Shown in pieces: positions 1 to 64,000 of a DNA stretch of 64,000 nucleotides. The notes below the pieces were generated by a model. That model had not been told where the DNA came from and did no database searches. It saw only the letters and a program-made list of their open reading frames with translations. Made by a program: the position numbers and the translations under genes. Within the stretch, counting starts at the first letter, position 1. Each line of letters starts with the position of its first letter. Source of the DNA: Cloeon dipterum. Taxonomy: Eukaryota; Arthropoda; Insecta; Ephemeroptera; Baetidae. The stretch covers positions 2,794,545-2,858,544 of the forward strand of contig NC_088790.1 of the NCBI RefSeq assembly GCF_949628265.1, read 5' to 3'.

Positions 1-911
1 GCTGAGGTTGGACTGTCCGACAAAGCCGTGGACAACGTCGATTATCCACTCCGAGTTCATGATGCGCTTTGCGTCTTTCATCAAGTACGAGTTCCAGATG
101 AAGCGCTCGTTGGGCACGTTCTTGAACACGAAGCTCTGGTCTCCACTCATCAACCCTTTCAGGGCGTCGTTAGTTACAGGAGTCATGTTGCATTGAAGAG
201 TGTTTGAAATATCGTAGCTATAGCTGGAAATTATTAAAAATGTATTTTTCAACTGAATGTCATTTTTGTAAACAGAACCAAACCTGAAGTAAAAATTGCT
301 AGAAAGGTAGATGTTTTGAAACATTTTGACGTAGCGAGACTCGTCTGGGTGGTAGTGCCGTATTCCATCGTTCGGAATATAAATCATAGCGGTATCTTCA
401 ATTTTATAAATAGAGTGGTAGCCTATCACAGCGATTCTGGTTCTTTTGGTAATCAATATTATGTAATAGCCCTCGAGGAATCTAACAAATCCTGAAACAA
501 ATTATGAGATTATCTAATATTTATGTCATTCAAATTTTGTTTTTATTTTACCAACAATCCCAAAGGCAGAAACAACTTTGCAAATTCCAGAGCCAGTCGA
601 TCTTGGGCCAGTCTTGATTCTGTTTCCTCCGTCAATCGTGTTAACCAAATCTTTAATTTGGTCTTTTGAGTAGAGTATGTTGTCATCAGTGATGTTCAAC
701 TCTTTCGGTTCCATTCGGTCGATTTTCAGAACTCTACATCTCGTTTGTGAATTGTTGGAACCGAGCAAGTAAAACCGCTAAATTTGAGCAGATTAGATTG
801 AAAAAGGAATTAATTTAAATTAATGGAATTTACCGATCTTGTTTCGTAAAGAGCTATCTTTTGGATTGGGCTGATGGCTCCAAAGCAGTTTGCTGACATT
901 CTTTCGTTCAT
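1..911 (-). CDS. FIG4: FIG4-type polyphosphoinositide 5-phosphatase (SAC domain), N-terminal part, runs off the window
   Basis: FIG4 is a SAC-domain phosphatase acting on PI(3,5)P2 in the endolysosomal Fab1/PIKfyve-Vac14 complex. Coding exons on the minus strand are 911-834, 777-552, 491-284 and 223-1 (continuing outside), giving 245 residues with matching phases (0, 1, 2). Recognisable segments are LYETRSRFYLLGSNN near the N-terminus, VLKIDRMEPKEL, SAFGIVGFVRFLEGYY, MIYIPNDG, LSSNFYFSYSYDISNTLQ and HGFVGQSNLS, in the same order as in animal FIG4. The start at 911 is preceded in frame by a stop (TAA) and followed by a second ATG four codons later at 899. An acceptor-like CAG upstream suggests a spliced 5' UTR. 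The catalytic CX5R loop lies beyond the window, so activity cannot be judged. The gene is head-to-head with YJU2. Confidence 0.9.
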
Positions 912-1826
912 GGTTGACGAAAATGGTTATGTCACCTCCTGAAAGTTTAGTTATTTGATTTTAGATCTATTGCACATTAATTAAAATATAGCATCATAAT
1001 ACAATTTAAATGAAGTTAACCTCAGCAAGAGCAAAAATCATATTACATTACATAGATACATACGTGTATGTACCAATTAAGTTTCCCAAAAAGTGGAGGT
1101 TTAGTCCATGGTTTTCCTGTTCATGGATCTTCTAGTTTCTAATCAGATGACTATGACGCGACGTCTGGTTTCTGCCCATTATTAATTCGAACACAGAAAA
1201 CTACTACTGATTGTGAGATTGGTTCGAGAATTTTAATTCCACCCAGGTCCACAGAAAGCCACTCCTCCAGCTCACTCACATGGCGCAGGCGTCAGAGCAA
1301 GCTGATAAGTTCTGCGGCCGCTCACCGATAGCAGGTTGAGCGCTGTTTTCAACCAATCATAGGCTGCAAACGCGAAATCATACCAGTTTTTCTCGAATTC
1401 CCCCTCTCATAATTATTCGATGAGGTAGAAGTGGCAAGCTTGGTGGCATCTAATTTGCTGATAACAGCGTTCGACCTGCCATCAGTGAGTGGCCGTAGAA
1501 CTTCAAAGCTAGCTCAAGCCCGCGCCACAATGTGTCATGAGTGTTAAGCTCTAGGGGGCGTGGTACTTGTGTTTGTTGTTTGTGTATTTTCATTTTGCTC
1601 TTGTGGTTCTCGTCGAATTTTGAGAGTGTGGAAAAAGCAGAACCGAATCAAGCTTTCAAAAGTAAGTTCGCATCCTCAGTTCTCTCTGAAATTCTCTTGA
1701 ATCACGTAAAATGCATTCATTGAAGAATTTGAAACATTAATTGGTTCTGACTTTCTTTTCCAGATTTCCCTAAGACCGATTATTTGTTTGCTTAATTCGC
1801 TGCAGCTTGAATAAAAGCCTTTCAAA
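912..1826. promoter_or_regulatory. Divergent intergenic region between FIG4 and YJU2, with YJU2 5' UTR exons
   Basis: About 0.9 kb separates the two opposing start codons. It holds a CCAAT box (around 1353-1360, within AACCAATCATAG) and no obvious TATA box. A probable YJU2 5' UTR intron runs from the GTAAGT donor at 1662 to a pyrimidine-rich acceptor ending at 1763, leaving an untranslated exon 1764-1826 directly before the ATG. No other coding potential was seen. Confidence 0.5.
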
Positions 1827-3963
1827 ATGTCCGAGCGAAAAGTTTTAAATGTAAGTATTTGTGTTTATTGTTGTATTTTTCGTTCGGTAATATCATATTT
1901 TTTACTTCACAGAAATACTACCCTCCGGATTTTGATCCGTCCAAAATCCCACGCATGAAATTGCCAAAAAACAGACAATACACTGTCCGTTTGATGGCTC
2001 CTTTCAACATGAAATGCACGACTTGTGGCGAGTACATCTACAAAGGCAAAAAGTTCAATGCCAGAAAAGAAGATGTAGAAAATTCGGACTACTTAGGCAT
2101 CAGAATTTACAGATTTTATATCAAAGTAACCAATTCTGTCTACTTAGTTGCAAATTTCATTTTCTAATAATTCGTTTTCTTGCAAAATTAGTGCACCCGA
2201 TGCTTGGCGGAAATTTCCTTCAAAACTGACCCGAAGAATACAGACTATGAGATTGAAGCTGGAGCTACCAGGAACTTCATGGCTCTGAAAATGGCTGAGG
2301 AACAAGCCGTCAGGGAAGAGGAGGAAAGGAAGGAAGAAGAGTCAACAAATCCTATGAAGGTAATTTTATTTAGCTGATACTTTAAAATAAAGGTTTCATT
2401 CTTCTTAATTATTTCCTCAGTTATTGGAGAACCGCACAAAAGCTTCGAAACGTGAGATTGAGCAGATGGAGGATCTGGAGGAACTGAGAGATTTGAACCG
2501 AAGACAACTTGCTGTCGAGTACGACTCGATGCTTGCTCAATACACAGAGGACTCCGCGACCAGGGCCGCGAGGGAAAAGGCTGAGGATGAAGCCGAGATC
2601 AGGTTTGTTATTCAAAATGCGATTATCTCAGCATGATTTCGGGTAGCGTTCAGTAACATTGATTTTTTGGAGAAAATGCGTTTATTTTAAAAAGTAGTTC
2701 CATTAGTAAAAATTGATAAAGTCGATTTTTATGGGTTAATTGTTGGAAAAAGAAAATGATTTATTAAAATTTGGGTAGTTTTTGATGCCGAAAAACACGT
2801 ACATTTGATTTCTTTGTGAACAGTTGCCACTGGAAGATGATTTAAAACGCGGTAATTTTAAAATAGGGGCGTGGTTCTTCTTGGAACGTGTCACGAAGAG
2901 CGGGAGAGTCGTCAAATTTAACATCGTAATTGACAATAGGCGGGAATTTTAAAATGGGGCCTGTTAACTCTGCAAATTTTATTTCAACGTGTGGCATAAT
3001 GTCTTAAAGCGCGGGAAAATCGTTCAATTTGACGTTGTTTTTTGTTCGCGGGAAATTTAAAAAAGGAGTGTGGTTAGGTTACCGGATAATTGAAAAAAAA
3101 TCATGGCACCTGTCAAAAGGGTGGGAGAATAGTGCAATTATCTGGCGTTTTTGCTGATGACGCGGGATTTTTAAAAAGGGGCGTAATTGCCCGGAAATTT
3201 TAAATAAGAAGGCGTGGCTCATGTTGAAAATGGTGGGAGAATAGCGCAATATGACTTTGATTAAGGGGCGTAATTGCCCAGAAATTTAAATAAGAAGGCG
3301 TGGCACTGTAGAGCACAGGAAAATCGTTGATTTTGACCTTTTTTAATGCGCGGGAGATTTTAAAAGGGGGCGTGGTTCAGTTTCCCTCTAAGGCGTGGTA
3401 CGCGTCAGAGAGACCGGAAAATCATGACGTTTAATGAGATAACTCACGGAAATTTTGAATTGGGGCGTGGTTTCCTGAACAAATTTTAAAAGAAGGCGTG
3501 GCACGTGTCACATGATTTAGGAAAAATCATATGATTTTACCTTTTTACAGAGATTTTCGGGCAAAAAATCCTTATTTACTTAATAGTTGACAATATTAAA
3601 AAACAATCAATTTCTCAAAAAAGCTCTGAATTAATTCTCATTTGATGGCATTCTAATTTCAGAGCAAGCTTCAAATCCTCGGCCGTGAGAACTGTGACCG
3701 AAGAGGTAGTTGAGGACGACGACGCGCCTCCAGCGAAGCTAGCAAAAATCGCACCGTGTAAAAAGCTGGCCTCATTTGCGCCGTCGAGTTCATCGATGGT
3801 GTCCAAGCTGGCCAATGCTGTTGTAAGCAAAAAAGCTGGCGCTTACAGCAGCAAAATAGCACTGGCTGTCAAGCCTAAATCAGAAGCTGCAAAGCCTGCA
3901 GCACCCAAAGGGCTGTCGTCGTTGTGCGCTTACAGCAGTGCAAGCAGCGACTCCGATTCATGA
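1827..3963 (+). CDS. YJU2: YJU2/CCDC94 pre-mRNA splicing factor
   Basis: YJU2 joins the activated spliceosome and promotes the first transesterification step in the nucleus. Coding exons are 1827-1850, 1913-2125, 2192-2359, 2421-2602 and 3663-3963 (295 residues, all phases consistent). The N-terminal half has the family hallmarks: [13 protein letters not shown], a zinc-binding quartet at C43, C46, C80 and C83 ([15 protein letters not shown] and IKCTRC), and [17 protein letters not shown] charged, probably coiled region follows (about 125-190), rich in E, K and R. The C-terminus is a low-complexity Ala/Lys/Ser tail ending in SSASSDSDS. The long fourth intron (2603-3662) carries a degenerate repeat array. 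A polyadenylation signal follows at 3992. Length is close to that of other animal YJU2 proteins. Confidence 0.93.
2845..3505. repeat. Degenerate short-period repeat array in YJU2 intron 4
   Basis: At least nine diverged units built on a GGGAAATTTTAAAA-GGGGCGTGG theme begin near 2851, 2942, 3051, 3163, 3192, 3280, 3351, 3437 and 3482, at irregular spacings of about 30-110 bp. Many units also contain GCGGGAAAATCG and CGTGTCA segments. Similar sequence recurs at about 53950-54180. No coding capacity was found. Confidence 0.6.
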
Positions 3964-3991
3964 ATATAATAATTTTAAATTGACGTCTTTT

Positions 3992-3997
3992 AATAAA
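3992..3997 (+). terminator. YJU2 polyadenylation signal AATAAA
   Basis: A canonical AATAAA lies 29 bases after the YJU2 stop codon. Confidence 0.7.
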
Positions 3998-6019
3998 GAA
4001 GTTATTTTGTACCCGATCTGATTTTGATTTGAATATTTAAAAAAATTACCGCTAGTGTTAATACGAGCTGGCTGAAGAGTCGAGCGTTGTCTCTGCACAT
4101 GGTGATTTACGGCAGACTTTGGCAATGAACCTGTTTTGTATGGTTGCGCGCGCTCTGCGTGTGAAGGCGCTGAGGGAGGAACTAAAATATTAGACTAGAG
4201 CCGAAGCGTTGAAAGGCTTAGTTGAGTGGAGTGCTTATCACCAGACGGAGCATTGCTGTCTCTTCCAGATTACTGCCAATTTATTCAGGTGAGCAAAAAG
4301 TGCAGAGGAGCTGCTGCGCTGCCATTAGATCGATCTCGTTGCGTCTGCACCACGATTCCAATCATTCCCTGCAAATGACAGCGTGCGCTCCTCACTTATT
4401 TTGTATCGCACTCCGGAGGGGTGAATTATTGAATAATTGGGTTTGATTGTTGCTCAGCCGGACATAAAATAAAGCCATTCATCGAGCGGACCCCTTTCAT
4501 TCTTGAAGCACATCTTTCCAACAGGCCGCGAGCATATTATTTTAAAATAAATTTTTTGATTAAATATTGTCAAATACGTAAATTTAGAAGGCAGAGATGT
4601 TGCCCTTATTTTGTTTGTTTCTCTGAACTTTCTTAACTAGTTCATTATGAAGCCAAGTTGAGCTCACAGCCTGTCTCAGCATAAAGGATCAAGCGTCGAA
4701 ACCATATTTCTAGGCCACAGAAGATGCAAAAGTTAATAGCTGCGTATTTTCGGTTTCGGTACTCACAGACGCATACAAGCAGGCTCGAGATTATTAAATA
4801 TTAACGATGAGACCAGCAAAATTCAATTTGTTGGCAAATCTTAAATTTTTTAAGGCGACGAAAATTGTAATTAAGTTCCATTTTTACTCCAAAAGGAATT
4901 TATTAAAAAAAAATGACTAGACTGAATAGTATAATTTGTAAGATGTTAAATAGGAGAATAATACTAGTCATCGAGCTTGGGGCGATCCTTCTAAATGGGC
5001 CGGGGGATGGTTTTCCATATAGTATATCGAAAATTTAACCGGGACAGTCGTAAATTTTGGCGGCCCACCCTCACCCCCAAGTTTTAGTGGACAAACTGAT
5101 CCGATCAAGAGTTTCTTGATAATACAGCAAAAAATTTTGATCTCGAAAAATTCCACTTCAAAAAATATAAAAATTGACATTTTTCGAGTTTTTGGGTTTT
5201 AAGTCTCGGGTTGTAACGATCAGAATTGCAAAAACTACCCGCCGTCTCGACCTCCACTAATCAGCCAAAGTGTTTAGGGGGTGTTTACCCCCATCGGGAT
5301 CACGATTAAAGGGGATGAGATACGCGGTTAATTGTGTTTCTCGAGTCGAAAAACATTAGAAACAACTCTGTTCTGATCAATTTAACTCACAAAATTGTGC
5401 AGGGGATGGGTCTCAGCCACCAATCATTAATCAAAATTAATAATTTTCAATCAAATTTGGGCCAAAGCAAGTCTACACAAGATTGCTCTTTAAAATAAAA
5501 ATCGCGATTTTCAGGGTGCTAACAATGTTTTTTTTTTCAACATTTTGGCTTTGATTTTCTCGAAAAAAAGTGAAAGGATGAATGCCACTATTTTTTAAGC
5601 GTTGTCGCTTCGTTTATGGGCCACATTTTAGCTATTTCAGATTTTTAAACTTATATATTTTTTTTAAAAATTCGACCTGATTTTTGTCACCCCTTCTGAT
5701 ACCAAATATTTTTATCTACCTCAATCCAGGCAAAAGTTATAATTTTCTAATAAAAAATCCCCTTAATTTTGGGAATTTTGGTTCAATATTTATGCTGTCG
5801 ACAAAATGTATAATGTAAAACCAAACTAACGAGAATGAAAAATATTTCCAAGTAAGTCTTTTGCTATTATAGGTCTCTCTCACTTTCGCTTGCTTTTTTT
5901 TAAAGAAAAAAGCCTCAAAAATAGAAAAAATATCTCATATATTCCACTATTTTATGTGCTGTGTATGAACACAGAAAATTCTTTTATAATTTCAGGCCGA
6001 GAGAAGCCGCCTGAAAGTA
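3998..6019. other. Intergenic region upstream of F-spondin, with a possible 5' UTR exon
   Basis: No convincing coding exon was found. A candidate non-coding first exon of F-spondin ends at a GGTGAGC-like donor near 4287 (TTATTCAG/GTGAGC). The matching acceptor TTTCAG ends at 5995, 25 bases before the F-spondin ATG. This pairing is inferred. The rest is AT-rich and contains a dispersed repeat at about 5035-5300. Confidence 0.35.
5035..5300. repeat. Dispersed repeat family A, copy 1
   Basis: The stretch around 5210-5300 (CAGAATTGCAAAAACTACCC, then a cytosine-rich CTCC...CCCCC stretch) resembles segments at 20455-20575, 59200-59310 (opposite orientation), 61885-61990, 62235-62330 and 63905-64000. 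Each copy pairs a CAGAATTGCAAAAACT-like block with a CATTCGACT-like block and a following run of cytosines. Confidence 0.5.
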
Positions 6020-9000
6020 ATGCTATCCCAGAAGTGCTGGCTGCTGCTAGCACTTTGCTTGTTCACCCTCCAGTCGGGGGTGCTTTCTGCGCGATGCGAC
6101 CGCGAGCCGGAAGGTCGGCTCTCCCAAAAGTCGCCTGTGGACGGCCGCTTCAGAATCAAAGTCAGCGGCAATCCTGAGAAATACGTGCCTGGCGAGGTGT
6201 ACACAGGTAACTTACTTCAGGCCACGGGTCGTCAGTTCATAAGTGGTGCGAGAAGACGAGTCGCTGATTTAATCTTGCCCGAGACGGAGAGAGAGATTGC
6301 TGCTATAAAAGCTGTGGTGGATAATAGGCATTAATTTTTTTACTATCAACACTAAACAAGGGAAATGATGCACCTATTAATCCGAAAAATATAACGTTTT
6401 TTCGCTCGATAGTGTTTGAAAAAAGATGATTTCCAAAATAAAATTTTTTGAGACATTTCAGATTGACATAAAACTGGACACAATTGGAATCTACTCAGCG
6501 GTTTTTACACGGGATTTTTCCTAAAATTTCAGACTGAAAATTGCTCTGGGAAATATGGCAGTTTTTTTAATTTTTTCAAACTTAGTTGTTATAAAATCAA
6601 GCTTCAGTTTGCCCATTTAATTTTTTTTCAAATTTGTTTCAACTTTTCAAACGGCTTTTTCAGCCTCTCCGGGCAAATGAGCAGAGAAAATATGCTAAAA
6701 CTTCCAAATTTTATCAAAACAAAAAAATTATCTTGCAAGCCTTATAAATTTTATCAATTCAAATGATTTTTTTTTTTAAACCAGAAATGTTCAGCTAATT
6801 ATTCAGATTAATAATTTTAAACTGTAGGATGGCACAAAAAATTAAATTTTTTCGATTGGTAGGAGCGTTTTTTTTGCATAATCAAAAGCTAATTAGACGG
6901 AGCGTTTATTTTTAAAAAATTTCAACAACACCCTCGCATCCAAAATTAGAAATCCGGTTGTGCAACAGATTGGTACGCTCCGTATTGACGTCGGCACGCC
7001 AAGGTTGAGAGAAATTATACAAAGTTCCAGAGTGACGGACGATACCGAAACGGAGCTTTCAGCGCTGGACGGTTGACGATTTGTGTGTGTGTGGAGAAAC
7101 ACAGATGTTCCCATTAATGCGTAATAAACAGCGGCGGCCGCAACTTGATATAGTTCGATATGTGACGCACCATTTGAGCGATGCAAAGCACATGTGTCTC
7201 TTCACTTCTCGCTGCTAATTAGAACTTTATAGACAACAGACACGCACATTGAAACGCGCGCCTCGAGTGCGAATGGAACGCTCCAGACTCCATAGCAGTG
7301 ATCTCTCTCTCTCTCTCTCGTCGTCTGAGCTGCCAAAAGTTGTTGCTTGTAACGCCGCCAAATTGCTGCTCATCCCTTAAGAGTTTAATTTAGCTCTCTC
7401 TCGCGGATGTTCGGGTCAATTGAATCGAACACCTCTATCTCGAGCCGAACACACCTTCTGAGACATAGTTTATGAGAACGTGCACCTGCACCGGATGCGC
7501 GTGGGTGCCTGTTTGCCTCCGCTTTTTGCGTTTCGTCGGTTTAAATGAAGCGAAGCAGCCGGCTGGGAAATTTTGCACACTCCTCAATTAAAAGTTTCCA
7601 AGTAGTCTCTCGAATATGTTAACGAGATTCAAATTGATTCGGGCGGAGAAATTAATCCAAGTTTCTGCTCTTAGTGACCCTGCAGGGCGCTCGCAACCAG
7701 CAGGTGCCGCAAAAGTTCACCGGATTTATGCTTTCGGTGGAGCCGCTGAGCAATGGAGCTTCGATAGACACGGCTGTCGGACACTTCCAACTCTTTGGCG
7801 ACGCATTGACCAAATTTAGTGAAAAGTGTCCCAACACTGTCTCCCAAACGTCTTCGATGCCGAAATCAGAGATTCAGGTTTTGTGGACTGCACCTCTAAC
7901 GCCAGGAAGCGGATGTTTGGCCTTCAGGTATTCAAACCAGCCGCTGATGGTTGGCGCCTGCGGTTAATTTCGATTTTAATTCACTTCAGACTTAAAGACC
8001 GTCTTTGACGAATTTTCTGAGCACACCAAAATCGATTCTTGAAGGTCGAATTAGGTAAAGTGGATATTTTTTTCTGACCAAAAAGTCAAATGCGACGTGC
8101 GATTTTTTCCCCCGCCAAAACAATATAAATGCGAGGAGTGCGCATGCGTCAGAGCTGGCTGGATCTGACAAAGAAGTCATTCGTAAAGGCGGTCTCTCTG
8201 CAAGTGCTCAAACCAGCTCTCACGCATGCGCACATCTCGCATTCATATTGTTTTGGCGGGGAAAAAAGTTCGCACGTCGCGCTGGACTTTTTGATTGGAA
8301 AAAAATCTTCTCTACCTAATTCGACCCTCAAAAATCGATTGGTGTGCTCACAAACTTCGTCAGAGACAGTCTTTAAATAATTAAAATCGAAAGAAACCAC
8401 TGCCGCCATCTATTGGAGGATTCAAACACTACCGGCATATTTAAAAAATTCTTTATTACGTTTCTACGGCGATTGGATGATCCGATTTTGGATTTTAGCA
8501 CACAAAAAAAAGAATTTTTAAGGTCAACATCGACTGATTAATGAATTTCAGAGCGACGGTGGTGGAGCACCGGGATGTGTGGTACCAAGACGACGGGCCG
8601 CTGAGCAAAATTCTATGCGAGGACGTGCAAGAGAGCCTGGACGAGCAGCCCCAAATAATCGACCCCTGCTGCGCTTGCGACGAAGCCAAATACGAGGTGA
8701 CATAATGAATATTCCGTAACACGCGCGCCCGTCTTAAAAAGCAGATTACATTATGCAGGTGACTTTCGAGGGCCTCTGGTCGCGGCACACTCACCCCAAA
8801 GATTTTCCCACCAACGGCTGGCTGACGCGTTTCAGCGATGTCATCGGTGCGTCGCACACGGTGGATTACAGATTTTGGGAGTACGGCGGCATTTCGTCGG
8901 AAGGGGTGCGACAAGTTGCCGAGAAGGGTTCCACCCGCATGTTGGAGAGTGAACTTAAGTCTGAGGTGGATTTAATTTAAATAAAAATAAAACCGTTAAA

Positions 9001-12000
9001 CTAAAATATATTGTTTTAAATTCCAGAGCGAACACATTAGGACAATCATCAAAGCGAGGGGAATCAGCTATCCCAACGTTACTGGAAAGACTTTTGCGGT
9101 ATTTAGAGTCGATAAGCACCACCATTTGATGTCCCTGATTTCGATGATTGGTAAATTTTAAATAAAAATTAGCTGTGTATATCATAAATTTGAATTCAGA
9201 TCCTTCTCCCGACTGGATCGTCGGCGTGTCTGGCTTGGAGCTGTGCTTGAAAAACTGCAGTTGGATCGACGCAAAGGTGCTCAACCTCTACCCCTGGGAC
9301 GCCGGCACTGACAGCGGCGTGTCGTACATTGTGAGAAGTGGCCATGAATCAAAAGTGACGTAAAGCACACTCTTTGTTTTTTTAGTCTCCCGACCAGCCG
9401 ACCAACCCCAGGGAGCCGATCAGGAGAATAACGTCCAGCTTTCCCAACGACCCTAGATCGCCGTTCTACGACCCGACGGGAATCGAAATGAAGCCCCTGG
9501 CGCGACTCTACATCACCAGGCAGCGGCTGTACGAAAAAAGCTGCACCGATGACGAATCGAAAACCAGCCAGGAGGCGCACGAGGAGGACTCGGGCGAACA
9601 AAGTAGGCCGAATTTGAGATTTTTGCACAAAAGGGTCAAGTGAGAATAAGTAACATCAATTGCTATTGCGACTTTATGCGCAGTAAACAAAAGTATTAAG
9701 CTGATTGACTTGTTGTGTTGTGTGTGTTGAGCCATTCAATTCACTGCAATGCGCGTCTGTTGCATGACACCCTTTGTACCACCTGCGAGTAGACGAATGC
9801 CGCGTGGGCGAGTGGTCTGACTGGTCCTCGTGTTCAGCCTCCTGCGGCCGAGGAATGAAGCACCGCCAGCGCTTCTACGTGAACCAAGTCGAGGCCGAGG
9901 TCAACATGTGCGACCGGCAGTTGACATCCAGAATGTCATGCGTCGGGGAGCACTCCTCTTGCAGGCAAACATAAATAAAAAATTCCCACGAAATAAAACA
10001 GCATAAATAAGGGCTGTGGAAATGGGACGAATTTTTTTCGGGAAATTGTCGAATAGTTTTAGACGGTTTTAGCCCATTTAATACGTTTTTTTTTTGCTAA
10101 AAGTTTGCATTTTTCCTAAGTTCTTGCCTAAACGTCATTTTCTTGACGAGCGGGGATGCTCTAAGAGCACGAAAAATAAATAACTGCACACTGCACGTTT
10201 TGAAATAGAGCTAAATTTTACAGTTTGATAAATTATATAATTTTTGAGAAAAACACGAAAAATAGACGAATTTTGTGTCAAAGGATGTGTGATTAAATTA
10301 ACCCCTTGGGAAGGTTTTCAGGTAAAAATTGGCACTTTTTAAAAATCGTAATTTGAAAAATGGTCCAATTTTAAAATACCACAAACGGGCAGACGTGTAT
10401 CACCGCGGGGCATCAACTGGTGCCAGAATGATTGCCCTGCGGCCCATAGGGCCCCGGTCGGGCCCCAAAAATCAACATTTTGAAATGTCACATACGTTTT
10501 TTTCACATTTAAAAATTATTAACTCGGCCCCTATTGGACGTAGAGGCTAAAATCAATGTTCGTTAGACGCGCCGTGAAATTTTGCGTTGAGCGAACCCCG
10601 TCCGCTCCCAAAAACCGGGCAAATGACTCATTTCCTTTAGATTTTTTTTAATTAAATTATAATTTTGACTGCAACGATTGGAAGTTCAGAAATAGTCAAT
10701 CATCTAAATTTCACAGGCCTATAAGCATGAACAAAAAACCGCCTTTTTTGCAGTTATGGCGAATCAAAGGCCGCGTCGGCGAATGATAACCCCATGTGTG
10801 CCACCACCGACTGGAGTCAGTGGTCATCCTGCTCCGTGACCTGCGGCAGAGGAGTTCGCACCAGATCCCGTCGCTACGTCAACAGACACGTGCGAAAGTT
10901 GTGCAACGTGGAAATGCGGCAGACCGAGGTCTGTTTTGGCGAGGAGGAATGCGCCAACGGAGCGTTCCCGGACGAATCGGTAAAAAAATTGCATAAAGCC
11001 ACGCGCGAGCAAAAAATCTTGGAACTGATGTTTGCGTGATCTATAAATCAAGGGTCGCGCGAGAAGCCGACCCGGTTAAAATCCAATTAAATGATTGTTT
11101 CGTTGGCATAATAGAACATGCCTGCTTACTGCAAAACGACTGCTTGGAGCGAGTGGGGCCCTTGCAGCGTCAGCTGCGGACAGGGCTTGCAGCTGAGATC
11201 GCGACTGTACCACAGCCAGAGCCACATGACCCAGCAGTGCGGCCTGCCGATGGTTGAGCAGGTCGAGTGCCAAGCCGAGCTGGCAGACTGCGACCTTGGC
11301 CCCGATGATGCAAAATGTAGCATGACATAATTTACATATACGCCAATTACGAGAGATAATAATGCCGCCGGTTACAGCTGTTTGCCAACTGGAGAAGGAG
11401 GTCGGGCCCTGCAGAGGGTACTACCCTCGATGGTACTTTGACCCTGTCACCGAGGAATGCCAGCAGTTCGTGTTTGGCGGCTGCAGAGGAAACAGGAACA
11501 ACTTTGAAACGCAGGAAGAGTGCGAATCAACGTGCTCTGGAGCGAAAGGTTTAAAAACGCTAGGCCTCGTTCATACTAAACATTGACTAATTTGACGCAT
11601 GCTGAAAGACTAATGAATTATGTGGTGCGGGCGGGAAGCGGGAATCGCGTCCTAACTGAGTGAAAAAAAGAGATGGGAAGGTGTGTGTTTCAGAAAGTTT
11701 GGTTGCCGAGAGGGCGGCGAAACTGAATGAGTATGGGGTCGTGGTTTCGGCTGTGATGTCCTATGCTGTAGAGGAAGGACCAACTAATTGTGAATCGACC
11801 AGTAATGAAAGTAAGGCGAAAGTCGGCAAAAACAGACAAAGAGGCAGACGGCAACACTTATTCTTTTGCAGACTATGAGGATTAACTTGAGACACGCACT
11901 GTCCAAAAAACGCCGAATTGAGTGAAATCAGTTTTAAAAATAATATGCATGCACGCATCTAACAAATATTAACAACTGGAATTGCATTTTAAAGTGCCAA

Positions 12001-13348
12001 TCGATTCCTCAGGGTCGAATTAGGGAAAGAATCCGAAACAAACGTTAATTTGGCAGTTATTGGTATTAAAAAGTGTCACAAGTACGCCAGTGACCAATCT
12101 GGACCAAAGCTGGACTTTTCGCTTGACTCGCTTACGCTGTGGCGCTACTGTCTCGATTCCAATTCTCTGATTGGTCATCGGCGTTCTTGGCCAATGAGAT
12201 GGTGGGATTGAGTCACGTGACAACTGCTGTTGTTTCTGGATGTCAGCAGATGTCTCTACTGTCGCCTGATCTAGCTGTAGCTTTCTTCCCAGACACTTTC
12301 GAACGCGAATTTCTCGGTTGTTTTATTTACCGCGCGGTCATGGTTTCGACTTACGTTGTAGATCAACTCGTGCGCTTTCGTTTGACACCAAATTGAGACG
12401 CGGATGGCTACTGTAATTTTGACCTGCGCGTCGGTCTGCTAGCCGCGCGACTCTAAATAAAAAGACCTCTCAGAAATCGACTTGCACCTTGCACCGTCAA
12501 AAATGAAATTCCAGTCGCATGTTTCATAACCTCATTAAACACAGAAGCATGTTGTCTCACGCTTTTAACACTCCCAACTCGAATTGAAGGAAGAAAAATA
12601 AACATTTTCCTCCAACAGAGGGCGATGACACCACCGACGAAACATTTGGCGACATCGACCCTGGCAACCGAGTGGCCACCATGTCGAGATACCCTTCTGA
12701 GCCGTACCCCACCCCTGCAGGACAAGTGTTTCCAGTCACAGCGATTGTCGGCGCTAAAGTAGACTGCGAGGTGTCAGGCTGGTCTGACTGGTCGGCGTGC
12801 ACGGCAACTTGCGGAAAAGGGTGGAAAAACAAGTGGAGGAAAATTAAGGTACTTGATAATCATAATTTGTTCGGTATAATAATAAAAATAAATACTAGGT
12901 GCACCCAAAAAACGGTGGGAAACCCTGTCCGAAGAGACTCCTGAAGAGGAGAAAGTGCAAAGAACGCTCCTGCGGTAAGATTCTATAATTAAAAGTTAAA
13001 GATTTAAGCCATGGTCGTGATTAGATGGTGGAGACGACGAGGAAAATCCCGAAGACACTCAGCCAACATGGGGAGAGGCCCTGATCAGGCCACTAGAAGG
13101 CAAGTAGACCAAATTGATCTGAATTATTTTCAATAAAAATTGCTCTATTACTTTCAGGGAGCCCAACTGGAGGTGGAGACTGCAAACTCTCCCAGTGGAG
13201 CCCATGGTCGCCATGCTCCCAGTCGTGCGGCGCGAACGCTATGGAGCAGAGGACGAGAAATGTGGTTTCGTCTCCGTGGGGCAACGGACTCATGTGCGGC
13301 CCCCGACTGCAGAGGCGTCCCTGCGCCTTGCTGCCATGCCCACGTTAA
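6020..13348 (+). CDS. F-spondin (SPON1-like): reeler, spondin, five TSP1 repeats and a Kunitz domain
   Basis: A secreted extracellular-matrix adhesion protein. Coding exons are 6020-6206, 7675-7927, 8552-8696, 8759-8965, 9027-9150, 9200-9330, 9386-9602, 9793-9964 (or from 9790), 10754-10979, 11115-11316, 11378-11548, 12619-12848, 12899-12974, 13025-13099 and 13158-13348. All phases join, giving 868 residues. In order: signal peptide (CWLLLALCLFTLQSGVLS), reeler domain (exons 1-3), spondin domain (CCACDEAKYEVTFEG, HPKDFPTNGW, SPDWIVGVSGLELC, PWDAGTDSGVSY), TSP1 repeats with WSDWSSCSASCGRG, WSQWSSCSVTCGRG and WSEWGPCSVSCGQG, a Kunitz domain (CQLEKEVGPCRGYYPRW ... CQQFVFGGCRGNRNNF), then two more TSP1 repeats. 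Vertebrate SPON1 has six TSP1 repeats and no Kunitz domain; insect relatives such as fat-spondin carry one, as far as I recall. Introns 8 (9965-10753) and 14 (13100-13157) start with GC rather than GT. Confidence 0.93.
7302..7319. repeat. (TC)9 microsatellite in F-spondin intron 1
   Basis: An uninterrupted TC dinucleotide run. Confidence 0.9.
7926..8437. mobile_element. Foldback (MITE-like) element 1, at the start of F-spondin intron 2
   Basis: Two arms of about 230 bp (about 7926-8164 and 8207-8437) are inverted copies around a spacer of about 40 bp. Matching internal blocks include GAGCACACCAA, GGTCGAATTAGGTA, CGCCAAAACAATAT and GTGCGCATGCGT. The right outer end reads, inverted, as GTGTTTGAATCC then CCAATAGATGGCG, the same as foldback element 2. 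The left end is more diverged (GTATTCAAACC...GATGG) and begins at the 5' splice site of exon 2. There is no coding capacity. It is a non-autonomous DNA-transposon-like element by structure. Confidence 0.75.
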
Positions 13349-14533
13349 TCTAGGGAGCCCACACAATCTTACACAAACAAAAAATACTCCCTACTTAGCC
13401 ACTAGTGAATTTTGGACTTAACTTTTTTTTACTTTCTAGTGAGATGCATTTAACCTTCGCAAGCACACAACATTAACAGTGTAATATTATAAGTAATGAT
13501 TGTACCCAGTTACAACAAAATATATATAATAGTATTGATTTAATTTCGTGGATAAATTATTTTACGCACACAAACCTTTAAATTTACGAATCAAAGAGAA
13601 AAGGAACTGACAGCAACTTGGCGCGGAAATAGATTATATAGATACTTACCTTGGATAATTTAGGTTGAATGCTGCTTCTTTGGAATTTTTTAAAACAGTT
13701 TGGAGAGATAAATGACATAATATTTTAAATATTTTATCACCGCGAATTTGAAAAAATCTTGAAAGCGTGTAAATCGATGATCTACATCTATGTATGTACA
13801 TATATGTAATTATACCAAAACACGCGAGTCATACATATCTTTGTCATTGCCAATGAATGCAAATAAAATAAAAAGAAGTCGAATTTTAATTTTGTTGGAC
13901 TTTCCAAAGACAACTTGCTGAGAACGAAGATGAAAGGGAAAATGTGGAGTGGAGTGAAGTGAAGGATCTGATCTCTGATCACTTTTGACACTTTTCCACA
14001 TGTTTTTCGTCTGTTTACAAAATAAACCACTCCTGCGCATGCGCCTTGCGCCTCCAGTACGACTCTCAGACTCCAGTATCCTTATCCTTCATCGAGCCTC
14101 CGTGCAAGTTACGTGCAAGATATTTGGCGCGCTACGAACGACAACCGGCTGATCGTTCTCGCTCGCCCTGCACTCGCCAGTCGTCACCAGCACGTCCATC
14201 ACTCGTATTTTCGTTGGAATTCAGTTTAAAATCTCAGAAATCGTTGACTGACAGGATAGAAAGTAGAAATAGCGTTTCAGAGGAACCACAGCCTGACTGA
14301 CAAGGTGCGTTACGTTTGGAATCGTAAGATTTTTGTGTCATCACCGTGAAATCTCATGCAAAAATTCGTTATAAAATTCGGTGTTGAACATATTTGTGCA
14401 ACAATTCTTTCAATCTTACATGTTACTACGTGTCTTTTTGCCCTGTTATGTAGTTAATAACAATTAATCTATTTTCATATATGTATTCTAACACGTCCAA
14501 AATTTAAATTCGTTGTGTTTTGCAGTCTGCAGA
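13349..14533. other. Intergenic region between F-spondin and POC1, with POC1 5' UTR
   Basis: An AT-rich stretch. A probable non-coding first exon of POC1 ends at the donor AAG/GTGCGT at 14304, and the next acceptor CAG ends at 14525, nine bases before the ATG. The sequence around 14040-14200 is more GC-rich and is a likely promoter-proximal region. No other gene was seen. Confidence 0.4.
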
Positions 14534-17164
14534 ATGAATCTCTCAGATCCAGCTGTTGAGCGACAACTACAAGGACACAAGTCCAAAATCACCTGCATTA
14601 CCTTCAACCCTCGTTACCCAGCAATCGCCTCTGGAGACCTGGGCAACAACATCCTCGTTTGGAACCCGAAGAAATGGGGAAACTCTCTCAAGTGTGTTAT
14701 AATTTAAACAAACTTTAACAATTTTACACACATCATGTACATGGCAGGTTTGAAGGACACAAAGGCTGCATCAATGACCTCAACTTCTCCCCGACGGTCA
14801 ACCTGCTGGCCTCAGCCTCTTCGGACCGCATGGTTCGTCTGTGGGTGCCGACCTACAGCGGCGGCTTCTCTGAATTCATGGCCCACTCCTCGGGCGTTCG
14901 GTCTGTCCATTTCTCGCCTGACGGTGAACTCTTGGCCACTGCTTCTGAAGACAAGTCGGTGAAATTGTGGCAGACTGACGGCAAGAGGCGCTTTATTTCC
15001 TCCATGTCTCACCACACAAACTGGGTGCGTTGTGCCAGATTCTCGCCCAATGGCCTCCTCATCGGATCGTGCTCGGATGACAGCTCGGCCATCATCTGGG
15101 ATTTCAGGTAAATTTATTTATGAGAAGGAGGTATTTTTACTCAATAATTTCAAATTGTGTAGGGATGAGAAAAAGTCTGTCGAGGTAGTGCAGGGAATGG
15201 ACTCTGCGCCCCACCACCTGGCCTTCAGTCCTGTCCGCGAGACAACCTTTGCTCTGGCATATCCCACTGGACACGTCCGAGTCTTCGATATCAGGATGCC
15301 TCAGGAGCTGCTGCAGAGTTACAAAGCTCACGACAAAGCCGTCCACCAGCTGTCTTTCCATCCGTCAGGAAACTACATCCTTTCGGCACATGACGATGGA
15401 CAAATCAAGGTGAATTGCATTCAAATACGCTCTGTTTTGATATTAAAATTTTATATTTTGCAGATGCTGGATCTGTTGGAAGGTAGGCCAATCTATACCA
15501 TGTCCCTCCACAAGGGTGCCGCCACCTGCGTTGCTTTCTCACCAAGTGGAAAACTGTTTGCGTCTGCTGGGGCTGACCGTCAGGTTGTCATCTGGAAGAT
15601 TGGCAACGAGGAAAAGCCTGTTGTTAGTCCTCTGGCTAGCGGAACTGGATGGAAAAAACCGACTGATACAAATTCAAAGGTAAATTATTTTAAGGGAGAC
15701 CTGGAAATATGAAAATTTAATGTTTTTGCGTTATCATGAAGAAAATTTTACAAATCCACTCCTTATCTTCCCATGTTAAAAAATTGGCAAAGTTTCAGCG
15801 TAAAACCTGAGCAATTGACGCGTTTTGTCTTGGGTTGGCGTATTTTTTAGTCGAAAAACAGAATTAAAAAAAATACATAGAACCAAAAATGTTAAAATAG
15901 CGCAGATTTTGGGGGCTTCGACTGCGGTGGAGGCGAGCGGTGGTTGCTAAGGGGCCTAAAAGACGGAGAACTCCATGGCGAATTTAACCAACTTCGTTAT
16001 TTATTTATTATAGGACCCACAGGAGCCGAGCAATTAATTTTTGAAGTCAACAAAACGCGATTTTGTGACATTTCAAACTTTGGTGTTTGGAACCCAGGTG
16101 GGTCCGTATGGGCCAGACGGCACCGATTTTGGTACTAATCGACGCCCCTCAGTGAGACGCGATCGCCCGTGTGCGTTTTTTATTCAAAATGTACTCATTA
16201 TTCGAATTTTCACGATTTATCTTTCAGCTGAATTTCTGAAAAATTTGAAATGACAAAATTCAAAAAAGAGTTCTTAATCGATGCGAAAATTGTCTGGGAA
16301 TTTTTTTAAGACCGAATACGAGCAGATCTGATATAAATCCTAGGAGGAGAAAGATTTTTAGGTTTGAAAAACTTGATATTTTTGCACTTCCTCCAGAGGA
16401 ACATGGGAAATAAAAAACGCGATTTTTTACAAATACAGCAAAATTGAAGGGGTTTACTGACTCCATCGAACGCAAAAATACCTGTGCCGGTTTAGGAACC
16501 GATTTTCAGATCTTTTGCACTGATAGATAAATTAATTAATTCGGTTTTGCGGCTTTGCTCAACGCGACACTTTCATAAGCGAAAATGGATAATTTTTGTT
16601 AAAATTCAGCCGTTTGTCCGGTCGTGGACCACGACCCCTCATCGGACTGGTCTCGTTTGGCGTTTCGACCTGGGGTACCCTTACGACCGTTTTCAGGGTG
16701 CCCCGACCTGAGATCCGCTCCCAGGCCGAATTTAGATGCATTTTCAGTAATCGTTAATTTCCAGCACGTTTGTCATGCTCGACCGGAGTTTGGGCCCTGG
16801 TCGTCTTTTTTTTTGTTTTTTTCGGCGCCGTTGCTTCTTTGACAAATTCTCATATTTTTATCTAACTCTACCCTAAGTTAATGAGTAAAAAATCCTTCTT
16901 TTGGGTTTAATTCTAAATTCCATCTCTATTTAGACGTCTACCAAAACTGTCGAAAAGAGAGCGAGCTCGCCTGACATGAGCCGAATCAAAGACTTGGAAG
17001 CCAGGGTGAAGAAGCTGGAGTTGCTGTTGCAGGTGTCCCCAAGATGCAACCAAGGAGACATTGAAAATGTAAATCCTTTGAGTCCTGGCGATTTGGAGAA
17101 TCGAGTTGCGTGCCTTGAGGAGAGGCTGACCTTTGACGATTCAATTGAGGCTGGCTATGATTAG
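14534..17164 (+). CDS. POC1: POC1 centriolar WD40 protein
   Basis: POC1 is a core centriole and basal-body protein needed for centriole stability and ciliogenesis. Coding exons are 14534-14691, 14748-15107, 15163-15409, 15464-15679 and 16934-17164 (403 residues, phases 2, 2, 0, 0). The N-terminal ~300 residues are a seven-bladed WD40 propeller; repeats begin GHKSKITCITFNPR, GHKGCINDLNFSPT and AHSSGVRSVHFSPDG, and end in words such as DNNILVW-like, DRMVRLW, DKSVKLW, DSSAIIWDFR and DRQVVIW. The last exon encodes a C-terminal coiled-coil (MSRIKDLEARVKKLELLL), the hallmark that separates POC1 from other WD40 proteins. A start at 14513 is excluded because the acceptor CAG lies between it and 14534. 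The 1.25 kb last intron carries a dispersed repeat. Confidence 0.93.
16555..16720 (-). repeat. Dispersed repeat family F, copy in POC1 intron
   Basis: Read on the minus strand, this segment (CCGATGAGGGGTCGTGGTC followed by a GAATTTTAACAAAAA block) matches about 33860-34035 in the glutamate receptor gene on the plus strand. Both contain an upstream GGTCGAAAC/CAGGTCGGGGTAC-like block. Confidence 0.5.
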
Positions 17165-18007
17165 TTTGGGGGTACTGCAGTACCTAAATGAGTAACTCCT
17201 GTGCATTTATTTACAAACATTCATAGATTAAGATTACTGAAAAATTTTAAAATGTTTACTTTTAACACCCCTCTTACTTAAAAAAATAGCTTGTAGAGAC
17301 GGAGATTATGAATACTCCAAGAAAATTTATTGCTTAGGAATAGGAGAAAAGAAAAAAGAAGAATGATATTGAAATGTCAGTTTTTATATTTGCATGGAAG
17401 AAATTAGACTGATCATCTTCAAAAATTTCTTTAAAATCCTCCGGCCTTTGTAAATAAATGGAATAGTCTGAAAATTTTGATAACACGATTTTTTAGGATA
17501 AATGAAAAAATAAATTTGATATTGAATAAACTATCATGCATAATTTATAAAAATACCAGAGCGAGAGTTGGAGACCTGATATAGAGATAAACGATCTCAG
17601 AAAAGTCTAAGAACGCATTTTCCTCTTTTAAATGCCTTTGTTCTGCTACCGATATTTAGGAATCTTGCAGCTTATAGGTTTCAATGATTATAAATCTTTT
17701 TTGCTGCAATTACACATTACACTAAAATATCGGTTGCAGGACAAAGTCATTAACATGAGAGGCAAAGACGCGTTTGGTGACTGTTCTGAGAGTGCTTATC
17801 TCTATACTGAGAATATAGACAGAAAATATTCGTAGACCAAGGTGGCTTGTTACAAGGATATTGTTATCACACAACAACAACTCCTGTCAGAGGTTTCACT
17901 AAAGCCACTAGTTCATTTTATTTCAAAGTTAAGCCAGTTAAGCCACTTTTTTACTGATGCAAAACGGTTTCAATTAAAGTACAACTTTGGCAAAATCTGA
18001 ATTGCAA
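17165..18007. other. Intergenic region between POC1 and TDP1
   Basis: An AT-rich spacer with POC1 3' UTR at its left end (no canonical AATAAA within 250 bases of the stop) and the presumed TDP1 promoter at its right end. Open frames here are short and show no recognisable protein similarity. Confidence 0.4.
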
Positions 18008-21000
18008 ATGGCAAAAGATGAGTGCAGCTTTGGCAGAAAATGTTACCGGCTCAATCCGATTCATTTCAGGGAATACTCTCATGCTCACTGTAAGTGCTTG
18101 AAATAAATAAAATTTTAAAATAATTTAAGTAATTTTCTCTTTCTACAGTGAATGATTTAATAGAGCAACTCGGATTAAACACTGGGAGCGACAGTTTCGA
18201 AATTCCCAGCAGCTTCAAAACGGAACTCTCGCACGATGTCATTAAACAACAAGTTGGTGTTGTTTTGTCCGTTAAAAAACACAAGGCGATGGCTTCTGAT
18301 TATGCTGGTTAGTTGTATATTTTGTTAAATAAATTAAAGTTATTAAATCTCAAACAATTTAGCTTCTGTGTCTGGCCAATCTTCAGCTGCTGGGAGTAGT
18401 TCGTCGCACAGTCGTGCCAAAGAAGCAAAACCTGCTGACAATAAGAAGTCGAGTGTTTTATCAAAATGGGAAAATGCGGCTCCTTTTCACTTCTTCATGA
18501 CAGTTGTTCCAAACATTCCTCAAACACTAGAAGAACGCCTTAGCATCAGTTTGGCCGGTTTGTTGGGTTTTAATCTTGAAATAAAACAATTAAATGATCC
18601 CATTTCAGATCTGTACGATGAAAGCTTGGGAGAAATTGAGGAGTCCCTGCAAATTAACTTCATGATTGACGTTAATTTTCTAATGAAAAATTTGGCTGTG
18701 TCGAAATGCTTGTAAGAATTTGCCTATTTTATTCGAATTAATTTTTAAATAGTAATTTTAATCCCAGAGACAAGCCTTTGCTGGCTTTGTACGAAACAAG
18801 CAACGTTGAAGACCTGAAGAGTCGGAAAAACATGATCAAAGCTGTCTGTGTGAAGCCGAAATCTATGTTTGGTCATCATCATACGTAAGAAAACTAGGCG
18901 TCAGGGTAGAAACCCCCTTTATAACAAATAATAAATTTGCAGAAAAATGTCAATATTTCTCTACAAAGACAAAAGTATCAGGGTAGTTGTGTCAACAGCT
19001 AATCTTATAGAAGAAGACTGGAACGACTACTCCCAAGGGTATGTGAAAAAAAACAAATTCCTTCCTTACCTTAACTGTCACCGACCTTCCTCTGGTCACG
19101 TGACCTGAGGAATGTTTTTATGCGATTTTGCCGGTGCCCGTCAATTTCGCCTCCTCGACGGTCAGAAAAACTTAAATTTTGAAAAAAAAAACTGTTTTGT
19201 AATCAGGGTGTGGATATCACCATCTTGCCCACCAGCGCCGGACAAGAGCAAGGGCGAGTCTTGCTCAGGATTCAGGTCGGCTTTGGCATCGTACCTCGGA
19301 GCATACAAACTGAAAGATTTGGAAAAATGGATTCAACTTGTTCGCGGAGCTGATTTTTCTGAAGTCAAGTAATGTGTTGATATACATTTTTTTTAAAATT
19401 CGAAATTTAAAACAACTGAAATTCGACAGGGTGTGTTTAGTTGCTTCCGTCCCTTCAACTGGAAGCAGCGAAGTGAGACAGTGGGGCCTTGGTCGAGTCA
19501 AGTCGCTGCTGCAAAAGTTCGTCAGGGCCGAAGCTGTTGAACCGAACTGGCCCCTGGTGGTGCAGTGCTCTTCTATAGGCTCGCTGGGCAGCATGCCTTC
19601 TGACTGGCTTGAAAGCCAACTCAAGGTTGCCATGCTGGGCAGTGCCGCAAATGCGCAATCCAAAACTCCGCTTAAAATGGTAATTATTTTTTTAAATTAT
19701 TTTTTAGGGTCTTTTCTTGTTATATATTTATATTTTTTAGACATACTGTTTTTTTAGGAATATCAAAATCAATTGCAGATTTAATGTAATGAAGTTTTAC
19801 CGGAAAATCAGGGTGAAATCTGAAGAAACGGGCCTCTCAGCGTTAGTTGGGTGTTTCTGCACGAAAATGCTGGAGGTCACCCCTGTGGTGAGATGAAATC
19901 ATCAGAACCGGTAAGAAATTTAACCCTCCTGGCGTCAGAGTACCCTCAAGCGATCATTAGTATTAAATTTACATTTGGTAATGTGTTTTACCGACGCCTG
20001 ATGTCAATTATGTGAACACCGAGAAGCCCGTTTCTTCAGATTTCACTGATTTTCCGTACAAAATCCAATTTTTTTCCTGCGATTATTTTGAACAAAAATG
20101 AAAAACGTTAGAAAAAAAATGTCAATAATTTTCGTTTTTGTGGGTTTTACGGGACATTTTTGGAGAACTTTGAGAATGTGATGACTCATTTTTTAAAATT
20201 GTTGTCAAGCCCGATCTAATGAACACCAAATTTAAAGTCATCCATTAAGGTCAAAGGTCACCAAATCTCATTAAAAAATTTCCGGGTGTTTTTTTCAATT
20301 TTTAACATTTTAAAAATCCGAAACGCCTTTATAAAGTGGTCTCAGGGTACGTGTGAACTTGTGTGAAATTTTCTTGGAGCTTTCCGGCCTTGTTTTTTAA
20401 ATTCGAAATTTAGAAATAACAAAATTTTTGAATTTTTGATAATGTTGTAATCGCTAAATCTCCAATTCTAAGCGTCAGACATGCAAAAACTGCCCACCAT
20501 TCGACTTAGCTTGACTTCCCCTAGTGAGCTGAATAGTTTTTGGGGTTCTCCCCCATCACTCAACCCCTACTGGCCATAATTTCATCTTAAACTATGCCGA
20601 AACCATGAATTTCGTTCTTTTGGACATTCCCTGCCTTTATTTTCAGGTCTATCCGTGCCTTAAAGATGTGAAGGACAGCTTGTCAGGTGGGGGTTGTCTT
20701 CCGTACTCGTTCGCCACCCACCGCAACCAAACCTGGCTGACGGAGTTCGTGCACAAGTGGCGCGCAGACGGCAGGAAGAGAAGCCGCGCAATGCCGCACA
20801 TCAAAACCTACTGCCGACTCTCTCCCGACTGGAAGAAAGCAGCGTGGTTCCTGCTGACCAGTTCCAACCTGTCCAAGGCCGCGTGGGGCCGCAGCACGCA
20901 TCAGGGTAAAGGCCAGAATATTTTATCCTACGAAGCAGGCGTTTTATTCATCCCGCAACTGATGGTGAGAGTGAAATCATCTTTTAAGGGCCTTTTTATA

Positions 21001-21149
21001 AATATTTTTTTCAGATTCAGAAAAATCATTTCGACATCTCCCATTTGGCGTCGCAGGAAGGCGAGAAATTGCCTTTCCCGTTTGATTTGCCGCCTGTGAA
21101 GTACGAGTCGTCCGACAAACTGTGGGTCGCAGAGTATATGGTCCAGTAG
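18008..21149 (+). CDS. TDP1: Tyrosyl-DNA phosphodiesterase 1 with N-terminal PBZ zinc finger
   Basis: TDP1 (glaikit in flies) hydrolyses 3'-phosphotyrosyl bonds left by trapped topoisomerase I. Coding exons are 18008-18089, 18149-18307, 18363-18711, 18768-18884, 18943-19038, 19207-19368, 19430-19679, 20647-20964 and 21015-21149 (555 residues, all phases consistent). Both phospholipase-D-like catalytic motifs are intact: HTK near residues 235-237 with the TANL asparagine near 256, and HIKTYCRL at 456-463 with TSSNLSKAAWG (asparagine near 479). The first ~25 residues form a PBZ finger, C-x5-C-x6-H-x5-H (ECSFGRKCYRLNPIHFREYSH), a poly(ADP-ribose)-binding module known from APLF and CHFR and absent from human TDP1. 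Residues ~80-105 are a Ser-rich linker. Intron 7 (19680-20646) is filled by a dispersed repeat. The start at 18008 places the finger at the extreme N-terminus. Confidence 0.95.
19905..20010. repeat. Family D fragment in TDP1 intron 7
   Basis: The words CCTGGCGTCAGAGTACC and AAGCGATCATTAGT followed by GACGCCTGATG resemble one arm of the foldback element at 30505-30895 (CCTGGCGTCAGGGTAGCC, GAGCGATCGGTAGCC, GACGCCTGGCG). Confidence 0.5.
20150..20575 (-). repeat. Dispersed repeat family A, copy with DR1 site
   Basis: About 420 bp that matches 59195-59640 in inverted orientation: GATCTAATGAACACCAAATT, AAGGTCAAAGGTCACC, CATTCGACTTAGCTTGACTT and GAGCTGAATAGTTTTTGGGG all have counterparts there. It contains AGGTCAAAGGTCA (20248-20260), a perfect direct repeat with one-base spacing. 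Confidence 0.65.
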
Positions 21150-21171
21150 GAATAATTTTTTATTAAGTTGA

Positions 21172-21177
21172 AATAAA
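21172..21177 (+). terminator. TDP1 polyadenylation signal AATAAA
   Basis: A canonical signal 23 bases past the TDP1 stop codon. Confidence 0.7.
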
Positions 21178-24100
21178 TTTTTACATTTTCAGTTTTCAAA
21201 TTCTTGTGATTACTTAAAAATAACACACTCGTCGAAAAAGTTATATTTAAAAGGAAACCCTCTTCAGTCTGAATTTTTTTCAAGAAAATTGCCCTAAAAG
21301 GTTTTGAGAAAAGTGGCTGCAAAGATAGCAAATGATCATATTGTCTCCTTACTTGAAAGCTTATTTTATTTCCCAACAAAAAGTTTTCTTAAAAGGTTCG
21401 AGTAATCTAAATCTGCCAAGAAAATGTAGACAAGCGCTGCAAATTTCGCAGTAAATTTGAACATTTTGAATCTTTGCTTTTAGCAAAAGGTCCTTGTTTG
21501 ATTAAAACAAATTGTTTGTCGATCAACAATTTAAATAATTTTCAAATGTAGCCCTGAATCAATTCACTTTAAAAATTAATAACATTTTTTTGCAAATTGA
21601 AAATTGATAGGATCAATAGCAAGGTACGCGTCAAAAATGTGGAGCGAGCGCAGAGCAATAATAAAAGTCCAATTCAGGGAGCATGCGTGGTGGGGGGAAA
21701 GGAAAATCTAGCCGAACATCCTGCAGTGGCGAGAGTGAAGCGGTTGCAGTGCAGTTGCCGAGCCGATTGGTGCCGGTGTGCAGCAGAGATGTCGCCAACC
21801 AACCTTTGATCTCTCTGGGCCACTTTTGCACCATGAATCTGTGATGTGAGTGATTTTTAAACGAATATTTTTGACACATTGCAAGAAAAATCAAAATTTT
21901 ATTCAATCATCCCTATTATTACTAGATTTTTTGATAAAAAAAAGAAGTTAAGAGTAATCATATATATTTTGATTATTTGAAAGGGTGTGCGACAGTAATT
22001 TCCCTCGGTGTTTAATGGGGGTGAGCCCCTTTCGGCCTTTCGTGACTTCATATATAATTTATCGATCCCAACGTACGTACGTGTGCCTGCCTGTTGTGCG
22101 GACCGACGGTCAATCTGCCTCCGTGTTTGTAATAATGGGGGTTGCAACAGCGGCAATTAGTTATTTGCTTACTTTGCGTTAAGTCACGGACGGATTTTAA
22201 GCAGGGCTCGTGAGCTGACACTATTTTCGTGCACAGTGGGGCAGATCGATAACTCCAGACACCGGTGTGCAGTGCGTGTGTCGATTGGAGCAAAGGGATG
22301 CGATGGGAAGTATATAGCTCATCTCAAGGGCATCCCTGCCAAAACCTTGCCATTTATGGTCCGATATTGATAAATAATTTGATAGGTTAATGCAAAAATC
22401 GATGCGTTTTCCTCCCAATTTTTATAATTATTTAATCTCTTCTCAGTTATTATCAAAAACTTTAAGAAAACAAATTGTTATATTTTTGTTATTCGTCTTT
22501 CATCAAAATATTGTTATGCAATGAAAGTTTTCTCAAATAAGCAGCTCAAATTATTTTATCAACTTGTCCTAGTCAGGTTCGAGCTCTGGCGGAAGCCTTA
22601 TTTCATAAAAAAATATACAGAGGAGTGAATCAATTGCCGGAACTATAGCAGAGCGGCTGTTAACGTAAGATAGCGTTTTACATTGTATGATTACTGTCGC
22701 TTTCAACGCTTAATATATACAGCTAGGACTGAAATTTGCCACTTGATTCGTACTAAAAATTTAAAACTGTCTAAAACGGCAAGAAATTCAAGGAATAATG
22801 CTGGGGACTTAACAGTTCGTTTCATTTGAATTTTTGTAGCCTAAAAATACTTTTTGATCACAATTTCAGTCAAATCATATTTACTCGCATGCTAAATGAA
22901 GGTATTGATTGTGATTTTTAAACCTGTTTAAAACATAAAAATTATTTTTGTTTTGGTTTAAAATTATTTTGATGCGCAGTTCATTTCAAACATATTTTCA
23001 AGAAATTGAAAACATATAAGTACACGGTAAAAATTCACGCCTTTTGTTCGTTTTGGTGGTAAGCAATATAGCAATTAAAAAGGTGGATTAAAGTTCAGGC
23101 ATGATTTTTAAAAGGGCGGGGATAAAGCGTTCAATCATTCATTTTAGTGAAGGAAAATCACAGTGCGTTTTCCTTGTTACGTAAAAAACGTCCATCTTAA
23201 ACCTTCTAAATAGGCTCAGAAACCATCTAAAAGTCATATTTAGTTATCATTCAGGGTCCTCTGAAGAACTGAAACTATATGCGTTCGGTAATTAACGCAG
23301 GAAAAACAAGTCCGCAGATATGAATTAATGGAATTAATGATGGCGCAAAAGGTTTGAATTGAAATCAAAAACGTCACGAGGCAAGGAGTTCCAACCCCTA
23401 ACCGATACCTCTCAAAATTCTAGATGATTATAATCATGCTGAAATCAAATCTACTCGAAATCTGGGCAAAATCAGGGTGCAAAAAAACGAAGAAAAACGT
23501 TTTTTAACTTTTGAGTCCTACATCTTGAGAAAAAAACAAAAAACTATTCCTGCTCTTTTATGTTATTCTCCACTAAATGGGACTCATTTTGGCATTTCCA
23601 AACTTTGAAAAATGTTGTTCTTCGAGATATTTGGGGTTTCAAACGTTACAATCACGTGTGTGACCTTGACCTCCAAGTTGGTAAAAATGATCTAAAATTG
23701 TTTACCATGTCATGAACTAAATTTTAGACACCGAAATTTTCAATTTATCTCAACCGCAAAACGTGTAATTTTCAAAAAAATCGCCGACCTCTTGTAAATT
23801 ACAGGCATTTCCTGGAATTTAAACCTAATGTGTCCACAATACATGCCAAACAAGGAAACGCATTTCTTTCGATCCTGCCTAAAGAAATAGCTATTTTACT
23901 AGAAAAATACCCAGCAATTTCAGGAGATTTTAATTTAACTTTCCTCTTCTGCTTAAAACGAATTTTCGGAGGATGATTTATTTTCTTCAAGTATATTTAC
24001 ATCGTTATTTCTGAAGTGTTCGTTATTGACGTCACATTCTCGTCAAATTTAAATTTAAACACGATAATTTGCAAGCAATTGTTGTGATGAGCCGCTGAGA

Positions 24101-24446
24101 ATATAATAGGACCACGATTTAGTCATCATTTTTTTATTCTGTTTATGGTTATTTTAAACGCTTGGATTACGCATGTATTTCCCTGTCATGATGATTGAGG
24201 GTGCATTGCCATCCACGCATATTTTTAGCGACAACACTTATTAATACATCTGAGATGCTGACATGCACATTTTAATGTGCAAAAAAACGAGCTGAACAAT
24301 AGAAGGCGTTTAGCAAAAAGAGGAGGGATCTCAAAAACGACAAAAAAGATTAAGAAATTTATATTCTCCTTCTCCGACTGGCGAAATTGTTAAAAGGAAA
24401 TTCTGATCGCGGGCTGGCTTCTGTTGCTCAGATTCGGCCGGCTGCG
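21178..24446. other. Intergenic region between TDP1 and the THEM6-like gene
   Basis: About 3.3 kb with no convincing coding exon. The segment 21640-21850 is more GC-rich and ends at a GTGAGT donor (21846), so it may be a non-coding first exon of the downstream gene, whose acceptor (GCTCAG) ends near 24431. A second GC-richer patch lies at 22060-22300 (contains ACGTACGTACGTGTG). The word GTGACCTTGACCTCC at 23660 contains an AGGTCA direct repeat with no spacer. Fragments of the tandem families appear around 21330-21380. Confidence 0.35.
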
Positions 24447-27277
24447 ATGGAGGAGTGCTACTACTGGTTCATCATCGGCGCCTTGCTGCTGATTTTGCTC
24501 CTCTACTCCACTCTCGAGCTTCACTACTTCCTCAGGACCATCCTCTGTATCGCGATTGCAAAGCTGTTCAAGAAGAAGGTACACATCCTAGACACCACAA
24601 CTGTAACAGGTACCTATCAAATAATTATCAACCGGTTTTTTTATGTTAAATTGATGAAATTACTTAAAAGTTTATTTTGCAAATGCTAAAAAATACTTTT
24701 CTCCATCCAATTTCCTGGAAAAGCTGAAAATGAAGCTTGACTTTATGAAAACTAGCTTAGAAAACTAACTAAAATTTTAGGAAAAATGGTTGCAAAAATT
24801 TCAGGCCAAGAAAATAAGTTTTTTTTCACTGCGCATCGCAGACTAAACATGATTTTAAATGCAGCGTCATTTAAAGCTCCGACAGCTACTCAAACAAAAG
24901 AAAACGCCTGTACGCAAGTACTTGCAACTTCAGCGCTCATCATTTTCGCAAGAATAAACGGAAAGCATGGATGACAATAGGGCTTTTCAAAAATGGTATC
25001 ATGCAGTCAAGTCCCATTTTTAACTTTAGATCCTGCATTTGGAGTGCTTACGCGCGCGCCCACTTAAAAAAAGTCGTTTAAGTATGTTCTATCCATAAAA
25101 TGACTTGAGCATTTTCAAGGTTAGCGCAATTTGCTCAGCCATCTCTTTGTTACCAAAAAATAGATACCTTTTTCTTGCAATATTCTGTGTTCTTCATTAA
25201 AATCGATTTAAGACAATATGCCTCGTTGCAAAAACGTGCATTAGCGGCAACTTGCTTCGTCTTCTAATGAGTTCGGCAATAATGACATTTATTTCTCATT
25301 TTCTTTGAGTAAAAAAGTTGACGACGCTGCAAATAATGCAAATGCTCAAACATCAAGAAGCGAACCAAGCTGGAACTCAATTATTTTCTATAAAAATCGA
25401 ATTTAAGTAAAGTTTTACAGAAAATTTGCGAAAAATCCCTTGAAATAATTCTTCTAAATTTTTGGAAAAATCCGCATGCTAATCAAGTACTGTCTCCCTA
25501 CTGTAAGATCACGATTTATTTCGCGATGTAAGGAAATTTTCTTCAAAATTCGCACACCATTGGATAGTTCACGACGTGAGAGATCGAAATCAAGCGAAAA
25601 AACGATAATTTTGCCAAAACTGTTCCTCGGTGAACTGTATAGTCATTGGCCTTTAAGGCTCTGATTTAAATGAAGAACAAGTTTGCCTTTATAACTCAGC
25701 GGCTCATAAAATTCTGGAAATATTTTCTTGTTTCAAAATACATGGTAAAATTGAAACCAGATAAAAAATTAAAATTTCTGCACGCGTTTATCCCAAGAAA
25801 ATTTTCATTTGTTTATCAGAAAAGTGATAGTTTCTCCACTTTCGGTTTTATTTGAATCCTCACGTGTGGCAAGAGACTGCGTTTTCTGCTCACTTTTCTA
25901 AAGTGAGAGGATTGCGCGTTTATTTTTTCACATTTTAATTTATACTGCAATCCGGGAAATTTCCACACATCTTCTTTTAAAAATGAAATGAAATGAAAAG
26001 CTAATGGCGCACAGGTGCCGGTGATTACTATCAGTGCGCGCGCTGTTATTTCTTTTCTGCTGCAGGATAGATAGATAGTTTAACCAGTAGAAAGCCTTCA
26101 CTTCTTGGCATATGTGCAGTTACGGCTGCCAATTACTTCCGAGTATACTAATAGGTCTATTTCATGGTCGTGCGTCGCATTAAACACTCTGTACACAACA
26201 TTAGATGGGTGATATATTACATGCATTAAAATTATAGGTACATCCCTCATGCTAATAATAGAAAATGGATAGGAAAACATTGTTTACTTTCGTGTCCTTT
26301 CGATATTGCTTTGCGAAATCAAGTAATTCTATCGTGTTCATCCCTGCTTCCAATTTTAGTAAATTTCCTTTATAGGATTGCACTTTTTGCGGAAATTTTG
26401 AAATTGTTTCTGGTCTTATTGACAAATTTTATATTAAAAATTCAGTTTAGAGTTTAAAATTACCTATTTTGGGTATTCCAAAAATTTCAAATTAAGATCA
26501 AAACAAATTTATGCCAACATAAAAGTTGTCGGCCATATGATTAGGTATCTTTTGACACCAAAATTTAGGTTCTAGCTTCATTAGAACTCGAGATATTCGC
26601 GATTTTGTCCACTCCCACGGGCCCGTTTCTACAAAATTCACTCTGATTTTCCGGGAATTTTTGGTCAGGAATCTTGTCAGGAAATAATCTTTCAATGCAC
26701 TAACTTCGTGAATTTGTGGCAATTGCAGGTGTTTGCTTGACAAACGACGTGGACACGCTACTCTTCCACATGAACAACGCTCGATACCTTAGGGAATTGG
26801 ACTTCGCCAGAGTGGACTTTTACGAGAGGTCAGGACTCTACAGGGCGATCAAATCCAAAGGTGGCGCCGTCGTTCAGGGCGCGTGCACCGTTCGCTACCG
26901 CCGCTTCATCAAACCCTTCTGCATTTACAAAATTGAATCCAAGGTGAGAACTATTCATTGAGTCTAAGAAAATTAAATTAAAAGTTGAATCGTAGATTGT
27001 TTGTTGGGACGACAAATCTGTTTTTATGGAGCACCGCTTCATCACGCCAAAAGACAAGTTCATCAACGCAATCGTCGTCTGCAGGCAGAGAATAATCGAT
27101 TGCAATGCTGAAGAGGTGATGAAGGATTTGCTCGGCAAAGCCCGCGGGTGCAAGAAGCCGAGCGCCGACATCGCCGTCGAGTCTCCCTTCGAGCGCCCTG
27201 AAGTGCCTGCGCACATTCAGAAGTGGATCGAGTTCAATGATCTATCAAGTGCGAATCTAAGAAAAAACGAGTGCTGA
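24447..27277 (+). CDS. THEM6-like hotdog-fold (thioesterase superfamily) protein
   Basis: Coding exons are 24447-24609, 26729-26943 and 26996-27277 (219 residues, phases 1 and 0). An N-terminal hydrophobic segment (WFIIGALLLILLLYSTL) is a likely signal anchor or signal peptide, as in human THEM6. The hotdog core follows with the family signature VDTLLFHMNNARYLRELDFAR, then WDDKSVFMEHRFI and the C-terminal PAHIQKWIEFNDLSSANLR. THEM6 proteins belong to the 4HBT acyl-CoA thioesterase superfamily; enzymatic activity and substrate remain poorly defined, so I do not assign one. An in-frame ATG at 24387 exists, but an acceptor-like GCTCAG between it and 24447 favours the later start. Intron 1 is 2.1 kb and repeat-rich. 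A polyadenylation signal follows at 27346. Confidence 0.9.
25470..25600 (+). repeat. Family B copy in THEM6 intron 1
   Basis: Shares GCATGCTAATCAAG, CTCCCTACTGTAAGATCACG, CAAAATTCGCACACCATTGG and GAGATCGAAATCAAGCG with the tandem array at 41184-42290. Confidence 0.65.
26068..26080. repeat. Short GATA tetranucleotide run
   Basis: GATAGATAGATAG in THEM6 intron 1, about 3 units. Confidence 0.7.
26460..26665 (+). repeat. Dispersed repeat family E, copy 1
   Basis: Shares TTCTAGCTTCATTAGAACTC, GAGATATTC and a following GGCCCGTTTCTAC-like block with 47190-47330 in GATA-gene intron 1. Confidence 0.55.
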
Positions 27278-27345
27278 AATACTTCCATGATAGTTGTGAT
27301 TCTAGACATACTTAAAAAATTATTGCACAGGGGCTTTTTTGCTTA

Positions 27346-27351
27346 AATAAA
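27346..27351 (+). terminator. THEM6-like gene polyadenylation signal AATAAA
   Basis: Canonical signal about 70 bases after the stop. Confidence 0.65.
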
Positions 27352-29252
27352 TTGTAAAATGGTATTTTTGGTTGTATTTAAGTTTGTTCCGCTCTCTTGT
27401 GATTTGTTTTTACTCTTGCCAGTTTTATTTAGTGCACATTAGTATTTAAAGTAAAGCTTTACAGAAACATCCCTAGAAATAAAATCGAAAACGAGAGGGA
27501 TCGAAATGAAGCGAAAAAAATCGAGAAATTTGGCAAATTCTGTTCCTCAGTCCAGATTTTAAAGACGAAAAAAGGCTTGCTAAATTTCGCAAACTGCTTA
27601 TTGATCTTAATTTTTGGCCTGTAAAGCTTTACTTAATTAAATTTACGACCCTATTTAAGAATTAAAAAATCGTTACCTTCTTAAAGAAGCCCTATCGCGA
27701 CTGACAGTTTTTCCTATTGTTTGTATATTCGATTTCCTTTTTCCTACTGCAACATACATATTAAACAAAATAGGCTGAACCTTCAATACATGTGTAAAAA
27801 TAAATTCCATTTTTCGCTCGCTGCTGTCATGCTGAGAGTTGGCAAGCAGGAAGAAAAGAATAAACTCGGATATTCTCCGCTGGAAAGTGTTGGCTGCGCA
27901 TGCTGCACTTCTTGATGCAAGCGCATAAATTGCGTTTGTGATGATTTCAAGGTCGAGGTGTACTTGCAACTGTCTAGGGCACCACGCACTACTTGCTCTC
28001 TCGCACAAAAGGCGCGTCGCTTTCTTGGCGGCAGCGCGGAAACAATAAATTATATTATTAACTGTGCAGCCTATCGTGTCACCTGGAAATTGTTTGTACT
28101 GATGACCAGCAAGGAGAGCGCACCTTGAATTCGAAAATTGTGCTGTTTTTTTTCGGTTTGTGATGAAAAAGATGATACAAAAATCATTACAGGAATTTTA
28201 AACTGCCATAATTTCTTGAAAAGTGGACGGGTTTCTTGAAAATTTTAACGTTTTTGGATTTTTCCAGCATTTTCCAACCATTGAAAAGCGTTATGGGAAA
28301 ATCACATAAAAAATTTAATGGCTTGAACGAGAAAATCATAAAATTTGCCTATTTTCCAATTTGATATTTCTACTAAAAATCTGTCAAACGTCTTTTCCGG
28401 GAAATTTGAGATAGGAACAAGCTTTTCTGGCGATTGAAATTTAGGAATCTGCTCAGCGAGATGAATTGAATGCATATTTTTGTTAAATTCAGGATTTTCC
28501 ACAATTTTCCAACGGAAACATGTACTGAGAAAATCACGTGCAGAGCTTTAATGGCTTCTCGTTGAGCTGCAATTTTTTCCAAGATAGTTTACAAAATATC
28601 AAACCTTAGTTTGTCTATTTCAAATTTGATGAAAGCGAAGTCAATTGTTAAAATGGCTTTTCATTGGAAATTGGGAAAGGAAAAAGTCAAAGTCGTCGTA
28701 TTCCAATAAATTTTATATTTTTGGAATCTGCTCAGCGAAATGAATCGAATGATGAGTCATATTCATACTAAGCGAAAATTCGTGATTTTCCCCCAATTTC
28801 CCCCTGGTAAAATCGCAGTTTTTCCAAAATTGATTTTTTCCAAAGAAAGTGCGAGTCATTTTTAAAAACGGCTTTCTGAGAAAATATGGGAAAGGAAATA
28901 ATATCTATAAATTAAAAATCTTTTTAAATTTTAAATCAGAAATATTGTATCAATCGCACAAACTTGCATTTTTATAGCAGCAGATCATAAATAATGCTAC
29001 ACTTTTATGACCAAATTTCAGTGCCACATTAAAAAAAAAATAACACGATTTTTCATACTTTCTATATTTTGGCGCCAAATTATGCTCTTTTATTAAGGGG
29101 AAAATTTGGCAAAATGCGGAAAAACCCAAAATTAGCGGGTATTTCTAGCTGTGTTTTATTGTGCTAACAACTCTAAAAATTGAAAAACTCGGTTTAACAG
29201 GCGAAGAAAGACTCCTGAACTTGATTTTTTTTTTTTTTTTTTTAAATTAACT
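27352..29252. other. Spacer between convergent THEM6-like and glutamate receptor genes
   Basis: No gene was found. It contains a family B fragment around 27445-27640, framed by two GTAAAGCTTTAC palindromes (27454 and 27620 vicinity), and at least two tandem units of family C at 28230-28900. A run of 19 T lies at 29225-29243. Confidence 0.45.
28230..28900 (+). repeat. Family C locally tandem repeat, about 285 bp unit
   Basis: The core GGAATCTGCTCAGCGARATG recurs near 28443 and 28728. Each core is followed by a GATTTTCC-CAATTTTCCAACGG block and preceded by TTTTCCGGGAAATT-like sequence. The same unit recurs at 37920-38780, inverted at 44940-45330, and singly near 49735. Confidence 0.6.
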
Positions 29253-29258
29253 TTTATT
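29253..29258 (-). terminator. Glutamate receptor polyadenylation signal AATAAA (minus strand)
   Basis: TTTATT on the plus strand, about 275 bases downstream of the receptor stop codon. A genomic A19 tract begins 9 bases further downstream (29243-29225). Confidence 0.55.
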
Positions 29259-29530
29259 GGATTTACAGGTGCGCGCCCTCCTTGTAGCTTGTAAGCACGA
29301 AAATAATTGTGATTGCTTGTTACAATTACACACACCTCTGTGGTTTTGAAGAAAAATATTAAATATTTTACCTTGTTGGTTAGTGAGACGTGAGGAAAAG
29401 TAATAAAAGTGTGAAATACACGACTGAAATACGTATTTAATTATATATAGTACAAAATATTACTAAAACATGAGCAAAGATGATTACTTCACACAAGAGT
29501 TGCGGTAATTTAAAACTGATATATTTTTCT

Positions 29531-32500
29531 TTACTGAGAGTCTCGTGGCTGCTGTAATTTATCGTAGGAAGGAGTGGAACTGCCCGCGGGAGACTGCGAC
29601 TTGGGTTTCCGAACGGGCTTTGTGTTTGCTGCACAATCGAGCGCGAATCTGATCTCTTCCTTCAGCGTTTCAAGGAAACTCGCCTGAAACAATCAAACAA
29701 ACCGATTGCTTTTGCTGATATCGACGCAGAAAATACGCACCCTTTCCTCGACCGCCACTTTGCGCGTGTTCCACAGGAATTCGAGAATGGCGACGATCAA
29801 CGAGCCCATCATGCCGCCGATTAGAACGACGAAAACGCCGCCGACGTTGGACATGCCGAGTTCAGGACCGGCACTCGCCACGGCCACGCTTTGCTGCCAA
29901 ATGCATGTTCGATTTTCAATTTGCCAAAAGCGCCGTGCTGAATAAATTTACCTTGCAAGCTCCGCCGCCGTGCATTTCTTTCCACCATTTATTTTTAAGC
30001 GCGTACAATTTGCCCTCCTCTTGCAGCTTCAACACGGCGCCACTAATAGCAGTGCGGTAAGGCGAATCTGCATCACGGAATCAATAATTCAAAAAAATAT
30101 TTTATAGAGGGATCGAAATTAATTAATTTGTTAATTGAATTTCAATTAGTTTATGCGGCAAATCAGGCTGGAACGGTGGACATAAAACGGGAATGTCTAC
30201 AATTTATGACAAATTGTGCCAAAAGATGCCCAATCCGACAGTTTAAATTCCAACCATTAAATTTATTAGAATTTTGAATTAGTTTGAAATTCCTCAAAAA
30301 TATTTTTTTTCATTTTTTTATAGAAAAAAATGTTTTTCTAAGTGTATATAACATGCCTAGAATTTTTCAGGAGGTTGAAACTACTAGTTATTGAGATACG
30401 AAGGGTGAAAGGTTGAAAAAAGGGTGTTTTTGAGCTTTGAGGTGAATTTTTAGAAAAATTTAAATCTTATGATTGTTTGATTTTTACCCTTGGACGAGAC
30501 CATCAGGATAGGTAAAAAGTCGAACCCTGGCGTCAGGGTAGCCATCGAGCGATCGGTAGCCACTTTATTGACGCCTGGCGGGTTCTGTAATGATTCGATT
30601 TGCGTAATTTTTACACCGTTGGAACGGCCAAGTCGAGAGCTTTCAGAATATGGTCAACTCGACCCCTTTTGAAAGCAACCAGGGCGCTCAGAAATCGCCC
30701 TGATCTCGTTCCTGAGTACCCTGAAATCGCCCTGATGTCTTCCAAAAGAGTCGAATTGCGCATATTCTGAAAGCTCTCGACTTCGCCATTCCAATAGTGT
30801 GCATATCTTGAAAATCAAACCGTTACAGAGCCCACCAGGCGTCGTAAAAGTGGCTTCTGATCGCTTGAGAGCTACCCTGACGCCGGGGATTGATTTTCCG
30901 CCTGTTCTGACGGTCTTTTCTGACCTTAGAGGTGACTCCCAGCATGTTCAACCAATCAGGCAACTTTGAAATTTTCAAAATCCACATGAACTTTCAACCT
31001 TTTTGCATCTCACTTTAGGGCAGCAATTAACTTATTCCATTCTTATCAAATTTTAAAAATCCCGTATATTAATTGAAAAACTACTCAAATTGTAAGAATT
31101 TTCTCATTTTTGTGAATGCCAAAAAATCTCGGGGAAACAGCCCTCTAAGACACATTTCGAGAGGTGATTTGTAATTTGCACTCACTCAAGGGCATGGCTA
31201 CCCCGTATCCCTTGGAGTCGAGCAGCCCGCCGACTTGCTGCAGGTCGCAGTTCCTCTCGACCACGTATTCGATGGAAGTGGATTCCATGAAAAAGGCGTA
31301 GGTTCGTTTGCTTTTCGCCACGCGCTCGACGCCCTCGGCATTGTTTGACACAAACACGCTCGGCCTCGTCTGCTCCATGAATGAGTACATTTTTTGGTAG
31401 AGCGAAAAGTTCGAGTTCTGCGGCAAATAATAGGCGGAATTCATCATGATGAGTCCGAAAAGGGGGATTTCGGAACTTGCCCAAACAGGAATATGTCAGA
31501 AAAATTGAGTAATGGATGATAAAACGTGCAAAAGGTTTATTCACAAAACTGCAGAATTAAATTAGTCCTCTCGATAAATCTTTGTCAACATTATTTTATC
31601 CATAGAATAATTTCCCAACTTCGGCACAGTCCCAGGAACATTTTCTTATTTCTTCGAGAAAACCCGAAACGTAGAAACAACATTTTGCTTGAAGTGCAAA
31701 TGTCTCAGAATTTTTAATTTGAAGTTAATGAAAGTGTCAATTTTTAATTTAAAATTAAAAATAAAATGCTTATCGAGATACCTGTCCCGAAAATAATTTT
31801 AAACAGCTTCCCTATTACGAACAAAATATATTCGGACAAATTCCATTCTGTTGGACAGCAATTTCGGGATTGGACTAAGAAAATGTGCTCACAGCGAAAA
31901 AGGAGAGGGTCGAGCCTCCAGACACGGCTCCGTATTTGATTTTGGTCTGCTTGGCCAAGTCCTCGGCCGACTCGATGGTGGCGTCCATCCTCTCGACGGT
32001 CAGGAAAGCGGCTAGATTGGCGGTGTAGGACGAAATCATGATCAGGGTGAAAAACCACCACATGCCAGCCACCATTCTGGTCGACACGGCCCTAATCGTT
32101 TCCAAGAAGATAAATATTATAGTACAACAAAAAGGTCTTTTTTAATTCATCGGTGCACAGGAGGGTGAATATATTATTTACAATTAACAGTCCCCCTCGG
32201 ATAGTCATCCCTTAGTTTGGTTTATTTACAGAGGTTTGAGTAGCTTTTGAATATTTGCCAACAGAACTGAAAAAGACACACACGATGGTTGCGGTCATAT
32301 GAAAAATAAAAGTCTGTGAAGAAATATATATTCTGATGACCTCATGCGTGGTTAGGAAGCAGAACAGTTAGGTTGAGAGAATAAGAAGCAAAAAGCGTTA
32401 TTCTATACCACATTAGCAAGGTACCAGTGAAATTAAAGATAGAATAATCGTCTACAGAGATGAGAATTATTTGAAAGCCTAATAATTTTATTGCGATAAT

Positions 32501-35500
32501 AGAGTCCAATCTACCTACAAAATTTCAAACCAAAATTGCGAGAATTTTTGCTTTCGTAAATCGCGAGATCTTTAAATTTTTAGTACAACTGATATGGATT
32601 TAATATAAGAAGAATCGAGGGGTAAAATAGTAATACTTGCTTTACTCTTCGCCTGCTATAAGAAACAAATTCTCGCGTTGCAGTTGAATTAATTAATATG
32701 TATACTACTACAAAACATTATTAAAAGCCAACTAATGCGCCTGCTTACTTTGGGGCAATATCTGAGCCTTGCTGCATGATTGAACCACAATTATGCCAAA
32801 TCAGGTTACATAGAGTGAGGTTATTTTCCAGTTCTTCGGGTTCATTGTTGCAAGGGTGAGGACTGGTCCATTCATAAGGGGTAATTCTGCAATGCAAGTC
32901 AAGTACGTCCCAGTATACAAAATAAAATTTTGACCATCCATCCGGATTTAGCAAAACAAAAAACTGGCTGCATAACAGAGAGGGTCGAGCGTATTTGCAT
33001 CCGCGCGGCTGCAGCTGAAAACGTTTTGTCAGTCGGCTATTTTTGGTATTAGTCAAAGGGCTCAAAGTGTGTTTGTGTGTGTCAAAACCGCGCAATTATC
33101 ATTCAAGTGCATTGCAAAATGTTTTATCATGTTCAGAGTGAATATCATATAATTACATAACAGTTTTGCTGGACAAAATGGGGGGAGGAGTCTCTTACTT
33201 GGGCAAAAAGTCGCAACCTTGCTGCATGAGGGAACCGATAGTGAACCACAACGAGTTGGGCATGTTAAATTGTGACTCGAGCTCGTCCGGTTCTGGATTG
33301 CACGGGTGCGGATTTTGCCATTCGTTCGGCGACAACCTGTGATTCAAATGATTAAAATAATAATTGTTTTATGTGGATCAAGGTGAGAAAATCCAAAATA
33401 TCAGCCAGATGGAACGTCGGGCCTGGAAAGGGGATTTAAAGATGTTTAAGTGAAAAATTTCTAATTACTTCTACGGCTATTTAATAGGGGTTTTATAATA
33501 TGGGCCAATTCTAAGCTAAAATACTAACAAATGTTGATAATAAAAATAGGAAACTCTGAGTGTTCTGCTCTAGCTTGCAATTTTTTTCGCCTCAAACGTG
33601 TAGACCTTCATGAAATAAAAATTGAAATTTCCAATCTAGCATCATTTCCGAGTTCAGGGTATTTTTAGTTTTTCATGAAAATAAAAATTTTTAAAAAAAT
33701 TTCTAAAAAGTAATTACAAGTGGCTAGCACTCTTTGGAAAACTGTCCGTTAAGGCGGCGAAATTGTCCAAGAGCGTCGGCAAAAAGCAGTTCAGAGGTCG
33801 CGCGACCTGAGAAAGGTCGTTGACAGGCAATGGAAAAAAAAATCGTCCATATGTGCTCGAAATTACTGAAAAAACGTTCAACCGGTCTCAGAGCAGATTT
33901 CAGGTCGGGGTACTCTACAAAAGGGCAGTTTAGAGTACCGGAGGTAAAAGCCCCTCCCGAGACCTGTCCGATGAGGGGTTGTGGTCGACGATCTGACAAG
34001 CAACCGAATTTTAACAAAAAATAAACAATTTGCTCGTCGAACCATGAAGCCGAAATAATCTAAAAAAAAAAATAATTTTAATTTTTCTATGGGCGCGAAA
34101 AATCTGAAAATTGCTTTCCAGACCGGCGGCGGTCTTTTGCGAGCGATGTAGTCGGTAAAACAGCTTAAGTTTCCTCCGTTTGGAAAAAAATAGCGAGTTT
34201 TCGATTTCCCATGTGATCCTTATGGAGAAAGTGCAAAAATCGCATTTTTAAAACTTCAAAATCTATCTGCTCCTAGGATTTTGATTGGTTGGTCTCCAAA
34301 TTTTACCAGATTAATTTCGCATCGATTAAGAAGCCATTTTAGAATTTCAGGGCAGTAGATGATATTGCACTTTGCAACATTTTTTTGCGTTTACTAAAAA
34401 AATTATATTTTTTTCCAAATTGCGCCATTTTTTTAAATTTGGTCTGTCCTTAATTCGAATAAAAATACTAAATTGAACACAATTGAGGAAAAAAATTGTA
34501 ATAGATGCAAACAAAGCCAGGGATCCCTTGTTAAACTATCTAAAATGTCTAACCAACTTCCACTGGAAAATTCTAGTTAAATCCTGAAAACAAAATTAGC
34601 GTTATCTAAGGAGGCGTGGGGGTAGTACCTGGCCAAGAAGTACAAAATAACAGAGACTCCCAGGTATGCTGTGGCCATGTAGAGCCAAACGTCGACGGAT
34701 AGTGGAGAAAGGAAGGAGAATAAGTTTGGTGGCTGCTTCACAGGCTTGCTGTAGAGAATGCTAATACCTGAAGCAAAGCAAAATCTAGAATTTGCGAAAA
34801 AAATTGAAACGATTTTACCTAGATTCATGAAAGGCATGGTAAAATCAACGGCCCCTTCTCTATCGTATGTTATAGTTAAATCACAAATAGCGAGATCGGC
34901 TTTCTGTGAAAATGTGAAATATAGGAAATGAATTTTGGCCCAAATGAAGCTGGTTATATTATATTACCCTTTCTAAAAGTTGTTTGACTAAACCGTCCCA
35001 TTTTTTGGTGACCGGATTGTAGCTTCCATAGCGGCCATCCGGAACTAGCTGGAACTCGTATTTAAAGCCCAAGATTTGCGAAATTCCATCAATTAGATCA
35101 ATCGAGTATCCTTCAAATCTATCATTTCCCGTGAGCTTTTCGCCATTCGTTTTGAACATCAGGTATGGAGCACCCTAATGCGAAATAACTAAAAATAAAA
35201 TCAAAATGTAGAAAATTTCTTACAATTCGTGACGAAACGATGAACGTCTTATTTTGGAGATTTTCAATAATCAAATTCCTTATTTCGCTGTCAGAAATGG
35301 TGTGGTTGATTCCTATCTGCGGATCCCAAGTGGCACTTTTGATCAAGCTTCCTCTTTGCCACTCGACCAGATCCAGGGTAAAATCAGTTCGGAGGCCGAC
35401 GTTGTCAAATTTGACAGGCCCAGTCAACCCCTTGGTCTCCATCTGCACAAAATTCCTCAGTATTCAAACACTATATTCGTTTTTAAGCCAAAATCCCTTA

Positions 35501-37601
35501 CGACTCTCATGTAATTGATCAAGCTGTAGCCGTGCGGCCAAGTGTCCTGTTTGTCGCAGCTCAGCGGCTTGATATTGATTCGCTGCGAAGACGACAAATC
35601 ATGGAGGGCGCGCGCAAAAAGGTGCACGGCATCGTACATTAAAGCCACGTCAGTCTGAAGAGAACAGTATTTTTAAGTCTTATACTTAATTTGATTTTCG
35701 ACAGTTCCACCTAGGAATCGATGGGAACTGTCGGAAATCAAATTCCAGCAGTGCTCTTACTGTCACTTGACTGGCTGTTAGTTGCAAAACTCGGCCCCTC
35801 CGCATTTCACCGAAAATCCAGTCCTGAACGACATTTTGCACGTCCTGACTGGTCGGGTCCAAAATTCTGAGAGACGTGATGTTCGTTCTGCCGTAACGAA
35901 ACTCTTCTAAATCGACAATGTGCAAATCCTGAAAAGGACTGGTTGAAAAATTCACCGATTAAATTTGCAAAAATACCATTGTGATAATGAGATAGCTTTG
36001 GTAGTCCTCCATCATTTTGACTTCTTTGGCTTGGCGTAGAATTTCTATTATTTTGTCAATGTCACAGTCTAATATTATATGAGACTCGGACGAAGCCTGC
36101 ACTTGCTTCAGCAACGGCCTAAAATGCGCAAGTGAAATTAAAAAAAAAATCAGTATAGCGAGAGTTAAATCTAAACCTGAAGTCGTTTCCCTCATCCAAT
36201 TGGCGGACTGTGACAGGAGGGTCGCTTGGACCGTGGTCTTTGAGCACCTCCTGCAGTCGGATCAGCGCCTCGTGGCGTTGATACAAAACTGTAAATGTTT
36301 TCCAACCCATATCCCTGACCACCGCTTTCAAGGCCTAATTAACGGAGTAAATTTCTAGAATATTATGTAAAAGAATGGAATTTACCAAAGCGAAGATGTG
36401 CGGCTCCGGATACATATTTATCTGGACACTGTTTGGAGGGACTTCTTTCGGGTCCCAATGTGTTTGGATGTGCGGGATTTCCTTATTGTCGCAAATCGAC
36501 TGCACCATGCCAGCAGTCGTCCTCGACTGTGGCCCGAAAATCGCAGCCACACCCCTGCCTGCCAAGTTGCAAACTGCACGGACCCAAATGTAAAAAAATG
36601 TTTTACTTAGTGTTCGAAGCCGCCAACAGATGGCGCCACCGTATATTTTCGAAATAAATTTATTTTCAATGCACTTCCGCTGCGATTTCAGACTCAATCC
36701 TGGCACTGTGCATTCTTTATTTCATATCTTTTCTTTTGACGTGCTGAAAACCAAAATCGGTAAAGCCAATCGCCGTAGAATCGTGAAAACCACTATTTTT
36801 TTAAAAAAAAAATCTTTTCCAACGTTTCTACGGCGAATGGCTGGACTGATTCTTTTCAGCACGTCTAAAGAAATAATTCTAGAAGCAGAATGTACAGCAG
36901 CAGGATTGAGTCTTAAATCACAGCGGAAAAGTTAATTAAAATCTAAAGAAACCACTGGCGCCATCTATTGGTGGATTCAAACACTAACAATAAGGGCTCA
37001 CGCAACTGGTGCATTATTGAAAAATCGAATCGTGATTTCAATTTATTCGCAGACTAATTGACAAGATAAATCGATCGGAAAAGTCCCTAGATTTTAGATT
37101 TTTCTGGTTCAAGATATCGTTTTCAATCATTCTGAGCCAAACCGGGAACTAACCCAAGTGGGAACGTCAACCCACCGATCAATTTGTCTTGGTAAAATGG
37201 GTCTAAAAAAATGTCAGCCAAATTACGTCCAAAACTGCATTTTAAACCCAATTTTGAATTTTACGGCAATTTAAATTAAATCTAAAAAAAATCTCTACCT
37301 TTCTGGGCAGTCTTGAAGCTGTCCAAGGTTGGAACGTGCTCGATAATGGGCACCAGGGTGGTTTTGGGCAGCACGGTCCTGTCCATATTCACCCTCTCGA
37401 CGGCATACCTAAAGGCGATTTCCTGCAAATTGTCTTCGGGATGGAAGAGTCCGCCTGCGCGAAACTGGGTCATTTCAGACACGAATTCCAGCGCGAAATC
37501 TTACCGATGTGCACCAGTTCCGGGTAAAGCGCGGCCCAACCCGTGGATGCGAGGCCCAGAAAGAGGCCCACGAGTAAAAACGAATGGTTCATTATGCCCA
37601 T
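29531..37601 (-). CDS. Kainate-type ionotropic glutamate receptor subunit
   Basis: A ligand-gated cation channel subunit. Coding exons (minus): 37601-37505, 37454-37299, 36573-36386, 36334-36177, 36118-35977, 35928-35761, 35654-35502, 35442-35224, 35174-34968, 34903-34819, 34767-34629, 33336-33199 (or alternative 32886-32749), 32091-31893, 31417-31186, 30067-29952, 29893-29741 and 29683-29531. All phases agree, giving 900 residues, the usual length. Order: signal peptide ([16 protein letters not shown]), amino-terminal domain ([21 protein letters not shown]), S1 ligand domain ([30 protein letters not shown]), M1 ([20 protein letters not shown]), pore loop with MQQG, M3 ([16 protein letters not shown]), S2 ([22 protein letters not shown]), M4 ([15 protein letters not shown]) and a short cytoplasmic tail. 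The binding arginine and glutamate are present; GluK2 Pro516 corresponds to Asp. It is closest to insect KaiR1D/clumsy-type and vertebrate GRIK receptors. The 50-base first intron is very short. Confidence 0.94.
30505..30895. mobile_element. Foldback element 3 (family D) in glutamate receptor intron
   Basis: Arms about 30505-30672 and 30733-30895 are inverted copies: CTGGCGTCAGGGTAGC, GCGATCGGTAGCCACTT, GACGCCTGGCGGG and GTCGAGAGCTTTCAGAATAT on the left match the right arm read in reverse. The spacer (about 60 bp) is itself repetitive (AATCGCCCTGAT twice). Fragments of one arm occur at 19905-20010 and 46670-46870. Confidence 0.75.
32749..32886 (-). CDS. Glutamate receptor pore-loop exon, version B (alternative, probably mutually exclusive)
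   Basis: 138 bases with the same entry and exit phases as version A, 312 bases downstream of it. Splice sites are TTGCAG/A and AA/GTAAGC. The open frame encodes [13 protein letters not shown]...[21 protein letters not shown] and SDIAPK. It is 24/46 identical to version A. The Q/R-site glutamine is kept, but the pore helix WFTIG becomes WHNCG. Including both exons in one mRNA would keep the frame but duplicate the pore loop, so exclusive use is expected. Confidence 0.85.
33199..33336 (-). CDS. Glutamate receptor pore-loop exon, version A
   Basis: 138 bases, entered in phase 2 (completes AG/G, Arg) and left after two bases of a Lys codon. It encodes [13 protein letters not shown]...[14 protein letters not shown] then CDFLPK. 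Splice sites are CAG/G and AA/GTAAGA. It resembles the standard insect kainate/AMPA pore helix and is taken as the default exon. Confidence 0.92.
33860..34035 (+). repeat. Dispersed repeat family F, copy in glutamate receptor intron
   Basis: CCGATGAGGGGTTGTGGTCG and CCGAATTTTAACAAAAAATA match the POC1-intron copy at 16555-16720 in opposite orientation. Confidence 0.5.
36608..36989. mobile_element. Foldback element 2 in glutamate receptor intron 2
   Basis: Arms about 36608-36785 and 36817-36989 are inverted copies around a T/A-rich centre: AGATGGCGCCA, AGACTCAATCCTG, GACGTGCTGAAAA and CGCCGTAGAA on the left have inverted partners on the right. Outer ends TTAGTGTTCGAAGCC / GGATTCAAACACTAA give a consensus TTAGTGTTTGAATCC followed by CCAATAGATGGCGCCA. 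The outer ~55 bp are shared with foldback element 1; the interiors differ. Confidence 0.78.
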
Positions 37602-38996
37602 TTTGAATAAGTTTCGGTCAAAACATTGCGGACGACGCTCAAAGAATCCAAGAGCAAACTGCTTCCTCTTGGCTGCGCCGCAGACTGGCGCTATTTTTAG
37701 ACTAGATGTGAAAACTTAAGCATCTTGACGGCCAGAGCCAATTCTAGGATATAAATAACATAATTTCTTACGTATTTATACGGCTGGCAGTTTTAATGGC
37801 AAATATATTTAAAATTGAAATATATCATAGGAATTTTAAAGTATAAAAATCAATTTTTTTTTTGTTAAAAAAATATCAAACTGTCGTATTTTTTGATACG
37901 AAGTCGGATTTTAATTTAATACAAATTTTTGGAATCCGCTCAGCGAGACGAATAGAATGATGTGCTGATTTGCTTACTTTTTTTTTAAATTTCGCAATTT
38001 TCCAAACATTTCCAATAGAGGAAAGTGTTTTGAAAAACCCCGTGCAGAAATTTATCAGCTTGTCGTAGTATTATCATTTGTTCTTTGACGGTTTTACTTA
38101 AAGCAAGCTTAAGAATTTTTTCTGGAAAATACGAGTTTGAACGAATTTTCCGGGAAATTGGCGAGAGGAAAGCACTTCAGTGATCGGATTTTAATAAAAT
38201 ATACATTTTCGGAATCTGCTCAGCGAGACGAATCGAATGATATGTCACTTTCATATTAATATGCTTAAGTTTACAACGTTGTATTGATTGATTGGCGTAT
38301 TACGAAATTGAAGTTCATGAATTTTCCAAAATTTTCAAATGGAAACGTGCTCTGGGAAAATCGCGTGCTGAAAAAAACGGCTTGATGAAGAGTTTTTATT
38401 TTGCTTAGATAGTTTTTTTCATAAAAAAATCATTTTTTACTGGAAAACGAGTCAAATTTAAAAACGGCTTTTCCAGAAAATTAGAGATAGATAAATCATT
38501 AGGTGGTCGGATTTCTATCAATTTTATATTTTTGGAATCTGCTCAGCGAAACGAATCGAATGATGATAGGCTTTTGGAAAAGTGCAGGATTTTCCACAGT
38601 TATTATTTCCAGTGGAAAATTGCGTGCAGCAATTCAACGGAGTTCAGTAGACCTATATATAACGATACTTTTTATAAATATAAAGTTTTATTTTGCCACT
38701 TTTACATTTGTTTCTGGTTACTGGAGTCAATTTTCAGAACGACTTTTCCGGAAAATTGGATAGAGGACTTGGAAACTTAATTTCATGAGCTTCTGGAATA
38801 CTCTTTTAATGACCCAACAGCCTAATCTATTCAGCTGTAGAATGTCTCCAAAATTCGGAAAACCGCGAATATCGAAAATATTAACTTTGAACTAAGTAAT
38901 TCGAATGGTATTAATTTTTTTTTTACTTTCCGAATATTTGGTGCGCTATCCTTGCTTGTTTTTACAATTAAAAAAATTCATTTTCATATGACAACA
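37602..38996. other. Spacer between glutamate receptor (upstream side) and MRPL21 (downstream side)
   Basis: The receptor promoter should lie in the first few hundred bases above 37601. No TATA box is evident. Most of the remainder (37920-38780) is family C tandem repeat. No other gene was seen. Confidence 0.45.
37920..38780 (+). repeat. Family C tandem repeat, three units
   Basis: The core GGAATCYGCTCAGCGARACG recurs near 37931, 38214 and 38536 (spacings about 284 and 320). Each is followed by GAATGATG, a TTTTCC...AATTTTCC block, GGGAAAATCGCGTGC and TTTTCCGGAAAATT. Confidence 0.7.
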
Positions 38997-39002
38997 TTTA
39001 TT
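38997..39002 (-). terminator. MRPL21 polyadenylation signal AATAAA (minus strand)
   Basis: TTTATT on the plus strand, about 90 bases past the MRPL21 stop. Confidence 0.6.
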
Positions 39003-39090
39003 CATGCGGGAAATCCGCCATTTACACAATTCTGATAATCCATGAACAATCTGAATTAAATTAAACTAAGGTACAATATTTACTGTCTGT

Positions 39091-39996
39091 CTATTCACTT
39101 GCTTTTGATGAAACTAGTTGTTCGTTAATTTTGATGTAATTTATTCTGAGAATTGTGAGTGGTTCTCGGTGCACTGAAAAAAGAAACAAAAATGAATTTT
39201 ACTTACTGTTAATGCCATTAAAATTGCAAAATTTAAATTAATTAATTATAGTACAACTTTGAAGCTTCCCCTCTGCAATTAATCTGGTTTAAATAAAACA
39301 AAAATGACTGTACTCACAATGAGTGCGGTTGTAGTTCCCTCTTGGAATCTTTTTGAAATGTATCCTAGTGTGCGACAAGGACTTTTCGACGACCGTTGCT
39401 TCCACACTGACCAGTTCTTGAGGCAAAAGTGGCTTTCCCACCACGGTGAAGTCTCTGCTACCAACCAGCAGGACCTGAGAGGATAATTTAATGAAAACTA
39501 CAGTTGAAATTTGTATGATAAATTTACCTTTTCAAGTCTGATTCGTTCACCTGCATCTGGAGCCCAGTGTCCCTCGATAGCGATCAGGTCCTCAGGAGTC
39601 ACTCTGAATTGCTTGCCGCAAACGTGGATTAGGGCGAAGAGCCGTCCTTCGGCATTTGCAGCCAACTTGCTATTGATTTTCCTCAGCGTTTCTGTAAAAT
39701 CAGTTTAGAGTTAACACGAATTTCATTTTCTTTACCACTTGCTTACCATTCAACGCTGTTTTTTCTTCGCTTACGACTGGTTCATGCACCTGCAATTTCG
39801 GACCTGCAGCGTTGGAACTGTTCTCCCTTATTGTCGTTGCAATGCCCAAACGTGAGGGTAATGAAAACAACTGTCCTGTAAAAGCGAAAAATATGTATCT
39901 CATACAAATTCTCATCAAATGTAAGAAAAACTCACCGCCTCGAAGATGATCTAAGCAACTTGAGGATTTCTTGGACAAATTTCGAACGATATTCAT
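39091..39996 (-). CDS. MRPL21: Mitochondrial large ribosomal subunit protein bL21m
   Basis: A nuclear-encoded component of the mitochondrial 39S subunit. Coding exons (minus) are 39996-39936, 39875-39747, 39691-39528, 39474-39318 and 39173-39091 (197 residues; phases 1, 1, 1, 1). The N-terminal ~60 residues are basic and Ser-rich with few acids (NIVRNLSKKSSSCLDHLR, LPSRLGIATTIRE), compatible with a mitochondrial targeting peptide. The bL21 domain starts near 90: GRLFALIHVCGKQFRVTPED, APDAGERIRLEKVLLVGSRD, VVGKPLLPQELVSVEATVVE and the C-terminal LTILRINYI seen in animal MRPL21. It is divergently transcribed from the GATA gene, with 858 bases between start codons. Confidence 0.92.
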
Positions 39997-40854
39997 TGTG
40001 TATCTAATAGTTAACGAGAAATTCTTAATAAAAACACAGCCCTATTCATAAAGTAAACAGAGTCTCTGAACACATGGTGATTTTAAATCCACAAGAGCAA
40101 AGAATTCACGATCGGATCGGAGGATCCGCCATATTGCTTAAGATTGATTGTCGACCAGACAGGCTTGTGACGTCACGATAGCAGCAATCGGGGTAGCCTG
40201 CTATGGTGGATTTGCCAGTCCTGTTGAGTTCGTTCCAAAGAATTCGTCCCTCACGTAGAGATGGCGCTAGTGGTGCACAGCGTTGAAATAATTCTTTAAA
40301 TCGAGCGGGTTGCATAAGTCACAGTAATGCTCAACCAGTTTAAAGCTTTTCCCTATTGAATTCTCCCCTTCTCAGAATAAACAAAAATAGTTACACATTT
40401 CAATAACACATTCTTTAACAGTGATTAATTTTTAGAGAAGCCAAAAGAAGCGCTGGTTTGCATCATTAAATGAAATTATCGTGGTTCTGGAAATTTCGCG
40501 TTAATTTTTTTCACTTCAGTGTATAGTTTCCCTTCTCGCACTAATGCAGCTGGAAAAAGATAAATTGTGTTATTGGCAATTTCAATTGTTTGACATTCAA
40601 CAGGCTGGAGAGAAAAAAAATATACACACAATTAATTCGCTGAGTGCTATTTTTATGCTTAGAAAAATGTAATTGAAAAACAAAAGCGAGCACGGTGGTC
40701 GGCAGTGGCTGCGATCGCGAGAGCCAGCAGCAGCGAGCTTTGTTCACTCGCGCAGAGCCTCGTATTTTCTGTTTCATGTGCGAGAACTCAAGGTCCCTTA
40801 TAAGCTATTCTGTATGCGCTCCAGCTTTAGTCAGTTTCTTATCACAGTTCTGAT
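39997..40854. promoter_or_regulatory. Divergent promoter region between MRPL21 and the GATA gene
   Basis: It contains CCGCCATATTG (40126-40136), matching the YY1/Pho consensus, about 130 bases above the MRPL21 start. A CTCF-like AGATGGCGCTAGTGG lies at 40260-40274. Near the GATA-gene start there is TATAAG (40799-40804), an initiator-like TCAGTT (40831-40836, 34 bases after the TATA start) and a GATA motif (TTATCA, 40839-40844). The TATA-initiator pair would give a very short 5' UTR of about 22 bases. These are motif matches only. Confidence 0.45.
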
Positions 40855-43800
40855 ATGAGCAGTCCCACAGCCACCACATCATCCTTGCCCATAGGTCAAC
40901 AGCAGACCGGCTACAACAAATCTCGGGCACATATCGCACATCCCGGTGGTGAGTAAAACTGCTCAATTCTCGCCTTTCTCCGCTTTATTTTCCAAGTTAA
41001 ACCGAAAATTGTTTCGCATTGGTTGCATTCTTCAAACTATCGTAGAAAAGACTAAAAAATCATTTCCGCTACAGTAGGAAAATATATTTTTTTAATTTTT
41101 TCAAGGAAAAAACGGATTTTTATGCTATTTAAATTTGAAAAAAAATATGACTTTCATTTAAATTTTCCTACGTTTCTGAACAGTTTGCATGCTAAATCAA
41201 TCTATCGAGCATAAATTTTCTACTTTGTACAATCACAATTTAGGGATTTATTTTCATAAAATTCACACACCGTGATGAGATGAATCGTAATCAAGCCAAA
41301 ATCATTGGCAAGTAATTTGACCAGTAATATGAAGTTTTAAAATAATTTGTTAAATATTTGTGAAAAAAATCTGATAAAGCTCAAAATTCCCAAGTTGCCG
41401 TTTCTAATATTTTGAGAATAACGGCTGCATGCTAATCAAGCACTGGTTCCCTACTGTAAAATCACGATCTATTTCACAATTTAGGGAATGTTTTCTCAAA
41501 ATTCGCACATCATTGGTGAGAGGAGTCGGATTCAAGCCAAAAATCAGCGACAAACGGTTAAAAATTTCAAGATATTTTACCAAATATGCTACATGAAACA
41601 TTCTTGAAAAATGAATATGGAAAAGCCAAAAATATCTTTCCCGTTTGATTTTTTGAGAAAATTGGCTGCATGCTAACCAAGCATTATGCCCCCTACTGTA
41701 AAATAACGATTTATTTCCCAATTTGGGTATTTTTCCAGAAAATTCACACACCATTGGATCGATTGACGAGAGGAATTGAAATTTAGTCAAAGATAATTGA
41801 AAAACCGTTCCATATTTGAAGAAATTTGACCAAAATATGAAATTAAAAAATAATTTGTGAAGCATTCTTGAAAATATTATGGTAAGAGACAAAAATTTCA
41901 AAGTTGCTGTTTCAAATTTTTAAAATATCGACTGCATTCTAATCAAGCCCTGTCTCCTTACTGTAATTTTACGATTTATATCGCAATTGTCGCAATATAG
42001 CGCAAAATTGTAAATATTTTCCTTAAAATTTGTACACTTTTGGATAGATCTTGGCGAGAGGAATCGATATCGAGCCAAAAATCAGCAACGAACCGTTTAA
42101 TTATCGACGAAATTTTACCAAATAGGAAATTAAAAATAATTTGTGAAGCATTCTGGGAAAAGCAAAAATTTCCATGTTGCATTATGTCCCCTACTGTGAA
42201 ATCATGATTTATTTCACAAATTGTGGAATTTTTCCTCAAAATTAGCCCACCATCGGACAGATTGCGACGAGAACAAGAGGGATCGAAATTTAACTGCTTT
42301 AATTATTGCACATTGTAGATAGGTTTTGCTAAGTTTCACAACCAATAGTACAACTTGTTGGCCTGCTGGAATTCAATTGAAAAATTTCCGTTTTGGTCAA
42401 GCGTGAACTTTTATCTGCCACGCACGAGTTTGGAATAAGATATGAATATCGCAAGTGACAAGGAGTATTATTTCGGATATGATTGTTTGCCGAAATATAA
42501 ATTTAACTTATATTTCAATTAGATAGCGTGGCCTTACTATCTTATCGTGGACATTTCACTCTTAAACAGTTTGCAGATACTCATAGCCGCTCATAGTAGT
42601 AAAAGATAACACACACACACACACCACTTTCTTTTTTGCCATCGATACTTTTGTCCCTTCAAATTGCGAATTGGCCGTTTTCCCGGTCGGTCAAGCTGAC
42701 CTTTGGCTGTCGAAAAATATTATTACTGCTTTGATTAATCACATGAATAAATATTCATATTTCTCTGCTGTCTGATGTGATTTTGAAAAAAAAAGTCGCC
42801 GCCGCGCCTCGCCACAGCGCGCACATGCTTATCTCGTCCGCATCTTTTGTGTAGCATTAATGCGTGACCCCTAGACCTTGGATCTGCCTGCGATGACGAA
42901 ATAACCTCTGCCCCCTCGCCGCCCCTAATTTATTCTGGGGTTTCTGTAAATAATTATTAATTTCAAATCCTCAATCCAAGAGAAAGAGCAGTGAGAGCAC
43001 TCAGGAATGTTTGGAAAGTACACACAAAATATATTTGTTGTTTTTGGGCCAACAAGCTCAAATTTTTGATTTAAAAATAGACTCACTAACCAGTGTAGAG
43101 TTTTTTGTTGTGCAAAACAATCTGGAAAAGGAAAACGCTGTCGAAATTGTTTTTGACGGAATTTTGACATTGGGGACAAGTACATCTTTTCTTTCTCGAA
43201 TTACAGAAAATAAAAAATAAAAACTCCTGAGAAAAATTAAACGAATTTTCACTCTGTCCGAATTGTGATGAAAATTCCCTTCAAATAAATCGTTAATTTC
43301 CAGAGGATTTATTTTTCTGAATTCGCGATATTCATTTTAAAATAAAGGAAGTGCAAAGGGGCCTAATAAGGGTTTGAAATAAAATTCTGAGATAATTTCA
43401 ATTATTTGTTTGAACTGTTTGTGCAGGCTTCGCAAACAATGAATTGGTATAAAAATAGTCAGTCGTACATAAAATCATGATGCAAGAGATAATTTTAGGC
43501 AGAGAACGCGCGTCTTTTATATTTGTGGACACATGTCATGCAAAAGAATTGAAAATCCCGCTGTGCCTGTGCGGTATGCGAAACACGACAACAAGACGCG
43601 TTGAAGCAAAAACATAGCGCAGCAGTTTACACTGCAAGTGCAACATTATTGTAAAACCCCTACGTGACAATGTGATTTAAAGAGGAGCAGCGATGCGCCA
43701 CTCAACGGCACGTTTTTCATGATTGTCTGTGTTGACGATGACTTCACTCAAAACATCAAAAAGTACACATACAACACAAAGTTTTGTTGCTTTCTTCTCA

Positions 43801-46800
43801 TTTAGCACGGTCGATATTTTGCAATTTGTGTACAAAAGTCATGGATGCGCTTGCATTCGTAAACAAATTAGAAATTGGAAAACCTACTCCAAATTGCAAC
43901 AGTTAATTTTAAAATGCTATACCGTCATCAATAAAGTGGATTTAAGTTCCTCCCGGTGACAGTAAATCTCCGGATGATCGACTGCAGTTCTAGTTTCATT
44001 TGCTCAAAAACCCAACCCCTGAGTGTTTCTGGAGAAAGGGGTGGATCTCCACCTCGATTGAGCCTAAAATAATTACGATGAACCAAGCAGAGATCAAATC
44101 TGATCAAATTTGCGCGAACCGCACTTCACTGTCATCCTCGGGGGCAAAATATATCTCAAAAAAGCACATCACTATTTTATTATGTACCATTTTCCATATA
44201 GTGCGATAGTTCTCAATTTATAAAATTGCATTAAAGTTTTTTGACCACGAAAAAAGTCTCATTTAGGACACAAATGAGACCTTTCTGAAAATATGCAAAC
44301 TTCAAGCCCGTGTAAATCAGGCAATCATGGAGTTTTCAGGTTGGACACCAAGATCTCTTAGGTCAAAGTCTCCACCAGAGACCCCTTGCCAAAAATGGGT
44401 TACTTCAAGCCATATATATTTTAAAATAAATTAATCACAACATTTTTTGTTACAATGGTTTGGCGGTGGTGCTCCAGAAAATTAGGGCGCTAAAGGCGCG
44501 AAAAACTGCGTTTAACTTTAACATTGCTCGTCTCTTGCCTATAAATGAAATGCCAATTCTATTTTAAACGGTTCTCTTGACTTGTCGACACGGGCGCCTG
44601 GTCATGGCGCCTCTCAGGTCAGTAACAGGCCAAAGAGTGTCACAACAACATTACTTATTTTAATAAATTAAAAAAATATAGTTTGACGAATAACAAAAGA
44701 GGTACTCGGGTTTAACGTTAATTCAGCGGGTAAGTGCTTAAGAAAAAATCTTGAAAATTTCGAGAAACTGATAATTTAGTTTATATTCATATCTTCCTTC
44801 CCCGATTTTCCGAAATATCTATTTATAAAAATTCACTCGTATTATTCAGCAAAAAGGTTTTAAATAACCAAACTAAAGTTAAATTTGTGAAAACTAATTT
44901 TTTTTCCATTGGTAAATTTTGGAAAAATCCCAAACAAAAAGCAAATAAATGGTTCATAATTCGACTCTTCTCGCTGAACAGATTCCAAACATATAAGATT
45001 TAAGGAAATCCGACCACTTCTCTCCCCACTCCACTCGTATTTATTAAAATGAAAGTGGCACATCATTCGATTCGTCTCGCCGAACAGATTCCAAAACTGT
45101 AAAATTCATTGAAATCCGATCACTCTTGTACTTTTCTCTACCAATTTCCCGGCAAAAACCCTTTTGAAAATTGGACTTTTTTACACATTAAATTTGATTT
45201 TATGAAAACTATCTTAGTAAAGCTGCATACAATTATCCCAGAGCACTTTTCCATTGGAAAATTTAGGAAATATTAATTCATTTTCTTGACGCTGAGCAGA
45301 GTCCAAAAATTTGAAGTTTATTCAAAGAAATTCTTTTATCAAATTACGGAGAATCAGCGTCGAAATTGTCGTTTTTTATCGAAGCGGGACAGTGTCCGGA
45401 AGAAAAGGTTTGCTCCCCTAGTAAACCAACAGTTGGGAGTGCAGCTCTCAAAATCTTCAAAATATTTTGATCATAGAAAACAATGTGTCAATCAGGAAAT
45501 CAGCGTTTCCTCTCTTTATCAGCAGACACCAGACATAAATAAAATCGGCGTTGGGACTGTTATCGAGAGCACTTGTCTCTCACAATGATGTTGACGAGGG
45601 CTCAAACCCTGCGAGTAAAGAAACTCTTTCGGAATAAAAATCGAGGGCAAACGCGGTTGCCACGTAGAGAGAAATAGAGAGAGAGAAAAAACGGCGCCAG
45701 CATGTGTGGAATTATGGGTGGCCGGCGCGGCGGACAGCAGCGAGCCAGCGAGTAAGAATAATAATAAGTGGGCAACGCAACGCGACGAGCGCGAGTGCAT
45801 TGAAACGGCGCGGCGATAAAAGCGGCCCAAGTTATCTGCACTGCCCCATAAGACACCCCCATTTCCTTCCATTCCACTCCAAACTTTTATTCTTTTCCAG
45901 CAAGCGCTCGCTGTCACCGCGCGCTGCCTGCTTTTTCTTATCAATAATTTGTGTATATGTGAGCGAGCTGCAAGCGGTTATGGCTTGTGTGTGTGTGTGT
46001 GCACGACGCGGGATTTTTTTTTATTTTCCTTTTCTGCCGACGTTTACAGAAACGCGAGGGAAAATTGTATTTTGTCGTGGCCTCAGCTGACACACTTGTG
46101 ACGGTGCCGCGCGCGCGGTTTATTAAGAAATACGGCATTTTCCGCCCGCCGCGGCTAGAGTGAGCGTTCGCTCTTGTTTCTGAACAGCAAAAAGAGACTC
46201 CCCTGTGAAATCCGGCCCGTGAAAATATGTATTTAATGCTTTATACACATCTTCCTGCCATCGCGCGCGTTTTATCGCGCACAGAGCTCCCCCGTTGTAG
46301 TATATCTAGGTGGAAAATAGCTGCGAGCGTGTTTGCTCAAAGATCACACACACGCACTATAAATGCAGCTTTTACCCTCACCTTGTTTAACCTGTGTGCC
46401 AGCCTAAATACAGAACAGACCGCTTAATAGCAGCGTCTCCACGCACTCTGTATAAGAAGGAAAACAAATCTTTGTCGGGGTGCTGCGGAAAAATAAGACG
46501 CCACCACGTTCCCAGGCACAGGGACATTTGCCGCAGATGACGTAGACTTGAAAATTGCAAAGCAGACAAGCCAAGACGAGATTTTTGGCTCTAAAAAATT
46601 GTTCATTAGAGCGTATTTCATTCTTATTATATTTCATTCTGGAGTATTTAAATTTATTGTCCTTCAGGCGTTTCCTGAGCACCCTGAAGGTTTCCAAAGG
46701 GTACAGTTTGGACATGTTCTGAAATCTCTCAATTTTTCCGATCCAATCGTGTGCAACCGAACCATTACAGAGCCCATCAAGCGTCAGTAAAATGGCAAAC

Positions 46801-49800
46801 AATATTAGATTTTATTGATTTCGGTTATTTAAGGGCTACCCTTACGCCAGGTTTCAAATTTTTATCAATCCTGATGGTCTTTTCTAACCTCAGGGGTGGT
46901 TCCTAACATGTTCTAAGGGTCAAAATCACCTGATCGTGCAATTTTTAATTTTTTAAAATTCGCCCTAAAATAAAACAACCGTTTTCCAACCTTTAACCCT
47001 CTATATCTAAGAAAAAAAACTGTAGGTTTCACCACCCTGAGAATTTCTAGGCATTTTACACACACTTATATAGGGCAACTAACTAAGATAAGAATGAAGC
47101 AAGCTGTTTTTGAGATTTTTAAAATAATAAGAAAATTAGTCAAAACTACGCAAATTTGAAAAATTAAAAAATGTGGTTTAAGTTTTAAAGTTTTCGGCTG
47201 CCTAAAAGAGCATTTTTTGGCACAAAGTTTCATGTTCTAGCTCCATTAGAACTCGAGATATTCTCATATTTGCTAGGCCGCCGAGAGGCCCATTTCACCC
47301 GATTTTATGGACAAAAAACCAGGATGCGGTGCTCTAATAAAAATAGCAAACCGTATGTCAAATATGTCGTGGAAACATCCGGGAACAAAATTTCCAGGTT
47401 AACTGTTCTTTTTAATTTTTTTAGTCAAATAACTTTCGAATAATTTAGCTTGAAAGTTAACGCTTGAATTGTGAAAAAATGCGTAAAATAAAATTAATCA
47501 AGGAAACAAACTACTAAAACTAACACAGTAAAATAAAAAAAAAATAGAAAAGCCGAAACTTCATCCAAACGGAACAAATCGTGAAAATAAATTTAATATT
47601 CACCTTCAAGCTCATAATCAGATTTAAGAATAGGGTTAAAAAATGAAAGATATATCAGGCTCTGTTTTCGATTAAAAAATAGAAATACAGGAAAAAGCAG
47701 GAACTTAAATTTTATTAAAAATGTAATTCTGCGTAATTTCACCAAATGTTCTTGAAAATCTTATTTGAATTATTATTTTGACTTGAGAATAATTGAGGGC
47801 TTCAAATGAACAGGCAAAACTAGGAGAAAGACTAATTTGTACAATTCCTGGTCTTGTCCTTAACCTTTTTACCTCAAAGTCTTAAAAAAAACGGGTTATC
47901 CTCGCCATTTATTTCACAATTCTTGAATACATTATTGTTGAAATTGTTGCATGAAATAACTACTACTTGACATAACAATTAATCATCACAGCAAGCTGCT
48001 AATGGTTTATTTGCACGCGAGAGTGATATGATAAGGACATCAAAACATAGTGATTCCTTCCAAACACGTGATTACAGATATATATGTATATGCGGTTATG
48101 CAAACGCACTGCAGTTCTGCCTTTCTCGAGGTTCAAAAGTCATTCTGGAGACACTTGTCTTGCACGCTGGCAGGCAGGGAAGAAGCAGCACCCTTCCCAC
48201 AACGCCGCCACAAGTAGTATAGTGTGTGTGTGTCATAAAAAACCGGACAGGAAGATTAGCTATAGCGCGTCTTGAGTCTCTCCCCAATTCTCGCGGCACA
48301 CCGGCAGCCGCATATTTTCTTCCCTCTCTCATTCGTGACCTCTTGCCTTTTTCTCATTAACAAGCGCAGCACATTTGTTTAATCTCCAAGTAAACTAATT
48401 GAGCCGTGCAGTCACAGGAGCAGAGCAGAGCGCACGTGCATTTTTTGCTGCTGCGGCCACGACGCTTCTCACATGGCGCGTCAAATTCGCTCTGACGGCA
48501 ATTAATCACGCCGAAACTTGTAAGGGCGTAAATACATATGATCGTGTGAGCATGGTGGTTGTTTTGGACATGGCATATTTAACATTTGTAACTTTTAACG
48601 CCCTCCACGACGATTTGTCACGCGAGTTTGCACCAACGCGGACGACTTTCTGACGTCTTTAAAACATATTAATTTTGTTTAAAGAGGATTAATGCTGGAA
48701 AATCCTTGAAAGTGCTTGTTGCGAATGCATGAACTCATCCCTGAAGCGAAAAATGACCTAAGTAGCAGTGTAAATTTGTGAGAAAAGTGTCTACAAATGG
48801 GGAGGACTGTCTCCTTACTTGAAATCCTATTTTATTTCCCAACAAATGGAGCCTATAGCGCAAATTTTGGAGAAATTTTAAAAAAAAATATGAATTTGTA
48901 CCGAGCAAATTGTAGAACAAACTTTTTATTGCATTCGAATAATTTTCAATTATCGCCCTGTATCGATCCACTTTTTAATCGCGCAAACAAAACAACTTGT
49001 AACATTTGAAAAAATCCGTTGGATTTATCAGGAAGGGATTGATCGTTGCAAGAGAAAAGGCAGGAAAACGCGAGGCTTAGATGACCGCACATTTGGTGCT
49101 GAGGTCGCAAGAAGAAGGATTTGGTTTACCGCAAGCGATTTCCTTTTACTCTTTCGCCGTTGAATTTTTATTTCGGAACCTTATCTTAACCAACTCGATT
49201 CACAATCAACACCCGAAGGAAAATTTATTTTAAAAATACTTTTAGGCAGCACGAAAAATCATTATTCGTCGCAGCTGAACGCCATGGGATATTTAAATAT
49301 TATATCGTGCGTGATTGTGTTATCTAAATTAAAACGCACATCACAATAATACGGGTGCTCAACTAAACATAGAGTGCGGGAACGGTAAAATGCGTAAACT
49401 GCATGGCGGTCTCAAATTTCACACGCTGCCTAAAATATCGTAAAACTGATGTTCTAGTGGTTAGGGAAGCGGAATAATCCGTTTTTACTGAGAGAGGAAA
49501 TCGTCTGTTTGATGACTGTTTTGTCGTGGCAGTGAGATAAATTCAAAAGTGTGTTTTATAAAGTGGTTTTTGTATCGTTAGCCCTGTAAAATCTAGACAA
49601 ATTCAGAGAAAATTGTTGTTTATGTTCTCAATTATGACCTTTAGCTTCCATTCGATAGGAAATTTTTCCCGGTTGGTTTTTACCACCGTAATTTCTTGAA
49701 AAAAGGTCGGATCGAAATAAATTTTACAGTTTTGGAATTTCCTCAGCGAGACGAATCGAAATATGGTTAACTACTGTAATACGTTTGCAGCAGTTCGTGA

Positions 49801-52800
49801 TTTTTAAAAAATTGTTCAACGGAAAGAGCTCCGGGAAAATTGCCTGCAGATATGCTATTTTTTTATAAAATCAGGCTTAATATTTTGGCTATTTATCTCA
49901 AGTTTGTTTTTAAAATAAATTTTCCAGGAAAGATTTAAAATTTAATCTAGCCGAAAAATTAATTTTTCAAATCAAACTAGATAAACTATCTGACACTCCG
50001 CTTTGAGTCGAGATAAATTTTTATAGCTCTCTGTGTGCACCTAATAAATTATTATATAGAAAAGAAATTTAATCTTTCCCGTGCAATCGCATCGATAACA
50101 AAACATTTGATAATTTTGATTTTGTTGGATCCAGATGAGATTTCGGACGAGGAGCGGCATGGGCTGGAGCCGCCAGGGTCAGGCACGGTGTCCTCGGAGG
50201 CAGGCGGCGAGGCGGAGGACAAATTGGCGAGCACCGGGAGCGGTTCTCCGGAGGCTTGCACCGCGCCGATGGAGGCGTCGTCGAGTGCCGAAGCTCCGCC
50301 CTTAGTGGCCGCATGCGCCGCAGCCCGGCCTTACGGCTCGCACCAAGGCGACAAACGGCCGCAAGACATGGTTGCTGTCAGCGAGGCGGACGAGGAGAGC
50401 GGACAGCAAACGAGCGCCGGTGCCATCGACCAGTACATCGACTTCACCATCGGCATGTCCGTCGACGAAGCGGCGCCGCAGCAGCAGCAGCATCTGCTGT
50501 ACCACCACCACGGCGCCACCAACGTGATCCGGCGGCTCGGCGGCGGCGGCGAGTCAGAGCCGGACAGCGACCCCGACCTGCCGGACAGCAACCATTACCT
50601 GGACCTGCGGGTGAGGCCGCAGAGCAAGTCGCCACCGGCGGCGACGGCGGCGTCGATGCCGCTGGAGGTGCCGCCGGTGAGCATCAAGGACGAGCACGGC
50701 ACCTTCGGCATGGCCAACACCAACTTCTCGGCCATCCTCTACCCGGCGTCCTACCGCGCCGCCTCGCACATCCCCGACGACTTCGGACGCATCCACTTCA
50801 AGCAGGAGGACCTCAAGGAGAACAACCACCACCAGACGGCGTCGACCGTGGAGCAGGAGGTCGGCGAGTACCTGGACATCAGACGCGACGGCAACTACGT
50901 CGTCTACAAGGACCTGAGCAAGCTGGGCAGTCTGGCGCCGCTGACCCCGGCCAACCAGCAGCACGACGACGTCCAGGAGGGCACCAACGGCGAGCAGTAC
51001 TCGTCGGCAGAGGCGCAGATCCCGGCCAGGGCGCACCAGCAGTACCAGGAGCACCACCAGCCCGGCAGCGTGGCGGCCCTCGACGCGGCGTCCTGGTGAG
51101 CCCTTTTTATTATCTTTTGATAGCGCCCGCGCGCGCGCTTTATCGTGGTCTATCTTTAATTATAACACCAAAGCGATTGTAGCCAAAACCACACACCCAA
51201 CAGGCTTTGTTTTGCTTCGCCTAAGACCAGGACTTATTTTCCCGGCACTCGAAAAAACCTGTTGAGCAATTCTCAGGCGTGTCAAAGCAATTAGAGATAT
51301 GTATTTTAGCAGTTGCCCAACGAGAAATTGGATATCTGGCTGTTCAAAAGGAGATGGAAAAAGGTGGTTAGTTTAATAGTGGCTCCAAATGCTCAAATAG
51401 CTAACGGGCTATAGGAGAGGACTCCCCTACGCACCTTTCCAGCGGCTTAATGGACAAATGTCTGGCCATTCAATTAAAGACCTCGGTGCAAGGCGCGAAA
51501 TGATGGGCCTCGTGTAATTGAGACCCGGTGAAGTGCTGAACAGAGGTTTAAAAAACGCATTCTCAGCTTTTCCACAAAAGTCTGACATTGGGAAGTGCTC
51601 ATTGTGAGAGCAGCAGGGTTGCAAAAAAACTCATTTTTAAAAAAAAATCAGTGCAGCGGTGAAATGCGTTTTTTCCATTTTTACCAGTTTCTTGCAGGCA
51701 TTGTTTTCACCTTATTCACTTCAATAATTTACTAATTGTTAGCATATAACCTCGACTTGAAAATTTGTTTTTGGAGAAATTGAGGCTGCAAAATGGCAAT
51801 TTAAAAGAAAATATCTGCAGAGTGGGGGAAATGTTGACCACAATGTGGAATAAATTAATTTTTTGATTTCCTTGCGCTAGAAATTGGTAAAAATTAAGTG
51901 GTAAAAACCAGTGGTGGTTAAGCAAATGCAACCCTGGAGAGCAGAGGCTCTAAATAAAAAAAGCTAGAAATTGTGTGTTGGTGCTGGTGGCAAAAAATGG
52001 CCAGCAAGCGCACGACAAAAGGAAACGCATGGTAATAATTATTGAACTGGCTGAGGCACGTCAATCAGGAGGCATTCGGTGCTCACAATGGCGGAACGGA
52101 GTACGTCCATGCGGCATGTGGTGCGGGTGCTGGTGGCGAACACGAAACACGCATCGCCCTGCATGAGGGCGGCGCGACAAGCGCACATAATTTTCCGTTG
52201 CCCGCTTTTCGCATCCAACAATAAATAAATAAATAACGCGCGCGCGCGTGTCTTCTTTTGTTTGACTTTCAACACCATTGTTTTCAAATTCCTCACTTTT
52301 GCAAAGTAGTTTTTAATTCATTTTTTGTGTCGTACGAGGATTGTTTTATTTTTAACTGTGCTTTCTTCGCTTTGTTCGTTTTGAGAAAAATAATTTCAAT
52401 AACTTCTCTATTAATGTCGAAAGAATGACAGGTTGTTGACTTCGTCTGGAATAGACTATTTTTCATTGCTCAACGACATTCAGTCTTCAGAGTTATCAGC
52501 CAAAAGCAAATAAAACTAAAACACTCTTTACTCTATTAATATTAAAAAATGGTTTAAGTGGGAGTTTGATGTCATTATTTCTATGGCTGTGAATTTTAGA
52601 CGGTTTGGATACTGATTTTTCCTAAATCACGACCTTAAAAATACTTTCTGTTTGAGTTGAATGTTTAAAAATGACAGCATTTTCTTTGCTGCAATGCTAA
52701 TGGAAATGAAAACCGTCTTTAAAACCATAAAGAAATCCCAGTTTATGTATTTTTTTACCAAAAGGTCCAAAACGCAACAGAAACCTTTTTTTTTTTAAAT

Positions 52801-55800
52801 CTGATCGAAATCAATTTTCCAACTAAAATAAAAGCAAGGGAAAACTCTCCTAACGATTTAGACGCTTTTATATATGAACAGTTCTCCGCGATTTTGGATG
52901 GGATTTTTTGGCTGCAAATTCAAAACTATCGCGATTGCACCTTTTAAACTTGGTGTGCTTGTGCAGAATTTCACGGGCTACCTTTCAGCCCTGGATCTAA
53001 AAAAAAATCGAAGAGGACTATATGATCCCTTAATTTTGTACTTTTGAAAAAAAGGTTGTGAAAGGTGACCTTGAACTTCAACCTGCAAACTTTTTGTAAA
53101 TTTCAAAGTTGTTCAGGATCGAAAAACATGTAGAAACATTCGATTTTTCGGGGATTGCTGATAAAACGAAAAAATAGGGAACGCCCTGGAATTTCACCAA
53201 GAACCTAAAAATTTAAACGCCAAAAAATTCAGTCTAATCGACCTCCAAATCCGCGATTAAACTGGCTCAAATTGCATACGATGCCTTCCTGAACGATTTT
53301 AAGCTAAGAAAAAAGCCAATTGTCTAAATGTCTTAGCCACACGCATTATTTTTTTTATTTCCGTGGCTACCTGAGGTGCAAATCGCATTCCCAGGTGTCC
53401 GGACGCGCGCCTGCATCCCGCGTGCGTCGTGTCGTACCCTTTTCCTCCTCCTCCTCCTCCTCCGACATGCTAAACGACGATCTTGAATTAGCCCGCGCAT
53501 GCAGCAGAGCGTGCCGAATTTCTTTTAACGCCAAGGCGCGCGCGCCTTGAGTGCTGGAAATCACACTCGCGGCTTATTTCCTTGGACAAACAAGCCGCGA
53601 CCCATTAGGAGCAGGCACGTGTCTTTTAAGGTGCTCTTCCTCTCAACAAACACACACTCTTTTACTCTTCCGCTTTTGGTTCTTAAAAAAGCAGCAATGA
53701 CTCGCGAGCAAATATTTGAGGCTCGGTTGAAAGAATGGCCTTACTAATTGATATGTGCAAACAGCAGACCCGACCCTTGGCACGCTTTCGAAGTGAGCCG
53801 CATTGCAATCATTGCAAAAATACACATTGTCATCCACTTTTTTTTTAAAAAATACGATAACGATTTTTTTAGAGCATCCCTAGCTTTTGTTTCTTCAAAG
53901 AGCGCGCGTTAATGATCAAAATTCTTTCGTTTTTTACCCCTGAAAACTCCAGCGAATTGTGAAATGGGGGGCGCGTAGCGCTCCTCAGAATTTTTAAATA
54001 AAGTTAAATCACTTGCGTCAAAAGGCGGGAAAATCTTTAAATTTGAGTTTTTCCGAGAACTCCTGGTAATCTTGACATATATATAGGACGTGGTTTCCCG
54101 AAATATTGAAAGAGACAAGGTTTTGCGCGTGTCAAAAAGCGCGGGAAAATCATAAATCATAAAATTTAACGTTCCCACTGAGACTTTCTATCAAAATCCT
54201 GCTTTAATCATAGATTTCACTGGTTTGTCCCTAATTTTCCAGTGCAAGTAATTATGAAGAAATCCAACGGGGAATCTTCTCGGCCAGTTCGTCATACCTG
54301 CAAGATGCAGGTAGCACTCCAACCTCTGTTCACGGATGGCAACAGCAACAATGTAATTACTACAAGCGCTTTATATTAATTTTTCTTAATTTTATTGACT
54401 GTAACCAATGAGCCACGAAGATGCACGTGCCAATATAATCGTGACGTTTCAGCGGAAGAATTCAAAGCGTCGATTTTGGGCGCGACCTTCGGCGGGCACG
54501 GCAGCAGTCTGAGCAGCAACCCCTTGCCCTCGTTTAGCTCCAGACTGACGTCGTACGGTTCGAGCAACCCGATTTTGCCCTCGCTCACGCGCTCCACTTA
54601 CAACTCGCCCGGCTACAGTTGGCCCCTGCAGCAGTCGGCCAGCGAGCAGCCCTCCTACGACTCTTACACTTCCAGAAGCCAGAGGTCAACGACATCCGCC
54701 ACAATCTCATCATCCACGAATCCTTATGGTAGGTCTCTAAACTCACTAATAAACTTTTACATTTTATTCTCTTACATTGCTTCGACATTTTTCCCTTATC
54801 TCGTGATCTGAGCTACCCTGATTTGGTTTAGAAAAGGTTCGGTTACGTAGTGAGAAAATTACGGCGCCTGGGCGCCAGATGCGTATTTATAAACGCGTCG
54901 TGTGGACATTGGCGTTTTTCTACGTGGATAATACACGCCACTATTAACTACTATCACACGCTCTACTGCTGTGTTATTACAACGTTTGATAAGATAGCAA
55001 TTTGACAATACTCCACACATTGAAATACACTGCGGGGATTATCTAATTCAGCAAACCGCACTGATAATTAAACGTACATGTGCTTACTGCCTAGCACAAC
55101 CAAGATAAAATAATGAACGTCACACAATGTCTCAATTGATCAGATTTACTCTACATTCTGCTTTCTTGGCTCTACATTTTTTGCGAAATTGTTTTTTTTT
55201 AAATCGGGACCGAGGAACAGTTAAATTTCAGGGTTTACCGGCTTGACCCCCAGTTGCCAATCCCGGTGGATCTAGGTGGATTCAATGTTATTTCTCCCTA
55301 TGTGCGAATTTTGAGGAAATATTCCTTAGAAATGGCAAAATCCTGGAAAATTCTTGTTTCAAGTGCACGAACTGATCCCTTAGGATTCAGTTGAAGCCGA
55401 AATTGACCTAAGTAGCAACTTAAAATTTTGAGAAAAAGTGTCTGCAAATGGTGAGGACTGTCTCCTTACTTGAAATCTGATTTTATTTCACGGCAAAGAG
55501 GCTCCCTTAAAGGTTTCATACACCCTTGGATAGATCTCGACGAGAGGAATCGAAATCTGCCATGAAAATGTGGTCAAACTCGGTAAATTAAAAAAAAAAT
55601 GAATTTTTACTATAGGAAGACCTTTTTTGATTAAAACAAACTGTTAACCGATCAACTGCTTATTGCATCCAACAATTCAAATAATTTTCAATTATTTCCC
55701 TGTTTAAATCATGATTGAAACACATGTTAACTTGTAAGTTAGTTTTCCGAAAATTAGGAAACCCTTTTCAAGTGCAGGTAAAGCTTTTAATATGTAATTT

Positions 55801-58800
55801 TGACTGGGTAAGCAAACAGGTCGGTTTAAAAAGTATATAAAAGCAGACATCACTCGTTAGTTTGACACAAATTTGATAAGGGGCCCCCCGCGAACGCGTA
55901 CGAATTGGTCAACAGGGCCGAAGCAGCGGCCGGCTTTACCGCTTCAGGGCCGAAAAAGCATTTAAAGCGGCACAAACTTTAAAAAAGTATATAAATACGC
56001 CGCAGGGAGAGTGTACTTAAAAATTAATGCTCTCGGTAGCCAGAGCACGGCTGGGGAAAAAATAAAATGTGTCTGGACAAAGTCATTATAAAGTGATGCA
56101 ATAAATTGTGGCGTGCTGCCGCGGCTGCTGAGACTGACTGACTGACTGAACTGGTCTTCCACATGGTTAGACCATTTAGCTGGACGGAAATAGAGTCGGC
56201 AGCCAGCACTCCTCTGAATTATCGGTTTGATTCTGCGTCGATTAGATGCGTTCAAAGAAAAGCGTTTTAAATTAGCTCGCCAAGGACACTATGGAAATAA
56301 AACCAAAATAATGTTTTGGTGCGCATTCGGCATTCTTATTTTGCTTCTCGAATCACGTTTCCGTTGATTTAAATTAAATGTTTTTATCACAGCTCTATGT
56401 TCGAGAGGAAATTGGAATTCCCATCGACTAGCTCTTATCAGAAGGAAAAAATGGCGGCGAGCATTTATAATATATTTTTTTGTTCAATCGAGAGCGACTT
56501 TATATTTCCTTGCTCGACTGGGTGCTTGCAAAGGCGAAATTTTTGTTAGAGGTCATTAGAGCGTTTCGTCTAGAAATGCTGGCATGGCAGTCATGAAAAA
56601 GAATATGCATAGTAAGTAATTTCAGACACGTATAAACTCGAGTTTTGCCACTCTACTAGGTCAAGTTCATGACGTAAACAGCAAGCATTGTGTTTTTTCC
56701 TTGTTGTTAAACTTACCAGAGGGAGCAGGTCGAGTGAATTTTACAGAAGTTTCAAATATGATGGGTTTGTTGAACTACATAACAGAGAGAAAATTAATCA
56801 TCTCAAGTGTTAGCAGTCATAACAAACCATTTAGTAATGCTTTACTGAAAATTCATGAAAAAAAATGAGAAATCGGTTAATCAAGCACTGGCTCCCCACT
56901 GTAAAATCACGATTTATTTCGGAATTCATGGATTTTTTCCTTAAAATTCGCACACTGTTGGATAGTTTGTGACAAGAGGGATCGAAATCATGCAAAAAAA
57001 GCGAGAAATTTGGGAATATCTGAAATTGAACTGTTCCTTGATGCTGATTTCACAAACAATAGTCAACAAACAAAATGTTCTACAGTTGTTAAGCTCGACT
57101 AATTTAAATTAAACGGTTTTTCAATGATTTCGATCCCTTTTGTGAGCGAATTTTAAAATAAATCGTTGGTGTCATTTATTTGCAAATAAATCGAGGACCT
57201 GACAATGAGATAATTCGGCTAAATGTCAAAAATAGAGAAATATCGGAATAAAGCCCGCACATATTTGCGAAGGGCAATGAAACTATTAGCGAATGCTCGT
57301 TCTCATTAGGCGAATTTGCTGCGTTTTTTTCTGATTGAACGCGCGCCACCCGCTCCGCTGTATACGCGAGTCTTGTGTTCTCATAAATTATGTATACATG
57401 CATGCTTATGTCGCGCCCGGCGGCGTTGCTGGTGGCATATACTTGTACATTATTGCTGCGCTATTTATCGTTATCTTAAAAGGAAGTGTGCAGCAGGCCG
57501 ATAAAAGGCCAGCCGTATTTTCTCTTTCCTCTTTTGCCAGTGTCATTCCACTCGGCGCGTTCGAGTTTTATTTCCCTCGCTAATGAGGCAGCGAGGGACG
57601 CGACAGCTTTGTTTCCTTATATAAAAATATCAAAAAATATGAAAAAAATAAAGCTTCCCTGCTAGGCGTGAGATTAAAAAACCAAATTTGTTGCCAACTT
57701 CCTGATCGTGTGTGGCAAGTAAAACAAAACGGCTTTTTCCACAACTATTGCATTTCATTTTAACGAGCGGGCTCGCTGGCGGAGCATCAGGCCTGTCCAA
57801 ACAAAAGACAACAGCAAGTCGTTGCAGATGTGCCGATTCGAGCAGAAGCAACAGGTTGGTCGTGATGCAAGAGGCAACAGTGGCAAAATTGCATCGCGCG
57901 TTGTCGAGTGTGAAATTTTGTCCGGCTGCGATGAGCAGCGCACAAAGTGAGCCCACTGTCTGCGTGTAACGCCGAGAGCCATCCACGCAGTCGGATATCC
58001 AAAGCCCTTAATTAACACGCGACTCGAGCTTCATGTTTTATTTCCATGTGTGTGTGTGTGCGTGTGTGTGTATTTTGTGACCGTGGCGCAACTCGCACAC
58101 GCGTCTTTTGACCTGACGAACAGCAAAAAAACAAATTCTCCTCTCATTTACGCCCCCTCGGGTTCCTTCCGCCCTGATGTTTATACGATTCGAAAGTTTT
58201 GCTAGACTTTGTGTACCGAGAGCACTCAAAGACTCATTATTATATTTAAATTCGATGATGTCATTCACTTTACTAAACACGTGTCAAGAAGTGAACAACA
58301 AAGGCGCCACGATGACCGCGAGTTGCAGCACTTTCTCAAATAAAACGATCTGATTGGTTTTGTAAGTTTTCGTCTACCTTTCGATCAGTTGACCAACGAC
58401 CAAAGAATTTACTTCGCAATTTGTTTATTTTATTTTACATTAAACCATTAGCTTCCAGAAGGATCAAAATATATTTATGAGTTTTTATAAATTCAGTTCT
58501 TAAATCCCAATTTGAGATTCAAATATTACAACAAAGCATTCCACGACTTTTCGCTCCTAGAAATAATCCATATTTATGACTTATTGGACCAAAAATCAAC
58601 TTTTTATTGCTTTAAATAATGCTGATATTAAAATTTATTGTGAAATTAACAAGTGTGATGATGTTCTAATACCTTCAAGGGATTTCTTTTCAGAGCAGTT
58701 TCTTTTGCAAATTATTTTAAAAATAATTTTTTTCTATGGGGATTTTTGCGTGTTTGAAACATCATTCAAGCAAAATTTACACGTTTTTCGATTAAAATGT

Positions 58801-61800
58801 CATTTTTCCTCGAAAAATTCTTACGTTTATTGACTTTTATAGGTTTTCTCAACTTAAAAGTAGCAAATCATGCAATTTTAACCGTCTTGTCACACGGATA
58901 AGTGCATTTATTTTTGCTTTGTGCGCGTTTGGAAACATTGTTCCTATTGTTTTGCGTGCAAGGTGTATATGAAAGCCAAATTTGAGGTTCGGAAATGTGA
59001 TTAGGGTTTAATTCATTCTCAAAAGAGAAAGAAAAATGCTTTTCGTTTTTTTATGCGTCTAAATATATAAAGTCAACTGTTCCCCAACCCCTTTAAAAAA
59101 ATACATAAAAATGTGTTAAACTACCCTCTACCTGTCAGATTTCCAATTCTAGTTAAAAAATACAAAAAAATCACAATTTAAAATATTCACTTTGTGACAA
59201 GGGTGGTGAATAGGGGTTAAGGGCTAGCACCCCCAAAACTATTCAGCTTGCTAGGGAAGTCAAGCCAAGTCGAACGGTGTTCAGTTTTTGCATTTCTAAC
59301 CCTTAGAACCCGCGATTTGGCGCTCACAACATTTGCAAAAATCGAAAAAATTGAGTTTTTCAAAAATGAAGCTAGAAACCACCTTGAAAATTTTACACAA
59401 GTTCACTCGTACCTTATAACCATTTTTAATGGGCATTACGGATTTTTAAAATTTTCAAAATCCCAAAAAACACTCGGAATTTTTCGAAAATGAGCCTTGG
59501 TGACCTTTGACCTTGACCGATGACCTCAAATTTGGTGTTTATTAGATCGGGCTTGACGAGAGAAGCTCAACGAACACCTTAATTTCTCAAAGTAATTTAT
59601 TGCATTCTCAAAATTCGCCAAAAATGTCCCGTAAAACCCGTAAAATTATGATTTTTTTGGATAATTATCTTTTACTAAATTCGTAAGATTATTTTGACAC
59701 CCGTAATATGCAAAGAGTTTTAGACAGGAAGGACAATTTCCGTCCAGAACAAATTTATTTTGCAAAAACAAAAATCTGATTAATTACATTTATCTGAAAT
59801 GAGTAGAATGATTAATTTTGTTTGTGTTTACTCCACTTGTTCCTTCCAATCAGTACATGATTAAAAATCCAAACCAGATTATCTGCATGCTCGCGCGGAT
59901 TGAGAATTTCAAACCAAATCAGCGCTCAGTCGCAGTTCGTTCGCTTGGTACCCATGCACCCCAAATGACACTGGTCTCGCACGCACGAACAGTAGGGACG
60001 CTGGAGGATTTGACGTTGGTCGGCGACGGCGGCGTGCCCTTTTCGGACGGTCGCGAGTGCGTCAACTGCGGCGCCATTTCGACGCCGCTGTGGCGGCGCG
60101 ACGCGACCGGCCACTACCTGTGCAACGCGTGCGGGCTGTACCACAAGATGAACGGGATGAACCGGCCGCTGGTGAAGCAGCCCCGGCGCAACGTAAGTGG
60201 TAGCCTTAGTCTCTAATGCGCCCCACTGTAACGAAGCATTAAGACTTTGGCTGCATGCTCGCAGCAGCTGATCCGAGCCAGGAGTTCGAGTGAACGCGGC
60301 CGGCGCCAGCCAATGTGCTCAATGATCTCTTTATGCTTGGTTACAGTTGAGGGCGCCGATTACTCCCCCGTTGGCTACCCCATTTACGGGCTCCCACCTG
60401 CCAGAGCTACTGAGAAGTCGGCAAATTCTTCCACTACTTCCAACAGGCGGTTGGTAGGTTTCAAAAACCTCCGCTTCACTATCCGTTTAGAGCAGAACTC
60501 TTCACCTTTGCTCTCCGTTTTGTGTTTTGATCAGAATTTCCTGTGCGCCGTCTCTCTTCTGTAATAATTGTCCAACAGGACATTCGTTCCGCTCTGACAT
60601 GCAAAATTAATTAGAAAATATATTTTTTTTAAATTAGTAATTTTTATCCGATCGTGATGGAATTTGGTATGCACACTCTCCTTGGTGAGACGAATCCATC
60701 CATGTGTAATTTTTAAAATTCTAACTTAATCCTGAATTTTTAAAACATCTCTATAGTTTGTGAATTTGGAAAAGTTGATTCGCATCATCAAGGGGAGTTT
60801 ATAAACCAAAAATTGGATATTTAAATGCATGTAAAAGCGAAACGATGTTGTGCTTCTCCGCTATGTGTCTCGTGGCCGAAAAGCCGTTCTCGAATCTAAC
60901 AAAAGGACTGAAATGTGTGTGTTACTTTGCTTTTTGCTTACTTTTTCAAAATAATTGAGCAACAGCTTTGCTTATTTTATTTTCCGCCTTGAGACACACG
61001 CTGCTCTTTTCTGTTTGCACTCTCTGTTGTTTAGTAAGCATAACAAAGCCAGCATTAGAAACCTTCCAACCGCTCTGTAGATTGCAATTTTCACATTTTT
61101 CAAGTTCCAAATTAGTAGGATTGAACGCAGTTTTACTCAAGTGTCAATCACACGCCCAGTGTTTTTTTATTTTGCGTTTTGTCATGTACACAGTATACTA
61201 TATATATATTATTTTCCTAAAACCTGCTGCAACCACTTAACGCGAGTTTGAAAACGTTTGGGAATTTGCAGTCGGCGTCAAGAAGGACCGGGCTGAGCTG
61301 CTCGAATTGCTCAACTTCTAGTACATCCCTGTGGCGACGCAACGCCAGCGGGGATCCTGTGTGCAACGCATGTGGTCTCTATTACAAGCTGCACGGCGTC
61401 AGCAGACCTCTAACCATGAAGAAGGACAACATTCAGGTAAAAACTAGTCGCTCTCTTTCCCACTCGCCGGGCGATCGGCTAATTTTTGGCGTGCCACTCT
61501 TTTCAGACCAGGAAGCGAAAACCAAAGACCGGTGCCACCAAGTCATCGTCGCACCACGCTGACCAATCAAAACTCGACACCTCGGCAGGTAAACCTCAGA
61601 TGACACTTCCCTGCTTTTTTAAAAGCAAATAAGACACGCATTTCCAGGGAATGCATAAAAATAGCGAGATTACGTTGTTTGTCATGGCCAAAATTGACCA
61701 ACAAAACAATTGAGAAGATCCCGAATTTCCAAAAAAATTTAATTTTGAACTAACCATTTTGTAGGTGGAATCTTTAAAATCTGGAATGGTGCCTTCACAA

Positions 61801-63496
61801 GATTTTAGAATTAATAATCAAAATAACGGAAATTTCGTTTTACAGTTTTTTTTTTTTAAAATGTCTACACGCCCAAATCTCAGCTTCTAATGGTCAGATT
61901 TTCAAAATCCAAACACCGCTAGACTCGTATTGACCTCCCCTAGATAGTCAAATGAGTTTAAGGGTGCCAACCCTTCAACCCCCTTTTTGAACCCTTAAAA
62001 CGTAATAATATATTAAAAAATTGTATGGTTTGTATGGTTTGCATCACAATGTGCAACGAGATTTGGTTTTAATAACCTCGAAAACGCTTCAGTGCATCTT
62101 GGAAGGTCAAGACGAGTAAAATGGTATGCAATTTTTGTATTTGTGACCAATAGAACCCGAGATTTAGTTGAAACGCTGATTTTTATTACGTTGGCCTACC
62201 AACGAAAAATACATTTTTCACCAAATCTCGGTTTCTCAGCATCAGAATTGCAAAAATTGAACACCATTCGACTCGTCATAACCTCCCATAGATATCCAAA
62301 GCAATAAACCCCTTTTCAACCCCATCAAAAATGAAATTTTCGCACAATGCTAGTAATTGGGCGTGAAAACAGTTTAAATAAATGGCTCAAATCCAACCAC
62401 CCTTAAAATAAAAGTGCTTAGACCTACCCGAGATTGTTTTTTAATCATGAAATTCTCAAAACTCGCAACATTTTTCGCATTTAAAACTTGACAAAAAGAT
62501 AAAAATGATCTAAATTGAATTTTAACCCCTCTAAAATCATTTCCGTACCATGTGATTATCTATTTAAAATGTTTTCTGATTGAAATCCCGTTGAAAAGTA
62601 ACCTGCTTTAAATTGATGAACGCTATATTTTATTCCACAATTTTTAATCAAGTCTATCCGAGCGAAATAAATCGTGATAAGGAGACAATTATTGCTGCTC
62701 ACCACCTGATTGGCATGCAAACTTTGGAGCCGATTTTCTCAGAAATTTAAACCTCTTATCTATTTCCCAATTTTTAGAAGATAAAAAATAATTTTTAAAA
62801 TTTCGCAAAAATTAATGCACATTCTGGAATTGCGATTTTGTTATTTAGGCTTGATTTGCATTTGACGTGAGCAAATTTTAATTTAGAAAAAAATGAAAAC
62901 GAGAAAAATACATTTTCAGATAAAAAAACGAAGCAACTCATCACAATTTCCGAGCTTTTCAACAAAGCACCCCTTCAGAACTCAGAATTAGGCAAATTGC
63001 TCAGCAGGCATGAAGCGTCGGTTGCATATGATCTTCTCGCTAAAACTGGTCTGCTTCTCTTTTTATCTCAACTCTGAAAAGAATTTGCAAAAATTAAATT
63101 TTGCTTACTCATTAAAACGAAATATTGTCATTTTACCTTGCGAGATGGAAATAAAATAAACTGAATTCCTCCACTTTCGCAGACTGTTCGTACCGGAGAC
63201 CCAGCAGCAAAGCAGCCGCCGCGGCCGCGGTGGCCTCGTCCGTGCTGAGCAACTACTCTATGTCGACGGCCTCAGGACTGCTGCAGAACTCGCAGGCCAT
63301 CAACAGTCTGCTGTCGAGGCAGTGGCAGACCACCGAGTTCTCGCCCTTCGCCGCCGTCAACCACCACTCGCCCTCGTCAGGCTTCCAGCAGCCGTCGCCC
63401 ATTTCGCCAGCCAACTCGGACCACATGAGCGACGCCACGCACGGCAGCGACCTTTTCCTGCAGAGGGCCCCGGTCCAGGACCAGTCCGAGGTCTAA
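40855..63496 (+). CDS. srp: GATA transcription factor, serpent-type (two-finger isoform)
   Basis: A nuclear factor binding WGATAR; in flies serpent drives blood, fat-body and endoderm fates. Coding exons are 40855-40948, 50135-51095, 54243-54352, 54453-54728, 5A (about 59993-60192) or 5B (60347-60453), 61272-61436, 61507-61588 and 63183-63496. Phases join throughout; about 733 residues with 5A, 702 with 5B. The N-finger is C-x2-C-x17-C-x2-C ([16 protein letters not shown] ... [19 protein letters not shown]). The C-finger ([15 protein letters not shown] ... [19 protein letters not shown]) is followed by the basic tail TRKRKPK. Exon 2 is GC-rich and low-complexity (Q/H runs, acidic patches) with SUMO-consensus-like IKDE and FKQE. 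The C-terminus has an Ala run and ends QSEV. Linking exon 1 across a 9.2 kb intron rests on phase and splice sites. The serpent assignment leans on the 5A/5B exon choice; pannier is the alternative. A polyadenylation signal follows at 63542. Confidence 0.85.
41184..42290 (+). repeat. Family B tandem array, about 240 bp unit, five copies
   Basis: GCATGCTAATCAAGCACTG-type starts (or their equivalents) lie near 41190, 41427, 41665, 41935 and 42178. Each is followed by CCCTACTGTAAAATCACG, an ATTTATTTC block, AAAATTCRCACACCATTGG and GACGAGAGGAATCGAAAT. Copies are strongly diverged. The array lies in GATA-gene intron 1. Confidence 0.75.
42609..42624. repeat. (AC)8 microsatellite
   Basis: Uninterrupted AC run in GATA-gene intron 1. 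Confidence 0.85.
44940..45330 (-). repeat. Family C copies in inverted orientation
   Basis: CGCTGAACAGATTCC (about 44972), CGATTCGTCTCGCCGAACAG (about 45067) and GACGCTGAGCAGAGTCC (about 45288) are inverted versions of the family C core. They lie in GATA-gene intron 1. Confidence 0.6.
45516..45943. promoter_or_regulatory. Candidate intronic enhancer or alternative promoter with GATA motifs
   Basis: A GC-rich island (about 45690-46140) inside AT-rich intron 1. GATA-type words occur at 45516 (TTATCA), 45813 (CGATAA), 45832 (TTATCT) and 45938 (TTATCA). A (TG)8 run follows at 45986. Function is inferred from composition and motif density alone. Confidence 0.3.
45986..46001. repeat. (TG)8 microsatellite
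   Basis: Uninterrupted TG run in GATA-gene intron 1. Confidence 0.85.
46660..46880. repeat. Family D fragment in GATA-gene intron 1
   Basis: CCATTACAGAGCCCATCAAG and CTACCCTTACGCCAGG match the right arm of the foldback element at 30505-30895 (CCGTTACAGAGCCCACCAGG, CTACCCTGACGCC). An antisense open frame of 132 codons over this stretch looks like chance. Confidence 0.5.
46881..50134. other. Remainder of GATA-gene intron 1
   Basis: No exon was recognised. It contains a family E copy (47190-47330), a GC-richer patch at 48390-48480 and 48130-48330, a family B fragment near 48800-48850 and a family C fragment near 49730-49960. Confidence 0.4.
51096..54242. other. GATA-gene intron 2
   Basis: About 3.1 kb with no recognised exon. 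It has a CG dinucleotide run near 52238-52249, a (TCC)7 run at 53443-53463 in a GC-rich patch, and sequence similar to the YJU2-intron repeat at 53950-54180. Confidence 0.4.
53443..53463. repeat. (TCC)7 microsatellite
   Basis: Uninterrupted trinucleotide run in GATA-gene intron 2. Confidence 0.85.
58047..58071. repeat. TG-rich microsatellite
   Basis: Two TG runs joined by CG. Confidence 0.85.
59195..59640 (+). repeat. Dispersed repeat family A, copy with DR1 site
   Basis: Inverted counterpart of 20150-20575. It contains TGACCTTTGACCT (59501-59513), the reverse complement of the same DR1 site. Confidence 0.65.
59993..60192 (+). CDS. srp: GATA gene exon 5A: N-terminal zinc finger
   Basis: It encodes the N-finger and its linker, ending KQPRRN at a GTAAGT donor. 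Exon 4 ends in phase 1, so the 5' end must supply two bases first. AG acceptors compatible with this end at 59935 and 59992; I chose the later one (GTA GGG ACG CTG GAG), but the earlier would add 19 residues. Confidence 0.8.
60347..60453 (+). CDS. srp: GATA gene exon 5B: alternative fingerless module
   Basis: 107 bases, acceptor TTACAG, donor TTG/GTAGGT, same entry phase (1) and exit phase (0) as 5A. It encodes [20 protein letters not shown] and ends TSNRRL, which joins to [10 protein letters not shown] of the C-finger exon to rebuild the typical RRLSASRR linker. Using 5B instead of 5A gives a one-finger protein, as in the fly SrpC isoform. Confidence 0.8.
61880..62340. repeat. Dispersed repeat family A, two partial copies
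   Basis: Blocks at 61885-61990 and 62235-62330 share ATTCGACTCGT / CTAGACTCGTATTGACCTCC and a following AACCCC run with the other copies. They lie in GATA-gene intron 7. Confidence 0.5.
62640..62735 (-). repeat. Family B fragment, inverted
   Basis: TCTATCCGAGCGAAATAAAT, CGTGATAAGGAGACA and GGCATGC are the inverted family B words. Confidence 0.45.
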
Positions 63497-63541
63497 CAGC
63501 TCCTGTTGATCATTCAGAATGGAAATTTTTGTTTGAGTTAT

Positions 63542-63547
63542 AATAAA
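63542..63547 (+). terminator. GATA-gene polyadenylation signal AATAAA
   Basis: Canonical signal 46 bases after the stop codon. Confidence 0.65.
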
Positions 63548-64000
63548 AAAAACACGGGGATTTTCACTAGTCTGCAGAGAGGAAATGTCGCGGGTCGGAG
63601 GACAAAATTTGCAACACGAATCAAAGTGCATTAAAAAATTACTCTTGCGGGATTTAAGGGACACTTTTTGAAAATTTGTAAATTACGGTGAATTTAAGAT
63701 CAGGGTAAAAAAATCAAAATTGTCAATTTTAATTTTGAATTTAAATTTTGGAATTTTTAAAATGTTGTTCCATGACATTTTTGATATTGAGTAAAAATAT
63801 CAGAGTGGTGTTTTCTTATGTTTTCGAGAAATTCCACATCAAAACTAAAAAAAAAGAAATTTATCGAATTTTTCAAATTTCCCTTTTTTTTGCAACTCCA
63901 ACTCTCTGGTTCTAACCATCAGAATTGCAACAACTACCCACCAATCAACTCATCTTGACCTTCCCTAGATAGCTGATAGGTTTTGAGGGTGATCAACCCT
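63548..64000. other. Downstream spacer with a partial family A repeat
   Basis: AT-rich sequence with no gene. The last ~100 bases (63900-64000) are a family A copy (CAGAATTGCAACAACTACCC, ACCTTCCCTAGATAGCTGAT) that runs off the window. Confidence 0.5.

Follow-up and report, generated by a model that had tools for sequence, protein, structure and literature searches.

Duplicated exclusive exons are carried by the insect nAChR alpha6 gene. Among ionotropic glutamate receptors, tandem exclusive exons are known as the flip/flop pair of the vertebrate AMPA receptors (GRIA1-4), each 115 nt long (PMC8257547). The same family also displays post-transcriptional diversity in the pore loop itself, through RNA editing at the Q/R site of GluA2, GluK1 and GluK2 (PMC8257547). 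In vertebrate AMPA and kainate receptors this site governs how permeable the channel is to calcium, and the editing that changes it affects a single codon (PMC8257547). Comparable devices in other receptors and channels include the mutually exclusive exon pairs of Drosophila cacophony, a neuronal channel gene (PMC11828482), and the alternative splicing of nAChR alpha6, a receptor channel (PMC1919356). Among the matches listed from open-licence PubMed Central, a collection outside which most subscription journals lie, none describes an ionotropic glutamate receptor with an alternative pore-loop exon. I describe here such a candidate exon pair in the insect Cloeon dipterum. In its genome, 5 of 25 candidates scored match 7tm_6, the family of insect odorant receptors, as would suit an insect, probably a winged one. 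An exon-by-exon search, a weak method for genes of this type, gave 1 match to odorant-binding proteins, as compared with 191 such genes reported for C. dipterum (PMC7250882). A search for TTAGG, of a kind that may pass over simple repeats, gave 0, and one for COX1 gave a single weak match below the cut-off, on contig C2.

Pore exons A and B of a kainate-type gene

The window, a stretch of 64,000 nt of genomic DNA, carries on its minus strand one kainate-type ionotropic glutamate receptor gene, a glutamate-gated channel by predicted class. Spliced alignment to the GluK2 segment taken from the PDB gives the exon order S1a, S1b, M1, A or B, M3, with every junction in frame. In the direction of transcription, the parts of the gene are as follows.

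34968..35174, minus strand: S1a exon, first part of the ligand-binding lobe (low end from the spliced alignment, high end from tblastn and by eye)
34819..34903, minus strand: S1b exon (spliced alignment)
34629..34767, minus strand: M1 exon, the upstream partner common to A and B, with donor GTACTACC (spliced alignment)
33337..34628, minus strand: intron M1-A, 1292 nt
33199..33336, minus strand: pore exon A, M1-M2 linker and pore loop
32887..33198, minus strand: intron A-B, 312 nt, GT-AG
32749..32886, minus strand: pore exon B, alternative M1-M2 linker and pore loop
32092..32748, minus strand: intron B-M3, 657 nt
31893..32091, minus strand: M3 exon, the downstream partner common to A and B (high end from the spliced alignment; low end, with donor GTGAGC, by eye)
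31187..31417, minus strand: core of the S2 exon, exon boundaries not set (tblastn)
29531..30067, minus strand: last exons, with the end of S2, M4 and the C-terminus, to TAA (by eye; inner boundaries not set)

The class of the gene was assessed with both predicted forms of the protein. Pfam PF00060 (Lig_chan) gave 150.8 bits for form A and 142.0 bits for form B, both far above the cut-off, and PF10613, the glutamate-binding S1 lobe, gave 142.8 and 142.9 bits, respectively. The best solved relatives of both forms, as judged by sequence, are kainate-receptor chains. For form A, GluK2 was nearest (E 5.8e-109, against 8.8e-91 for the best GluA, among the best 60 of 334 entries). For form B, the query also took in M3 and a section of S2; the first entry was a chain that bears just the name 'Glutamate receptor', and GluK1 and GluK2 came next. 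Read by eye, S2 and M4 follow, and the gene ends with a stop at 29531. Upstream, three ORF pieces were scanned with the ANF-receptor profile PF01094: one scored 39.3 bits, one 24.8 bits against a cut-off of 25.4, and one had no match. Since the 3' part runs to a stop and two of the three upstream pieces match this domain, one of them just below the cut-off, the gene looks whole, the ANF-receptor domain being seen as separate ORF pieces.

Each of exons A (33336-33199) and B (32886-32749) has a length of 138 nt and phase 2 at either end, and each can be joined to the common M1 and M3 exons without a break of frame, at the flanking junctions 34629 and 32091. The acceptors read ATCACAG/GTT for A and TTGCAG/AAT for B, and the donors CAA/GTAAGAG and AAA/GTAAGCA; the donor of the M1 exon is GTACTA, not GTAAG. 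The two exons share 24 of 46 residues and 79 of 138 nucleotides. They are thus neighbouring homologues, alike in length and phase and equipped with usable splice signals, as is characteristic of an exclusive pair, and they are situated between M1 and M3, not at the end of S2 before M4 where flip and flop are found.

The Q/R site is the same in A and B, a glutamine in MQQG with a CAG codon, while its surroundings differ. The M2 pore helix starts with WFTIG in A and WHNCG in B, the residues just inside the Q/R site are QGCDFLPK in A and QGSDIAPK in B, and the cytoplasmic M1-M2 linker is remade between the two forms. In the numbering of the 5kuf GluK2 chain, in which position 590 is the first Q of MQQG as counted on the alignment, position 583 is F in form A and H in form B, and position 593 is C in A and S in B. 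An earlier note on this DNA had described the two consecutive 138-base exons with their identical phases and GTAAG donors, the junctions on either side, the 24/46 identity, the glutamine kept in MQQG, and the replacements of WF by WH, TIG by NCG and CDFLPK by SDIAPK. Each of these observations was reproduced, the splice sites being GT/AG with sound acceptors. The motifs that B was said to share with vertebrate GluK (PYEW, ENN-TL and QGS) are likewise present in the PDB chains. Over 47 residues, however, identity to the GluK2 chain is 27/47 for A and 25/47 for B, so that B is not nearer to GluK2 overall.

The most probable interpretation, in which I have good though not full confidence, is that this kainate-type gene has a tandemly duplicated pore exon and that each mRNA takes either A or B between M1 and M3. 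A single locus would in this way give two subunits that differ in the linker, at the start of the pore helix and in the inner residues of the Q/R site, and that both keep the Q/R glutamine. From the sequence I infer exclusive use, a mechanism of choice, and effects on permeation, block or gating.

History of the pair and probable choice between its members

A paralog of the window gene, G1 (locus L034 on contig C1), contains a pair of the same kind. Near it on C1 lies a further paralog, G3 (L039), with one pore exon.

6679-6816 of L034: exon A1 of G1, 138 nt, phase 2-2, ending CDFLPK
6853-6990 of L034: exon B1 of G1, 138 nt, phase 2-2, ending SDIAPK
5790-6125 of L039: single pore exon of G3, fused to M3 with no intron between

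The endings therefore match across paralogs, CDFLPK in A and A1 and SDIAPK in B and B1; the pore exon of G3 is of the SDIAP type, its last residue being T, not K. A third pore exon was sought by tblastn in the window gene and in G1, and none was found in the flanking region at E<=20, only fragments of 6-15 residues. The claim of a duplicated, phase-matched pore-loop exon in a kainate-type gene is upheld by the structure of the window gene, by the occurrence of the same pair in G1, and by the codon-position pattern of exon B.

This pattern bears on whether B is a functional exon. Between B and B1 there are 13 differences at first, 9 at second and 26 at third codon positions (p 0.0003). Their 29/47 identical residues were reached in 1e-4 of 20,000 neutral simulation runs. 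The excess at third positions, together with the simulation, indicates past constraint at the protein level over much of the path between B and B1. The dN/dS analysis of exon B that the earlier note had proposed was carried out with paralogs only, as a terminal-branch test; it gave an omega of 0.032 without rejecting neutrality (2dlnL 1.18, p 0.28), with saturation at silent sites and the branch length at its upper bound. Constraint on the terminal branch of B was not demonstrated by this test. A stop-free frame taken alone is weak evidence, with a P of 0.11-0.16 under neutrality. Out of 10 aligned pore exons, B is the sole one in which two aromatics are missing (F to H after W, and F to L before the pore helix), so that a recent relaxation is possible.

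An unlikely interpretation of these data is that B is a duplicate in the course of decay: formerly an alternative exon, like its counterpart in G1, it would now be unused in the window gene. This interpretation would account for the neutrality not rejected on the terminal branch of B (p 0.28), for the two aromatics gone in B alone among the 10 aligned exons, for the branch of B being the longest and at its bound, and for a spacer of 36 nt in G1 but 312 nt in the window gene. It fits poorly with a frame that is open over 138 nt with no indel, with an acceptor and a donor that are sound, with divergence concentrated at third codon positions, and with a Lig_chan score that is still 142.0 bits for form B. 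Exon B is probably used, judging from these features.

The age of the pair was addressed by comparing 7 trees under codon, protein and DNA models with the AU test. The by-type trees (A with A1, B with B1) were the best of the 7, exceeding the gene-wise trees by 16-17 lnL units under codon models, 12 under protein and 4-6 under DNA, and the gene-wise trees were not rejected at 5% (AU p 0.054-0.071 for codon, 0.062-0.073 for protein and 0.14-0.37 for DNA). A tree with a duplication in the window gene only had AU p values of 0.141 (codon), 0.0495 (protein) and 0.397 (DNA), and one with the B exon of the window gene outside all others was equally good (0.551, 0.449 and 0.459, respectively). The unconstrained DNA tree put the B types together and did not join A to A1. 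Support for grouping by type, which falls short of AU rejection of the alternatives, makes it probable, and not certain, that the A/B duplication predates the split of the window gene and G1. That the copies in the two genes instead stem from separate duplications after the gene split, the CDFLPK and SDIAPK endings being convergent, is quite improbable. The gene-wise trees left unrejected at 5% leave room for it, as does the window-only duplication (protein p 0.0495, codon 0.14, DNA 0.40), but the by-type trees are the best of the 7 under codon, protein and DNA models alike, and the SDIAP type is independently present in G3. Separate duplication concerns the origin of the exons and not their use, and is hence compatible with the best explanation, a choice between A and B in each mRNA.

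How this choice would be enforced may differ between the two genes. The spacer between A1 and B1 in G1 is only 36 nt long, while the shortest other introns in the spliced models have 51 and 52 nt, and one read by eye has 49 nt. Two branch-point-like motifs, identified with a loose custom pattern, start at bases 7 and 11 of this spacer. In human genes, a donor-to-branch-point distance of <50 is counted as potential steric interference (PMC5740500). Splicing of A1 to B1 is therefore unlikely in G1, the spacer probably being too short to be spliced, and this spacer would enforce the choice by steric exclusion. G1 looks like a clean instance of such exclusion and the window gene presents the long-spacer case. 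In the window gene, all four combinations, including both exons in and both out, keep the frame, and the A+B stretch translated contains no stop. With the frame preserved whichever exons are joined, nonsense-mediated decay would not enforce the choice; nor would a short spacer, A and B being 312 nt apart. Another exclusion device is needed, which could involve splicing factors or intron pairing. The predicted pairing of intron 1 with intron 2 was -133.1, as compared with a mean of -112.3 (sd 6.9) for shuffled sequences, and was equalled by 1 of 60 shuffles; as an exclusion device it is only a hint. Pairing of introns 2 and 3 was matched by 16 of 60 shuffles and that of introns 1 and 3 by 42 of 60, neither being unusual. 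A U12-type intron was also considered as exclusion device and showed no sign by eye, the introns being GT-AG with GTAAG donors.

It is very improbable that A and B occur together in some mRNAs, or that B is a cassette added to A, to give two linker-pore segments or a non-conducting regulatory subunit: such an mRNA would be in frame and free of stops over the stretch translated, and the A-B intron, at 312 nt, is of ordinary length, but the structural element encoded by A is also that encoded by B, a further pore loop ahead of M3 would be unlikely to fold, and joint inclusion is implausible in G1 given its 36-nt A1-B1 intron.

Pore exons of other AMPA/kainate-type genes

In the same genome, 43 matches to Pfam PF00060 were obtained, and 18 regions around some of them were examined. 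Six AMPA/kainate-type genes were recognised, namely the window gene, G1, G3, G4, G5 and one AMPA-type gene, the remaining PF00060 matches being unclassified. The nearest solved relatives are GluK for the window gene, G1, G3, G4 and G5, and GluA2 (E 2.2e-112) for the AMPA-type gene. Duplicated pore exons are present in five of the six, G3 being the exception. The pattern is thus wider than the single gene of the earlier note, with four further genes having duplicated pore exons, three of which have copies that differ at the Q/R site.

5197-5454 and 6875-7153 of L035: two M1-plus-pore exons of G4, one R-type and one Q-type
5331-5074 and 3718-3461 of L036, minus strand: two M1-plus-pore exons of G5, one R-type and one Q-type
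about 2910-2276 of L037, minus strand: alternative S1b-M1 and pore block of the AMPA-type gene, with K at the Q/R site (FKQG)

In both G4 and G5, the two M1-plus-pore exons are of phase 0-0 and are flanked by a single S1b and a single M3 exon. MQQG (Q) is found in one copy and LRQG (R) in the other. Splicing of any of the four copies keeps the frame; the donor of the R copies, AAG/GTTC in both genes, looks weak. Since an LRQG-type pore is present in a Drosophila kainate-type subunit, the R form may be old and known in flies. The by-type tree of these four exons was ahead of the gene-wise tree by 11.6 lnL (AU p 0.018), and four of five rival trees were rejected, one not (p 0.059). These tests suggest that the Q/R exon pair probably predates the split of G4 and G5. 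Against this, the R copy of G4 and the Q copy of G5 differ at 13/8/37 first, second and third codon positions, as compared with 35/22/39 for the two R copies, and the unconstrained tree joins the R copies and leaves the Q copies as a grade. The more conserved-looking copy is R in G4 and Q in G5.

In the AMPA-type gene (L037), the normal exon is of the S1b-M1-pore kind and carries MQQG. The alternative block of this gene consists of two exons upstream of the normal one, 44 nt separating the donor of the block from the normal acceptor. It aligns with a score of 570, versus 738 for the normal exon, has lost the usual linker and has an uncertain inner intron boundary; it may for these reasons be a degenerate copy.

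Three kinds of duplicated exon can hence be distinguished: pore only, phase 2-2; M1 plus pore, phase 0-0; and S1b-M1-pore, phase 0-2. Since their boundaries are unlike, this suggests that the pore segment was duplicated separately in three kinds of gene. Scans of genome contigs and viral contigs with the M1-M3 protein yielded no relatives outside this genome, and the genes compared are from one assembly. A tentative hypothesis, somewhat less likely than not, is that in this insect alternative splicing of duplicated pore exons is a general and repeatedly evolved way of tuning AMPA/kainate channels, with separate duplications in three kinds of gene. G4 and G5 would have a splice-selected Q/R switch setting calcium permeability, and the window gene would vary the pore helix and the inner mouth of the pore.

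Two further features were observed in G4 and G5. On the minus strand of L036, G5 has two alternative S1a ligand-binding exons, with cores at 9623-9426 and 8412-8215 and phase-0 donors to the same S1b, and may hold two alternative clusters. Reading by eye also showed, in introns of both genes, inverted-repeat elements of ~370 bases whose ends are alike (CAACAGATGGCGCCACCGTA); they resemble miniature transposons.

about 7360-7720 of L035: inverted-repeat element (by eye)
about 4660-4290 and 2800-2430 of L036, minus strand: inverted-repeat elements (by eye)

Comparison with known systems

If exchangeable pore exons are used, they would constitute a second, independent way of diversifying the pore segment besides editing. 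Calcium permeability would then depend on the exon chosen, a role that an editing enzyme has in mammals, and few genes could yield many channel types. Whether insects set glutamate-receptor permeation by splicing is a question that can now be tested.

Compared with Q/R editing, in which one codon is changed, whole exons would be swapped here. The state of the site also varies among the genes: Q in both copies of the window gene, Q or R in G4 and G5, and Q or K in the AMPA-type gene. Flip/flop lies at the end of S2 and affects gating, whereas the A/B pair comprises the M1-M2 linker and the pore loop, is 138 nt long and is phase-symmetric. Because of this symmetry, nonsense-mediated decay could not clear double inclusion of A and B. 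Finally, cacophony and nAChR alpha6 belong to other channel families, and their alternative exons are not in a glutamate receptor pore loop, the segment in which A and B would be exchanged.
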